Positions 1-44,203 of a stretch of 44,203 bases of DNA are shown here, one piece after another (within the stretch, counting starts at the first letter, position 1; every line of letters starts with the position of its first letter). The notes beneath the pieces are model-generated. The model was not told the origin of the DNA. It was given only the letters and a program-made list of their open reading frames with translations, and ran no database searches. The stretch covers positions 1 through 44,203 of the forward strand of contig JAVKIA010000020.1 of NCBI GenBank assembly GCA_031459715.1, in the 5' to 3' direction. The stretch comes from Armatimonadota bacterium. GTDB taxonomy: Bacteria > Sysuimicrobiota > Sysuimicrobiia > Sysuimicrobiales > Humicultoraceae. The translations under genes and the position numbers were made by a program.

Positions 1-248
1 TTCTGGCTTCCTGCAGGCGCCGGGGGTACTGCGATGACAGAGCGGGCCTGCCATCTCTCGACTGGACGAGAGGGGGCCGAGCCTCTGCATCGCCCGTGGT
101 AGGCCCCTCCGGATCCCTCAATACCATAACCGAACCCCGCTCCTTTGCCCCGCTGTTTCCTTCACCAGGCGTCGCGGTGAGAGGGTGCTGAGAGAGACGA
201 CGGTTATCCTTCCGGGCGACATCCTCAGGCAGAGAGGCTTCCACGCAG
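1..248. other. Window edge, no gene recognised
   Basis: I see no convincing coding frame in these bases: codon third positions are mixed and no protein-like translation emerges. The stretch may be the upstream part of the next gene's control region or the tail of a gene outside the window. No tRNA, riboswitch core or insertion sequence end was recognised. Confidence 0.4.
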
Positions 249-1106
249 GTGCTCCGACGCCGGTCTGCAAGAGGGCAACAAGGCCCCCCGCGGGTGATTG
301 CCGGTACGCTGTGGCTGCGCCAACCGCCTGCTCCCTCTGATGCCTGGGACCTGCTGGCCGTCCTTCGGTCGGCCGGTCCGGCCTATACCCCGATCTGGTT
401 CAGGGCCACCGGGATGGCCACGGCCAGGGTAGTGGGGCGGCGGAGTGAGTCGCTGGTGGTGGAGTACCTGGCGCACGGCCATGAGATCGAGCTGCTGCGC
501 CGGGCGGGCACCGTTCCCCGGCGCCTCCTCCACAGCGTCTTCGCGCACAGGCTGCCCTCCGTCCACCTCTACGGACCGGCACTGACCTCGCCGGCGGAGG
601 CGCTGGCCTTTATCCACCTGGTGCGGGCGCTCAGCGATGTCCTGCACCCTCTGGCGGGCGTGTTCGATGAGCATGCCGGAGATGAGTGGAGTCACGCCAA
701 CGACAAAGGTGACGCGAACGTCGGAGGCCGCGCCAAGGCCAAAGACTACGGGAACGTTAGAGACCGCAAGAATAGCCCGGGTGCGCCCAGCCTCCCGGTG
801 GACCGCAACTCTGCGGCCCACCCCGACCCGGGGGAGCGGCGGGTGCATGGCCTTCCCGCCTGGCTCACCCTGGTAGGAGGAGATCGGGTCACCGCGATCG
901 GCGCCAGCCGCCTGCTCATGGCGCCGGTGTATCTGATTGACCCACTGGACGATGGGGGGCTCCTGATTGCCGCCACACCCTTGCCCCGGGAGGCGTGCGC
1001 AAACGCCGGCCGTCGGTCCGGGGCGCGGGCGCCGCTGCTCCCTGAGCAGGGGTGGTGGCCGGGGGCCCCCCTCCTCGGCGCGGAGGAGCTCCTCCCGGCC
1101 AGGTAG
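249..1106 (+). CDS. Hypothetical protein upstream of mraZ
   Basis: Not recognised. The frame encodes 285 residues from a GTG; a second GTG at 294 is an alternative start. Residues about 15-140 (containing VIAGTLWLR, TPIWFRATG and AFIHLVRALSDVL) and about 205-245 (HGLPAWLTLVGG, LLMAPVYLIDPLDDGG) look like folded protein with GC-rich third positions. They are joined by a polar, charged stretch at about 145-200 that looks like a disordered linker. No signal peptide, membrane segment or catalytic motif is visible. The C-terminal 40 residues are low-complexity and lie over palindromic GC-rich DNA, so the true end of the folded part is unclear. It precedes the dcw cluster in the same orientation but is 315 bp from mraZ, so co-transcription is not implied. 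A long antisense frame over the same bases has the composition of a shadow. Confidence 0.5.
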   Translation: MLRRRSARGQQGPPRVIAGTLWLRQPPAPSDAWDLLAVLRSAGPAYTPIWFRATGMATARVVGRRSESLVVEYLAHGHEIELLRRAGTVPRRLLHSVFAHRLPSVHLYGPALTSPAEALAFIHLVRALSDVLHPLAGVFDEHAGDEWSHANDKGDANVGGRAKAKDYGNVRDRKNSPGAPSLPVDRNSAAHPDPGERRVHGLPAWLTLVGGDRVTAIGASRLLMAPVYLIDPLDDGGLLIAATPLPREACANAGRRSGARAPLLPEQGWWPGAPLLGAEELLPAR

Positions 1107-1384
1107 CGGCGTCCGGAGCCGCAGTCTGGGCGGCGGCCCCGGGGCCTGCTGCCGGTCGTCTCTCCTCGGTCGGACTCTTCTCCGCCGGCTCTCCGGTCCC
1201 TATTTTCCCCATTTTGTAGTCGCACGTGAGGTATCCCCCCACCGCTAGTGGTCAGCGCGTCGGCCGGTGGAGGGAGATGGCCGCCGGAGACCGGCGGGCG
1301 CAGATCCGCGCCGCATCGGGGTTTTCGCGCTCGATCCAAAAATTCGTGCGCCACCGGGAAGGACTTTGCGCCGAGGCGGAGAAC
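1107..1384. other. Intergenic region before mraZ with GC-rich inverted repeat
   Basis: No gene is seen between the upstream hypothetical gene and mraZ, although a frame stays open from 1248 into mraZ. An imperfect inverted repeat at 1129-1153 (GGCGGCGGCCCC facing GGGGCCTGCTGCC) follows the upstream stop and could end its transcript, but it has no T tract. A short T-rich patch lies at about 1201-1217 and an A+T patch at about 1334-1345. The mraZ promoter should lie here or in the repeats that follow; I cannot place a convincing -35/-10 pair. Confidence 0.4.
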
Positions 1385-1421
1385 GTGGGAGGTTAGTGGA
1401 GTAAAGTGGGGAATAGTGGGG
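1385..1421 (+). promoter_or_regulatory. MraZ box array (four direct repeats)
   Basis: Four direct repeats, GTGGGA (1385), GTGGAG (1396), GTGGGG (1406) and GTGGGG (1416), are spaced 11, 10 and 10 bp, i.e. one per helical turn. MraZ is known to bind TGGG-type direct repeats with about 10-bp periodicity upstream of its own gene, so this is the expected autoregulatory operator. The last repeat abuts the mraZ ATG at 1422, so the array also covers the ribosome binding region. TAAAGT at 1402-1407 is a possible -10 inside the array (inference). Confidence 0.75.
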
Positions 1422-1841
1422 ATGCTCCGTGGCGAGTTCCGCTACACCCTGGACGAGAAGGGACGGGTCGTGCTCCCGCCTCCGTTCCGCCGCGAGCTGG
1501 GGGCGACGGTCATCGTCACGCGGGGGTTCGACCACTGCATCTGGGTGTACTCCAAGAAAGGGTGGGCGGGCGTAGAGAGGGTGCTGCGCGGGCTGCCACT
1601 GCGGGAGCGGGATTTTCAGCGCTTCCTCTTCGCCGCGGCGCGGGATGTGGAGGTGGACCGGCAGGGCCGGATCACCCTTCCGGAGACGCTGCGGGAGTAT
1701 GCGGCGATCGACCGGGAAGTGGTGGTGACGGGCATGGGCACCCGCCTTGAGATCTGGAGCGAGGCGCGGTGGAAGGAGGTCGTGACCCGGATCCAGCGTC
1801 AGGCTGTGGAGATCGCGGAAAAGATCGACGTCAGCCTCTAG
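1422..1841 (+). CDS. mraZ: Transcriptional regulator MraZ
   Basis: A 139-residue member of the MraZ family, which regulates the dcw operon by binding direct repeats upstream of it. Two SpoVT-AbrB swapped-hairpin repeats are visible: the first contains TLDEKGRVVLP at residues 9-19, the second DVEVDRQGRITLP at about 75-87. Length matches the usual 140-150 residues. The ATG at 1422 is chosen because translation then begins MLRGEFRYTLDEKGR as in the family; the frame remains open upstream to 1248, but that part has no homology-like character and contains the operator. It is the first gene of the cluster, 87 bp before rsmH. Confidence 0.95.
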   Translation: MLRGEFRYTLDEKGRVVLPPPFRRELGATVIVTRGFDHCIWVYSKKGWAGVERVLRGLPLRERDFQRFLFAAARDVEVDRQGRITLPETLREYAAIDREVVVTGMGTRLEIWSEARWKEVVTRIQRQAVEIAEKIDVSL

Positions 1842-2885
<1,044 letters not shown>

Positions 2886-3009
2886 GTGAGGGCGGGTGCT
2901 CGGTCTTCGCGCCTCCATTCGCAGCATTGCATCAGACCTTCGGCCTGAGCACCTCCGGCAGCCGAGCGCCCGCCCGCTGTCCTCACACGCGTGCCCGGGC
3001 GGTGCAGCC

Positions 3010-3471
3010 ATGATGGCTACGCAGCGCCGCGCCCGCGTCTACCCTGTGGTCGTGCCGGACCGGCGGCTGCGGGAGCGGCCCACCCCGCGCCGCCGGTTCC
3101 GGCGAAATCCGATGGCCGCAGCCATGGTGGTGGCGGCCCTGGCGATCCTTCCCGCGCTCCTCTACGTCTACCAGCGTACAGAGGCGGCGGCGACCGGTTA
3201 CACCATCCTCCGACTCCAGCGCGAGCTCGCCCGTCTGGAGAGCGAGCACGCGCGCCTACAGGCCACCGTCTCCGTCCTGAGGTCGCCGCAGCGGATCGAG
3301 CGCATCGCCATGAGAGAGCTTGGCATGGTGCCGCCCCGCCAGCGCCAGCTCGCCGCCATCACCACGGCTCCGGCCGTCGTCGCCTCCCCGGCGCCGCCAC
3401 GCTCCCTGGCTGAGCGCCTGGGAGCGTGGCTAGGGTTCGGCGAAGCCCAGGCACGCGAGCTGGAGCGATGA
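3010..3471 (+). CDS. ftsL: Cell division protein FtsL/DivIC-type
   Basis: Small bitopic divisome protein of 153 residues that would pair with FtsB/DivIC and FtsQ to position and activate FtsW/FtsI. A basic cytoplasmic N-terminus (RRFRRNP) precedes one membrane helix at about residues 36-55, followed by a heptad-like coiled coil at 62-92 (ILRLQRELARLESEHARLQ) and the FtsL-like IERIAMRELGMVPP. A Pro/Ala-rich tail follows. Identification rests on architecture plus position between rsmH and ftsI, as FtsL sequences diverge strongly. The frame is open back to GTG 2896, but codon use there looks non-coding, so tandem ATGs at 3010/3013 are preferred. Its TGA overlaps the ftsI start (ATGA). Confidence 0.85.
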   Translation: MMATQRRARVYPVVVPDRRLRERPTPRRRFRRNPMAAAMVVAALAILPALLYVYQRTEAAATGYTILRLQRELARLESEHARLQATVSVLRSPQRIERIAMRELGMVPPRQRQLAAITTAPAVVASPAPPRSLAERLGAWLGFGEAQARELER

Positions 3472-5279
3472 CGCGACGCCCCACCGGGCGGTCGCGTCTG
3501 CGTCTGCAGCGCGCCCGGCCGCGTGCTGCCCCGTCCCCGCGACGTCCCCCTGTAACGGCCGCGCAGTTGCAGCAGGCCGTACGGCGTCGCATCCTGGTGC
3601 TCTTCGTCCTCCTCCTTTTCGCCCAGGGCCTGCTGCTTGGCCGCCTCATCTACATCCAGGGCACTCAGGCCGGGTACCTGCAGCGGCTGGCGCTCAACCA
3701 GCAGCTGGAAGCCTTTTCCCTGCCCAGCCAGCGTGGCCGGATCTTCGACCGTACCGGACGCCCCCTGGTGACCAACGTGGAAGCGGAGTCGGTCTTCGCC
3801 GTCCCCCGGGCCATCCCCGATGCGCGGGCCTTCGCCCGTCGTGTGGCGCCGCTGCTGCAGCTGGATCCGCAGGAGGTCGAGCGGAGGCTGGAACCCGGTC
3901 TGTACTTCGCGTGGCTGAGGCGCAAGGTCAGCCCCCAGATGGCAGCGGCGCTGCGCGCCCTGCGGCTGGAGGGACAGGTGGGGTTCCTGCGCGAGGAGCG
4001 GCGCGCCTATCCCAACGGTACGCTGGCCGCACACCTCCTGGGATTTGTCGGCGTGGACAATCAAGGGTTGGCCGGCGTGGAACTGGCCTACGATGCCACC
4101 CTGCGGGGACACCCGGGAAAGGTGGTGACGGGCCGGGATGCGGTGGGCCGACCTCTGGTGGAGACCCAGCGGCTGGCTGCACCCCCGATGGATGGGGCCG
4201 ACCTGGTGCTGACCATTGACCAAGTGGTACAGCACATTGCCGAGCGGGAGCTGCAGAAGGGGGTGCAGGAAAGCGGCGCAGCGCGGGGCACGGTCCTGGC
4301 CATCGACCCGCGGACGGGGGAGGTGCTGGCGCTGGCGGCGGTGCCGTCCTTCGATCCGGGCGCCTTCCAGCGGGTCCCTCCCCAGCGCTGGGTCAACCGG
4401 CCTATCAGCGAGGTGTACGAGCCCGGGTCGACCTTCAAGGTGATCACGGTGGCCGCAGCCCTGGACGCGGGCCGGGTGACGCTGGCGGACCGGTTCGACT
4501 GTCCGCCCTTCCTGCAGGTGGGGGCGCACCGCATCCGTGACGTCCACCGGTCCTGCACCACGACCCAGACCCTGACCGACATCATCCGTCATTCATCCAA
4601 CGTGGGGGCCGCTCAGGTGGCGGCCCGGCTGGGCAGGCAGACGTTTTACGACTACATCCGCCGCTTCGGCTTCGGCACGGCCACGGGCATTGACCTGCCC
4701 GGGGAAGCCCCCGGGATCATCCGCCCGCCCCAGGAGTGGCTGGGGCCGAGCCTGCAGACCATCGGCTTCGGGCAGGGGATCTCCGCCACGCCGCTGCAGC
4801 TGCTGGTGGCGGCCTCCGCGCTGGCCAACGGCGGCGTGCTGGTACGGCCGCACGTAGTACGCATGGTGCGTGACCGCGAGGGACGGTTGCTGCAGGCCGT
4901 AGGCACCCCTCCCGGACGTCGCGTCATCGCCGCGGAGGTGGCTGCGGCGGTGTTGAGAATGATGATCCGTGTGGTAGAGGACGGCACGGGGAAGCTGGCG
5001 GCCGTTCCGGGCTATGTGGTCGCGGGGAAGACGGGGACGGCGCAGATTCCGGCGCCGCAGGGCGGCTACTTCGCAGGCCGCTACATCAGCTCGTTCCTTG
5101 GGTTCGCTCCCGTTCCCCATCCCCGGCTGGCCGTCCTGGTGGTGCTGGAGGAGCCCCGGGGCGCCTACTTCGGGGGTGCCGTGGCCGCGCCGGTCTTCCG
5201 CGCCATCGTTGAGGCGGCGCTGTGGTACCTGCGCGTGCCGCCAAGCGCATCGGCGCCCCTCCCGCCGAGCGCGCCCTGA
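3468..5279 (+). CDS. ftsI: Septal peptidoglycan transpeptidase FtsI (class B PBP)
   Basis: Class B penicillin-binding protein, 603 residues, that crosslinks septal peptidoglycan with FtsW. A short arginine-rich cytoplasmic tail and one membrane anchor (ILVLFVLLLFAQGLLLGRLI) are followed by the PBP dimerisation domain (RGRIFDRTGRPL onward) and the transpeptidase domain. The catalytic triad motifs are present: S321-T-F-K324, S376-S-N378 and K521-T-G523. No PASTA domains follow; the protein ends shortly after the transpeptidase fold with a Pro-rich tail. The ATG at 3468 overlaps the ftsL stop by 4 nt, implying coupled translation. Position after ftsL favours FtsI over the elongation or sporulation paralogues. 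Confidence 0.95.
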   Translation: MTRRPTGRSRLRLQRARPRAAPSPRRPPVTAAQLQQAVRRRILVLFVLLLFAQGLLLGRLIYIQGTQAGYLQRLALNQQLEAFSLPSQRGRIFDRTGRPLVTNVEAESVFAVPRAIPDARAFARRVAPLLQLDPQEVERRLEPGLYFAWLRRKVSPQMAAALRALRLEGQVGFLREERRAYPNGTLAAHLLGFVGVDNQGLAGVELAYDATLRGHPGKVVTGRDAVGRPLVETQRLAAPPMDGADLVLTIDQVVQHIAERELQKGVQESGAARGTVLAIDPRTGEVLALAAVPSFDPGAFQRVPPQRWVNRPISEVYEPGSTFKVITVAAALDAGRVTLADRFDCPPFLQVGAHRIRDVHRSCTTTQTLTDIIRHSSNVGAAQVAARLGRQTFYDYIRRFGFGTATGIDLPGEAPGIIRPPQEWLGPSLQTIGFGQGISATPLQLLVAASALANGGVLVRPHVVRMVRDREGRLLQAVGTPPGRRVIAAEVAAAVLRMMIRVVEDGTGKLAAVPGYVVAGKTGTAQIPAPQGGYFAGRYISSFLGFAPVPHPRLAVLVVLEEPRGAYFGGAVAAPVFRAIVEAALWYLRVPPSASAPLPPSAP

Positions 5280-5311
5280 CCGGGGCGTGCCGTGGTCGCG
5301 CGGCACCGGTC

Positions 5312-5317
5312 TATAAT
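5312..5317 (+). promoter_or_regulatory. Perfect -10 hexamer for a probable leaderless transcript
   Basis: TATAAT occurs at 5312-5317, the only perfect consensus -10 noticed in the gene spacers here, in very GC-rich surroundings. Six bases separate it from the GTG start of the MFS gene at 5324, so transcription would begin at or next to the start codon. No -35 match is evident 16-18 bp upstream. This spacing is typical of leaderless mRNAs in high-GC bacteria, and the MFS start has no purine-rich Shine-Dalgarno sequence. Confidence 0.6.
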
Positions 5318-5323
5318 GGTCGG

Positions 5324-6496
5324 GTGAACCGGCCGCTGCTGGTCATCTTCCTGACCATCCTGGTCAACCTCATCGGCTTTGGCATCATCATCCCGCTGCT
5401 GCCCTTCTACAGCCAGGCGCTGGGCGCTTCGCCCCTGGTCATCGGGTTGCTGTTCGCCTCGTTCTCGCTGGCGCAACTGGTGGCCGGGCCCATCCTGGGG
5501 GACCTCTCCGACCGCTGGGGCCGCCGGCCGGTGCTGCTGCTCAGCCTGCTGGGGACAGCGGCCAGCTTCACCCTCCTGGCGGTGGCCCGCAGTGTCGCCG
5601 TGCTCTTCCTGGCGCGCATTGTCGACGGCCTCTCCGGGGGCAACATTTCCACCGCACGGGCCTATATCGGGGACATCACCCGAGAGGAGGACCGGGCGCG
5701 GGGGTTTGGGTTGATCGGCGCAGCCTTCGGGCTGGGGTTCATCCTGGGGCCGGCGCTGGCGGCAGGGCTGGGGCACATCGGTTACAGCGCCCCGGCGTGG
5801 GCTGCAGCGGCGCTGGCCCTTGGCGCGGCTGGCCTGGCCTGGCGCTGGCTTCCCGAGACGGTGCATCGGGTGGCGGCGGGTCGGGGCGCACCCTGGCGGG
5901 CCCTCCCCGGGCTGTTGCGCCATCCCCGCCTGGGTCCCCTCCTGTTCATCGATCTGACCTTCTGGTCCGCGCAGGCCATCTACCAGACGACTTTCGCCCT
6001 CTTCGGCGCCCGCCGGTTTGGCTTCGGCGTGCCCCAGACCGGAGCGCTGCTGGCCGGGGTGAGCGCACTCGGCGTGGTGGTGCAGGTGGGCTTCGTGGGT
6101 CCGGTGGTACGACTCCTGGGAGAGTGGCGGGCGCTGGCCCTGGGGCTCCTCCTGGCCGCTGTGGGCCTGGGTACCGCCGCGGCCAGTCACACGCTGGGAG
6201 TGCTCCTCCTGGGTCTGCTGCCCGCCGGAACGGGCATCGCTCTGGCGATCCCCTCGCTCACCAGCCTGCTCAGCCGCACCGCCGATCCCCAGACGCAGGG
6301 ACGGGTGCAGGGGGTAGCCAGCGCGCTGGAGAGCCTGGGGCGCACCGTCGGTCCGGTCTGGGGTAACGGTACCCTGCAGGCGGCGGGGGAAGGGGCGGCT
6401 TTCGGCTCCGGTGCGGTGGTGATGGGCGCGCTCGCCGCCGCCGTCTGGGCCACCCAGCAGGCGGCGCGCCGCGAGCGGGCCCGGGCCTGGAGGTGA
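5324..6496 (+). CDS. MFS transporter, DHA1/TetA-like
   Basis: A 390-residue major facilitator superfamily protein with about 12 hydrophobic segments. The MFS motif A is clear between the second and third helices (GDLSDRWGRRPVLLL). The following part (ARIVDGLSGGNISTARAYIGD, split by helix ends) and FGLGFILGPALA resemble the TetA/drug:H+ antiporter branch. The substrate cannot be read from sequence. The GTG at 5324 is chosen because the first helix begins directly after it (PLLVIFLTILVNLIGFGIII); it sits six bases after a TATAAT box, and the open frame upstream overlaps ftsI. It interrupts the ftsI-murE order and is followed after 4 nt by the FAH-family gene, so the two are probably a unit. Confidence 0.88.
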   Translation: MNRPLLVIFLTILVNLIGFGIIIPLLPFYSQALGASPLVIGLLFASFSLAQLVAGPILGDLSDRWGRRPVLLLSLLGTAASFTLLAVARSVAVLFLARIVDGLSGGNISTARAYIGDITREEDRARGFGLIGAAFGLGFILGPALAAGLGHIGYSAPAWAAAALALGAAGLAWRWLPETVHRVAAGRGAPWRALPGLLRHPRLGPLLFIDLTFWSAQAIYQTTFALFGARRFGFGVPQTGALLAGVSALGVVVQVGFVGPVVRLLGEWRALALGLLLAAVGLGTAAASHTLGVLLLGLLPAGTGIALAIPSLTSLLSRTADPQTQGRVQGVASALESLGRTVGPVWGNGTLQAAGEGAAFGSGAVVMGALAAAVWATQQAARRERARAWR

Positions 6497-6500
6497 GTGC

Positions 6501-7451
6501 ATGCTGTTCCTGACCTACGCCGGCGCCCAGGGGCCCCGCCTGGGCGTCCTGGTCGACGAGCTGGTCTACGATCTCCCGGCGCTGTACCGGCGCCTGGTGC
6601 GGCAAGAGGGGAAGACGCCGCAGGGGGCCATCCCCACCGACCTGGTGAGCTTCATCGAGCGCAGCTCGGTGGTGCTAGTACGGCGGCTGCTGGCGCTGGT
6701 CCGCGCATTGCCCCCAGCCAGCCGGCGCGCGCTGGCCCGCCCGCTGCGCGCGGTGACCCTGATGGCCCCCATCCCCCGGCCGCGCAAGAACATCTTCTGC
6801 GTCGGCCGCAATTACCCGGCGCACATCCGCGAAGCCGCAGTCCCTCCTCCCCAGCAGCCCGTGTGGTTCACCAAGCCGCCCACCGCTGTCATCGGGCCCT
6901 TCGCCCCCATCCTCTACCCTGCTGCCACCCGGGCCCTGGACTACGAGGTGGAGCTGGTAGTGGTGATAGGGCGGCGGGGGCGGAACATACCGCGGGAGCA
7001 CGCGCTGGAGTACGTCTTCGGGTACACGGTGATGAACGACGTAACTGCCCGCGACCTGCAGCGTGAGCGCGGCCAGTGGTTCAAGGGCAAGAGCCTGGAC
7101 ACCTTCGCTCCCCTGGGCCCCTGGGTGGTGCACCGCTCGGCGCTGCCGCAACCGCAGCGGCTGATGGTGCGGGCGCGGGTCAACGGTGAGCTACGCCAGG
7201 AGGCCTCCACCGCCGAGATGATCTTTCCACTTGAGGCGCTGATTGCGGACCTCTCGCGGGGGATGACCCTGGAGCCCGGGGACCTGATCGCCACGGGCAC
7301 ACCGGGTGGCGTGGGGATGGGGTTTCAGCCGCCGCGCTACCTGCAGGTTGGCGACGTGGTAGAGGTTGAAGTGGAGGGTATCGGGGTTCTGCGCAACCCG
7401 GTGCAGGCGGCGCCGGGTCAGGCGGAGCGCATGGTGAGGGAGAAGCTGTGA
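6501..7451 (+). CDS. Fumarylacetoacetate hydrolase (FAH) family protein
   Basis: A 316-residue enzyme of the FAH/2-hydroxyhepta-2,4-diene-1,7-dioate isomerase superfamily, metal-dependent C-C hydrolases, decarboxylases or isomerases acting on diketo acids. An N-terminal lobe (LFLTYAGAQGPRLGVLVD) precedes the catalytic domain with NIFCVGRNYPAH, the metal-ligand strand LDYEVELVVVIG, GYTVMNDVTARDLQ, KSLDTFAPLGPWVV and LIATGTPGGVGMG. The exact reaction cannot be assigned. Start at ATG 6501 is supported by GGAGGTGA at 6489-6496, which itself contains the stop codon of the MFS gene, so translation is coupled. Its stop overlaps the murE start (GTGA). There is no functional link to wall synthesis that I know of. 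Confidence 0.9.
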   Translation: MLFLTYAGAQGPRLGVLVDELVYDLPALYRRLVRQEGKTPQGAIPTDLVSFIERSSVVLVRRLLALVRALPPASRRALARPLRAVTLMAPIPRPRKNIFCVGRNYPAHIREAAVPPPQQPVWFTKPPTAVIGPFAPILYPAATRALDYEVELVVVIGRRGRNIPREHALEYVFGYTVMNDVTARDLQRERGQWFKGKSLDTFAPLGPWVVHRSALPQPQRLMVRARVNGELRQEASTAEMIFPLEALIADLSRGMTLEPGDLIATGTPGGVGMGFQPPRYLQVGDVVEVEVEGIGVLRNPVQAAPGQAERMVREKL

Positions 7452-8965
7452 AGAGTGTCCCCCTTTCCGCTCTCCTGGCCGCCCTCCCCGGGTGTACCGT
7501 CAGGGGGGATGTGCGGCGGACTATTACGGGGATCGCCTATCACTCCAACCGGGTGCAGCCCGGGTTTCTCTTTGCCGCCATCCACGGTACCCGCCACGAC
7601 GGCCACGCATTCGTCCCGGAGGCCCTGCGCCGGGGTGCTGTTGCGTTGCTGGTGCAGCAGCCGGTGGCAGCGCCGCTTCAGGTTCCGCAGATACTGGTGG
7701 CCGACACCCGCGCCGCCCTGGGCGCGCTGGCCGCCGCCTTCTACGGCCACCCCGCGGAAGCGTTGACCGTCATTGGAGTCACCGGCACTAACGGCAAAGG
7801 GGTGACCACGTTCTTCATCGACGCGATCCTCAAGGGAGCCGGCTACCGCAGCGCCATCATCGGGACCATGGGAGCGTGGACCCCCGGGGGGTTCGTGGAG
7901 ACCGACCGCACCACGCCGGAGGCGCCCGACCTGCAGCGCCTGCTGGCCGGCCTGCGCGACCAGGGGGTGACCCACGTGGCCATGGAGGTGGCCTCCCACG
8001 CGCTGGCGTTGCATCGGGTGCACGGGACCCGCTTCCGGGTCGCGGTCTTCACCAACCTGACACCCGACCACCTGGACTTCCACGGCACGTGGGAGGCCTA
8101 CCTGGAGGCGAAGCGCCGGCTCTTTGCCCTGGTGGACCCCCGGGGGTGGAGCGTGATCAATGCCGACGATCCTGCGGGGGAGGAGATGGCCCGGGCCAGC
8201 CGGGCTCCGGTGCGCCGCTACGCCGGGCAACGCGGGTGGCTCTCTGCTCCTCCCGGGGTGGACCTGTGGGCGGAGGAAGTGGTGCTGGGCCTGGAGGGAT
8301 GCACCTTCCGCGCCACCACATCGCAGGGCTCCTGTCCGGTCCGGCTGCCCATCGGCGGCGCCTTCAACGTGGCCAACGCCCTGGCCGCGCTGGCCACCGG
8401 GCTGGCCCTGGAGATCCCGCTGGAGGTCGGGGCGGCGGCGCTGGAGACGGTGCGCGGGGTCCCCGGTCGTTTCGAGCCGGTGCGGGAAGGGCAGGACTTC
8501 GCCGTCATCGTGGACTACGCCCACACGCCCGACGGCCTGGAGAACGTGCTGCGCACGGCGCGGCAGATCACGCGCGGAAGGGTCATTGTGGTGTTCGGCT
8601 GCGGCGGCGACCGCGACCGGGCCAAGCGGCCCCTGATGGGGCGGCTGGCCGCGGAGCTGGCGGACTTCGCCGTCGTCACCTCGGACAACCCGCGCAGCGA
8701 AGAGCCCCGGGCGATCATTGAGGAGATCCTCCAGGGCGTGCGGGCAACGGGAGAGGGGCTGCGCCGCGCCCGAGTGGCGGTTGAACCGGACCGCCGCGCG
8801 GCGATTCACTGCGCCGTCTCCACCGCCACCACGGGGGATGTGGTGATCATTGCGGGGAAGGGGCACGAAACCACCCAGGAGGTCCTGGGGGTGCGACACC
8901 CCTTCGACGACCGGGTCGTCGCCCGCGAGGCCCTGCGGGCCCGGCGGGGGTGCGCGGCGCCATGA
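7448..8965 (+). CDS. murE: UDP-MurNAc-tripeptide synthetase MurE (meso-DAP type)
   Basis: Mur ligase that adds the third amino acid to UDP-MurNAc-L-Ala-D-Glu. The 505-residue product has the N-terminal MurE domain (SNRVQPGFLFAAIHG), the ATP-binding central domain (VTGTNGKGVTT), the HLDFHGT motif with a likely carbamylated lysine K222 in YLEAKRRL, and the C-terminal domain with DYAHTPDGLENVL and GCGGDRDRAKRP. D413-N-P-R416 is the motif that selects meso-diaminopimelate rather than lysine. Odd feature: the P-loop reads GKG (K117, G118) where the family has GKT, although T120-T121 follow. GTG start overlaps the FAH gene stop; its stop overlaps murF (ATGA). Confidence 0.95.
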   Translation: MKSVPLSALLAALPGCTVRGDVRRTITGIAYHSNRVQPGFLFAAIHGTRHDGHAFVPEALRRGAVALLVQQPVAAPLQVPQILVADTRAALGALAAAFYGHPAEALTVIGVTGTNGKGVTTFFIDAILKGAGYRSAIIGTMGAWTPGGFVETDRTTPEAPDLQRLLAGLRDQGVTHVAMEVASHALALHRVHGTRFRVAVFTNLTPDHLDFHGTWEAYLEAKRRLFALVDPRGWSVINADDPAGEEMARASRAPVRRYAGQRGWLSAPPGVDLWAEEVVLGLEGCTFRATTSQGSCPVRLPIGGAFNVANALAALATGLALEIPLEVGAAALETVRGVPGRFEPVREGQDFAVIVDYAHTPDGLENVLRTARQITRGRVIVVFGCGGDRDRAKRPLMGRLAAELADFAVVTSDNPRSEEPRAIIEEILQGVRATGEGLRRARVAVEPDRRAAIHCAVSTATTGDVVIIAGKGHETTQEVLGVRHPFDDRVVAREALRARRGCAAP

Positions 8966-10377
8966 CCCGGCCGGTGACCCTCTCCCTGGCCGAGCTGGCG
9001 CGCGCTGTGGGGGCGCGTGTTTATCCTCCCGGGGTCGAGCGCGACCTGCAGGTCCGTACGGTGCGCGGGGTCTCCACCGACAGCCGCACCGTGCAGCCGG
9101 GCGACCTCTTTGTGGCCCTGCGCGGGCCCCGGACCGACGGCCACCGCTTCATCGGCGCTGCGGCGGCCCGCGGGGCGGTGGGGGTGGTGGCCGCAGTGCT
9201 CCCCGAGGAACCGAAGCCTGGGGTCCCGGTCCTGCTGGTCGGCGACACCCTGCGCGCCCTGGGGGCCATCGCCGCGCGCTACCGGCGGGAGCTGGCGGCA
9301 CAGGTTGTCGGTGTCACCGGCAGCGTGGGCAAGACCACGGTGGTGGCGCTGGCGGCTGCGGTGCTGGCGCAGCGCTACCGGGTGGTATGCTCCCAGGAGA
9401 CCTGGAACGCGGAGATCGGCGTCCCGCTTACCCTCCTGCGGGCCACGGGAGACACCGAGGTGGTGGTGGCGGAGATGGCGATGCGTGGCCTGGGGCAGAT
9501 CCGCGAGCTCGTGGAGATGGCCAGACCGCGCATCGGCGTCGTCACCAACGTCGGGGAGACCCACCTGGGGCTGCTGGGATCCGTGGAGCGCATCGCCCGG
9601 GCCAAGGCCGAGCTGGTGGAAGGCCTGCCGCCGGAGGGCACCGCCGTCCTGAACGCCGACGATCCCTGGACTGGCTACCTGACCGCTCTGGCCCCCTGCC
9701 GCATCCTCCGGTTCGGACTGTCGCCGGAGGCAGAGGTGCGCGCGGAGCAGGTGGTGGCGGCCGGCCGGGGATGCACCTTCCGCCTGGTCGTGGGGACGGA
9801 GACCGCGGAGGTCCACCTGCCGCTGCCCGGGCGGCACAACGTGGGCAACGCTCTTGCGGCAGCAGCGGTCGGTACCGTCCTGGGTGTGCCCATCGATGCC
9901 CTGCGTGCTGGGCTGGAACGGGCCCCGCAGCCATCCCGGCGCCTGCAAGTGGAGGAGGTGGGGGATCTCCTCATCATCAACGATACCTACAACGCCAGCC
10001 CGCGCTCGGTGCGTGCCGCGCTGGAGGTTCTGGAAGGACTGGCGGGAGGGCGCCGCCGCGTGGCCATCCTGGGGGACATGCGGGAGCTGGGTGACGAATC
10101 GCCCCGCCTGCACCGGGAGATCGGTCTGGAGGCGGCTCGACGGGGAACGGCGCTGATCCTGACTGTCGGCCCCGAGGCCAGCGCGCTGGCGGAGGGCGCG
10201 CGGCAGGTGACGGGATCCGAGGTCTTCCACTTTCCCGACCGCGAGGCGGCGGTGGCACTCCTGCCTGCGCTGCTCCGCCCCGGTGACGTCATCCTGGTGA
10301 AGGGGTCGCGAGCGATGGCCCTGGAAGCGGTGGTGGAGGCGTTGCGCGACCTGGCGACCTCCCTGCTCCGAAGGTGA
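8962..10377 (+). CDS. murF: UDP-MurNAc-tripeptide:D-Ala-D-Ala ligase MurF
   Basis: Final cytoplasmic Mur ligase, adding D-Ala-D-Ala to make UDP-MurNAc-pentapeptide. The 471-residue product has the N-terminal domain (DSRTVQPGDLFVAL), a canonical P-loop (GVTGSVGKTTVV), the central WNAEIGVPLTLL and GVVTNVGETHLGLLGS motifs, PGRHNVGNALAAAAVG, and the C-terminal NDTYNASPRSVRAAL. Unlike the neighbouring murE and murD-like genes, its GKT motif is intact. The start at ATG 8962 overlaps the murE stop by 4 nt; GTG 8950 upstream in frame is less likely. Its stop overlaps mraY (GTGA). Confidence 0.95.
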   Translation: MTRPVTLSLAELARAVGARVYPPGVERDLQVRTVRGVSTDSRTVQPGDLFVALRGPRTDGHRFIGAAAARGAVGVVAAVLPEEPKPGVPVLLVGDTLRALGAIAARYRRELAAQVVGVTGSVGKTTVVALAAAVLAQRYRVVCSQETWNAEIGVPLTLLRATGDTEVVVAEMAMRGLGQIRELVEMARPRIGVVTNVGETHLGLLGSVERIARAKAELVEGLPPEGTAVLNADDPWTGYLTALAPCRILRFGLSPEAEVRAEQVVAAGRGCTFRLVVGTETAEVHLPLPGRHNVGNALAAAAVGTVLGVPIDALRAGLERAPQPSRRLQVEEVGDLLIINDTYNASPRSVRAALEVLEGLAGGRRRVAILGDMRELGDESPRLHREIGLEAARRGTALILTVGPEASALAEGARQVTGSEVFHFPDREAAVALLPALLRPGDVILVKGSRAMALEAVVEALRDLATSLLRR

Positions 10378-11336
10378 CCGGCGTGGAGCGGGCGGCACTG
10401 GCCGCGGTCCTGGCCGCCGCGCTCGTCCTTCTGGGCGGACGCAGGGTGATCGCCGGGCTGGCCGCGTGGAACGTTCGCCAGGCCATCCGGGAAGACGCCC
10501 CGGCGCGTCACCGCGACAAGGCTGGGACGCCTACGCTCGGCGGGCTCCTGCTGGTGGGGGCGGCGGTCCTCGGCACGTTGGCGGCCGCCCCGCCCACGCC
10601 TGCGGTGGCGCTGGTGCTTCTGATGATGCTGGGATTCGGCGGTATCGGCCTGCTGGACGACGTCCTCAAGGTGCGCCGCGGACGCAACCTGGGCTTGCGC
10701 GCCCGGGAGCGCCTGGCCGCGCAGGGGCTGCTGGCCGCCGGGGCGGTCCTGTACGTGAGCCGCTTTGTGGCGGACGGGTCCACCCTGGCCCTCCCCTGGA
10801 CGGGCAGGGTGGAGCTGGGGTGGATCTACGTGCCCTTCGGCATGGCCTTCATCCTGGGCTTCGTGAACGCGGTAAACCTGGCTGACGGGCTGGACGGGCT
10901 GGCGGCGGGCCTATGCGCCATCGCGGCTGGAGCCTACGCGGCCATCGCCTTTCACCTGAGGCAGCCCGGCCTGGGGCTGCTGGCGGCGGGCCTGGCCGGC
11001 GCGTGCATCGGGTTCCTCTGGTTCAACGCCCATCCCGCCCAGGTGTTCATGGGAGACGCGGGGAGCAACGCGCTGGGGGCGGGGCTGGCAGGACTGGCCA
11101 TCCTGACGAAGACGGAGCTGGTGCTGGTCGTGGTCGGGGCGGTGTTTGTGGCCGAGGCGCTTTCCGTGCTGGCCCAGGTGGCCTACTTCAAGGCCACCGG
11201 CGGGCGGCGCATCTTCCGCATGAGCCCGCTGCACCACCATTTCGAGCTGGCCGGGTGGACGGAGCCTCAGACGGTGACCCGTTTCTGGCTGCTGGCCGTC
11301 CTGGCCGCGCTGGCGGGGCTGCTGGTAGTTTTCTGA
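10374..11336 (+). CDS. mraY: Phospho-N-acetylmuramoyl-pentapeptide transferase MraY
   Basis: Integral membrane enzyme that transfers phospho-MurNAc-pentapeptide to undecaprenyl phosphate, forming lipid I. The 320-residue product has about ten membrane helices and the family motifs KAGTPTLGG, the Asp pair with Lys in GLLDDVLK (D95, D96, K99), NAVNLADGLDGL, FNAHPAQVFMGDAGSNALG and the C-terminal SPLHHHFELAGW. It is slightly shorter than E. coli MraY (about 360), with a short N-terminus. GTG start overlaps the murF stop by 4 nt. A 35-bp gap containing GGAGGGAGAGG separates it from the murD-like gene. Confidence 0.95.
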   Translation: MTGVERAALAAVLAAALVLLGGRRVIAGLAAWNVRQAIREDAPARHRDKAGTPTLGGLLLVGAAVLGTLAAAPPTPAVALVLLMMLGFGGIGLLDDVLKVRRGRNLGLRARERLAAQGLLAAGAVLYVSRFVADGSTLALPWTGRVELGWIYVPFGMAFILGFVNAVNLADGLDGLAAGLCAIAAGAYAAIAFHLRQPGLGLLAAGLAGACIGFLWFNAHPAQVFMGDAGSNALGAGLAGLAILTKTELVLVVVGAVFVAEALSVLAQVAYFKATGGRRIFRMSPLHHHFELAGWTEPQTVTRFWLLAVLAALAGLLVVF

Positions 11337-11371
11337 GCGGTAGGCGGGACTGGTCGAGGAGGGAGAGGCAG

Positions 11372-12835
11372 GTGGACGCCCTTGGGCTGCGCGGGAAGGC
11401 CATCCACGTGATTGGGGCTGCGGGCACCGAGGGGTCTGCAGTGATCGACTTCCTGCTTTCCCACGGCGTCACCACCATCACCGGGCACGACCTCAGTGCG
11501 TCCTCCGAGCAATTTGCGGAGACCTTCTATCGGACGCACCAGTGGCTCCCTCCCGAGGGGCGGCAGGGGGCGCTGGCCCGATTTCTGGACTCCCCGGTGC
11601 GGATCCGCTACCGCGACGACTACCTGGCAGGGATCGAGGAGGCGGACCTGATAGTGGTACCACAGTCCTGGTTCCGCCATCCGGAGAATGCCCCCCTGCA
11701 CGCGCTGCGGGCCCAGGGCGTGCCCTTCACCTCTATGACCCGCCTCTTCTTCCAGACCTGTCCCTGCCCCATCATCGGGGTTACCGGGACCAACGGCAAG
11801 TTCACCGTCGTCACCCTGATCTCTGAGATGTTGCGGGCGGCCGGGTGGACTGTCTTCTGCTCCGGCAACGACCGCAGCCACGTGCCCATGCTCTACTTCC
11901 TGGACCGGATCACCCCCCGGGCCTGGCTGGTGCTGGAGATCAGCAACCGGCAACTGGTGGACCTGGATCGCAGCCCGCACATCGGGGTCGTCACCAACGT
12001 GGTGCCCCATCACCTGGACGACCACGGGACCATGGAGGCGTACACGCAGGTGAAGGCCACGCTGATCCGCTACCAGGAGCACGGGGACCACGCCGTCCTG
12101 AACCGTGACAACCCGCTGACGGCGGCCATGGCCCAAGAGGCCCGCGGGCAGGTCTGGTGGTTCAGCGCCGGGGGAGCCGTGCCCCAGGGAGCGTACCTCG
12201 ACGGAGAGGTGCTGCGGCTGGCCGGCGGGGGCGCGCCGGCGATCCTGCCGGCCGCCGAGCTTCTCCTCCCCGGGGGGGCCATGGTGGAGAACGCCCTGGC
12301 CGCCTGCGCCGCCGCGGCCATCATCGGCGTGCCCCCCGGGATCATGGCAGGCGTCCTGCGAGAGTTCCGCGGCCTCCCGTACCGGTTTCGCCGGGTGGGG
12401 GAGTACCGCGGGATCGCCTTCTACGAGGACTCGCTGGCGACCAACCCCACGGCTGCGGCTGCGGCCATCCGCAGCCTGGACCGGCCCTTCTTCCTCATCG
12501 CCGGGGGCTTCCGCCGGGGCGCCGTCCCCGAGGACTTCCGGCCCATGACCGATGCGCTCGTTGCCTCAGGGCGCTGCCGCGCGGTCTTCCTCATTGGCTC
12601 CACGGCCCGGGCGCTGGCCTACGCGGTGGAAGCGCTTCCTCCGCCGCGTCCGCCCGCGGTCATTGCCGGAACGCTGGAGGCGGCGATGGCGGAAGCGGCA
12701 CGTCTGGCCCGGCCCGGGGAGGCGGTCCTGCTCTCTCCGGGGTGTGAGTCCTTCGACCAGTTCGCCGACTACCGCCAGCGGGGGGACCGCTTCCGCGCCC
12801 TGGCGGAGGAGTTTGCCACGGCCGGGGCCAAGTAA
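11372..12835 (+). CDS. murD: Divergent Mur ligase in the MurD position
   Basis: By position (mraY-X-ftsW-murG) and architecture this is the D-glutamate-adding ligase MurD: Rossmann-like N-domain (KAIHVIGAAGTEGSAVI), P-loop domain (GVTGTNGKFTVVTL), NVVPHHLDDHGTMEAY with likely carbamylated K228, and C-domain with FYEDSLATNPTAA and LSPGCESFDQF. The length of 487 residues is slightly above normal. Several conserved positions differ. The P-loop has K143-F144 instead of K-T. DSLATN has L355 where MurD has lysine (E. coli K319). GGFRR has R382 at the K348 position. Y467 replaces F422, and the usual SSFQLE reads SNRQLV. S460 (E. coli S415) and T357 (T321) are retained. GTG start follows AGGAGGGAGAGG. 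No other murD candidate is in the window, so it probably serves as MurD, perhaps with altered substrate recognition. Confidence 0.8.
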   Translation: MDALGLRGKAIHVIGAAGTEGSAVIDFLLSHGVTTITGHDLSASSEQFAETFYRTHQWLPPEGRQGALARFLDSPVRIRYRDDYLAGIEEADLIVVPQSWFRHPENAPLHALRAQGVPFTSMTRLFFQTCPCPIIGVTGTNGKFTVVTLISEMLRAAGWTVFCSGNDRSHVPMLYFLDRITPRAWLVLEISNRQLVDLDRSPHIGVVTNVVPHHLDDHGTMEAYTQVKATLIRYQEHGDHAVLNRDNPLTAAMAQEARGQVWWFSAGGAVPQGAYLDGEVLRLAGGGAPAILPAAELLLPGGAMVENALAACAAAAIIGVPPGIMAGVLREFRGLPYRFRRVGEYRGIAFYEDSLATNPTAAAAAIRSLDRPFFLIAGGFRRGAVPEDFRPMTDALVASGRCRAVFLIGSTARALAYAVEALPPPRPPAVIAGTLEAAMAEAARLARPGEAVLLSPGCESFDQFADYRQRGDRFRALAEEFATAGAK

Positions 12836-12862
12836 GCACCAACTGAATACCGCTGACCTCTC

Positions 12863-14008
12863 ATGGACGCCGTACCGCGCCGTTTCCCGGACGTCTACCT
12901 CTTCTCCGCCACCGTCGCCCTGATCGGTATGGGTATCGTCATGATCTACAGCTCCAGTGCCATCGTCGCTCTGGAGTGGTTCGGGGACCCTGCTTTCTTT
13001 CTGAAGCGGCAGCTGCTGTGGGCTGCTCTGGGGCTGGGCGCCATGTACGTGACGCTGACCGTCCACTACCCGCGCCTGCGGCAGCTAACCCCGGGGCTGC
13101 TGCTTGTGGGGTTGCTGGCTCTGGCGGTGGTGTTGCTTCCGGGGGTGGGGCGGGAAGCGGGCGGAGCGCGGCGCTGGCTGGTGCTGGGGCCGGCGACCTT
13201 CCAGCCGGCGGAGGCGGCCAAGCTCATCCTCATCCTCTACCTGGCCAGCTATCTGGACACCCGGGGGGCCGCCATCCGTCAGTTCCGCGTCCTGCGCCCC
13301 CCGGTTCTGGTCACAGCCACGCTGTTCCTCCTTGTGGCTGCCCAGCCCGACATGGGGACAGCCCTGCTCCTGGTGGGGATCGCCGGTGCGATGCTCTTCG
13401 TAGGGGGCGCCAGCCTGTGGCACCTGGGAGGCGCATTTCTGGCCGGGCTCCCCGTCCTGGCGGCCGTGACCGTGCTGGAGCCCTACCGCGTGCGCCGGCT
13501 CATGGCCTTCCTCAATCCCTGGCGTGACCCCCGAGGGAGCGGCTTCCACGTCATCCAGTCGCTTCTGGCGTTGGGGTCGGGTGGGCTCCTGGGAGTGGGA
13601 CTAGGTGCGAGCCGGCAGAAGTACTTCTACCTCCCGGAGCGGCACACCGACTTCGTCTTTGCCATCCTGGGGGAGGAGCTGGGACTAGTGGGGGCGGCGG
13701 CGGTGATTGGCCTGTTTGCTTTCATCGCCTACAGGGGGCTGCGCATCGCCCGCTCGGCACCGGACCGGTACGGGGCGCTGCTCGCCGCCGGGATTACCAC
13801 CAGCATCGTAGGGCAGGCAGCGGCCAACATCGGGGTGACGGCGGGAATCCTCCCGGTCACTGGCGTCCCTCTGCCGTTTGTAAGCTTTGGCGGCTCCTCT
13901 CTGCTGATGACCTGCCTGGGGGCGGGGATCCTGTTGAACATCTCCCAGTACGGTGCCCGTCGCAGCCCGAAGGCGCTCCCATGGCATCCGGCCAGGGAGG
14001 TGGAGTGA
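12863..14008 (+). CDS. ftsW: Septal peptidoglycan glycosyltransferase FtsW (SEDS)
   Basis: SEDS-family polymerase that builds glycan strands from lipid II at the septum together with FtsI. The 381-residue protein has about ten membrane helices; GARRWLVLGPATFQPAE and QPDMGTALLL are family motifs, and LPERHTDFVFAILGEELG contains D263, matching the catalytic Asp of E. coli FtsW (D297). PLPFVSFGGSSLL closes the fold. The ATG at 12863 lacks an obvious Shine-Dalgarno sequence. Context (murD-like before, murG after) favours FtsW over RodA. Its stop codon is immediately followed by the murG GTG. Confidence 0.94.
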   Translation: MDAVPRRFPDVYLFSATVALIGMGIVMIYSSSAIVALEWFGDPAFFLKRQLLWAALGLGAMYVTLTVHYPRLRQLTPGLLLVGLLALAVVLLPGVGREAGGARRWLVLGPATFQPAEAAKLILILYLASYLDTRGAAIRQFRVLRPPVLVTATLFLLVAAQPDMGTALLLVGIAGAMLFVGGASLWHLGGAFLAGLPVLAAVTVLEPYRVRRLMAFLNPWRDPRGSGFHVIQSLLALGSGGLLGVGLGASRQKYFYLPERHTDFVFAILGEELGLVGAAAVIGLFAFIAYRGLRIARSAPDRYGALLAAGITTSIVGQAAANIGVTAGILPVTGVPLPFVSFGGSSLLMTCLGAGILLNISQYGARRSPKALPWHPAREVE

Positions 14009-15211
14009 GTGGGCACCGCGGGGGACCTGCGGCTGGTCATCGCTGGCGGGGGGACGGGAGGTCACCTCTACCCGGGGATCGCCGTGGCCGAGGTGGCACA
14101 GGCACGCCTTGCCGCCCGGATCCTGTTCATGGGCGGGGCGCGGCTGGAGGCGCGCGTGCTGGGCCCGGCCGGGTGGGCCTTCGTCCGGGTGGCCTCCCGC
14201 CCGCTGCCGCGGCGGGTGGGCCCCGCTGCTATCTGGTCGCTGGGGGTGAACGCTGCGGGGACGCTGCAGGCACTTGGCCGCCTGCGGCGCTTTTCGCCGG
14301 ATGCGGTGCTGGCCACCGGCGGGTACGCCGCCGCTCCCGTAGGCCTGGCGGCGCTTCTCCTAGGCATCCCCCTGGTGCTGCAGGAGCAGAACATGCTCCC
14401 CGGCCTGGTCAACACCTGGCTTGCCCGCTGGGCCAGGGCAATTTCCGTCCCGGCCCAGGTGCCCGGATTCCCCGCGGGCCGCACCGTCGTCACCGGCGTG
14501 CCCGTGCGTCCCAGCGTCCTGCGTGGAGAGCGGGACCGCGCCCGGCGCAGGTTTGGCCTCGACTCCGGGCGCTTTACCGTCCTGGTGCTGGGTGGCAGTC
14601 AGGGGGCGGTGCGCCTCAACCGCGCGGTGGGCGAGGCCGCTACGCTGATGATGTACGAGCCGATCCAGATCCTGCACCAGACGGGCGGCGACCACCTGGA
14701 GTGGGTGCGACGGGAGATCGGGCACCGAGAGCACGTGGGCCCCCCGGTCATCCGGCAGATCCCCCTGGCGTTCATCGAGGAGATGGGCGACGCCTACGCC
14801 GCCGCTGACCTGGTGGTCTGCCGGGCGGGCGCCTCCACCCTGGCCGAGGTCACGGCCTGGGGGCTGCCCGCCATCGTGGTCCCTTATCCCCATGCAGCGG
14901 GCCGGCACCAGGACGCCAACGCCAGCCGGCTGGCCGCGGCAGGCGCGGCCGAGGTCATTCCTGATGCAGAGCTGACGGGGCTGCGCCTGCAGGAGCACAT
15001 CCGTGGGCTGGTCCACGACAGGGTGCGCCTGCGGGCCATGGCGGAAGCCAGCCGTCGCCTGGGCCGTCCCGCCGCCGCGGCCCGCGTCCTCGACCTCCTG
15101 CTGGCCGCCACGGGACGGTCGCCGCTTGAGCCTGCCGCTTCCTCAGGGGCCCCGGGGTCCTCCGGCAGGCGCTCCGGGCGGGTGCTGCCAGCGACGCGGC
15201 TGCCCGGGTAA
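14009..15211 (+). CDS. murG: UDP-GlcNAc:lipid I N-acetylglucosaminyltransferase MurG
   Basis: Peripheral membrane GT28 enzyme that converts lipid I to lipid II. The 400-residue product has the glycine-rich acceptor loop GGGTGGH (residues 13-19), ATGGYAAAPVGLAA, LVLQEQNMLPGLVN, VTGVPVRPSV, LVLGGSQGAVRLN, the nucleotide-sugar site CRAGASTLAEVTAWGLP and PYPHAAGRHQDANA. It is longer than usual (about 360) because of a low-complexity tail of about 30 residues (SSGAPGSSGRRSG), which may be dispensable or a misread end. GTG 14009 directly follows the ftsW TGA, with GGGAGGTGG at 13995-14003 as ribosome binding site. Confidence 0.95.
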   Translation: MGTAGDLRLVIAGGGTGGHLYPGIAVAEVAQARLAARILFMGGARLEARVLGPAGWAFVRVASRPLPRRVGPAAIWSLGVNAAGTLQALGRLRRFSPDAVLATGGYAAAPVGLAALLLGIPLVLQEQNMLPGLVNTWLARWARAISVPAQVPGFPAGRTVVTGVPVRPSVLRGERDRARRRFGLDSGRFTVLVLGGSQGAVRLNRAVGEAATLMMYEPIQILHQTGGDHLEWVRREIGHREHVGPPVIRQIPLAFIEEMGDAYAAADLVVCRAGASTLAEVTAWGLPAIVVPYPHAAGRHQDANASRLAAAGAAEVIPDAELTGLRLQEHIRGLVHDRVRLRAMAEASRRLGRPAAAARVLDLLLAATGRSPLEPAASSGAPGSSGRRSGRVLPATRLPG

Positions 15212-15248
15212 CCCTGGTGGGTGCCGTGCGTCAGGTGGGCAAGACCGC

Positions 15249-16631
15249 ATGATCGACGAGCAGCAGCACGTCCACTTCGTGGGCATCGGCGGTACGGGGA
15301 TGAGCGCCCTGGCCGAGGTGTTGCTGGCACGCGGCGCCGCCGTCTCCGGATGTGACATCCGGGCCTCCGAGGCTACCCGGCGACTGCAGGCCCGTGGAGC
15401 GGTGGTGCGCATCGGCCACAGCCCCGCTCACCTGCAGGGGGTGGACCTGGTAGTGGCTTCGCGGGCGGTGCGGGCGGAGAGCGTGGAGCTCCTGGCGGCG
15501 CAGGGGCGCGGCCTCCCGGTCTGGCACCGCGCTGAGCTGCTCGGCCGCCTGATGCGTGACGCCCGCTCCATCGCGGTGGCCGGGACGCACGGCAAGACCA
15601 CCACCACGGCCATGGCGGCGGCGGTGCTGGTCGCCGGCGGTCTGGACCCCACTGCGCTGATCGGCGCCGACGTGGTGACGCTTGGGGGCAACGCGCGGGT
15701 GGGCACCTCGCCCTGGATGGTGGCGGAGGTGGACGAGAGCGACGGCTCGCTGCTCCACGTGGCGCCGTGGGCGGCGGTGGTGACCAGCCTGGACCTCACC
15801 GACCACGCCGACTTCTACGGGTCGCCCGAGCACCTGGAGCGGACCTTCCGCCGGTTCCTGGAGGGGATCAAGGCGGACGGCTTCGCCGTGATCAGCGCCG
15901 ACCACCCCATCGCCGCCCGCATGGCCTCGGTGCCGCGCGTCCCGGTGGTCACCTACGGGCTGGGAGGAGGAGCCGAGCTGGCGGCGGAGGTTGAGGAGCT
16001 GCGCGGCCCGGCCAGCCGCGCCGTGCTGCGGCGCCGGGGAAGACGGTTGGGCAGGCTGAGCCTGCAGGTCCCCGGGCGGTACAACGTGGCCAACGCCCTG
16101 GGGGCCGTGGCGGTGGGCCTGCAGGTGGGCGTTTCCTTCCACACCATCGCTGCGGCGCTGGCCGCCTTTCGCGGCGTGCACCGCCGCTTCGAGATCCGCG
16201 GGGAAGCGGACGGCGTCCTGGTCGTGGACGACTACGCCCACAACCCGGTGAAGGTGGCGGCCGTGCTGCGGGCGGCCCGGGAGTGCTGGCCGGGACGGCG
16301 GGTGGTGGCCCTCTTCCAGCCGCACCGCTACACGCGGACGCGGGCCACCTACGCGCAGTTCGCCGATGCCTTCCGCGACGCCGACCAGGTGGTGATCACG
16401 GAGATTTACCCCGCCGACGAGGAGCCCATCCCCGGAGTCAGCGCCGCCCTGATCGTGGACGCGGTGCGGCGGCACCGGCCCGTGGACTTCGTCCCGTCAG
16501 CGGAGGAGGCGGTCGAGCAGGTTGCGCGACGCGCCCGGCCCGGCGACCTGGTGCTGACGATGGGCGCGGGGGACATCGGGACGGCGGCGGACCGCCTTCT
16601 GGAGCGGCTGCGCGCCCGGGTGTGGCCGTGA
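15249..16631 (+). CDS. murC: UDP-MurNAc:L-alanine ligase MurC
   Basis: First Mur ligase, adding L-Ala to UDP-MurNAc. The 460-residue product starts with the dinucleotide-like loop HFVGIGGTGMSALA, then an intact P-loop (VAGTHGKTTTTAMAA), AEVDESDGSLLH, SLDLTDHADFYGS, PGRYNVANALGAVAVG, RRFEIRG, DDYAHNPVKV and FQPHRYTRTR, all MurC hallmarks. ATG 15249 is chosen because family alignment starts here; the frame is open upstream over murG, but those residues are murG read in another frame. It ends with a GTGA overlap with murB. Confidence 0.95.
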   Translation: MIDEQQHVHFVGIGGTGMSALAEVLLARGAAVSGCDIRASEATRRLQARGAVVRIGHSPAHLQGVDLVVASRAVRAESVELLAAQGRGLPVWHRAELLGRLMRDARSIAVAGTHGKTTTTAMAAAVLVAGGLDPTALIGADVVTLGGNARVGTSPWMVAEVDESDGSLLHVAPWAAVVTSLDLTDHADFYGSPEHLERTFRRFLEGIKADGFAVISADHPIAARMASVPRVPVVTYGLGGGAELAAEVEELRGPASRAVLRRRGRRLGRLSLQVPGRYNVANALGAVAVGLQVGVSFHTIAAALAAFRGVHRRFEIRGEADGVLVVDDYAHNPVKVAAVLRAARECWPGRRVVALFQPHRYTRTRATYAQFADAFRDADQVVITEIYPADEEPIPGVSAALIVDAVRRHRPVDFVPSAEEAVEQVARRARPGDLVLTMGAGDIGTAADRLLERLRARVWP

Positions 16632-17542
16632 CGCGACCAGGCACGGTCACTCTCGAAGCGGAGCTGCGGCAGCGGGCGAGGGATGTGCGTCCCGGCGAGC
16701 CCCTGTGGAAGCATGTCTCCATGCGCATCGGTGGCCCGGCCGACCTCCTGGTGATCCCCCGTAGCCTGGAAGAGCTGCGGGAGGTGGCCACGTTCCTCTT
16801 CGCTCGCGGAGTCCCCTTCGTCACCCTGGGGCAGGGATCCAACGTCCTGGTGGCGGACGCGGGGGTGCGCGGGGTCGTCATCAAGGTGGGAAAGGGGGTC
16901 GACGGGGTCCGATTTGCCGGGGCGCAGGTGGAGGCTGAGGCCGGTCACGGGCTGCCGCACCTGGCGCAGGCGGCGGCGCGGCGCGGCCTCGCCGGCCTGG
17001 AGTTCGCCGCTGGCATTCCCGCCTCGGTGGGCGGAGCGGTAGTGATGAACGCCGGAGCCCACGGGCATGCCATGAGCGAGGTCGTGGAGCGGGTACGGGT
17101 GGTGAGCCCCCGGGGAGAGGAGATGCTGTCTGCTGCCGAGCTGGGGTACGCCTACCGGACCTCGGTGCTGCAGCATCGCCCGGCGGTGGTGCTGGAGGCG
17201 CAGCTGCGGCTGACCCCGGCTCCGGCCGCCGAGGTACAGCGGCGCATGGACGCCTGGCTGGCACAGCGCAGCGCCACCCAACCCATCGGCCCACCCAGTT
17301 CCGGGTGCGTCTTCCGTAACCCTGAGGGAGACCACGCCGGACGGCTGATCGACGCCGCCGGGGCGAAGGGTCTGGCCGTGGGCGACGCGGTGGTCTCACA
17401 GGTCCACGCCAACTACATCGTCAACCGTCACCGAGCCACCGCTGCTCAGGTGCTGGCGCTGATCGAGCAGGTGCGGGAGCGCGTACGCCGCTGCGCCGGC
17501 GTGGAGCTGGAGCTGGAGATCAGGTTGCTGGGGGAGTTCTAA
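16628..17542 (+). CDS. murB: UDP-N-acetylenolpyruvoylglucosamine reductase MurB
   Basis: FAD-dependent reductase that makes UDP-MurNAc. The 304-residue product is a type II (short) MurB: N-terminal KHVSMRIGGPADLLV, FAD-binding GQGSNVLVADAGVRG (68-82) and AGIPASVGGAVVMNAGAHG, then SSGCVFRNP (224-232) and DAVVSQVHANYIVN. The proton-donor position, serine in E. coli (S229), aligns with C227 in the GCVFRNP motif; a cysteine there is chemically plausible. GTG start overlaps the murC stop by 4 nt, so upstream coding in this frame is a shadow of murC. Confidence 0.94.
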   Translation: MTRPGTVTLEAELRQRARDVRPGEPLWKHVSMRIGGPADLLVIPRSLEELREVATFLFARGVPFVTLGQGSNVLVADAGVRGVVIKVGKGVDGVRFAGAQVEAEAGHGLPHLAQAAARRGLAGLEFAAGIPASVGGAVVMNAGAHGHAMSEVVERVRVVSPRGEEMLSAAELGYAYRTSVLQHRPAVVLEAQLRLTPAPAAEVQRRMDAWLAQRSATQPIGPPSSGCVFRNPEGDHAGRLIDAAGAKGLAVGDAVVSQVHANYIVNRHRATAAQVLALIEQVRERVRRCAGVELELEIRLLGEF

Positions 17543-17561
17543 CCTGCGTTTCGTCCTGCTG

Positions 17562-18245
17562 ATGATCGGCCTCCTGGTGGCGGCCAGCCTGCCCGGCTCG
17601 GCCCTGTTCACGCTGCGGCACATTGAGGTGGAAGGCGCGCAGCGGCTTTCCGCTGACGCGGTGCGCGCTGCCTCCGGGCTGGTGCCGGGTTCGCGCTCCA
17701 TCTTCACCGTCGACGCCCAGGAGGTGGCGGAGCGGCTGGCGCGCCACCCCTGGATCGCCGCGGCGCGGGTCCGCGCCCGCCCGCCGCATGGGATCCTCAT
17801 CCAGATCCGCGAACGGACCCCCGTCGCCGCCGTCCCCGCTGCATCCGGCTACGCCGTCGTGGATGCTGCCGGCGTGGTGCTGGAGGTGCGGGCGTCGCGT
17901 CCGGAGCTGCTGTTGGTCTCCGAGCGGGGCAGCACGCCTCCCTGGGTTGCCCCGGGAGAGGAGATCCCCTCGGCGGCGGTGCGCGCCGGGCTGCGCCTGC
18001 TTCCCCACCTGCCGCAGGGCCTGCGTGACCTGGTGGCACACCTGCAGGTGACGCGGAGGCAGGAGGTCTTCCTGTATACGGTGGACGGCCTGGAGGTCCG
18101 CGCCGGACCCCTGCGCGGGCTGCGGCAGCGCCTGGCCGACAGCCCAGAAATCCTGCGCACGCTTCGGGCGGGATGGCAAGACCTGGAGTACGTCGACCTG
18201 AGCCTGCCCGATCAGGCCTTCGTCAAGCCGCGCCGCGCGCCCTGA
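17562..18245 (+). CDS. ftsQ: Cell division protein FtsQ/DivIB
   Basis: Bitopic divisome scaffold. From ATG 17562 the product has 227 residues with a very short N-terminal membrane segment (MIGLLVAASLPGSALF), then a POTRA domain (RHIEVEGAQRLSADAVRAAS through IQIRERTPVA) and the FtsQ beta domain (GYAVVDAAGVVLE onward). The cytoplasmic tail found in most FtsQ proteins is missing, and the ATG has no Shine-Dalgarno sequence. In-frame CTG at 17544, seven bases after GGGGGAG (17530-17536), would add LRFVLL and complete the membrane helix, so a CTG start is possible. It lies 19 bp after murB and 257 bp before ftsA. Confidence 0.87.
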   Translation: MIGLLVAASLPGSALFTLRHIEVEGAQRLSADAVRAASGLVPGSRSIFTVDAQEVAERLARHPWIAAARVRARPPHGILIQIRERTPVAAVPAASGYAVVDAAGVVLEVRASRPELLLVSERGSTPPWVAPGEEIPSAAVRAGLRLLPHLPQGLRDLVAHLQVTRRQEVFLYTVDGLEVRAGPLRGLRQRLADSPEILRTLRAGWQDLEYVDLSLPDQAFVKPRRAP

Positions 18246-18290
18246 GGTGTGGGCGTACCTCCCGGAGGGGCACACCGGGCGCTTGCCCAC
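18246..18290 (+). terminator. Hairpin cluster directly after ftsQ
   Basis: Immediately after the ftsQ stop, GGTGTG (18246-18251) pairs with CACACC (18271-18276) around an inner CCTCC/GGAGG stem. The overlapping GTGGGC (18249-18254) could instead pair with GCCCAC (18285-18290). The two arrangements exclude each other. No T tract follows, so this may be a weak terminator, an attenuator or an RNA-processing site rather than a classical terminator. Confidence 0.4.
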
Positions 18291-18392
18291 TGGGTAGAGG
18301 ACCAGTTTGCCTGGACGGCGTCGCGGCGGAGCCAGCCGGGGAGGAGGAGGCGCCGCAGGAGAGAGGAGGAGTCGCCGGAGGAAGCGTTGAAG

Positions 18393-18422
18393 TAAAATTT
18401 GATCGACGCCCCAGGGGCGTCG
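18393..18422 (+). promoter_or_regulatory. Candidate ftsA promoter with 19-nt palindrome
   Basis: TAAAAT at 18393-18398 matches the -10 consensus at 5 of 6 positions in an otherwise GC-rich gap; no good -35 is seen. A perfect palindrome with one central base, CGACGCCCCAGGGGCGTCG, lies at 18404-18422, beginning where transcription would start. It could be an operator for an ftsAZ regulator or a 5-prime stem-loop of the mRNA. The ftsA GTG is about 80 bp further on. Confidence 0.5.
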
Positions 18423-18502
18423 GGGCGACATCGTGCCCATCCGGGGCGGGGAGGGGCCCGGCCCGGAGACGACGGACCTGATACGGACCTGGAGTCGCAC
18501 CT

Positions 18503-19744
18503 GTGCCGAAGAAGGGCCTGGTCGCTGGTCTCGATATTGGCACCACCAAGGTCTGCGCTCTTGCAGGCGAGGTGGATGAAGAGGGAGAGGTCCGCATCGT
18601 GGGGATGGGGACCTCTCCCTCTTTGGGCCTGCGCAAAGGCGTCGTCGTCGACCTGGACGCCACCATCAAGGCCATCGAGGAGGCGGTGGAGCGCGCGGAG
18701 CGCATGGCTGGTGCCCGCTTAAGCGCCGCCTTCGTCTCCGTCTCAGGGGAACATATCGCCTCGGCCAACTCCCGCGGCATTGTCGCCGTCGCCCGCAGCG
18801 ACCACGAGATCGAGGCGGGAGACGTCACCCGGGTGGTGGAGGCGGCGCGGATGAACGCGCTGCCTCCCTCCGACCGCGACCTGATCCACCTGTTGCCGCG
18901 GGACTTCGTCGTGGACGGCCAGGACGGCGTGCGCAACCCCGTGGGCATGTTTGGTGCCCGGCTCGAGGTTGAGGCGCACATCGTCACGGGCCTGGCCACG
19001 ATCTTGGCCAACGTGGCCAAGTGTGTGCAGGAAGCCAGCCTGGAGGTGGAGGCGCTGGTCCTGGAGCCGCTGGCCTCAGCGGAGGCGGTCCTCACCCCCG
19101 CCGAGCGGGAGCTGGGAACCGTGCTGGCGGACATCGGCGGGGGCACCACCAGCATCGGCGTCTTCGTTGGCGGGGGACTCTGTCACAGCGCCATCCTCCC
19201 GGTGGGGGGGACCCACCTGACCAACGACATTGCCGTCGGCCTGCGCACGCCCATCAGCGAGGCGGAGAAGCTGAAGGTCCGCACTGGCGCTGCCTCACCG
19301 CACATGGCGGCCGAGGGGGAGCTGATCGAGGTGGTGACCGTGGGAGACCGAACCCCGCGGATCCTGCCTCGGCGCCTGCTCTGCGAGATCATCGAGCCGC
19401 GGGTGGCGGAGATCATGGGCCTGCTGCGGGCGGAGCTGCGGCGCAGCGGCTACGCCCACCTGGTGCCGGGGGGCGTGGTGCTCACCGGCGGCACCGCGCT
19501 GCTGGCGGGGATCGCCCCGTATGCCGCCGAGGCTCTGGAGCTGCCAGCGCGGGTCGGCGCGCCGGAGCACGTCAGCGGGGTGACGGAGGCGGTGCACAGC
19601 CCCATATACAGCACGGCGGTGGGGCTGGTGCAGATCGGGGCGCGGGAGCGCAGCGGAATGCGTCTACTGCGGCAGGGCAACGGGAGCAGAGGGGCCATGG
19701 GGTGGCTGCGCGGCATCTTTCGCGCCGTCCTCCAGGGCGCCTAG
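18503..19744 (+). CDS. ftsA: Cell division protein FtsA
   Basis: Actin-fold ATPase that anchors FtsZ to the membrane. The 413-residue product shows the phosphate-1 loop GLDIGTTKVCALAGEV, the 1C subdomain region (VSVSGEHIASANSRG), the phosphate-2 loop LADIGGGTTSIGVFVGG, and the adenosine-side VLTGGTALLAG. The C-terminal end is short, with a basic/hydrophobic GWLRGIFRAVLQ that could be the amphipathic membrane-targeting helix. GTG start is preceded by GGAG at 18491-18494. It pairs with ftsZ 123 bp downstream. Confidence 0.95.
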   Translation: MPKKGLVAGLDIGTTKVCALAGEVDEEGEVRIVGMGTSPSLGLRKGVVVDLDATIKAIEEAVERAERMAGARLSAAFVSVSGEHIASANSRGIVAVARSDHEIEAGDVTRVVEAARMNALPPSDRDLIHLLPRDFVVDGQDGVRNPVGMFGARLEVEAHIVTGLATILANVAKCVQEASLEVEALVLEPLASAEAVLTPAERELGTVLADIGGGTTSIGVFVGGGLCHSAILPVGGTHLTNDIAVGLRTPISEAEKLKVRTGAASPHMAAEGELIEVVTVGDRTPRILPRRLLCEIIEPRVAEIMGLLRAELRRSGYAHLVPGGVVLTGGTALLAGIAPYAAEALELPARVGAPEHVSGVTEAVHSPIYSTAVGLVQIGARERSGMRLLRQGNGSRGAMGWLRGIFRAVLQGA

Positions 19745-19867
19745 GGCCAGAGACCGAGGAGTGCCCGGGGCCCCCGGACCCACCTCGCCCGCTCCCGAGG
19801 GGAGTGTGGCGGGGGACCACGGGCAGCGCGGTAGCCAATTCGCGGGGTGGGCTGGGGAGGAGAGGCT

Positions 19868-20923
19868 ATGGGACACACCGAGCGCGATCTGCGCCGCTAC
19901 GCGGCCATCAAGGTGGTAGGGGTAGGCGGCGGGGGGAGCAATGCCGTCAACCGCATGATTCATGCCGGCCTGCGCGGGGTGGAGTTTATCGCCGTCAACA
20001 CCGACGCCCAGGCTCTGGCGCTCTCCAACGCCGACCGGAAGATCCACATCGGCGCCAAGACGACCAAGGGACTGGGGGCCGGCGGCGACCCCACCGTGGG
20101 CCGCCAGGCCGCGGAAGAGAGCAAGGAGGACCTTGCCGAGGCCCTGGAGGGTGCGGACATGGTCTTCATCACCGCGGGCATGGGCGGAGGGACCGGAACC
20201 GGGGGCGCGCCCGTTATCGCCGAGCTCGCCCGCGACCTGGGGGCGCTGACCATCGGCGTGGTGACCAAGCCCTTCTCCTTTGAGGGACGACGCCGCCAGA
20301 CCACTGCGGAGGAAGGCGCGCGCAACCTCAAGCAGAAGGTGAACACGCTGATCACCATCCCCAATGACCGCCTCCTGCAGATCGTGGATCGCTCCGTCAC
20401 CATCGTCGAGGCGTTCCGCGTCGCCGACGACGTGCTGCGGCAGGGGGTGCAGGGAATCGCCGACCTGATCACCGTCCCCGGCCTGATCAACCTGGACTTT
20501 GCTGACGTACGCGCGGTGATGGCGGAAGCCGGCTCGGCGCTCATCGGCATCGGTGTGGCCAGCGGCGAGGACCGCGCCCTGCGCGCGGCCCAGGCGGCGG
20601 TGAGCAGCCCGCTGCTGGAGACCTCCATGAACGGCGCCCGTGGCGTGCTCATCAACGTCACCGGCGGGCTGGACCTGGGATTGGTGGAGGTCTCGGAGGC
20701 GGCGCAGATCGTCAAGGATGCGGCCGACCCGGACGCCAACATCATCTTCGGGGCGGTCATCGACGACAAGGCCGACGGGGAGATCCGCATCACGGTCATC
20801 GCCACGGGCTTCGACGGGGCGCGTCCGGAGGGGAACGGGCAGCCGGAGGAGCCGCTCAGGCTGAAGGAGCCGGTGAAGGTGATCGACGACCTGGACATCC
20901 CTGCCTTCCTGCGCCGCCGCTAA
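19868..20923 (+). CDS. ftsZ: Cell division GTPase FtsZ
   Basis: Tubulin-like GTPase that forms the Z ring. The 351-residue product has the nucleotide-binding [16 protein letters not shown], the tubulin signature GGGTGTGG (residues 106-113), the T7-loop [11 protein letters not shown] and ISIIFGA-like [10 protein letters not shown]. It ends with the conserved C-terminal peptide [14 protein letters not shown], the docking site for FtsA and SepF, both encoded here. The linker before that peptide is short (about 25 residues). ATG 19868 follows GGAGGAGAGG, a strong ribosome binding site. Confidence 0.98.
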
Positions 20924-20984
20924 GCACAACGCTGCCAGCTGGTCAGGGGGGCAGGCGGTTCGCATCACTCACCGGGCCGGACCG

Positions 20985-21013
20985 GTGACAATCCCCTGCC
21001 GCCCGTCTATGCT
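20985..21013 (+). promoter_or_regulatory. Promoter of the M50 peptidase gene
   Basis: GTGACA (20985-20990, 5 of 6 to TTGACA) and TATGCT (21008-21013, 4 of 6 to TATAAT) are separated by exactly 17 bp. Transcription would start near 21020, leaving about five bases before the GTG at 21025, so the mRNA would be nearly leaderless. It separates the following genes from the ftsAZ unit. Confidence 0.6.
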
Positions 21014-21024
21014 GGAATTCGTCC

Positions 21025-22116
21025 GTGAGCGCCACACTGCCCGAGGACCTTTCCCCCCAGGCCCAGGAGCTAGCCCGCCTGGTGGCGGCATCCTTCCCCG
21101 TGGAGGACATCCTCTTCGAGGGGGACCGGCCCGCCTTTGTCATCCGCCGGCCCCAGGACGTGCAGTTCGCCTTCGCCGCCCTGCGCCGCCGGCTGGAGCC
21201 ACTGCGCCTGGTACCGGCGCTGCGACGCCGCCGCGGTCGAGATCTGGTCATCCTCCTGCCGGAGCCCCCGCCTCTGCGCACCCGCTGGGGCGTCAACCTG
21301 CTCCTCCTGCTGGCGACGCTGGGTACGACCTTCTACGCCGGCTACCAGCAGGCAGCCTTCCTGGTGCGGGAGGGGCTGATGGGTGACGCCACCAGGGCCG
21401 CCCTGGCGTTCTCCCTGCCCCTGATGGCCATCCTGTTCACCCACGAGATGGGGCATAAGGTGGCCTCCATGCTGCGGGGCATCCGGGCCAGCCTGCCCTA
21501 CTTCATCCCCATGCCGCCACTGCCCACCGTGCTGCCCATCGGCACGCTTGGCGCCGTGATCCTGACGCGTTCCCCGGCGCCGGACCGCAACGGCCTGATG
21601 GACCTGGGCGCCTCTGGCCCGCTGGCGGGGTTCCTGGTGGCCATCCCGGTCCTCATCTACGGCATCAAGCACTCCTTCGTCCTGGAGGCGCTCTCCGGCC
21701 CGCTGGTGAGCATCCCCGACCCGCTGCTGGTGCGGTGGTTGAGCCGGGTGCTCCTCGACGCCCCGCAGGGGAGCATCATCCTGGGCCATCCCACCTACTG
21801 GGCCGGGTGGATCGGCCTGCTGGTAACCAGCCTCAACCTCCTGCCGGCCAGTATGCTGGACGGCGGCCACGCCGTGCGCGCGGCGCTGGGGCCGGAGCGC
21901 CACCGGATCGTCTCCTACGTGGCAGTGGCGGTGGCCCTGGCCCTGGGGTATGTCCCCATGGCCGTCCTCATCCTCTTCTTCAACGCACGCGGCCACCCCG
22001 GGCCTCTGGACGACCTGACACCGCTGGCCCCCTCGCGGATCCTGATGGGATGCCTGCTTGTCGGGATCTTCGCGGTGAGCGCGGTGCCGCTGTGGGCCGT
22101 CCGCCCCGTTCCCTGA
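21025..22116 (+). CDS. Site-2-protease-type membrane metallopeptidase (M50)
   Basis: Intramembrane zinc protease of the M50 family, 363 residues. A soluble N-terminal domain of about 80 residues (EDILFEGDRPAFVIRRP) precedes several membrane helices. The zinc site is H140-E-M-G-H144 and the third ligand is D279 in NLLPASMLDGGH. GTLGAVILTRSPAPDR and DLGASGPLAGFLVAIPV resemble the cyanobacterial/plant EGY-like branch rather than RseP, and there is no PDZ domain. The substrate is unknown; such proteases cleave membrane-anchored regulators or process peptides. It lies 101 bp after ftsZ behind its own predicted promoter and 28 bp before an ABC-2 permease. Confidence 0.9.
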   Translation: MSATLPEDLSPQAQELARLVAASFPVEDILFEGDRPAFVIRRPQDVQFAFAALRRRLEPLRLVPALRRRRGRDLVILLPEPPPLRTRWGVNLLLLLATLGTTFYAGYQQAAFLVREGLMGDATRAALAFSLPLMAILFTHEMGHKVASMLRGIRASLPYFIPMPPLPTVLPIGTLGAVILTRSPAPDRNGLMDLGASGPLAGFLVAIPVLIYGIKHSFVLEALSGPLVSIPDPLLVRWLSRVLLDAPQGSIILGHPTYWAGWIGLLVTSLNLLPASMLDGGHAVRAALGPERHRIVSYVAVAVALALGYVPMAVLILFFNARGHPGPLDDLTPLAPSRILMGCLLVGIFAVSAVPLWAVRPVP

Positions 22117-22144
22117 GGCCAAGAACCCCCAGAGGGGCATCCCG

Positions 22145-23296
22145 GTGATCCGGGTGGCCTGGGCAGTGCTCCGCAAGGAGCTGCTGGAGACGGCCCGGGA
22201 CCGGCGTACTCTGCTGCTCGCGGTGCTGCTGCCGGTGGTGGTCATGCCCGCCGTGGCCCTGGGGCTGCCCGCCCTGGCGGTGCGCGAAGAGACGCGGCTG
22301 CGTCATACCCCCTCCCGCGTGGCCGTGGTGGGAGGCGAGTCCCTGCGTGCCTGGCTGGAGACCGCGGCAGCCCGGGGTTGGATCGAGGTGGTGGCTGTCC
22401 CCGCGGCGGAGGCGGCGCTGCGCCGCGGGGCCGTGCACGCAGTGCTGGAGGCGACTCCGGGGCCCCCGGGGGAGCCGGTCCGCCTGCGGGTCCTCTACGA
22501 CGAAGGCTCGGTGGCCTCGCTCCTGGCCAGGCAGAAGATCGACCGGGCGCTGGCCGAGTTCAGCCTGGCGTACGTAGAGGCGGAGCTAGTTCGCCGCGCA
22601 GTCCGCCCGGAACAACTGCTGCCCCTGCAGGTGGAGTACGCCAGCGTGACGCCGCCGGGCCGGGCGGGAGGGAGGCAGCTGGCCCTGGTCCTGCCGTTCT
22701 TCATGACCGTGTGGATGCTGCTGGGCGGCCAGTACGCGGCCCTTGACCTGGGGGCGGGGGAGCGGGAGCGGGGGACGCTCCCCGCGCTGCTGCTCGCCCC
22801 GCCGGACCGCCTGGCGCTCGTCCTGGGGAAGTTCGGCGCGGTCTTCGTCCTGGCTACGGCTTCGGTGGTGCTGGTGGTGGCCACCGTCCTGCTCTCCCTG
22901 CGCCTCACCTCCGCCGCTTCTGCCGCCCTCCCGGCCTCGGCCGCCGGGGCGCTCCTGGGTGCCGGGCTGGCCTTCGCCGCCTTCCTCAGCGCCCTGCAGC
23001 TCCTGCTCAGCCTGGCCGCCCGCAGCGTGCGCGAAGCCCAGCAGCTCTTCACCCCGGTCTACCTGCTGGCGGTGGGCAGCGTCCTGCTCGCCCAGATCCT
23101 GCCCGAGTGGGGCCAGCGGACCTGGGTCTACGCCCTGCCCGGCCTGAACGGGGCCTTCCTCCTCCGTGCCCTGCTGCTGGACGGTGCCGGCCTCCCGGAG
23201 CTGGTGCTGGGGGTTCTTGTTCTCCTCGCGGCCACCGGGGCCGTCCTGCTCCTCGGCGCCTGGGTGTACAGGCGGGAAAGGATGGTGGCGGGGTAA
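22145..23296 (+). CDS. ABC-2 type permease (NatB-like), no ATPase nearby
   Basis: Membrane subunit of an ABC exporter, 383 residues. The amphipathic N-terminus and first helix (VLRKELLETARDRRTLLLA) is the characteristic ABC-2/NatB opening. A large extracytoplasmic loop of about 130 residues follows (SRVAVVGGESLRAWLE onward), then five or six helices beginning with ALVLPFFMTVWMLLGG; LDLGAGERERGTLPALL is the conserved cytoplasmic coupling segment of this family. No ATP-binding subunit is encoded next to it, so the partner must be elsewhere or the gene is an orphan. GTG start lies 28 bp after the M50 gene, suggesting co-transcription with it. Confidence 0.87.
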   Translation: MIRVAWAVLRKELLETARDRRTLLLAVLLPVVVMPAVALGLPALAVREETRLRHTPSRVAVVGGESLRAWLETAAARGWIEVVAVPAAEAALRRGAVHAVLEATPGPPGEPVRLRVLYDEGSVASLLARQKIDRALAEFSLAYVEAELVRRAVRPEQLLPLQVEYASVTPPGRAGGRQLALVLPFFMTVWMLLGGQYAALDLGAGERERGTLPALLLAPPDRLALVLGKFGAVFVLATASVVLVVATVLLSLRLTSAASAALPASAAGALLGAGLAFAAFLSALQLLLSLAARSVREAQQLFTPVYLLAVGSVLLAQILPEWGQRTWVYALPGLNGAFLLRALLLDGAGLPELVLGVLVLLAATGAVLLLGAWVYRRERMVAG

Positions 23297-23340
23297 CAAT
23301 ATCTGGTACAAAAAAGCCCTTGACCCACAATATCTTGAGA
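23294..23340 (+). promoter_or_regulatory. Paired NrdR-box-like sites
   Basis: ACAATATCT occurs at 23296-23304 and again at 23327-23335, exactly 31 bp apart. Both fit the middle of the palindromic NrdR box (ACACWATATATWGTGT); by my count 10 and 12 of 16 positions match. NrdR boxes typically come in pairs spaced by whole helical turns upstream of nrd genes, as here. The second site lies between the -35 and -10 of the promoter described next, so NrdR binding would block RNA polymerase. Confidence 0.75.
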
Positions 23341-23348
23341 TGTACTAT
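23320..23348 (+). promoter_or_regulatory. Promoter of nrdR-nrdJ
   Basis: TTGACC at 23320-23325 (5 of 6 to the -35 consensus) and TACTAT at 23343-23348 (4 of 6 to the -10) are separated by 17 bp. Transcription would begin near 23355, giving a leader of about 45 nt before the nrdR ATG. This is the best sigma-70-type promoter in the window. Confidence 0.75.
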
Positions 23349-23398
23349 GGCTCTTGCGTCACCGTCTGCCGCTAGCTTCGACCGCGGACCTGGCCAAA

Positions 23399-23920
23399 AT
23401 GCGCTGTCCGTACTGCGAACACGAGGAGAGCAAGGTCCTGGACTCCCGGCCCGTAGAGGACGGGGTGGCCATCCGGCGTCGGCGAGAATGCCTGGGTTGC
23501 GGCCGCCGCTTCACCACCTACGAGCGGGTGGACCACGTCCCCCTGATGGTGGTCAAGCGCGACGGTCGGCGTGAGCCGTTCAACCGCGACAAGATCCTGG
23601 CCGGGCTGGTGAAGGCGGCGGGGAAGCGGCCCATCTCCATGGAGGCGCTGGAGACGCTGGTCCAGACCGTCGAGCGGGAGATCCGCAACCGCGGTGACCG
23701 CGAGGTCCCCAGCGTGCAGATCGGGGAGATGGTGATGGAGCGGCTGCGTCACCTGGACGACGTGGCCTATGTGCGATTCGCCTCGGAGCACCGACGCTTC
23801 CAGGACGTGGACACCCTGGTGGAGGAGATCGAAACGCTCAAGGCCCGCAAGGCGCGCGAGGCCGCTGGCCGCGCGCAGGTTCCCCTGATCCCACTGCCCA
23901 ACGGCACCGAACAGCGGTAA
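23399..23920 (+). CDS. nrdR: Transcriptional repressor NrdR
   Basis: ATP/dATP-sensing repressor of ribonucleotide reductase genes, 173 residues. An N-terminal zinc ribbon (MRCPYC with C3 and C6, then CLGCGRRFTTYE with C31 and C34) precedes an ATP-cone (PLMVVKRDGRREPFNRDKIL onward). The tail after about residue 150 is charged and slightly longer than usual. ATG 23399 is chosen from the family N-terminus; no good Shine-Dalgarno sequence precedes it. It is first in a unit with nrdJ 23 bp later, downstream of paired NrdR boxes, so it should repress itself and nrdJ when dATP is high. Confidence 0.96.
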   Translation: MRCPYCEHEESKVLDSRPVEDGVAIRRRRECLGCGRRFTTYERVDHVPLMVVKRDGRREPFNRDKILAGLVKAAGKRPISMEALETLVQTVEREIRNRGDREVPSVQIGEMVMERLRHLDDVAYVRFASEHRRFQDVDTLVEEIETLKARKAREAAGRAQVPLIPLPNGTEQR

Positions 23921-23943
23921 TCACGCCCAGGGGGGTGAATGCC

Positions 23944-26406
23944 ATGGAGGCCGCTCTTTCTACCCGTCACGCCGCTGCCACCGACCTGCCGCCGGAGACC
24001 CTGGCTTACTTTGGGGGCGACGAGCTGCGCGCGCGCGTCTTCCACGACAAGTACGCCCTGCGCGACCCCGAAGGGCGGCTACTGGAGAAGACGCCTCCGG
24101 AGATGTGGCGGCGCATCGCCCGGGAGCTGGCCTCGGTGGAGCCCCCGGAGAAGCGGGCGGAGTGGGAGGAGAAGTTCTACTGGCTGCTGGAGGACTTCCG
24201 CTTCATCCCCGGCGGGAGGATCATGCACGGTGCGGGAAATCCCAAGCGGGTCACCCTCAGCAACTGCTATGTCCTGCCGTTCCGTGAAGACTCCCTTGAG
24301 GCCATCTTCGACTGGCTCAGGGAGGCCGCGCGGACGTACTCGTTCGGCGGAGGCGTAGGAGGGGATATTTCCATCCTGCGCCCCAGAGGGTCTCCTGTGA
24401 ACAACGCCGCACGGTCGTCCACCGGAGCGGTGTCATTCATGGAACTCATGTCCTTGACCACGGGCACCATTGGTCAGAGCGGTCGACGTGGTGCGCTGAT
24501 GATTACCATTGCTGACAATCATCCGGATGTGCTGGACTTCGTCAGAATCAAGCGTAACCTGGACAAAGTGCGCTACGCAAATATCAGCGTGCGTGTCTCC
24601 GATGCGTTCATGCGGGCGGTGCAGGAAGATGCCACGTGGGATCTGGTCTTCGAGAATGAACGCGTGCAGGTGAGACGGACCATTCGCGCCCGCGACCTGT
24701 GGCATGAGCTGATCAAAGGCGCACGGGATCATGCGGAGCCCGGTGTGATCTTCTGGGACACGGTGAAGCGGTGGTCTACCAGTGAGTACAACGGCATGGG
24801 CGTGATTACCACCAATCCCTGCTCGGAGATACCGCTTGAACCCTATGGCAACTGTGATCTGGGGAACCTTTCGCTGGCGCAGTTTGTTGCCGATGCGTTC
24901 ACACCTCAGGCGCGGATTGATTGGGATGCGCTGGAACGTGCTCTGCGTCTGGCAACGCGGTTTCTGGACAACGTGCTGGACTACAATGCCGACCGTCACC
25001 CGCTCCCCCAGCAGCGGGAGGCCAGCCTGAGGTCGCGCCGCATCGGCGTGGGCTTCACCGGCCTGGGGGACATGCTGATCAAGCTGGGGTTGAAGTATGA
25101 CACCGAGGAGGCCATCGACTTCGTCGACCGGCTCTTTGACCGGATTAAGAATGTCGTGTACGATGAGAGCGTCAACCTGGCCGTGGAGAAGGGACCCTTC
25201 CCCGCCTACGACCTGCTACAGCACTTCCAGTCCCCCTTCCTGCGGACGCTGGCACCGGAGGTGCTGGAGCGCATCCAGGCCCACGGCCTGCGCAACGTGG
25301 CCCTGCTGACGGTACCGCCGGTGGGTAGCGGGGCGGCCCTGGCCGGGGTGACCAGCGGCATCGAACCCATCTTCGACCTCTCCTACGTCCGTCGTTCCGA
25401 GTCGCTCTCGCAAGAGGTGTTCAGGGTCTACCACCCTCTCGTCCGCGAGTACATGGCTCGCTTCGGGATCGAGCGGGAAGAGGACCTGCCTCCCTTCTTC
25501 GTGACGGCCCATCAGATCGCGCCCGACATGCGGGTGAAGATGCAGGCCACGATCCAGAAGCACATCGACCACTCCATCAGCAGCACGGTCAACCTGCCGC
25601 ATGATGTGCCCGTGGAAGAGGTGGAGCGCATCTACTTCCTGGCCTGGAAGCTGGGGACCAAGGGCATCACGGTGTACCGGGAGTCCAGCCGCGAGGGGAT
25701 CCTGATTACCGAGGAGCAGGCCAGAGCGTCGGGGATGACAGCCACACCTGCCACCTTCCAGGCCCCCGCGGGCCAGCCGCCCGCGCCCGTCCGCCCCTCC
25801 CCGCGCCCCCGCCCCAAGGTGACCAGCGGCCGCACGGAGCGCATCGAGACGCCCCGCGGCCGAATCTACGTGGTGGTCAACGAGGACGACCTGGGGGTGT
25901 GTGAGGTCTTCGTCCACTCCTTTGACGTGGAGGCGGAGGCCATCGGGCGCCTCGCCTCCCTGGCCCTGCGCGCCGGGGTGGACCCGCGCGAGGTGATTGA
26001 ACAGCTCTGGCGGGTGCAGAGCAAGGAGGTGGCGCTGGACCGCAGCAGCGACGGCACCGTGGTCCGCGTGACCACCATCGCCCAGGCGGTGGCCCTGGGG
26101 CTGGGGCGAGCACTCTACGGCGAGGGCTTCCGGCCGGACAAGGAATTCCCCCGCGCCGACGCCCTCCCCGACCCGATGAGCCGGGCGCGGCAGGAGCGCC
26201 TGCCCTTCGACCGCGGCAGCCGCCCGGCAGGGGAACCGGGCGGTGGCGGCGTCTCCACCTCTGAGCGCAACGGCGAGGAGCCCACGCCCATCGCCGGCGC
26301 CGCGTTTCCCCTGGAGTTTGTGGGCATCTGTCCCGACTGCGGGGCGACCCTGGTCCACGAGAACGGCTGCGCCACCTGCCGCTCCTGTGGCTACTCCCGG
26401 TGTTGA
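23944..26406 (+). CDS. nrdJ: B12-dependent (class II) ribonucleotide reductase NrdJ
   Basis: Adenosylcobalamin-dependent reductase making deoxyribonucleotides without oxygen dependence; 820 residues. Active-site residues are visible: C108 (LSNCYVLPF) and C304 (GNCDLGN) form the redox pair, and N291-P-C293-S-E295 holds the thiyl-radical cysteine with its Asn and Glu partners. PPVGSGAALAGVTSGIEP is the glycine-rich phosphate loop of the monomeric class II branch. The last 25 residues form a four-cysteine ribbon (CPDCG, CATCRSCGYSRC) that relays electrons to the active site. ATG 23944 is preferred over GTG 23935 because AGGGGGG lies at proper distance. Codons from about 24345 to 25010 end in A or T far more often than in flanking parts, suggesting mosaic origin. 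Confidence 0.96.
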   Translation: MEAALSTRHAAATDLPPETLAYFGGDELRARVFHDKYALRDPEGRLLEKTPPEMWRRIARELASVEPPEKRAEWEEKFYWLLEDFRFIPGGRIMHGAGNPKRVTLSNCYVLPFREDSLEAIFDWLREAARTYSFGGGVGGDISILRPRGSPVNNAARSSTGAVSFMELMSLTTGTIGQSGRRGALMITIADNHPDVLDFVRIKRNLDKVRYANISVRVSDAFMRAVQEDATWDLVFENERVQVRRTIRARDLWHELIKGARDHAEPGVIFWDTVKRWSTSEYNGMGVITTNPCSEIPLEPYGNCDLGNLSLAQFVADAFTPQARIDWDALERALRLATRFLDNVLDYNADRHPLPQQREASLRSRRIGVGFTGLGDMLIKLGLKYDTEEAIDFVDRLFDRIKNVVYDESVNLAVEKGPFPAYDLLQHFQSPFLRTLAPEVLERIQAHGLRNVALLTVPPVGSGAALAGVTSGIEPIFDLSYVRRSESLSQEVFRVYHPLVREYMARFGIEREEDLPPFFVTAHQIAPDMRVKMQATIQKHIDHSISSTVNLPHDVPVEEVERIYFLAWKLGTKGITVYRESSREGILITEEQARASGMTATPATFQAPAGQPPAPVRPSPRPRPKVTSGRTERIETPRGRIYVVVNEDDLGVCEVFVHSFDVEAEAIGRLASLALRAGVDPREVIEQLWRVQSKEVALDRSSDGTVVRVTTIAQAVALGLGRALYGEGFRPDKEFPRADALPDPMSRARQERLPFDRGSRPAGEPGGGGVSTSERNGEEPTPIAGAAFPLEFVGICPDCGATLVHENGCATCRSCGYSRC
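24345..25010 (+). other. Low-GC mosaic patch inside nrdJ
   Basis: Within nrdJ, about 220 codons show frequent A/T-ending codons (runs such as gat gcg, aat gaa, att acc, cat ccg gat), whereas both flanks use almost only G/C-ending codons. The reading frame and conserved residues are intact, and the patch includes the catalytic NPCSE segment. The edges are approximate, judged by eye. Confidence 0.6.
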
Positions 26407-26436
26407 TGGCGGCGTAGCGGCATCGAGGAGGATGGG

Positions 26437-26462
26437 CCTGCGGCCCCGGGGACGGCCGCAGG
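26437..26462 (+). terminator. Hairpin after nrdJ
   Basis: CCTGCGGCC (26437-26445) and GGCCGCAGG (26454-26462) form a perfect 9-bp stem with an 8-nt loop, 31 bp after the nrdJ stop. The bases after it, GTTATAG, contain only a few T residues, so termination may be partial. It sits between the nrd unit and the phn unit. Confidence 0.6.
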
Positions 26463-26492
26463 GTTATAGTGCGTCCCATGGTGCCCGCCTGC

Positions 26493-26501
26493 TGCTACAC
26501 T
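26493..26501 (+). promoter_or_regulatory. Candidate extended -10 for the phn genes
   Basis: TGCTACACT is an extended -10 (TG, one base, TACACT with 4 of 6 matches). No clear -35 lies 16-18 bp upstream, which extended -10 promoters tolerate. TTATAGT at 26464-26470 is an alternative. Either start would give phnD a leader of over 110 nt. Confidence 0.4.
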
Positions 26502-26511
26502 AAGAACCAGA

Positions 26512-26557
26512 CCTCCGCAACAGACTGTCCATCCGCTGCGGAGGCGTGTCGCGGAGG
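26512..26557 (+). promoter_or_regulatory. phn leader with alternative stems
   Basis: CCTCCGCA (26512-26519) is complementary to TGCGGAGG (26537-26544), and its CCTCCGC part is also complementary to GCGGAGG at 26551-26557. The two pairings are mutually exclusive. This is a possible leader switch or attenuator before phnD; its ligand or function, if any, is unknown. Confidence 0.35.
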
Positions 26558-26622
26558 AGGTGGTTTTCCGGAGCCCGAAGGAGGGAGGCAGTCACGTAGC
26601 CCATACGAGTGGGAGGGACGCC

Positions 26623-27594
26623 GTGAAGAGATATCGTGGTTTGCTGGGAAGAGCCGCGGCGCTTCTGGTCGCCACCGTATTGCTGGTTCTGCCGTCGGCT
26701 CCGGCGATGGGCCAGGTGAGTCTTGTCATGGCTTTCGTGCCCTCGCTGGACGCAGAGAGAGTCCTGGCCAGCGGGTCCGTGGTGGCCCGCATGCTGGAGG
26801 TGGCCACGGGCTACAGGATCACCGCCACCGTCCCCACCAGCTACGCGGCCACCATTGAGGCCCTGTGTGCGGGGCGGGTCCACATCGCCTGGTTCGCCCC
26901 GACCTCTTACGTGCTGGCCAACGCCCGCTGCGGGGCCGAGGTGGGGCTCATTGCCATCCGGTTCGACCGGCCCTACTACGGCGCGCAACTGCTGGTGCGG
27001 GCCGACCTGGGGGCTAAGACCCTGGCCGACCTGAAGGGCAAGCGCTTTGCCATGGTGGATCCGGCCTCCACTTCGGGATACATCTGGCCGATGGTCTACA
27101 TCAAGCGCAAAGGATTTGACCCCTTCACGTTCTTCAGCCAGGTGGTTCAGACCGGTGGCCACGACAAAGTGGTCATCGCCCTCTACCAGGGGAGCGCCGA
27201 TGCAGGGTCGACCTTCGGCGACCAGTTCGGCAGCGATGCCCGCGACCGCGTGGCCAGACAGTTCCCCGATGTCAAACAGAAGGTGGCCATCCTGGAGTAC
27301 GTGGGGCCCCCGACGATTTCCTACATCCCCAATGACACCATCAGCTTCCGCAAGGAGCTGCCGGCCGAGGTGAAGCAGAAGATCACCAAGGCCATGTTCC
27401 GAATCGCTCAGACGGCGCCGGGCAGGGAAGCGGTGGACGCGCTGTACCAGCACCAGGGGTATGCGGACTACGAGCTCCTGGTGACCAAGTACGGGGTCGA
27501 TCGGCGGTTGGTGCCCAGCCTGGACGCGTTCTTCAACCCCATTCGGGATGCGGTCAAGTTGCTTGGTCTCGATTTGACCAAGATAGTGCGCTAG
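26623..27594 (+). CDS. phnD: Phosphate/phosphite/phosphonate ABC substrate-binding protein
   Basis: Periplasmic or lipid-layer binding protein of the PhnD/PtxB family (type II periplasmic fold), 323 residues. The signal peptide VKRYRGLLGRAAALLVATVL with an Ala-rich end (SAPAMGQ) has no lipobox cysteine, so the protein is probably free or tethered otherwise. Family motifs include FVPSLDAERV, AWFAPTSYVLA, TLADLKGKRFAMVDP, STSGYIWP and GSADAGSTFGD. The ligand cannot be fixed between phosphonate, phosphite and related anions. GTG 26623 follows GGGAGG with 6-nt spacing. It is first in the phnDCE unit; the stop TAG lies inside the palindrome CGCTAGCG. Confidence 0.9.
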   Translation: MKRYRGLLGRAAALLVATVLLVLPSAPAMGQVSLVMAFVPSLDAERVLASGSVVARMLEVATGYRITATVPTSYAATIEALCAGRVHIAWFAPTSYVLANARCGAEVGLIAIRFDRPYYGAQLLVRADLGAKTLADLKGKRFAMVDPASTSGYIWPMVYIKRKGFDPFTFFSQVVQTGGHDKVVIALYQGSADAGSTFGDQFGSDARDRVARQFPDVKQKVAILEYVGPPTISYIPNDTISFRKELPAEVKQKITKAMFRIAQTAPGREAVDALYQHQGYADYELLVTKYGVDRRLVPSLDAFFNPIRDAVKLLGLDLTKIVR

Positions 27595-27667
27595 CGTACG
27601 GTATGCAGGGCAGAGGCAGCGGGGAGGGAACCCGATGCGGCTCCCTCCCCGGTGTGCGTATGGAGGG

Positions 27668-28444
27668 ATGATGGTGAAGGGGGCAGCCGTCCGTGTTGAA
27701 CACCTGACGAAGGTCTACCCTGACGGGACGCGGGCGCTGGACGATGTCAGCTTTGTGGTCAACCCTGGAGACTTCATGGTGGTCATCGGCCTGTCAGGGT
27801 CGGGCAAGTCGACGCTGATGCGCTGCATCAACCGTCTGATCGAGCCGACTTCGGGCCGGATCTACATCGACGACATCGAGGTCACGGCCTTGAAGCCGGA
27901 TGACCTGCGGGCCGTGCGGCGACAGATCGGCATGATCTTCCAGCAGTTCAACCTGGTGAAGCGCTCCTCGGTGCTGACCAATGTCCTGTCCGGCCGACTG
28001 GGCTACCTGCCACCCAGCTGGGCGCTGACCAACTACTTCCCCCGCGACCTGAAGCAGCGGGCCATGGAAAACCTGGAGCGGGTGGGCATCCCGGAGAAAG
28101 CTTTCACCCGGGCGGACCAGTTGAGCGGCGGACAGCAGCAGCGGGTGGGGATTGCCCGGGCCCTGATGCAGGAGCCGCGGCTGATCCTGGCCGACGAGCC
28201 CGTGGCCAGCCTCGACCCCGCCACCTCTCACTCTGTGCTCAAGTACATCGAGGAGCTGAACAAAAAGGACGGGATTACCGTCCTATGCGCCCTGCACTTT
28301 CTCAGCCTGGCCCGCCGCTACGGCACGCGGCTGATTGCCCTGAAGGCCGGACGCGTGGTGTTCACCGGATACCCCCAGGACGTCGACGAGGTTCGCTTCC
28401 GGGAAATCTACGGGGAGGAGGCCGTGGAGGTGGAGATCGCCTAG
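27668..28444 (+). CDS. phnC: Phosphonate-type ABC transporter ATP-binding protein
   Basis: ATPase subunit of the PhnCDE importer, 258 residues. Walker [10 protein letters not shown] (41-49), Q-loop in [16 protein letters not shown], signature LSGGQQQR (152-159) and Walker [14 protein letters not shown] (172-184) are all intact, with the switch His in [19 protein letters not shown] is typical of PhnC. Several start codons stand in a row (ATG 27668, ATG 27671, GTG 27674) behind GGAGGG at 27662-27667; spacing favours the second or third, and I give the outermost. It lies 73 bp after phnD and one base before phnE. Confidence 0.94.
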
Positions 28445-28445
28445 G

Positions 28446-29609
28446 ATGGTTCACGAAACCGTCACCCGGCCCGTTCCCCCGGCCATCCCCCGACCGCAGA
28501 CACGACCCTGGACGCTGGCGCTGCTGGTGCTGGCGCTGGGGCTGGTCTACGCTTACGGGTGGCGAGTCACGCAGATCGATATCGGGCAGCTGGTGACCAA
28601 TGCGCACCTGATCCGGCCGCTGGTGCGGGACCTGATTCGACCGGACGTGCTGGCCTGGGTCCCGCGCACGCAGGTCGCCACGGCGCCTTTCAGTTACTCG
28701 GCGGAGGGTGCTCCGGCACAGGCGCCACCGGCCAGTGGCCCCAGGCTGGCGCTCTCCTCCCCGGTGGCCCAGCCGGGGAAAACCCTGGAGATCCGCGGCC
28801 AAGGGTTTGCCCCGAACCGTCCCGGCCGCCTGATCTGGATCGATCAGGCGGGCGCCACGGCTCAGGGGCCCCAATTCCACACCGACGCCCAGGGGCGCTT
28901 TACCCTCAGCCTGCCCGTACCCCAGATGATCGGGACGCACCACCGCGTGACGGCGGAGGTCACGCTGGAAGGGCGGCAACTCCGCCCTAGCCCGGCGGCG
29001 AGACTGGTCTTCGGCCGCCTGGTGGAGACCGTCTTCCTGGCCCTGATGGGGACCACCCTGGCGGTGATCTTCGCCGTCCCCGTCAGCTTCCTGGGGGCCC
29101 GGAACCTGATGGCGCGCAGCCCCATAGGGACGGGCATCTACTACGTGGTGCGCACCGTCCTGAACATCGCCCGTTCTATCGAGCCGCTGATCATGGCCAC
29201 AGTCTTCGCGGTGTGGGTGGGGATCGGGCCGTTCGCCGGGGTGCTGGCCCTGGCCCTGCACTCCATCGCCTCCCTGGGCAAGCTCTACTCCGAGCAGATC
29301 GAGTCCATCGACCCCGGGCCCATCGAGGCCATCACCGCCACCGGCGCCAGCGCCCTGCAGGTGATCCGCTATGCGGTGGTCCCGCAGATCGTCCCGCCGT
29401 TCATCGCCTTCACCATCTACCGCTGGGACATCAACGTGCGCATGTCCACCGTCATCGGCATGGTGGGCGGCGGGGGAGTGGGCTTCCTGCTCCTGCAGTT
29501 CATCAACCTGCTGCAGTGGCAGCAGGCGGCCACCGCCGTGTGGGGGATCACCATTGTGGTGGCGGTGATGGACTACATCAGCGCCGTGGTGCGGGAACGT
29601 GTGGTCTGA
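28446..29609 (+). CDS. phnE: Phosphonate-type ABC permease PhnE with inserted extracytoplasmic domain
   Basis: Membrane subunit of the importer, 387 residues. After the first helix (residues 22-40) normal PhnE proteins have a short linker, but here about 145 residues precede the permease core. Residues about 100-187 (LALSSPVAQPGKTLEIRGQG through AARLVF) look like a beta-sandwich of Ig/IPT type on the outer side. The core from residue 190 is canonical: ETVFLALMGTTLAVIFAVP, FLGARNLM, the ATPase-contact region SEQIESIDPGPIEAITATGA, and RWDINVRMSTVIGMVGGGG. The inserted domain might contact the binding protein or wall. It starts one base after phnC and overlaps pgeF by 11 nt. Confidence 0.9.
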   Translation: MVHETVTRPVPPAIPRPQTRPWTLALLVLALGLVYAYGWRVTQIDIGQLVTNAHLIRPLVRDLIRPDVLAWVPRTQVATAPFSYSAEGAPAQAPPASGPRLALSSPVAQPGKTLEIRGQGFAPNRPGRLIWIDQAGATAQGPQFHTDAQGRFTLSLPVPQMIGTHHRVTAEVTLEGRQLRPSPAARLVFGRLVETVFLALMGTTLAVIFAVPVSFLGARNLMARSPIGTGIYYVVRTVLNIARSIEPLIMATVFAVWVGIGPFAGVLALALHSIASLGKLYSEQIESIDPGPIEAITATGASALQVIRYAVVPQIVPPFIAFTIYRWDINVRMSTVIGMVGGGGVGFLLLQFINLLQWQQAATAVWGITIVVAVMDYISAVVRERVV

Positions 29610-30396
29610 GCCGGCCGCTGCGGTCCCAGCCGCGAACGGCCTGCCGCTGCTGCGGGCCCCCACGCTGGAGGAAGACGGCGTCCTCCACGGCTTCACCACC
29701 CGGCAGGGCGGGGTCAGCCCGCCGCCCTACGCCACCCTCAACCTGGGCCGCGCGGTGGGGGACGCGCCTGCGCGCGTGGCAGCCAACCGGCGGCGCGCCC
29801 TGGAGGCGCTGGGCGCTGACCCCGACAGCCAGGTGGAGGCCTCTCAGGTGCACGGGCTGACGGTGGCGGTGGTGGGGCGCAGGGAGCGGGGAGCCAAGGT
29901 TCCCGGCGCCGACATCCTAGTCTCTGCCCAGCCCGGCGTGACCCTGGCCATCCATACCGCGGACTGCGTGGCTATTCTGCTCTGGGACCCGCGGAGGCGG
30001 GCGGTGGGCGCAGCGCATGCCGGATGGCGGGGGACCGCGGCGGGCGTGGCCGCAGCCGCGGTCCAGGCCATGGCCCGTGCCTTCGGCAGCGCCGCTGCCG
30101 ACCTGCGCGTCGCCCTTGGCCCGGCCATCGGCCCCTGCCACTACGAGGTGGACGAACCTGTGGCCGCAGCGTTCGCCCCGTGGCGATGGGCCGGGGAGGT
30201 ACTGCGTCCCGGGCGCCCCGGGCACTGGTGGCTGGACCTGGTCCGGGCCAACCGCCTGATGCTGTTGGAAGCCGGCGTGCCGGGGGAGCAGGTCTGGACC
30301 AGCGGACTGTGTACCGCCTGCCGGGTGGACCTGTGCTTCTCCCACCGCCGCGACGGGGTCACCGGGCGGATGGGGGCGATGATCGGCCTGGCGTAG
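29599..30396 (+). CDS. pgeF: Peptidoglycan editing factor PgeF (YfiH/YlmD, multicopper-oxidase-like fold)
   Basis: Laccase-domain protein of 265 residues. In E. coli the homologue (YfiH) hydrolyses UDP-MurNAc carrying L-Ser in place of L-Ala, correcting MurC errors; purine nucleoside activity has also been described for the family. The metal triad is visible: H85 (ASQVHG), C123 (HTADC) and H140 (AAHAGWRG), plus GPCHYEV and [16 protein letters not shown] near the C-terminus. GTG 29599 overlaps the phnE stop by 11 nt. Its place before yggS and sepF matches the ylmD-ylmE-ylmF order of Gram-positive dcw regions. CCTGGC and GCCAGG flank its stop codon as a small hairpin. Confidence 0.93.
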
Positions 30397-30429
30397 GGCC
30401 AGGAATCCGCGGCACCCTGTAGAAATACC

Positions 30430-31137
30430 TTGCAGCAGTCGCACGAGGACCTGGCGCAGCGTCTGGCCGCGGTCCGACAGCGGATGCAGGCGGCCGCGCA
30501 GCGGAGTGGCCGGAGGGCGGATTCGGTTCGTCTCGTCGCCGTGACCAAGGGTGTCGCCGCGGCGCGTATCCGTGAAGCCATGGCCCTGGGCGTCCTCGAC
30601 TTCGGCGAGAACCGCGTCCAGGAGGCGCTGCCCAAGATCGCCGCCCTGGGCCCCGGGCCCCGCTGGCACCTGGTGGGGCACCTGCAGCGGAACAAGGTCC
30701 GCCGGGCCGTCGAGGCGTTCGCCCTGATCCACTCGCTGGACTCTCTGCCGCTGGCGGAGGCCATCTCCCGGCGGGCGGAGGCCGCCGGGAGATGGGTTGA
30801 GGTGCTCCTGCAGGTCAACGTGGCAGGCGAGCCGCGCAAGCACGGGTTCGCCCCGGCGGAGGTGCCGCAGGCAGTGCGCCACATCGCCGGGCTGCCCGCC
30901 CTGATCCTGCGCGGGCTGATGACGATTGCGCCGCTTGAGGCCGACCCCCAGCGCGTCAGGCCGGTCTTCCGCCGGCTGCGGGAGCTGCGGGATGCCCTGC
31001 GGGTGCAGTGGCCGGGGCTGGAAGAGCTGTCTATGGGCATGAGCGATGACTTCGAGGTGGCCATCGAGGAGGGCGCGACCCTGGTCCGGGTGGGCCGGGC
31101 GATCTTCAGGGAGCGGCCCCTGCCACCCTCGACCTGA
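30430..31137 (+). CDS. PLP homeostasis protein YggS/YlmE
   Basis: Pyridoxal-phosphate-binding protein of the YggS/PROSC family (COG0325), involved in vitamin B6 and amino acid homeostasis; 235 residues. The PLP lysine is K40 in [67 protein letters not shown] and VRVGRAIF are family signatures. The start is TTG 30430, judged from family N-termini ([16 protein letters not shown]); ATG 30484 would remove the first helix. No Shine-Dalgarno sequence precedes the TTG. It lies between pgeF and sepF as in many Gram-positives. Confidence 0.93.
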
Positions 31138-31193
31138 GCGAGAAGCGGGAGAGCACGCAGCCAGGGGGGAGGGGAAAGCAGGAGGGATGCCTG

Positions 31194-31595
31194 GTGGGGG
31201 CCATGGAGAAGTTCATGACGTTCCTCGGTCTGTCCGAGGAGGTTGACGACGAAGATGCCCAGGGCGCTCAGGCGGCGCCGGCGCGGCGGTCGCCGGTCTT
31301 CAGCCTGCATGCCCAGCGGCAGTGGGAGATCGTGGTGATCGACCCCCGGTCACTGGACGACGCCCGGCGGGGAGCGGATTTCGTCAAGGCCCGGCGTCCG
31401 GTCTTCGTCAACCTGCAGGGGGTGGAAGCGGAGGTGGCCCGGCGAATCGTCGACTTCCTCAGCGGTGCCACCTACGCGCTGGACGGTCACCTGCAGCGGG
31501 TGGGGGAGGAGATGTTTCTCTTCACGCCCAGCAACGTGCTCATCACGACGGAGTTGACCCCGCCCGAGCGCGCGGCCCTCTTTCCGATCGAGTAG
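31194..31595 (+). CDS. sepF: Cell division protein SepF
   Basis: Membrane-tethering and Z-ring alignment protein, 133 residues. The N-terminal amphipathic helix ([15 protein letters not shown]) would insert in the membrane; a short acidic/Ala-rich linker follows; the SepF core contains [56 protein letters not shown] and FLFTPSNV. It binds the FtsZ C-terminal peptide. GTG 31194 has GGAGGG with 7-nt spacing; ATG 31203 is also possible and would give [10 protein letters not shown]. SepF beside FtsA suggests two Z-ring anchors. Confidence 0.94.
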
Positions 31596-31609
31596 CGCAA
31601 GGGGTGTCC

Positions 31610-32632
31610 ATGAGGACGGTCTGGTGGGAGGAGGGAACGGTCCGCCTGCTGGACCAGACCCGCCTGCCCGGCGAGGTTACCGTTCGCACCTGCCGCACCT
31701 GGGAAGAGGTGGCCGAGGCCATCCGCACCCTGGCCATCCGCGGGGCGCCGGCCATCGGTGCGGCCGCCGCCTACGCGGTGGTGCTGGCGGTGCAGGACGC
31801 GCCCGCTCAGGCCGCTCCCGTGGCGCTGCAGCGGGCCGTGGAGGGGCTGGCGGCGACCCGGCCCACCGCCGTCAATCTGCGCTGGGCCCTGGAGCGCATG
31901 CAGGCGGCAGCATCCCGCGGGAACGGGCCCCTGGCGGAGGTGCTGCTGGGGGAGGCGGAGGCCATCGCCGCCCAGGACATCCGCGCCAACCGGGCCATCG
32001 CCGAGGCCGGCGCGGCCCTCATCCGGCCGGGGGAGCGCATCCTCACCTACTGCAACACCGGAAGCCTGGCCACCGTTGAAGGCGGCACCGCCTACGGGAT
32101 CCTCCGCCGCGCCCACGAGCAGGGCAAGGGGATCGAGGTCATCGTCTGCGAGACGCGTCCCGTCCTGCAGGGGGCGCGCCTGACCACCTGGGAGCTGCAG
32201 CGGGACGGCATTCCGGCCACGCTCATCACCGACAATGCTGCGGGGAGCCTGATGGCCCGCGGCGAGATTGACCGGGTCGTTGTGGGCGCCGACCGCGTGG
32301 CCCGCAACGGAGACGTGGCCAACAAGATCGGCACCTACACCCTGGCGGTGCTGGCGCGGACCCACCAGATCCCCTTCCTGGTGGCCGCGCCCCTCTCTTC
32401 GGTCGACCCGCTGGTGGACGACGGCGCCGCCATCCCTCTGGAGGAGCGGCCTGCCCAGGAGATCGTTCGCTGGTGCGGCCGGCAGGTGGCGGCGGAAGGG
32501 GTGCGTGTGCGCAATCCAGCCTTCGACCTCACCCCACACCACCTGATCACGGCCATCGTGACCGACGGCGGCGTGGCCACACCCCCCTACACGCACTCGC
32601 TGGCCCGCCTCCTGGCTGCGGTGGAAGGCTAG
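31610..32632 (+). CDS. mtnA: Methylthioribose-1-phosphate isomerase MtnA
   Basis: Isomerase converting 5-methylthioribose 1-phosphate to the ribulose form in methionine salvage; 340 residues. Motifs include IRGAPAIGAAAAYAV, RPTAVNLRWALERM (in part TAVNLRWAL), LTYCNTGSLAT with the catalytic cysteine, ETRPVLQGARLTTWEL, VVGADRVARNGDVANKIGTY (catalytic Asp in GADR) and an N-terminal VWWEEGTVRLLDQ. These separate it from eIF2B-like relatives. ATG 31610 follows AAGGGG at 31599-31604. No other methionine salvage gene is near. The frame upstream is a shadow of sepF. Confidence 0.93.
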   Translation: MRTVWWEEGTVRLLDQTRLPGEVTVRTCRTWEEVAEAIRTLAIRGAPAIGAAAAYAVVLAVQDAPAQAAPVALQRAVEGLAATRPTAVNLRWALERMQAAASRGNGPLAEVLLGEAEAIAAQDIRANRAIAEAGAALIRPGERILTYCNTGSLATVEGGTAYGILRRAHEQGKGIEVIVCETRPVLQGARLTTWELQRDGIPATLITDNAAGSLMARGEIDRVVVGADRVARNGDVANKIGTYTLAVLARTHQIPFLVAAPLSSVDPLVDDGAAIPLEERPAQEIVRWCGRQVAAEGVRVRNPAFDLTPHHLITAIVTDGGVATPPYTHSLARLLAAVEG

Positions 32633-32645
32633 AGGGCTCCCGCCG

Positions 32646-34004
32646 GTGCGCACCCGCGCCACCAGCCACCTGGTCCTCCTGCTCATCGTCGTCCTCTGGA
32701 CGGCACAGGCCGTGCACAGTATGGAGTACCTGGGACGGTTCATGTTCCATACCTACATGGTCAGCGTGCGCTGGCTGCAGGTCCTCTTCATCGCCCTCAG
32801 CGTCTCCATGGGGACTATGTTCATACTCAGCCTGGGCCGCCGCCCCACCTCGCCGCAGGATCGGCGGCTGCGTCCCTTTGTCTCGGTGCTGGTGCCGGCG
32901 CGGGACGAGGAGCGGGTCATCGAGGAGACCGTGCGGTGCCTGGCGCGGCTGGACTACCACGCCGGACGGCGCCGCCGCTATGAGATCATCGTCATCGACG
33001 ATGGCTCGCGCGACAGAACGCCGCGCATCCTGCGGGGGCTGGCGCGGGAGCTGGGGATCCGCGTGGTGCGTACGGCGGTGGGCGGGCGGGGGAAGGCCGC
33101 GGCGCTCAACGCCGGGACGCGCCAGGCCCGCGGGCGGCTCCTGGCGGTCTTCGACGCGGACGCCCGCGTGGCCCCGGACTACCTGCAGCGGCTGGTGGCC
33201 GCCCTGGACGATCCCCGGGTGGGCGGAGTGCAGGGGCGGCGGCTGTTCTACAACGCCGGGGGGAACCTGCTCACCCGGATGCAGGACGACGAGTTCGCCG
33301 TGACCTACACCGCACTGCAGCGGGCGCGCCAGGCCGCGGGTGCCTTCGTCACCTTCGCCGGCAACGGGATGCTGGTGAGGCGGGAGGCGCTGCAGGCGGT
33401 GGGGGGGTGGAACGAGCAGGCCCTCACCGAGGATATCGACCTCTCCGTCCGCCTCTACCTGGCCGGCTGGCGAATTCGCTACTGCGATGACGCCGTGGTC
33501 TGGGAGGAGGCGGTGGAGGGAATAGGCGCCCTGCTCCGCCAGCGCACCCGCTGGTTCGAGGGGGCGCTGCGCTGCCTGGGCGAGCAGCTTCCGGCGATGC
33601 TGGTGGCCCGCGTGCCGCTGCGGGTGCGGCTGGACATGTTCTTCTTCCTGGCCGGGCTGCTGCTGGCGACGCTGGCGCTGCTCACCACCTACGCCTACGC
33701 CCTGGTCGGGCTGGCCGGCGCCGTGGTCCTCTTCCTGGGCATCGCCCGGGAGGTGATGGTGGCCATCTCCGCCTTCTTCACCCTGGCCCTGGTGGCTACC
33801 GTGGTGCGGGAGCGGGGATGGTCGCCGCTTGCGGTGAGCTGGGTGCTGCTGCGCTCCTCCGTCTTCGCCCTGCACCGGGTGATCGTGGTGCCGCTGGCCA
33901 TCGCCCGCTACGTGCGCGGAGCGGTCACCGGCCGGGTGGAGTGGGCCAAGACCTCCCACCTGGGCACCGCCTCCAGGGAAAGTGCGGGAGAGTACCCGGC
34001 CTGA
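32646..34004 (+). CDS. Membrane GT2 family glycosyltransferase
   Basis: Processive-type family 2 glycosyltransferase, 452 residues. Two N-terminal membrane helices (about 8-25 and 45-63) lead into a GT-A domain: FVSVLVPARDEERV, EIIVIDDGSRDRT, D170-A-D172 (metal/UDP-sugar site), FAGNGMLVRREAL, the catalytic T261-E-D263 and Q299-R-T-R-W303. Three or four helices follow at the C-terminus. This layout matches cellulose/hyaluronan synthase-like enzymes (BcsA, IcaA type) making an exopolysaccharide or glycolipid; the product is unknown. GTG start lies 13 bp after mtnA. It ends in a hairpin facing the convergent GT4 gene. Confidence 0.9.
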   Translation: MRTRATSHLVLLLIVVLWTAQAVHSMEYLGRFMFHTYMVSVRWLQVLFIALSVSMGTMFILSLGRRPTSPQDRRLRPFVSVLVPARDEERVIEETVRCLARLDYHAGRRRRYEIIVIDDGSRDRTPRILRGLARELGIRVVRTAVGGRGKAAALNAGTRQARGRLLAVFDADARVAPDYLQRLVAALDDPRVGGVQGRRLFYNAGGNLLTRMQDDEFAVTYTALQRARQAAGAFVTFAGNGMLVRREALQAVGGWNEQALTEDIDLSVRLYLAGWRIRYCDDAVVWEEAVEGIGALLRQRTRWFEGALRCLGEQLPAMLVARVPLRVRLDMFFFLAGLLLATLALLTTYAYALVGLAGAVVLFLGIAREVMVAISAFFTLALVATVVRERGWSPLAVSWVLLRSSVFALHRVIVVPLAIARYVRGAVTGRVEWAKTSHLGTASRESAGEYPA

Positions 34005-34010
34005 GGCCGG
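33996..34010. terminator. Perfect hairpin around the GT2 stop codon
   Basis: CCGGCC (33996-34001) and GGCCGG (34005-34010) form a 6-bp stem whose 3-nt loop is the TGA stop of the glycosyltransferase gene. It lies between two convergent genes (the other ends at 34024) and could stall transcription from both sides; no T tract is present. Confidence 0.4.
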
Positions 34011-34023
34011 CCGGCGGCGTCTC

Positions 34024-35010
34024 CTACATCAGGCGCGTATAGATCTCCCGCAGGCGGCGGCCGACCTGCTCCAGGGAGTGCCGCGCGGCGAAGGCTCGGG
34101 AGGCCGTGCCGAGCCGGTCGCGCAATGCCCCGTCGGCCGCCAGACGGCGCAGCTGGATGGCAAATTCCTGGGGGGTGGAGCCCATCAGGCAGTTCTCCCC
34201 GTGGATGAAGCGGCCGGCGAAGCATTCGGCGTCACGCAGCACCAGCGGTCGTCCCGCTGCTGCCGCCTCCAGGATAGCGATCCCTTCGTTCTCCACCAGG
34301 CTGGGGAAGAAGAAGAGGTCTCCGGCGGCGTAGGCATCCGACACGTCGTCCACGTAGCCGGGGAAGAGGACGTTGGGCGGCGCCTGGGCGATAACGTCCA
34401 GCGTCTCCGCCTTCACCATCTTGGAGATGCGGCCAAACCAGACGAAGGAGAGCTCGGGCACCCGGCGGGCGACCTCACAGAACATATCCACGCCCTTGCG
34501 CAGCAGGACCAGCCCCACGGCGAAGACGACAGTGCCGGAGAGGCCGTAGCGGCGGCGGGCGGCCAGGCGGCGGCGCTCCGAGGGCTGGAAGCGGCGCAGG
34601 TCCACCCCGTTGCTCACCACCTCGATGGGGCGGGTTACCTCGTAGCGCCGCAGCACCTCCCGGGTGTAGGGCGAGGGGGCGATGAGCAGGTCCGCCTTGT
34701 TGTAGTAGTAGCGCAGGAAACGCCCCAGGTAGGGCGCCACGGTATCGCTCATGACAAAGGAGTTGGCGTAGTCCTCCGCCGTGGTGTGGCTGTGCATCAC
34801 CACCGGTCGGCGACCGGCGTACTTCTCCGCCAAGTAGACGGAACGCGGACCGATGGTGTGGATGTGCAGGAGGTCGAAGTCGTCCCGCGGATCGCAGGTG
34901 AAGTCCACGCCCGCGGCCTGCAGAGCCTTGATCTGGTTCTCGTACGCGCGATGGATCCCGCTGCTCCAGACGCGCCGCTTGCTGCGCTCCAGATACACGC
35001 AGACTCTCAA
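34024..35010 (-). CDS. GT4 family glycosyltransferase (GT-B fold)
   Basis: Retaining glycosyltransferase of about 328 residues. The N-terminal lobe has LRVCVYLERSKRRVWSSGI, DLLHIHTIGP and VVMHSHTTAEDYANS; the C-terminal nucleotide-sugar lobe has VVSNGVDLRRF, VGLVLLRKGVDMF, FPGYVDDVSDAY and the E-x7-E motif in ENEGIAILEAAAAGRP. DLLHIHTIGP and the histidine-rich HSHT resemble glycolipid mannosyl- or glucosyltransferases. The substrate is unknown. Start is uncertain: TTG at 35010 has AGGGG six bases upstream and fits the family N-terminus; GTG at 35100 would add about 30 unlike residues and has no ribosome binding site. It is transcribed with or after thiI on the minus strand. Confidence 0.88.
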   Translation of the reverse strand: MRVCVYLERSKRRVWSSGIHRAYENQIKALQAAGVDFTCDPRDDFDLLHIHTIGPRSVYLAEKYAGRRPVVMHSHTTAEDYANSFVMSDTVAPYLGRFLRYYYNKADLLIAPSPYTREVLRRYEVTRPIEVVSNGVDLRRFQPSERRRLAARRRYGLSGTVVFAVGLVLLRKGVDMFCEVARRVPELSFVWFGRISKMVKAETLDVIAQAPPNVLFPGYVDDVSDAYAAGDLFFFPSLVENEGIAILEAAAAGRPLVLRDAECFAGRFIHGENCLMGSTPQEFAIQLRRLAADGALRDRLGTASRAFAARHSLEQVGRRLREIYTRLM

Positions 35011-35143
35011 TCGCAGCCCCTGCGCGGCCGTGGTGTCCCGCGGCGGAATTGGCCCGACACGTACCCCACGCGTTGCCGAATCGGGCCCGACAGGAAACAC
35101 TTATGCGTGCTCGCCGTCTCTTCCTGCTGCGCGGCCGCCGCGG

Positions 35144-36343
35144 TCAGGCCAGGCGGGCAGGCAGAAGTTCCGGGGATTCGCGCGGGGAGACCTCCTGCAG
35201 AGTGCTGCGTTCCACCGCTTCGGCCAGCAGGGGCTCCACCGCCAGGTCCCGCTCCTGGTCTTCCACCTCGGCCAGGGTGGGCTGGGTACGTGGGTGAGCC
35301 GGGACGAACAGCGAGCAGCAGTCCTCGTAGGGAAGGATGGAAATCTCGTAGGTCCCGATCTCGCGGGCACGGGCGGTGATCTCAGTCTTGTCCATGCCCA
35401 CCAGGGGGCGGAGAACGGGGAGCGTGGTAGCGGCGTCAATCACAGCCATGGAGGGAAGGGTCTGGCTGGCCACCTGTCCCAGGCTCTCCCCGGTCACCAG
35501 GGCCAGGGCGCCCTCGCGCCGGGCGATCCGCTCCGCCAGGCGCATCATCATCCGCCGCAGCACCGTCACCCGCAGGTCCACCCGCACCACCAGCTGCACC
35601 GCCCGCTGGATCTCCGTGAAGTGGGCCACCCACAGGCGCAGCGGCCCGGCGTATCCGGCGAGGACCCGGCAGAGGTCTACGACCTTCAGCTTCGACCGCT
35701 CGTTGACAAAGGGAAAGGCGTAGCAGTGCACGGGGGTGACCACCAGGCCGCGACGTGCGGCCATCCAGGCGGCCACGGGACTGTCAATGCCGCCGGAGAG
35801 TAGGGCCACCACGCGGCCTCCCGTGCCCACGGGCAGGCCGCCGGGACCGGGCAGAACCTTCGTGTACACGTAGGCCAGATCGCGCACCTCCACGGATATG
35901 GTCAGGTCCGGCGCGGTCAGGTCCACACGCAGGCCGAAGCGCTCCTGCAGGTGCCTGCCCACGGCAGCGTTCACCTCCACCGAGGAGAGGGGGAACCGTT
36001 TGTCCGCGCGGCGGGCGTCCACCTTGAACGTGACCGCCGCCCGCCGCCCCAGCGCCCGGGCGACGAGGGCCGCCGCGGCCTCGGTGATGGCGTCCAGGCG
36101 CGGGGGGACCTGCAGCGCGGGGCTGATCGAGACCACGCCGAAGGTGCGCCGCAGGCGGTCGATCAGCGAGTCGTCCTCCTCCCAGTCCAGGTGGACGAGC
36201 ACGCGGCCGAAGTGGTAACGGATCTGCAGCGGCCGTCCGGCCTGCGCCGCCAGGTTGCGGGTAAGGGCCTGAAGGAAGAAGGGACGGTTGCGGCCCTTCA
36301 GGGCGATCTCTCCGTAGCGGACCAGCAGAATGCGCTCCGTCAC
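35144..36343 (-). CDS. thiI: tRNA 4-thiouridine synthase ThiI (no rhodanese domain)
   Basis: ATP-dependent sulfurtransferase that makes 4-thiouridine at tRNA position 8 and, in some bacteria, supplies sulfur for the thiamine thiazole. The 399 residues comprise an N-terminal ferredoxin-like part (LVRYGEIALKGRNRPFF), a THUMP domain (about 60-165; FKVDARRADKRFP) and the PP-loop ATP pyrophosphatase domain (LLSGGIDSPVAAW, SGGIDS at 183-188). GESLGQVASQT and PYEDCCSLFVPAHPRT (C342, C343) include the family's disulfide-relay cysteine. The C-terminal rhodanese domain of E. coli ThiI is absent, as in Bacillus, where the dedicated desulfurase NifZ delivers sulfur directly. The start codon overlaps the stop of the desulfurase gene by 4 nt. 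Confidence 0.95.
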   Translation of the reverse strand: MTERILLVRYGEIALKGRNRPFFLQALTRNLAAQAGRPLQIRYHFGRVLVHLDWEEDDSLIDRLRRTFGVVSISPALQVPPRLDAITEAAAALVARALGRRAAVTFKVDARRADKRFPLSSVEVNAAVGRHLQERFGLRVDLTAPDLTISVEVRDLAYVYTKVLPGPGGLPVGTGGRVVALLSGGIDSPVAAWMAARRGLVVTPVHCYAFPFVNERSKLKVVDLCRVLAGYAGPLRLWVAHFTEIQRAVQLVVRVDLRVTVLRRMMMRLAERIARREGALALVTGESLGQVASQTLPSMAVIDAATTLPVLRPLVGMDKTEITARAREIGTYEISILPYEDCCSLFVPAHPRTQPTLAEVEDQERDLAVEPLLAEAVERSTLQEVSPRESPELLPARLA

Positions 36344-37503
36344 ACCAGCACCCGCAGCTCCGCTGCCGCGCGCGCCAGGGCCTCTGCAGCGGCATCCACC
36401 TCCTCGGCGGTGGTGGTACGGGCCAGGCTGATGCGGATGCTGGAGAGCGCATCGTCGGGCGACAGCCCCATAGCCAGCAGGACGTGGCTGGGCCGCGGGT
36501 CGCGGGAGTGGCAGGCAGAACCCGTGGAGACGTAGATCCCCTCGACCTCCAGGTGGTGCACCAGCGTCTCACCGCGCACGCCACGGAGGCGCACGCTGAG
36601 GATGTGCGGCGCAGCGCCGGTGTCGGGGGTGTTGCAGACGAGCCCGGGGATGGTGCAAAGGCGCTCCCGCAGACGGTCACGCAGCCGCTCCAGGTGACTC
36701 ACCGCCGCTTCCCCCTCCTGGCGCAGACGGGCGACGGCGGCGCCGAAGCCGACGATCCCGGGTACGTTCTCGGTCCCCGGGCGTAGCGCCCGCTGCTGGT
36801 CGCCGCCGTGCAGCAGCGGGTCCAGCCTGACCCCCGCATCCACCACCAGCGCGCCCACCCCTTTGGGTCCGTGCACCTTGTGCGCGGAGACGGTAAGCAG
36901 GTCCACGTCAGAGGCGGGGAGAGGGATGCGGCCGAAGGCCTGCACCGCATCCACGTGGAGCAGCGGGGTGCGCCCCCGGCCGCGGGCCTCCCGGACGATG
37001 CGGGCGATCTCCGCCACCGGCTGGACGGTACCGACCTCGTTGTTCACTGCCATGACCGAGACCAGCACCGTCTCCGGCCGCAGGGCGCGGCGCAGGGCGC
37101 CGGGATCCACCCGCCCGGCGCCGTCCACCGGGAGCACGGTGAGGGTGAAGCCTTCCGCCTCCAGACTGCGCAGCGCCTCCAGCACCGAGGAGTGCTCCAC
37201 CGCGGTGGTGACCATGTGGCGGCCCCGATGCCGGTAGGCGCGGGCGGCTCCCTTCAGGGCCAGGTTGTTGGCTTCGGTCCCCCCCGAGGTGAAGACGACC
37301 GTCGCCGGAGAGACCCCGAGCAGTGCGGCCACTTCGGCGCGGGCCCAGGCGACGCGGCGTTCCGCCCGCACCCCCAGACCGTGGATCGAGGAGGGGTTTC
37401 CGTAATCCTCGGTGAGCACGGCCGTCATGGCCGCCACCACCGCCGGATCGGGCCGCGTGGTGGCCGCGTTGTCCAGGTAAATCACGCGCGGGGCAGACAT
37501 CAT
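36340..37503 (-). CDS. Cysteine desulfurase (IscS/NifS/NifZ-type)
   Basis: PLP-dependent enzyme converting cysteine to alanine with transfer of persulfide sulfur; 387 residues from the first of two tandem ATGs (37503, 37500). Motifs: YLDNAATTRPDP, GNPSSIHGLG, FTSGGTEANNLAL, EHSSVLEAL, VNNEVGTVQP, HVDAVQAFGR, the PLP lysine K209 in SAHKVHGPKG, RPGTENVPGI and the active-site C331 in STGSACHS. The short catalytic loop suggests an IscS/NifS group I-like enzyme. Its 4-nt overlap with thiI means it is probably the dedicated sulfur donor for ThiI, so the precise name (nifZ-like) rests on context. It is divergent from the SPOR gene. Confidence 0.94.
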   Translation of the reverse strand: MMSAPRVIYLDNAATTRPDPAVVAAMTAVLTEDYGNPSSIHGLGVRAERRVAWARAEVAALLGVSPATVVFTSGGTEANNLALKGAARAYRHRGRHMVTTAVEHSSVLEALRSLEAEGFTLTVLPVDGAGRVDPGALRRALRPETVLVSVMAVNNEVGTVQPVAEIARIVREARGRGRTPLLHVDAVQAFGRIPLPASDVDLLTVSAHKVHGPKGVGALVVDAGVRLDPLLHGGDQQRALRPGTENVPGIVGFGAAVARLRQEGEAAVSHLERLRDRLRERLCTIPGLVCNTPDTGAAPHILSVRLRGVRGETLVHHLEVEGIYVSTGSACHSRDPRPSHVLLAMGLSPDDALSSIRISLARTTTAEEVDAAAEALARAAAELRVLV

Positions 37504-37553
37504 GGCTAATCGTACCGCCGCCTCCCGGGTGCCGCAACACGAACTCCCGCGGG

Positions 37554-37582
37554 TTGGGCGGCACCGCGCGGCGGTGTAGGAT
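37554..37582 (+). promoter_or_regulatory. Weak promoter candidate before the SPOR gene
   Basis: TTGGGC (37554-37559) and TAGGAT (37577-37582) are 17 bp apart, with TG just before the -10. Matches are modest (3 and 4 of 6), so this is only the best candidate in the 170-bp divergent spacer between the desulfurase and SPOR genes. Confidence 0.35.
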
Positions 37583-37591
37583 AGGGACGAG

Positions 37592-37672
37592 ATGCACTGG
37601 GCTACAGCCACGCCGCTCCTGCGGACCCTCCGCGCGCTGACCGCCCTCGCAACCTACTGGCGGGTGCGCTGA
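37592..37672 (+). CDS. Possible 26-codon leader ORF
   Basis: ATG 37592 opens a 26-residue frame (MHWATATPLLRTLRALTALA, then six more residues) that stops at TGA 37670-37672, one base before the ATG of the SPOR gene (TGACATG). If the weak promoter is real, this peptide is the first thing translated from the transcript and would be coupled to the SPOR gene. The composition is partly membrane-like. No function is known, and it may be chance. Confidence 0.25.
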   Translation: MHWATATPLLRTLRALTALATYWRVR

Positions 37673-37673
37673 C

Positions 37674-38783
37674 ATGCGCACCTATCTCGCGGTGGTTATC
37701 AGCGCCTTCCTCGGTGCGGTCATCGGCGGATTGATCCTACTGGTGGGCGTGAGCCAGTGGGAGACGCTTCGCTCCAGTCTGCCGCGCCTGGAGCGCGGGC
37801 CGGGAGGAGTCGGTACCCTGCCGGCGCCGATCCCGCCCACGCTGCCTCCGGGGGACCTGGGCCTCCCCGGCCTTCCGCCTGCGGCTCCGACCACAGGCCC
37901 AGACCCGCTGTACGCTGAGGCGAAAAGACTCCTGAACGCCGGCCGTCTGCAGGAGGCGCAGGAGACCTACCTGGCACTGCTGCTGGTCGACCCGCTCGAT
38001 CAGGAGGCCATGCGGGGTCTGGTGACCGTACGGCGGCGGATGGCCCGCGACGACCCGGAGCTGCTGCGCCGCCAGGCCGCCACCTACCAGGACGCCGTGA
38101 CCAGGGGCGTGGAGACCGAGGAGCACTACACCATCCCCACCATGGAGCTGCTGGCCAAGGCCTCCCTGCTGGCTGCAGCCGAAGTGGAACAGGAGCGGGG
38201 CGTGCCTCCTCCGGCGGCGCAGCGCCCGCCCGCTCAACCGAGCCCGCCTCCTCCTCCGCCGGCCGTGCAGCCCACCTCACCGCCGCAGGCCGCCCCGCCC
38301 GCGCCCCCCACGGCCAGAGCCCGGCCTACCCCCGCGTCCCGGCCCAGAGTCACCCCGCGCCCGACCCGACGAGCTGTGGCCACGCCGCGGCCGGTGCTCT
38401 CACCCACACCCCGGCCCGCGCCGCCGGCCCCGGCTACACCACCGTCCGCACCGGTGTCCCCTCCGCCTGCCAGGGCTACACCACCGTCCACACCGGTGGT
38501 GCCCCCTCCGCCCGCCCCGGTCACGCCACAGCCTCCGCTCGACGTCAACGAGCCGTTCGTCCTGATCCAGATCGGGCCCCTTACCGAGGCCGCTACCGCT
38601 TCGGAGATCGCTGCGGAGCTGACGGTGGCGGGCTACGGCGCGCGGGTGAGCCGGCCCGGGGGAGGTAGCGCGTACTACATCACGCTGGGGCCCTACCGGC
38701 GGTCGGTGGCGGAGGAGATCGTCAGGACGGTCAGAGCGCGGTTCGGGGCGGGCCTTCGGATTGTGCTGGCTCCCGCGCCCTGA
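37674..38783 (+). CDS. SPOR-domain envelope protein with TPR-like region
   Basis: A 369-residue bitopic protein. A membrane helix at about residues 5-27 (LAVVISAFLGAVIGGLILLV) anchors it. Residues about 78-170 (LYAEAKRLLNAGRLQEAQETYLAL) look like one or two TPR-type helical hairpins. A long Pro/Ala/Thr/Arg linker (about 178-290) contains two 14-residue repeats. The C-terminus, residues 294-369 (PFVLIQIGPLTEAATASEIA, ITLGPYRRSVAEEIV), is a SPOR domain, a fold that binds denuded septal peptidoglycan. It is therefore probably recruited to the division site, in keeping with the nearby division genes. It converges with the next gene with one base between stop codons. Confidence 0.85.
   Translation: MRTYLAVVISAFLGAVIGGLILLVGVSQWETLRSSLPRLERGPGGVGTLPAPIPPTLPPGDLGLPGLPPAAPTTGPDPLYAEAKRLLNAGRLQEAQETYLALLLVDPLDQEAMRGLVTVRRRMARDDPELLRRQAATYQDAVTRGVETEEHYTIPTMELLAKASLLAAAEVEQERGVPPPAAQRPPAQPSPPPPPPAVQPTSPPQAAPPAPPTARARPTPASRPRVTPRPTRRAVATPRPVLSPTPRPAPPAPATPPSAPVSPPPARATPPSTPVVPPPPAPVTPQPPLDVNEPFVLIQIGPLTEAATASEIAAELTVAGYGARVSRPGGGSAYYITLGPYRRSVAEEIVRTVRARFGAGLRIVLAPAP
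38433..38516 (+). repeat. Two 42-bp in-frame tandem repeats in the SPOR linker
   Basis: Unit 1 (38433-38474) encodes ATPPSAPVSPPPAR and unit 2 (38475-38516) ATPPSTPVVPPPPA. The shared DNA core GCTACACCACCGTCC shows recent duplication rather than mere proline bias. Confidence 0.8.
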
Positions 38784-38784
38784 G

Positions 38785-40089
38785 CTACGGCCCCGCCTGC
38801 GCCACCTCCTGGACCGCGGGAGGGGACCTGCGGCCGGTCGGGTCGAAAGCGACCACGGTGGCAACGATCCGGGCACCCTGCGGAGCGACCAGAGACCCCA
38901 GCGCGACCTGCCAGCCCCCGTCGGCGCCGGCGATGGTGGTGAACTCTCCCAGCGTTCCCTGCTGGTCGCCGTCTGTGGAGCGGGCCACGAAGGTCAGGCG
39001 GCCCAGAATGCGGAACCCCGGCCGGGAGCGCCCGCGCAGGACGATCCGGGCCAGGGGCTCCTCACCCAGAACGATGGCCCGGCCCGGCGCGGTGACCACC
39101 GGGGCCGGCGGAGGCGCGCCCACGATGGTGACGCCGGCTGAGGCGGCCAGGGTGCTGCGGCGACCACCCTTCTCCAGTGTCACCGCCAGCGGCGCGTCGA
39201 CCAGGGAGATCCCTGTGGCCGCCGCCAGGGTCCCGAAGTAGACCCCCGCCGTGCGTGACTCCCGCATGGCCACCGCCCCAGGAAGACCCTGGATGGAAAA
39301 TGTCGCCCTGCCGCCGGGAGCACCTGAGGCCACCACGGTGAGCAGGTCGCCCGGGGCGAGGGGCGTGGCGGGGTTGATGGTCACCGACTTGAGCAGGTCG
39401 CCGGGCGGAGCGACCGTGAACGACCACTCCACACGTTCGCTGTTGCCGGCCCGGTCGCCCGCCGCCACCTGAACCTGCACCGGACCGGGACGGAAGGGGC
39501 TTTCGGGGTTGTAGGCAACCTCGGTCTCCGAGATGGAGGCGCGGGCGGTGACGTTCTGCCCGTTGACGGCCAGCCTGACGGTTCCCGGATGCACCCCGGA
39601 GATGCCGTCGAAGTACTGCACTACGATGTTTGGCCGGATGTTAGCCAGGTTCACCCCGGGCTTGGGCTGGCGGGAGACGACCACCGGGCCGCGGGTGTCG
39701 ATAGTCAAAGGCCGGTTGCCTACCCCCATAACCTCGTGGCCGCCCACGCTGAGCGAGGCCAGCACGGCGGCGTTCAGCGCCGCGTCTCCAGGGCGGACGA
39801 TATACGTCCCCGTGTAGAGCGCGGGCTGCGCCTGGTAGACGCCCGTGCGGATCTCCCGCATCCCCACGTTGGCCACCACGCCGAAGATGTGGAACGTCGC
39901 CGACCCGCCGGCGCTGCCCCGCAGCGTCACCGTTATCCGATCTCCCGGCCGCAACGGCCGCCGGGCGTCGTGAGTGAGCAGCTCGATGCGCACCCCGCCG
40001 ACTGGCGGGAGCGGGACCGGAGCCGCCCAGAGGGGATTAGCGCCCAGCAACAGGGCGGTCAGCAAGACCGCGCAAGCGAATCGGATCAC
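38785..40089 (-). CDS. Secreted beta-sandwich protein with duplicated domain
   Basis: Not assigned to a named family. From GTG 40089 (preceded on the minus strand by GGGTGGGGGC) it encodes 434 residues with a signal peptide (IRFACAVLLTALLLGANPLW, then AAP). Two copies of one domain are visible at about residues 45-130 and 243-322, sharing PL-x-PGD, TV, GG-x-ATF-x-I, MRE-x-RT and GVY. Between them (135-227) lies an Ig-like domain (IVVQYFDGISGVHPGTVRLA, YNPESPFRPGP, AGDRAGN). The C-terminal part, 330-434, has another likely beta domain ending AFDPTGRRSPP. The protein is probably an envelope or wall-associated structural or binding protein. The frame is open upstream to 40239 without a convincing start. 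It faces the SPOR gene tail to tail. Confidence 0.8.
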   Translation of the reverse strand: MIRFACAVLLTALLLGANPLWAAPVPLPPVGGVRIELLTHDARRPLRPGDRITVTLRGSAGGSATFHIFGVVANVGMREIRTGVYQAQPALYTGTYIVRPGDAALNAAVLASLSVGGHEVMGVGNRPLTIDTRGPVVVSRQPKPGVNLANIRPNIVVQYFDGISGVHPGTVRLAVNGQNVTARASISETEVAYNPESPFRPGPVQVQVAAGDRAGNSERVEWSFTVAPPGDLLKSVTINPATPLAPGDLLTVVASGAPGGRATFSIQGLPGAVAMRESRTAGVYFGTLAAATGISLVDAPLAVTLEKGGRRSTLAASAGVTIVGAPPPAPVVTAPGRAIVLGEEPLARIVLRGRSRPGFRILGRLTFVARSTDGDQQGTLGEFTTIAGADGGWQVALGSLVAPQGARIVATVVAFDPTGRRSPPAVQEVAQAGP

Positions 40090-40494
40090 CGAAGCCCCCA
40101 CCCTCGACAGACCTGCGCCGTCAATTTGTCCCGGACGATACGCATATGCTTTCGCGGCACAGGGGGATTTCCCTCTGCCAAGGACGCCGCGAGCGCTTTT
40201 TAGTCGCCCCGAGGAGGGGAGAGTTCTTTCAGACTTCACGTGATGTTGCGCGGTGATTCCGCAGAGGTGCCCCCGGGATTTCCGGCTTCCGCAGTACGCG
40301 TGGGGCGTGAAGGCGGAGGAAAGGATTCGCCCGCACTCTAGAGAATAAATTGCCTACCTCACGTCTAGAGCAGGGTGATGGCCGGGCGCCTCCGCCGTGA
40401 GCAGGGCGGAGGCATGCCCCAATGGAGGACGCGGACCCGGTTTCCCAGGGCGTCTTCGGTGCTCGGTGTTTCCGATTAGGGGTTCGCGGAGCTG
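40090..40494. other. Divergent intergenic region before the polysaccharide genes
   Basis: No gene is seen. CTCTAGAG at 40336-40343 and TCTAGAG at 40364-40370 form a pair of palindromic motifs 27 bp apart flanking the A+T-rich AATAAATT (40345-40351), a possible promoter/operator. A T5 tract follows GCGAGCGC at about 40190-40201. The region separates the minus-strand beta-sandwich gene from the plus-strand flippase, so promoters for both should be here. Confidence 0.4.
40388..40413 (+). promoter_or_regulatory. Perfect 9-bp hairpin in the flippase leader
   Basis: GCCTCCGCC (40388-40396) and GGCGGAGGC (40405-40413) pair perfectly around the 8-nt loop GTGAGCAG. It lies 80 bp before the flippase start and downstream of the A+T-rich promoter candidate. 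No T tract follows, so a leader structure is more likely than a simple terminator. Confidence 0.45.
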
Positions 40495-41859
40495 ATGGTG
40501 GCGCGACGGCGCGCAGGTGTGCGGATGGACCGGTTGGCGCGGGAGGGGATGGCCCTGGCGATGGGCATGGCGGGCATGAACGGCGCCAACTGGGTCTACC
40601 ACATGGTCATGAGCCGGACGCTGGCCCCTGCCGGCTACGGGGGTCTCAGTGCCCTGCTGGGGGCGCTGTTCATCCTCACCGTCCCGGTGACGGCGATCCA
40701 GATGGGGGTATCGGCCTCCGTGGCCCGCGGAGGGCGCAGCGCGACCACATCCTCTTCGCACCCCGGGACCATATCGTCTTCGGTCGCCGGGGCCGCGCCG
40801 TTTTCTCCGGACATGCTCTCGGGCTGGCTGAGGGCCTTCCTGCTGCTGGGCCTGGCGGCTTCCGCCCTGGTGATGGCGTTCAGCTCCCCGCTGGCCGGTT
40901 TGTTGCGGCTGGGATCACCCGCCCCGGTGATGGTGCTGGGCACCGCTCTCGTTTCCTGGGTGCCCCTGCCGCTGGTCCGGGGGATGCTGCAGGGGAGTCG
41001 TCGTTTCTGGACCCTGGGACGAAGCTTCTTGTTGGAGGGGATGCTCCGGCTTGGTCTGGGGGTCCTCCTGGTCTCCCTGGGTCTTGGGCTGAATGGGGCC
41101 GTGGCTGCCATCAGCCTGGCCTCTCTGGGGGCACTGGTGGTGACCCTGCGCAGCGCACGGGTGCTCTCGCCCTCAGGCTCCCCGAGCTCTGCCGCGGTAG
41201 CCCCCTCGGCTCCCGCCGTGCAGAGTGGTGAGGCCCTGCGATGGCTGGTGCCGTACCTGCTGGCCGCGGCCGGGATGACGGTGCTCACATACGCCGACGT
41301 GGTCTTCGTGAAGACGCGCTTTCCCCCGGCGGACGCCGGGATTTACGCCGCCGCCTCCACCGGGGGCAAGATCATCCTATACGCCACAGCGCCCCTGGCC
41401 ATGGTCATGCTGCCGGAGGTGGTGCGGCGAAACGCGCGGGACGGCAGAAGCCGGGGCGTCCTGCTGCGCACCGCCCTCTACGCCGTCGGCGCGGGGGGGA
41501 CGTTGCTGGCAGTCTATGCGCTGGCGCCTGGGACCGTCATGCGAGTCCTCTTCGGCGGCGCCTACGTGGCGGGGGCCCCGCTGCTGCCGCTGGTTGGCCT
41601 GGGGATGCTGGCCACGGAGCTGGCGCTGCTTGGGATCTACTATCACCTCGGTGCGGGCCGGACGGGGATCCTGCGCTGGATCGTCCTGCAGGCGGCAGCC
41701 TTCCCCGTGGCCCTGGTCGCGCTGGCCCGCAGCGTGCAGGCCACTGCTGCGCTGGTGGTGGTCGCGGGCCTGATGGCGCTCGGTGTGGTCTGGTCGTCCC
41801 TGCTGCTGCGGTCCGGACCGGTAAGGTCTCCCCAGGCGGCGGGGGCGGTGGAGTCTTAA
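40495..41859 (+). CDS. Polysaccharide/lipid-linked oligosaccharide flippase (MOP superfamily, Wzx-like)
   Basis: A 454-residue polytopic protein with about 12-14 membrane helices. Typical of the PST/Wzx group are the N-terminal ANWVYHMVMSRTLAPAGYGG (segment before the second helix), a central VVFVKTRFPPADAGIYAAAS and KIILYATAPLAMVMLPEVVR, and PLLPLVGLGMLATELALLG. It would move an undecaprenyl-linked sugar unit across the membrane. A Ser/Ala-rich loop occurs at about residues 82-100. ATG 40495 has GGAG close upstream; GTG 40498 or ATG 40525 are alternatives. The following RmlC-like gene starts 20 bp later. Confidence 0.88.
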   Translation: MVARRRAGVRMDRLAREGMALAMGMAGMNGANWVYHMVMSRTLAPAGYGGLSALLGALFILTVPVTAIQMGVSASVARGGRSATTSSSHPGTISSSVAGAAPFSPDMLSGWLRAFLLLGLAASALVMAFSSPLAGLLRLGSPAPVMVLGTALVSWVPLPLVRGMLQGSRRFWTLGRSFLLEGMLRLGLGVLLVSLGLGLNGAVAAISLASLGALVVTLRSARVLSPSGSPSSAAVAPSAPAVQSGEALRWLVPYLLAAAGMTVLTYADVVFVKTRFPPADAGIYAAASTGGKIILYATAPLAMVMLPEVVRRNARDGRSRGVLLRTALYAVGAGGTLLAVYALAPGTVMRVLFGGAYVAGAPLLPLVGLGMLATELALLGIYYHLGAGRTGILRWIVLQAAAFPVALVALARSVQATAALVVVAGLMALGVVWSSLLLRSGPVRSPQAAGAVES

Positions 41860-41879
41860 AGAACGGGAGCGGTGGGACG

Positions 41880-42368
41880 ATGAAGCTGGACATCATGCTG
41901 GCAAAGCAAAATGTGGCCACGATCCGGGACGTGAGTTTTGTGCCACTGGTGGCCCACGTGGACGACCGCGGCTACCTCATCGAGATCCTGCGCCAGGTTG
42001 ACCCGCACTTTGCCAAGTTCGGCCAGGTCTACCTGGTGGGCAATTTCGCCCGGGGGACGATCCGCGCCTTTCACAAGCATGAAGCGCAGTGGGACTGGTT
42101 TTTCATCAGCCGGGGCGCGGCCAAGGTGGTGCTGGTGGACGACCGTCGCGACTCCCCTACCTACGGGCAGATGAATGTATTTGTCACCTCCGCCCAAAAC
42201 CCCAGCCTCATCGCCATTCCCCCCGGCGTCTACCACGGCTGGATGTCGCTGGCAGACGACACTCAGCTGGTCAGCGTCGCCAGTGAGGTCTACAACCGGG
42301 AGAAGCCCGACGAAGTACGCATCTCCCCCGATAGCTTCGGAGATGTGTGGACGGTGAGGGGTCGATGA
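41880..42368 (+). CDS. dTDP-4-dehydrorhamnose 3,5-epimerase-like cupin
   Basis: Small cupin of 162 residues related to RmlC. HVDDRGYLIEIL near the N-terminus, GTIRAFHKHEAQWDWFFI, AKVVLVDDRRDSPTYG and IPPGVYHGWMSL are the RmlC-family strands; the first His-containing motif resembles the substrate pocket but is not identical to true RmlC, so it could act on another sugar nucleotide. ATG 41880 follows GGGAGCGGTGGGACG. The frame upstream is a shadow of the flippase. Its stop overlaps the next gene (ATGA). Codon use is still GC-rich, in contrast to the genes after it. Confidence 0.85.
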   Translation: MKLDIMLAKQNVATIRDVSFVPLVAHVDDRGYLIEILRQVDPHFAKFGQVYLVGNFARGTIRAFHKHEAQWDWFFISRGAAKVVLVDDRRDSPTYGQMNVFVTSAQNPSLIAIPPGVYHGWMSLADDTQLVSVASEVYNREKPDEVRISPDSFGDVWTVRGR

Positions 42369-43393
42369 AGATCCTCGTCACGGGTGCAGCCGGTTACGTG
42401 GGGTCGGTCCTGACCCCGCTGCTGGCGTCTCATGGGCACGAGGTCGTGGCCATCGACTGCAACGAGGATCGCCTTCGTCGCCTTGAAGCAGCGCTGCCGT
42501 TCGGCTCGCACGTTGAATTGTATCCGTATTCACTGGACGATCTGGCAAGGAAGCCTGCTCTCTTCAAGGGGGTTGAAGGCGTAGTCCACCTGGCGGGGGT
42601 TTCCGGTGATGCCGCCGCTGAAACGGACCCGGCGCAGACCTGGCATGTGAATGTGGAATCAGCTTTTGCGGTTGGCCGCGCAGCTAAGAAGGCTGGGGTG
42701 CGACGTTTCCTGTTTGCCTCCACGGCTGCAATCTATCAGGTTCCCACCGGTCATCGGCTGCAGCATGCCATCCTTGAGGAAGATGATCAGCCGCCCGCCG
42801 AGTCGTCCCTGGGTGTTTACGCCCGATCTAAGTTAGCTGCGGAGCGAGCGCTTGCCGAGCTCGCCGACGCCAGCTTCCTGGTGATCCTGGTGCGCAAGGG
42901 CTCTCTTTATGGCTACAGCCCTGTGATGAGGTGGGATCTCGCGCTCAACCGGGTTGTACTTGATGCTTGGCGGGGCAGCTCTTTCGTCCTGCACGATCAC
43001 GGTATCGTCTGGCGCCCCATCGCGCACGTTTTTGATGCTGCGAGTGCATATGTCTGCCTTCTGACCATCCCGCTCGCCGAAATGAATGGCGGTCTGTTCA
43101 GTGTCGTGGAGAGAAACGCCCGACTCGTGGACCTCACCGCCGAGGTTGACGAGGTAGTCCGGAGAGTGCTTGGGCGAGGCCTCGTCCTGCGTCATGGCAC
43201 GAGTCTAGTTCCCCAGCGCACGGGTCGGATCAGCGGCGATGGCCTGAGACGAGTCGGCTGGCGTCCCCGGCGTTCGCTTGCCGATGGTGTCTCCGAACTC
43301 CTGGGAAGACTTGTGTGGCGGACAGCTGACACGCTCGGCGAAGCAGTGACTGCCAGTACGAACTCCCATCTGGCGGCGCGGGTCTTGAAATGA
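42365..43393 (+). CDS. NAD-dependent sugar epimerase/dehydratase (extended SDR)
   Basis: A 342-residue extended short-chain dehydrogenase. The Rossmann motif is at the N-terminus (ILVTGAAGYVGSVL, TGxxGxxG), followed by VVHLAGVSGDAAAE, FLFASTAAIYQVPTG with the catalytic Ser/Thr region, and the YARSKLAAERAL active-site Tyr and Lys. RKGSLYGYSPVMRWDLALN is the substrate side. The specific sugar nucleotide is unknown. ATG 42365 overlaps the previous stop by 4 nt. From about 42430 codons end in A or T much more often than upstream, and this continues to the window end, suggesting acquisition from a lower-GC source. Confidence 0.9.
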   Translation: MKILVTGAAGYVGSVLTPLLASHGHEVVAIDCNEDRLRRLEAALPFGSHVELYPYSLDDLARKPALFKGVEGVVHLAGVSGDAAAETDPAQTWHVNVESAFAVGRAAKKAGVRRFLFASTAAIYQVPTGHRLQHAILEEDDQPPAESSLGVYARSKLAAERALAELADASFLVILVRKGSLYGYSPVMRWDLALNRVVLDAWRGSSFVLHDHGIVWRPIAHVFDAASAYVCLLTIPLAEMNGGLFSVVERNARLVDLTAEVDEVVRRVLGRGLVLRHGTSLVPQRTGRISGDGLRRVGWRPRRSLADGVSELLGRLVWRTADTLGEAVTASTNSHLAARVLK

Positions 43394-44203
43394 TCAACAT
43401 CAATGGCCGGATCAATGCGGATAGCCATTGTCGGAGCTAACGGAAGGTTGGGACAGGCTCTGTTACGCGCTTTCGACGGCCATCACACCATCCCATGGAC
43501 GCGCCAGGATTTCGACATTCAGGATCACCGCCGAGCTGCTGGTGCCATAATCTCAATGCGCCCCCATGTGGTCATCAATACTGCGGCTTTTCACCATACT
43601 GATGCTTGTGAAGACGATCCTGAAAAAGCGTTCTCGGTCAATGCGGTTGCCGTTCGGAATATCGCTCAAGCCTGTCACGCATGCGGCGCGGTGCTCGTTC
43701 AAGTAAGCACTGACTATGTGTTTGACGGTCAGAAGGGCGAGCCGTACGAGGAAACGGATCCCCCGAATCCTATCAATGTGTACGGGGTGTCAAAGCTTGC
43801 TGGCGAGTGCTTTGTGAGGTCTGTTTGCGAGCGGTACTACATCATAAGGACAGCTAGTCTATTCGGACATGCTGAAGGGACAAGAAAGCGAAGTTTTGTG
43901 GAGATGGTCTTGGACAGGGCTCAGCGTAACGAACCTATCGTCGTAGTTAGCGACGTAGTTATGTCCCCCACGTACACCGAGGATGCTGCATCGATGATCC
44001 GTCGTCTAATTGAGGGTGGAGCGCCTTACGGGGTCTATCACCTTACGAATACAGGGAGCTGCAGCTGGTACGCCTTCGCTAAGGCAATCCTGGAGCTCGC
44101 GAAGGCGCAGGCGAGTCTTACGCCGACCAATATTCAGGCCCTTGCGCCGAAGGCTGCTCGCCCAGCATTTAGTGCCCTCATCTCGCGAGCTATCCTGTCA
44201 GCT
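42430..44203. other. Lower-GC segment at the window end
   Basis: From inside the epimerase gene to the end of the window, A/T-ending codons (gat, gct, gtt, ctt, aat, gaa) become common, unlike the strongly G/C-ending use elsewhere. The change falls within a surface polysaccharide cluster, a typical site of gene exchange. The boundary was judged by eye. Confidence 0.65.
43403..44203 (+). CDS. dTDP-4-dehydrorhamnose reductase-like protein RmlD (partial)
   Basis: A reading frame open to the window end, 267 codons so far, so the 3-prime end is missing; full RmlD is about 285-300 residues. Rossmann start MRIAIVGANGRLGQAL, then NTAAFHHTDACEDDPEKAF, STDYVFDG, PNPINVYGVSKLAGE (catalytic Tyr and Lys), TASLFG, and GVYHLTNTGSCSWYAFA are RmlD hallmarks. 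It would reduce dTDP-4-keto-rhamnose or a related sugar. ATG 43403 or 43415 (MRIAIVG) are both possible; no clear ribosome binding site. Codon use is the least GC-rich in the window. Confidence 0.88.
   Translation, partial: MAGSMRIAIVGANGRLGQALLRAFDGHHTIPWTRQDFDIQDHRRAAGAIISMRPHVVINTAAFHHTDACEDDPEKAFSVNAVAVRNIAQACHACGAVLVQVSTDYVFDGQKGEPYEETDPPNPINVYGVSKLAGECFVRSVCERYYIIRTASLFGHAEGTRKRSFVEMVLDRAQRNEPIVVVSDVVMSPTYTEDAASMIRRLIEGGAPYGVYHLTNTGSCSWYAFAKAILELAKAQASLTPTNIQALAPKAARPAFSALISRAILSA

Follow-up and report, generated by a model that had tools for sequence, protein, structure and literature searches.

The sole murD gene in the stretch of DNA analysed here (the window; 44,203 nucleotides, contig C20 of a source genome of 2.76 Mb and 97% completeness) probably encodes, at a rough probability of 0.6, a functional MurD of a Sysuimicrobiota-specific subfamily, in which the acceptor/glutamate pocket was rebuilt around an unchanged core and which is most likely supplied with D-glutamate from a source other than MurI. 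MurD catalyses the addition of the second amino acid to the peptide of the bacterial cell wall. Strict conservation of D-Glu at this stem position among bacteria has been reported (PMC5885031).

Gene, locus and copy number

The gene occupies the MurD place in a dcw cluster with the order rsmH-ftsL/divIC-ftsI-MFS-FAH-murE-murF-mraY-murD-ftsW-murG-murC-murB-ftsQ-ftsA-ftsZ (Table 1). The closest named relative is the MAG 'Armatimonadetes bacterium CSP1-3' (79% identical), and we infer that the phylum of the source genome is Sysuimicrobiota (CSP1-3) as named in a paper on this phylum in which peptidoglycan goes without mention (PMC11604079). The C-terminal half of a Sysuimicrobiota-type MurD (60% identical, with DSLATN) is also found in DYHL01000049.1, which is filed as 'Candidatus Nitrosymbiomonas' and is probably a misbinned contig.

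The preliminary description had called this gene the only murD candidate, which is borne out by the genome-wide search. A single TIGR01087 match (E ≤ 1e-35) was found in the source genome, and all seven Mur_ligase_M matches could be assigned (MurE, MurF, MurD, MurC, MurT and two FolC-like proteins on contigs C2 and C30, the latter identified by reading the sequence), so that a second canonical murD is ruled out. Across the phylum, 40 of 43 genomes have one MurD each and none has more than one; 39 of the 43 score above the TIGR01087 cutoff, and the three genomes with no match are incomplete (68-89%).

Table 1. The murD locus, diagnostic stretches of the window MurD and related genes elsewhere in the source genome (positions refer to the window unless a contig is named; fractions of 40 refer to phylum rows of the alignment, those of 83 to references)
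Feature	Position	Strand	Remarks
MFS transporter gene	5222..6496		between ftsI and murE
Fumarylacetoacetate-hydrolase-family (FAH) gene	6501..7451		between ftsI and murE
murE, meso-DAP type	7448..8965	+	NF001126 530 bits (cutoff 373); TIGR01085 520 bits; DNPR motif
Shine-Dalgarno-like GAGGAGGG	11356..11363	+	from the sequence; ~8 bases upstream of GTG 11372
murD, 487 aa	11372..12835	+	TIGR01087 270.1 bits (cutoff 211.95); GTG start 11372, stop 12835
Q98-x-W-x-R-x3-N106 loop for MurD SPG(I/V) loop	11663..11689	+	Q98, W100, R102, N106 in 40/40
P-loop G139-TNGKF-T145, Phe144 at S/T116	11786..11806	+	F38 Y2 of 40; references T57 S24 G2
N166-D-R-S-H170	11867..11881	+	D-R follows N138 as an insert, His at G140; D167, R168, H170 in 40/40
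S191-N-R-Q-L195 for SSFQL	11942..11956	+	S160 to N, F161 to R; N192, R193 in 40/40
H213-H214	12008..12013	+	H213 at D182, the D/L-Glu switch position; H214 is conserved H183
K228	12053..12055	+	K198, carbamylated-lysine position; kept in 40/40 and 83/83
D353-S-L-A-T-N358, Leu355 at K319	12428..12445	+	L in 40/40
R381-R382 plus insert A384-V385-P386	12512..12529	+	K348 loop; R381 in 40/40
E459-S460	12746..12751	+	Glu at A414, then conserved S415; E in 39/39 readable rows
Y467 at F422	12770..12772	+	ordinary; references Y48 F33
murC, canonical	15003..16631	+	TIGR01082 473 bits (cutoff 335)
Asp/Glu racemase gene	contig C7:92112-92762 (L034:1315-2169)	minus	adjoins dksA and lspA
MurT gene	contig C54, L006:745-2136	minus	GatD directly downstream

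Conserved core and rebuilt substrate site

The residue comparison was made on an alignment of 40 phylum rows (39 genomes, G006 being present twice) with 83 reference MurDs from four phyla only: 31 Gammaproteobacteria including E. coli, 50 Bacillota, one Acidobacteriota and one Gemmatimonadota. Two MurD2 sequences were included apart from this reference set, and E. coli residues carry the numbers of mature MurD. Since the Bacillota set has 20 deliberately low-scoring members, reference frequencies are not those of a random sample.

All 15 residues that are invariant in the references (G111, K115, N138, E157, S159, Q162, N178, H183, Y194, K198, R302, D317, G344, G345 and S415) are retained throughout the phylum, including the catalytic residues K115, N138, E157, H183, K198 (carbamylated), R302 and S415; T321 is also retained. 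To describe departures, a shifted site was defined as a column with at least 95% of one residue in the clade and at least 90% of another residue outside it. The phylum clade has four such sites (P72, G140, S160 and F161), and the control clades (Gammaproteobacteria, Bacillota and the K319-less clostridial group) have none each. The 15 retained invariants together with this difference of four versus zero indicate that the catalytic core is intact while positions of the substrate and nucleotide sites were rebuilt and then frozen; being fixed in 39 genomes, the changes are not a matter of chance.

D-Glu mimetics bound to E. coli MurD are anchored through both carboxylates, one by hydrogen bonds to Lys348 and Thr321 and the other by Ser415 and the amide of Phe422, next to a part of the cleft lined by Asn138, Ser159, Phe161 and Gly73 (PMC3527612). 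In MurD2, the positions equivalent to Asp182 and Lys348 are those whose exchange switches between L- and D-Glu (E197/R358, governing the choice of L-Glu), and the E. coli K319T variant gains acceptance of L-Glu (PMC8788868). Our literature search for metal-site residues of MurD found nothing.

The residues singled out by the preliminary description (K143-F144-T145, S191-N192-R193-Q194-L195, K228, D353-S354-L355-A356-T357-N358, R381-R382, S460 and Y467) are all present, their E. coli equivalents are correct, and the retention of Ser460, Thr357 and K228 is confirmed in the sequence. As to whether the five cited substitutions are common in ordinary MurDs, the answer is negative for S116 and S160/F161 and positive for K319 and F422. 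Phe144 after the P-loop lysine and SNRQL in place of SSFQL are thus both real and diagnostic, the reference counts being S82 N1 at S160 and F78 Y5 at F161. Leu355, by contrast, is fixed in the phylum but is no anomaly: the K319 column of the references reads K68 I13 F1 S1, and the 15 references without this lysine are all of the clostridial type, with DSI(A/S) and a retained K348. Tyr467 is likewise present, but Tyr is the commonest residue of the references at this position. Both K319L and F422Y were therefore rejected as signs of altered specificity. Arg382 does stand in the K348 column; however, this column reads P19 R17 with four others in the phylum (K81 R2 in the references), so it is not a conserved replacement. 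The invariant arginine is R381, one residue earlier, and a three-residue insert follows R382. This arrangement, with P or R at K348 and R381 preceding it, argues for a MurD variant with a non-canonical D-Glu site.

Overlooked so far were Q98, the inserted D167-R168, H170, H213, E459 and the insert after R382. The most telling departures overall are Q98, D167-R168, H170, N192-R193, H213, R381 and E459. The P72 position is Q in all 40 phylum rows (P82 Q1 in the references) and the Asp-Arg insert after N138 occurs in no reference (0/83). At D182, the phylum has H39 N1 versus D65 N16 A2 in the references and E in MurD2; at A414, the references have A70 S9 T3 P1 and MurD2 has P. We propose that an invariant set, R193, R381, H213, E459, D167-R168, H170 and Q98, takes the place of the E. 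coli Lys/Phe residues K319, K348 and F161. The enzyme would use ATP to turn the L-Ala carboxylate of UDP-MurNAc-L-Ala into an activated acyl phosphate; attack on the latter by the glutamate amine would then give UDP-MurNAc-L-Ala-Glu, to be passed to MurE. Whatever the individual roles of these residues may be, R193, R381, H213 and E459 provide a defined set for testing how a Mur ligase chooses the glutamate enantiomer.

The near-universal S/T after the P-loop lysine of the references counts against our reading of a functional MurD. The P-loop change is not confined to MurD, as the phylum MurE has GKG: the window MurE reads GTNGKGVTT, with Gly after Lys instead of Thr/Ser, and GKG is found in 13 of the 14 phylum MurEs with a readable motif (the window's included), L020 alone retaining GKT. 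The MurC of the phylum retains GKTTT.

Position within the Mur ligase family

The AlphaFold2 model of the window MurD (built with 22 sequences) has a pLDDT of 92.6 and a pTM of 0.91, and the 33 best PDB matches returned for it by Foldseek are all MurD. In a tree with a MurC/E/F outgroup, MurD is split from MurC/E/F with 99/98 support and the phylum sequences form a clade (100/100) inside MurD. This clade, along with residues fixed in the phylum and absent from the references, supports the earlier suggestion of a distinct MurD subfamily. The Xanthomonadales-type MurD2, whose gene adjoins MurL, forms a clade separate from the phylum MurDs in the best tree; a joint clade is not rejected (p-AU 0.251).

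The N-terminal UDP-binding domain (residues 1-100, positions 11372-11670) is unmatched by the Pfam Mur-ligase N-domain models, and the TIGR01087 alignment starts at model position 75 only. The domain has GTEG, H-x-W and RYL motifs conserved in the phylum.

Source of D-glutamate

Known ways of placing D-Glu in the stem include MurI, D-amino-acid transaminase (DAAT), bifunctional DapF, the RacD/BsrF bypass and MurD2/MurL. Counted by profile cutoffs in what are mostly draft genomes, MurI is absent from the phylum (0/43 above the TIGR00067 cutoff). MurL is likewise absent by protein search (0/43) and by the NF041275 profile (0/31), which found both positive controls (2/2); a single 18-bit match in G028 is at chance level. 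Where the D-Glu comes from in a deep, uncultured phylum that lacks both MurI and MurL is a clear missing-enzyme question.

DAAT was rejected as a phylum-wide source, as it is above cutoff in 0/43 genomes. A DAAT-like protein of the source genome (contig C19) is a near miss, with 274 bits against the NF005209 cutoff of 320, and the one ~200-bit match chosen for typing proved to be a branched-chain aminotransferase. Of the 28 better genomes, 24 have a strong full-length Asp/Glu racemase match (PF01177 with at least 150 bits, CuyB/asp_race type). In the source genome the racemase carries both Cys motifs and is scored as CuyB/asp_race; in G013 its gene lies downstream of the dcw cluster, flanked by ileS and dksA-lspA. 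By the same PF01177 search, four of the better genomes lack the enzyme (G002, G009, G010 and G041); in G002, ileS directly abuts dksA, with no racemase at the usual place. A CuyB-type racemase therefore cannot be the sole source of D-Glu and is ruled out as a universal one, which counts against our reading. In G010 (95% complete), MurI, MurL, the CuyB-type racemase and any DAAT-like match are all missing; MurD and MurT are present. There is precedent for a supply by other enzymes: a murI mutant of Vibrio fischeri is rescued by overexpressed aspartate racemase RacD (PMC12502697), and bifunctional DapF is another D-Glu source (PMC5885031).

The absence of MurI would also suit the main rival explanation, namely that the phylum MurD uses L-Glu, which is then converted by an epimerase other than MurL. 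As in MurD2 (with I, R and E), the K319, K348 and D182 positions are all changed; judged by the sequence, the change at both positions of D-/L-Glu choice (D182 and K348) would count against our reading, and the behaviour of E. coli K319T and of E197/R358 in MurD2 (PMC8788868) fits this route, as does the unrejected joint clade (p-AU 0.25). On the other hand, the MurL searches were negative in protein and profile form with the controls recovered, the replacing residues are unlike those of MurD2 (H rather than E; P/R plus R381 rather than plain R; E rather than P at A414), loss of K319 is common among clostridial MurDs, and the two clades are unjoined in the free tree. We consider this route unlikely. 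The wider proposal of a third route operating throughout the phylum with neither MurI nor MurL, in which MurD independently switched to L-glutamate or relaxed its chirality and acts with a MurL-unrelated epimerase, appears quite unlikely. We favour a MurD that would still take D-Glu, supplied by a RacD/CuyB-type Asp/Glu racemase or a class-IV D-amino-acid transaminase rather than by MurI.

Remaining alternatives and the identity of the second residue

The stem branch of the Sysuimicrobiota MurD clade is long (0.87), and several of the cited changes (Y467, L355) are seen in ordinary MurDs as well, as would be expected if old neutral or compensatory drift had left substrate and kinetics unchanged and the replacements had no special meaning. 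Yet the sites are invariant within the phylum, the shifted-site test gave four against zero in each control clade, and several departures cluster on substrate-site loops; drift as the whole explanation is improbable.

MurC, MurE and MurF score as canonical, and MurT_C is present in 40/43 phylum genomes, including 28/28 of the better ones. In known systems MurT/GatD amidates D-Glu to D-isoGln, so the residue added by the phylum MurD is most simply glutamate: position 2 should be glutamate, which MurT/GatD would later amidate to isoglutamine. Altered recognition of the second residue, suggested by the preliminary description, is possible in view of the changed D182 and K348 positions, but the canonical MurE and the conserved MurT/GatD point to glutamate. 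A second residue other than glutamate (e.g. D-Asp or an amide), or an acceptor other than UDP-MurNAc-L-Ala, is very improbable, for although the acceptor-side loops are changed too (the P72/G73 and N138 loops and S160/F161), E459 puts a negative charge near S415 and the associated racemase is in the Asp/cysteate racemase family, the canonical scores of MurC, MurE and MurF, the conserved D-Glu-amidating MurT/GatD and the retained S415, T321 and R302 all speak against it.

Comparison with known systems

The MurT/GatD isoglutaminyl synthase is found in the same genome and phylum, and MurT is likewise a Mur-fold ligase; however, its gene lies apart from murD, it acts at a later step of the pathway and it is not the product of the murD locus. 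Clostridial MurDs with DSI(A/S)(T/S) for DSKATN share the aliphatic residue at K319 with the phylum MurD but, unlike it, retain K348 (GGxDK) and N/D at 182. The MurD2/MurL system of Xanthomonas (PMC8788868) resembles the phylum in the aliphatic replacement of K319, the changed K348 and D182 positions and the lack of MurI. It differs in that the phylum is without MurL, has other replacing residues (H213 and P/R382 instead of the MurD2 hallmarks, Glu at D182 and Arg at K348) and forms a separate clade in the best tree. With canonical MurD (E. coli b0088) the window enzyme shares the fold, the dcw position, the reference-invariant residues and a score above the curated cutoff, and it departs from it by phylum-fixed residues in place of S116, P72, G140, S160, F161, D182, K348 and A414, by the phylum Asp-Arg insert after N138 and the three-residue insert after the K348 loop, and by an N-terminal domain unmatched by TIGR01087 before position 75.
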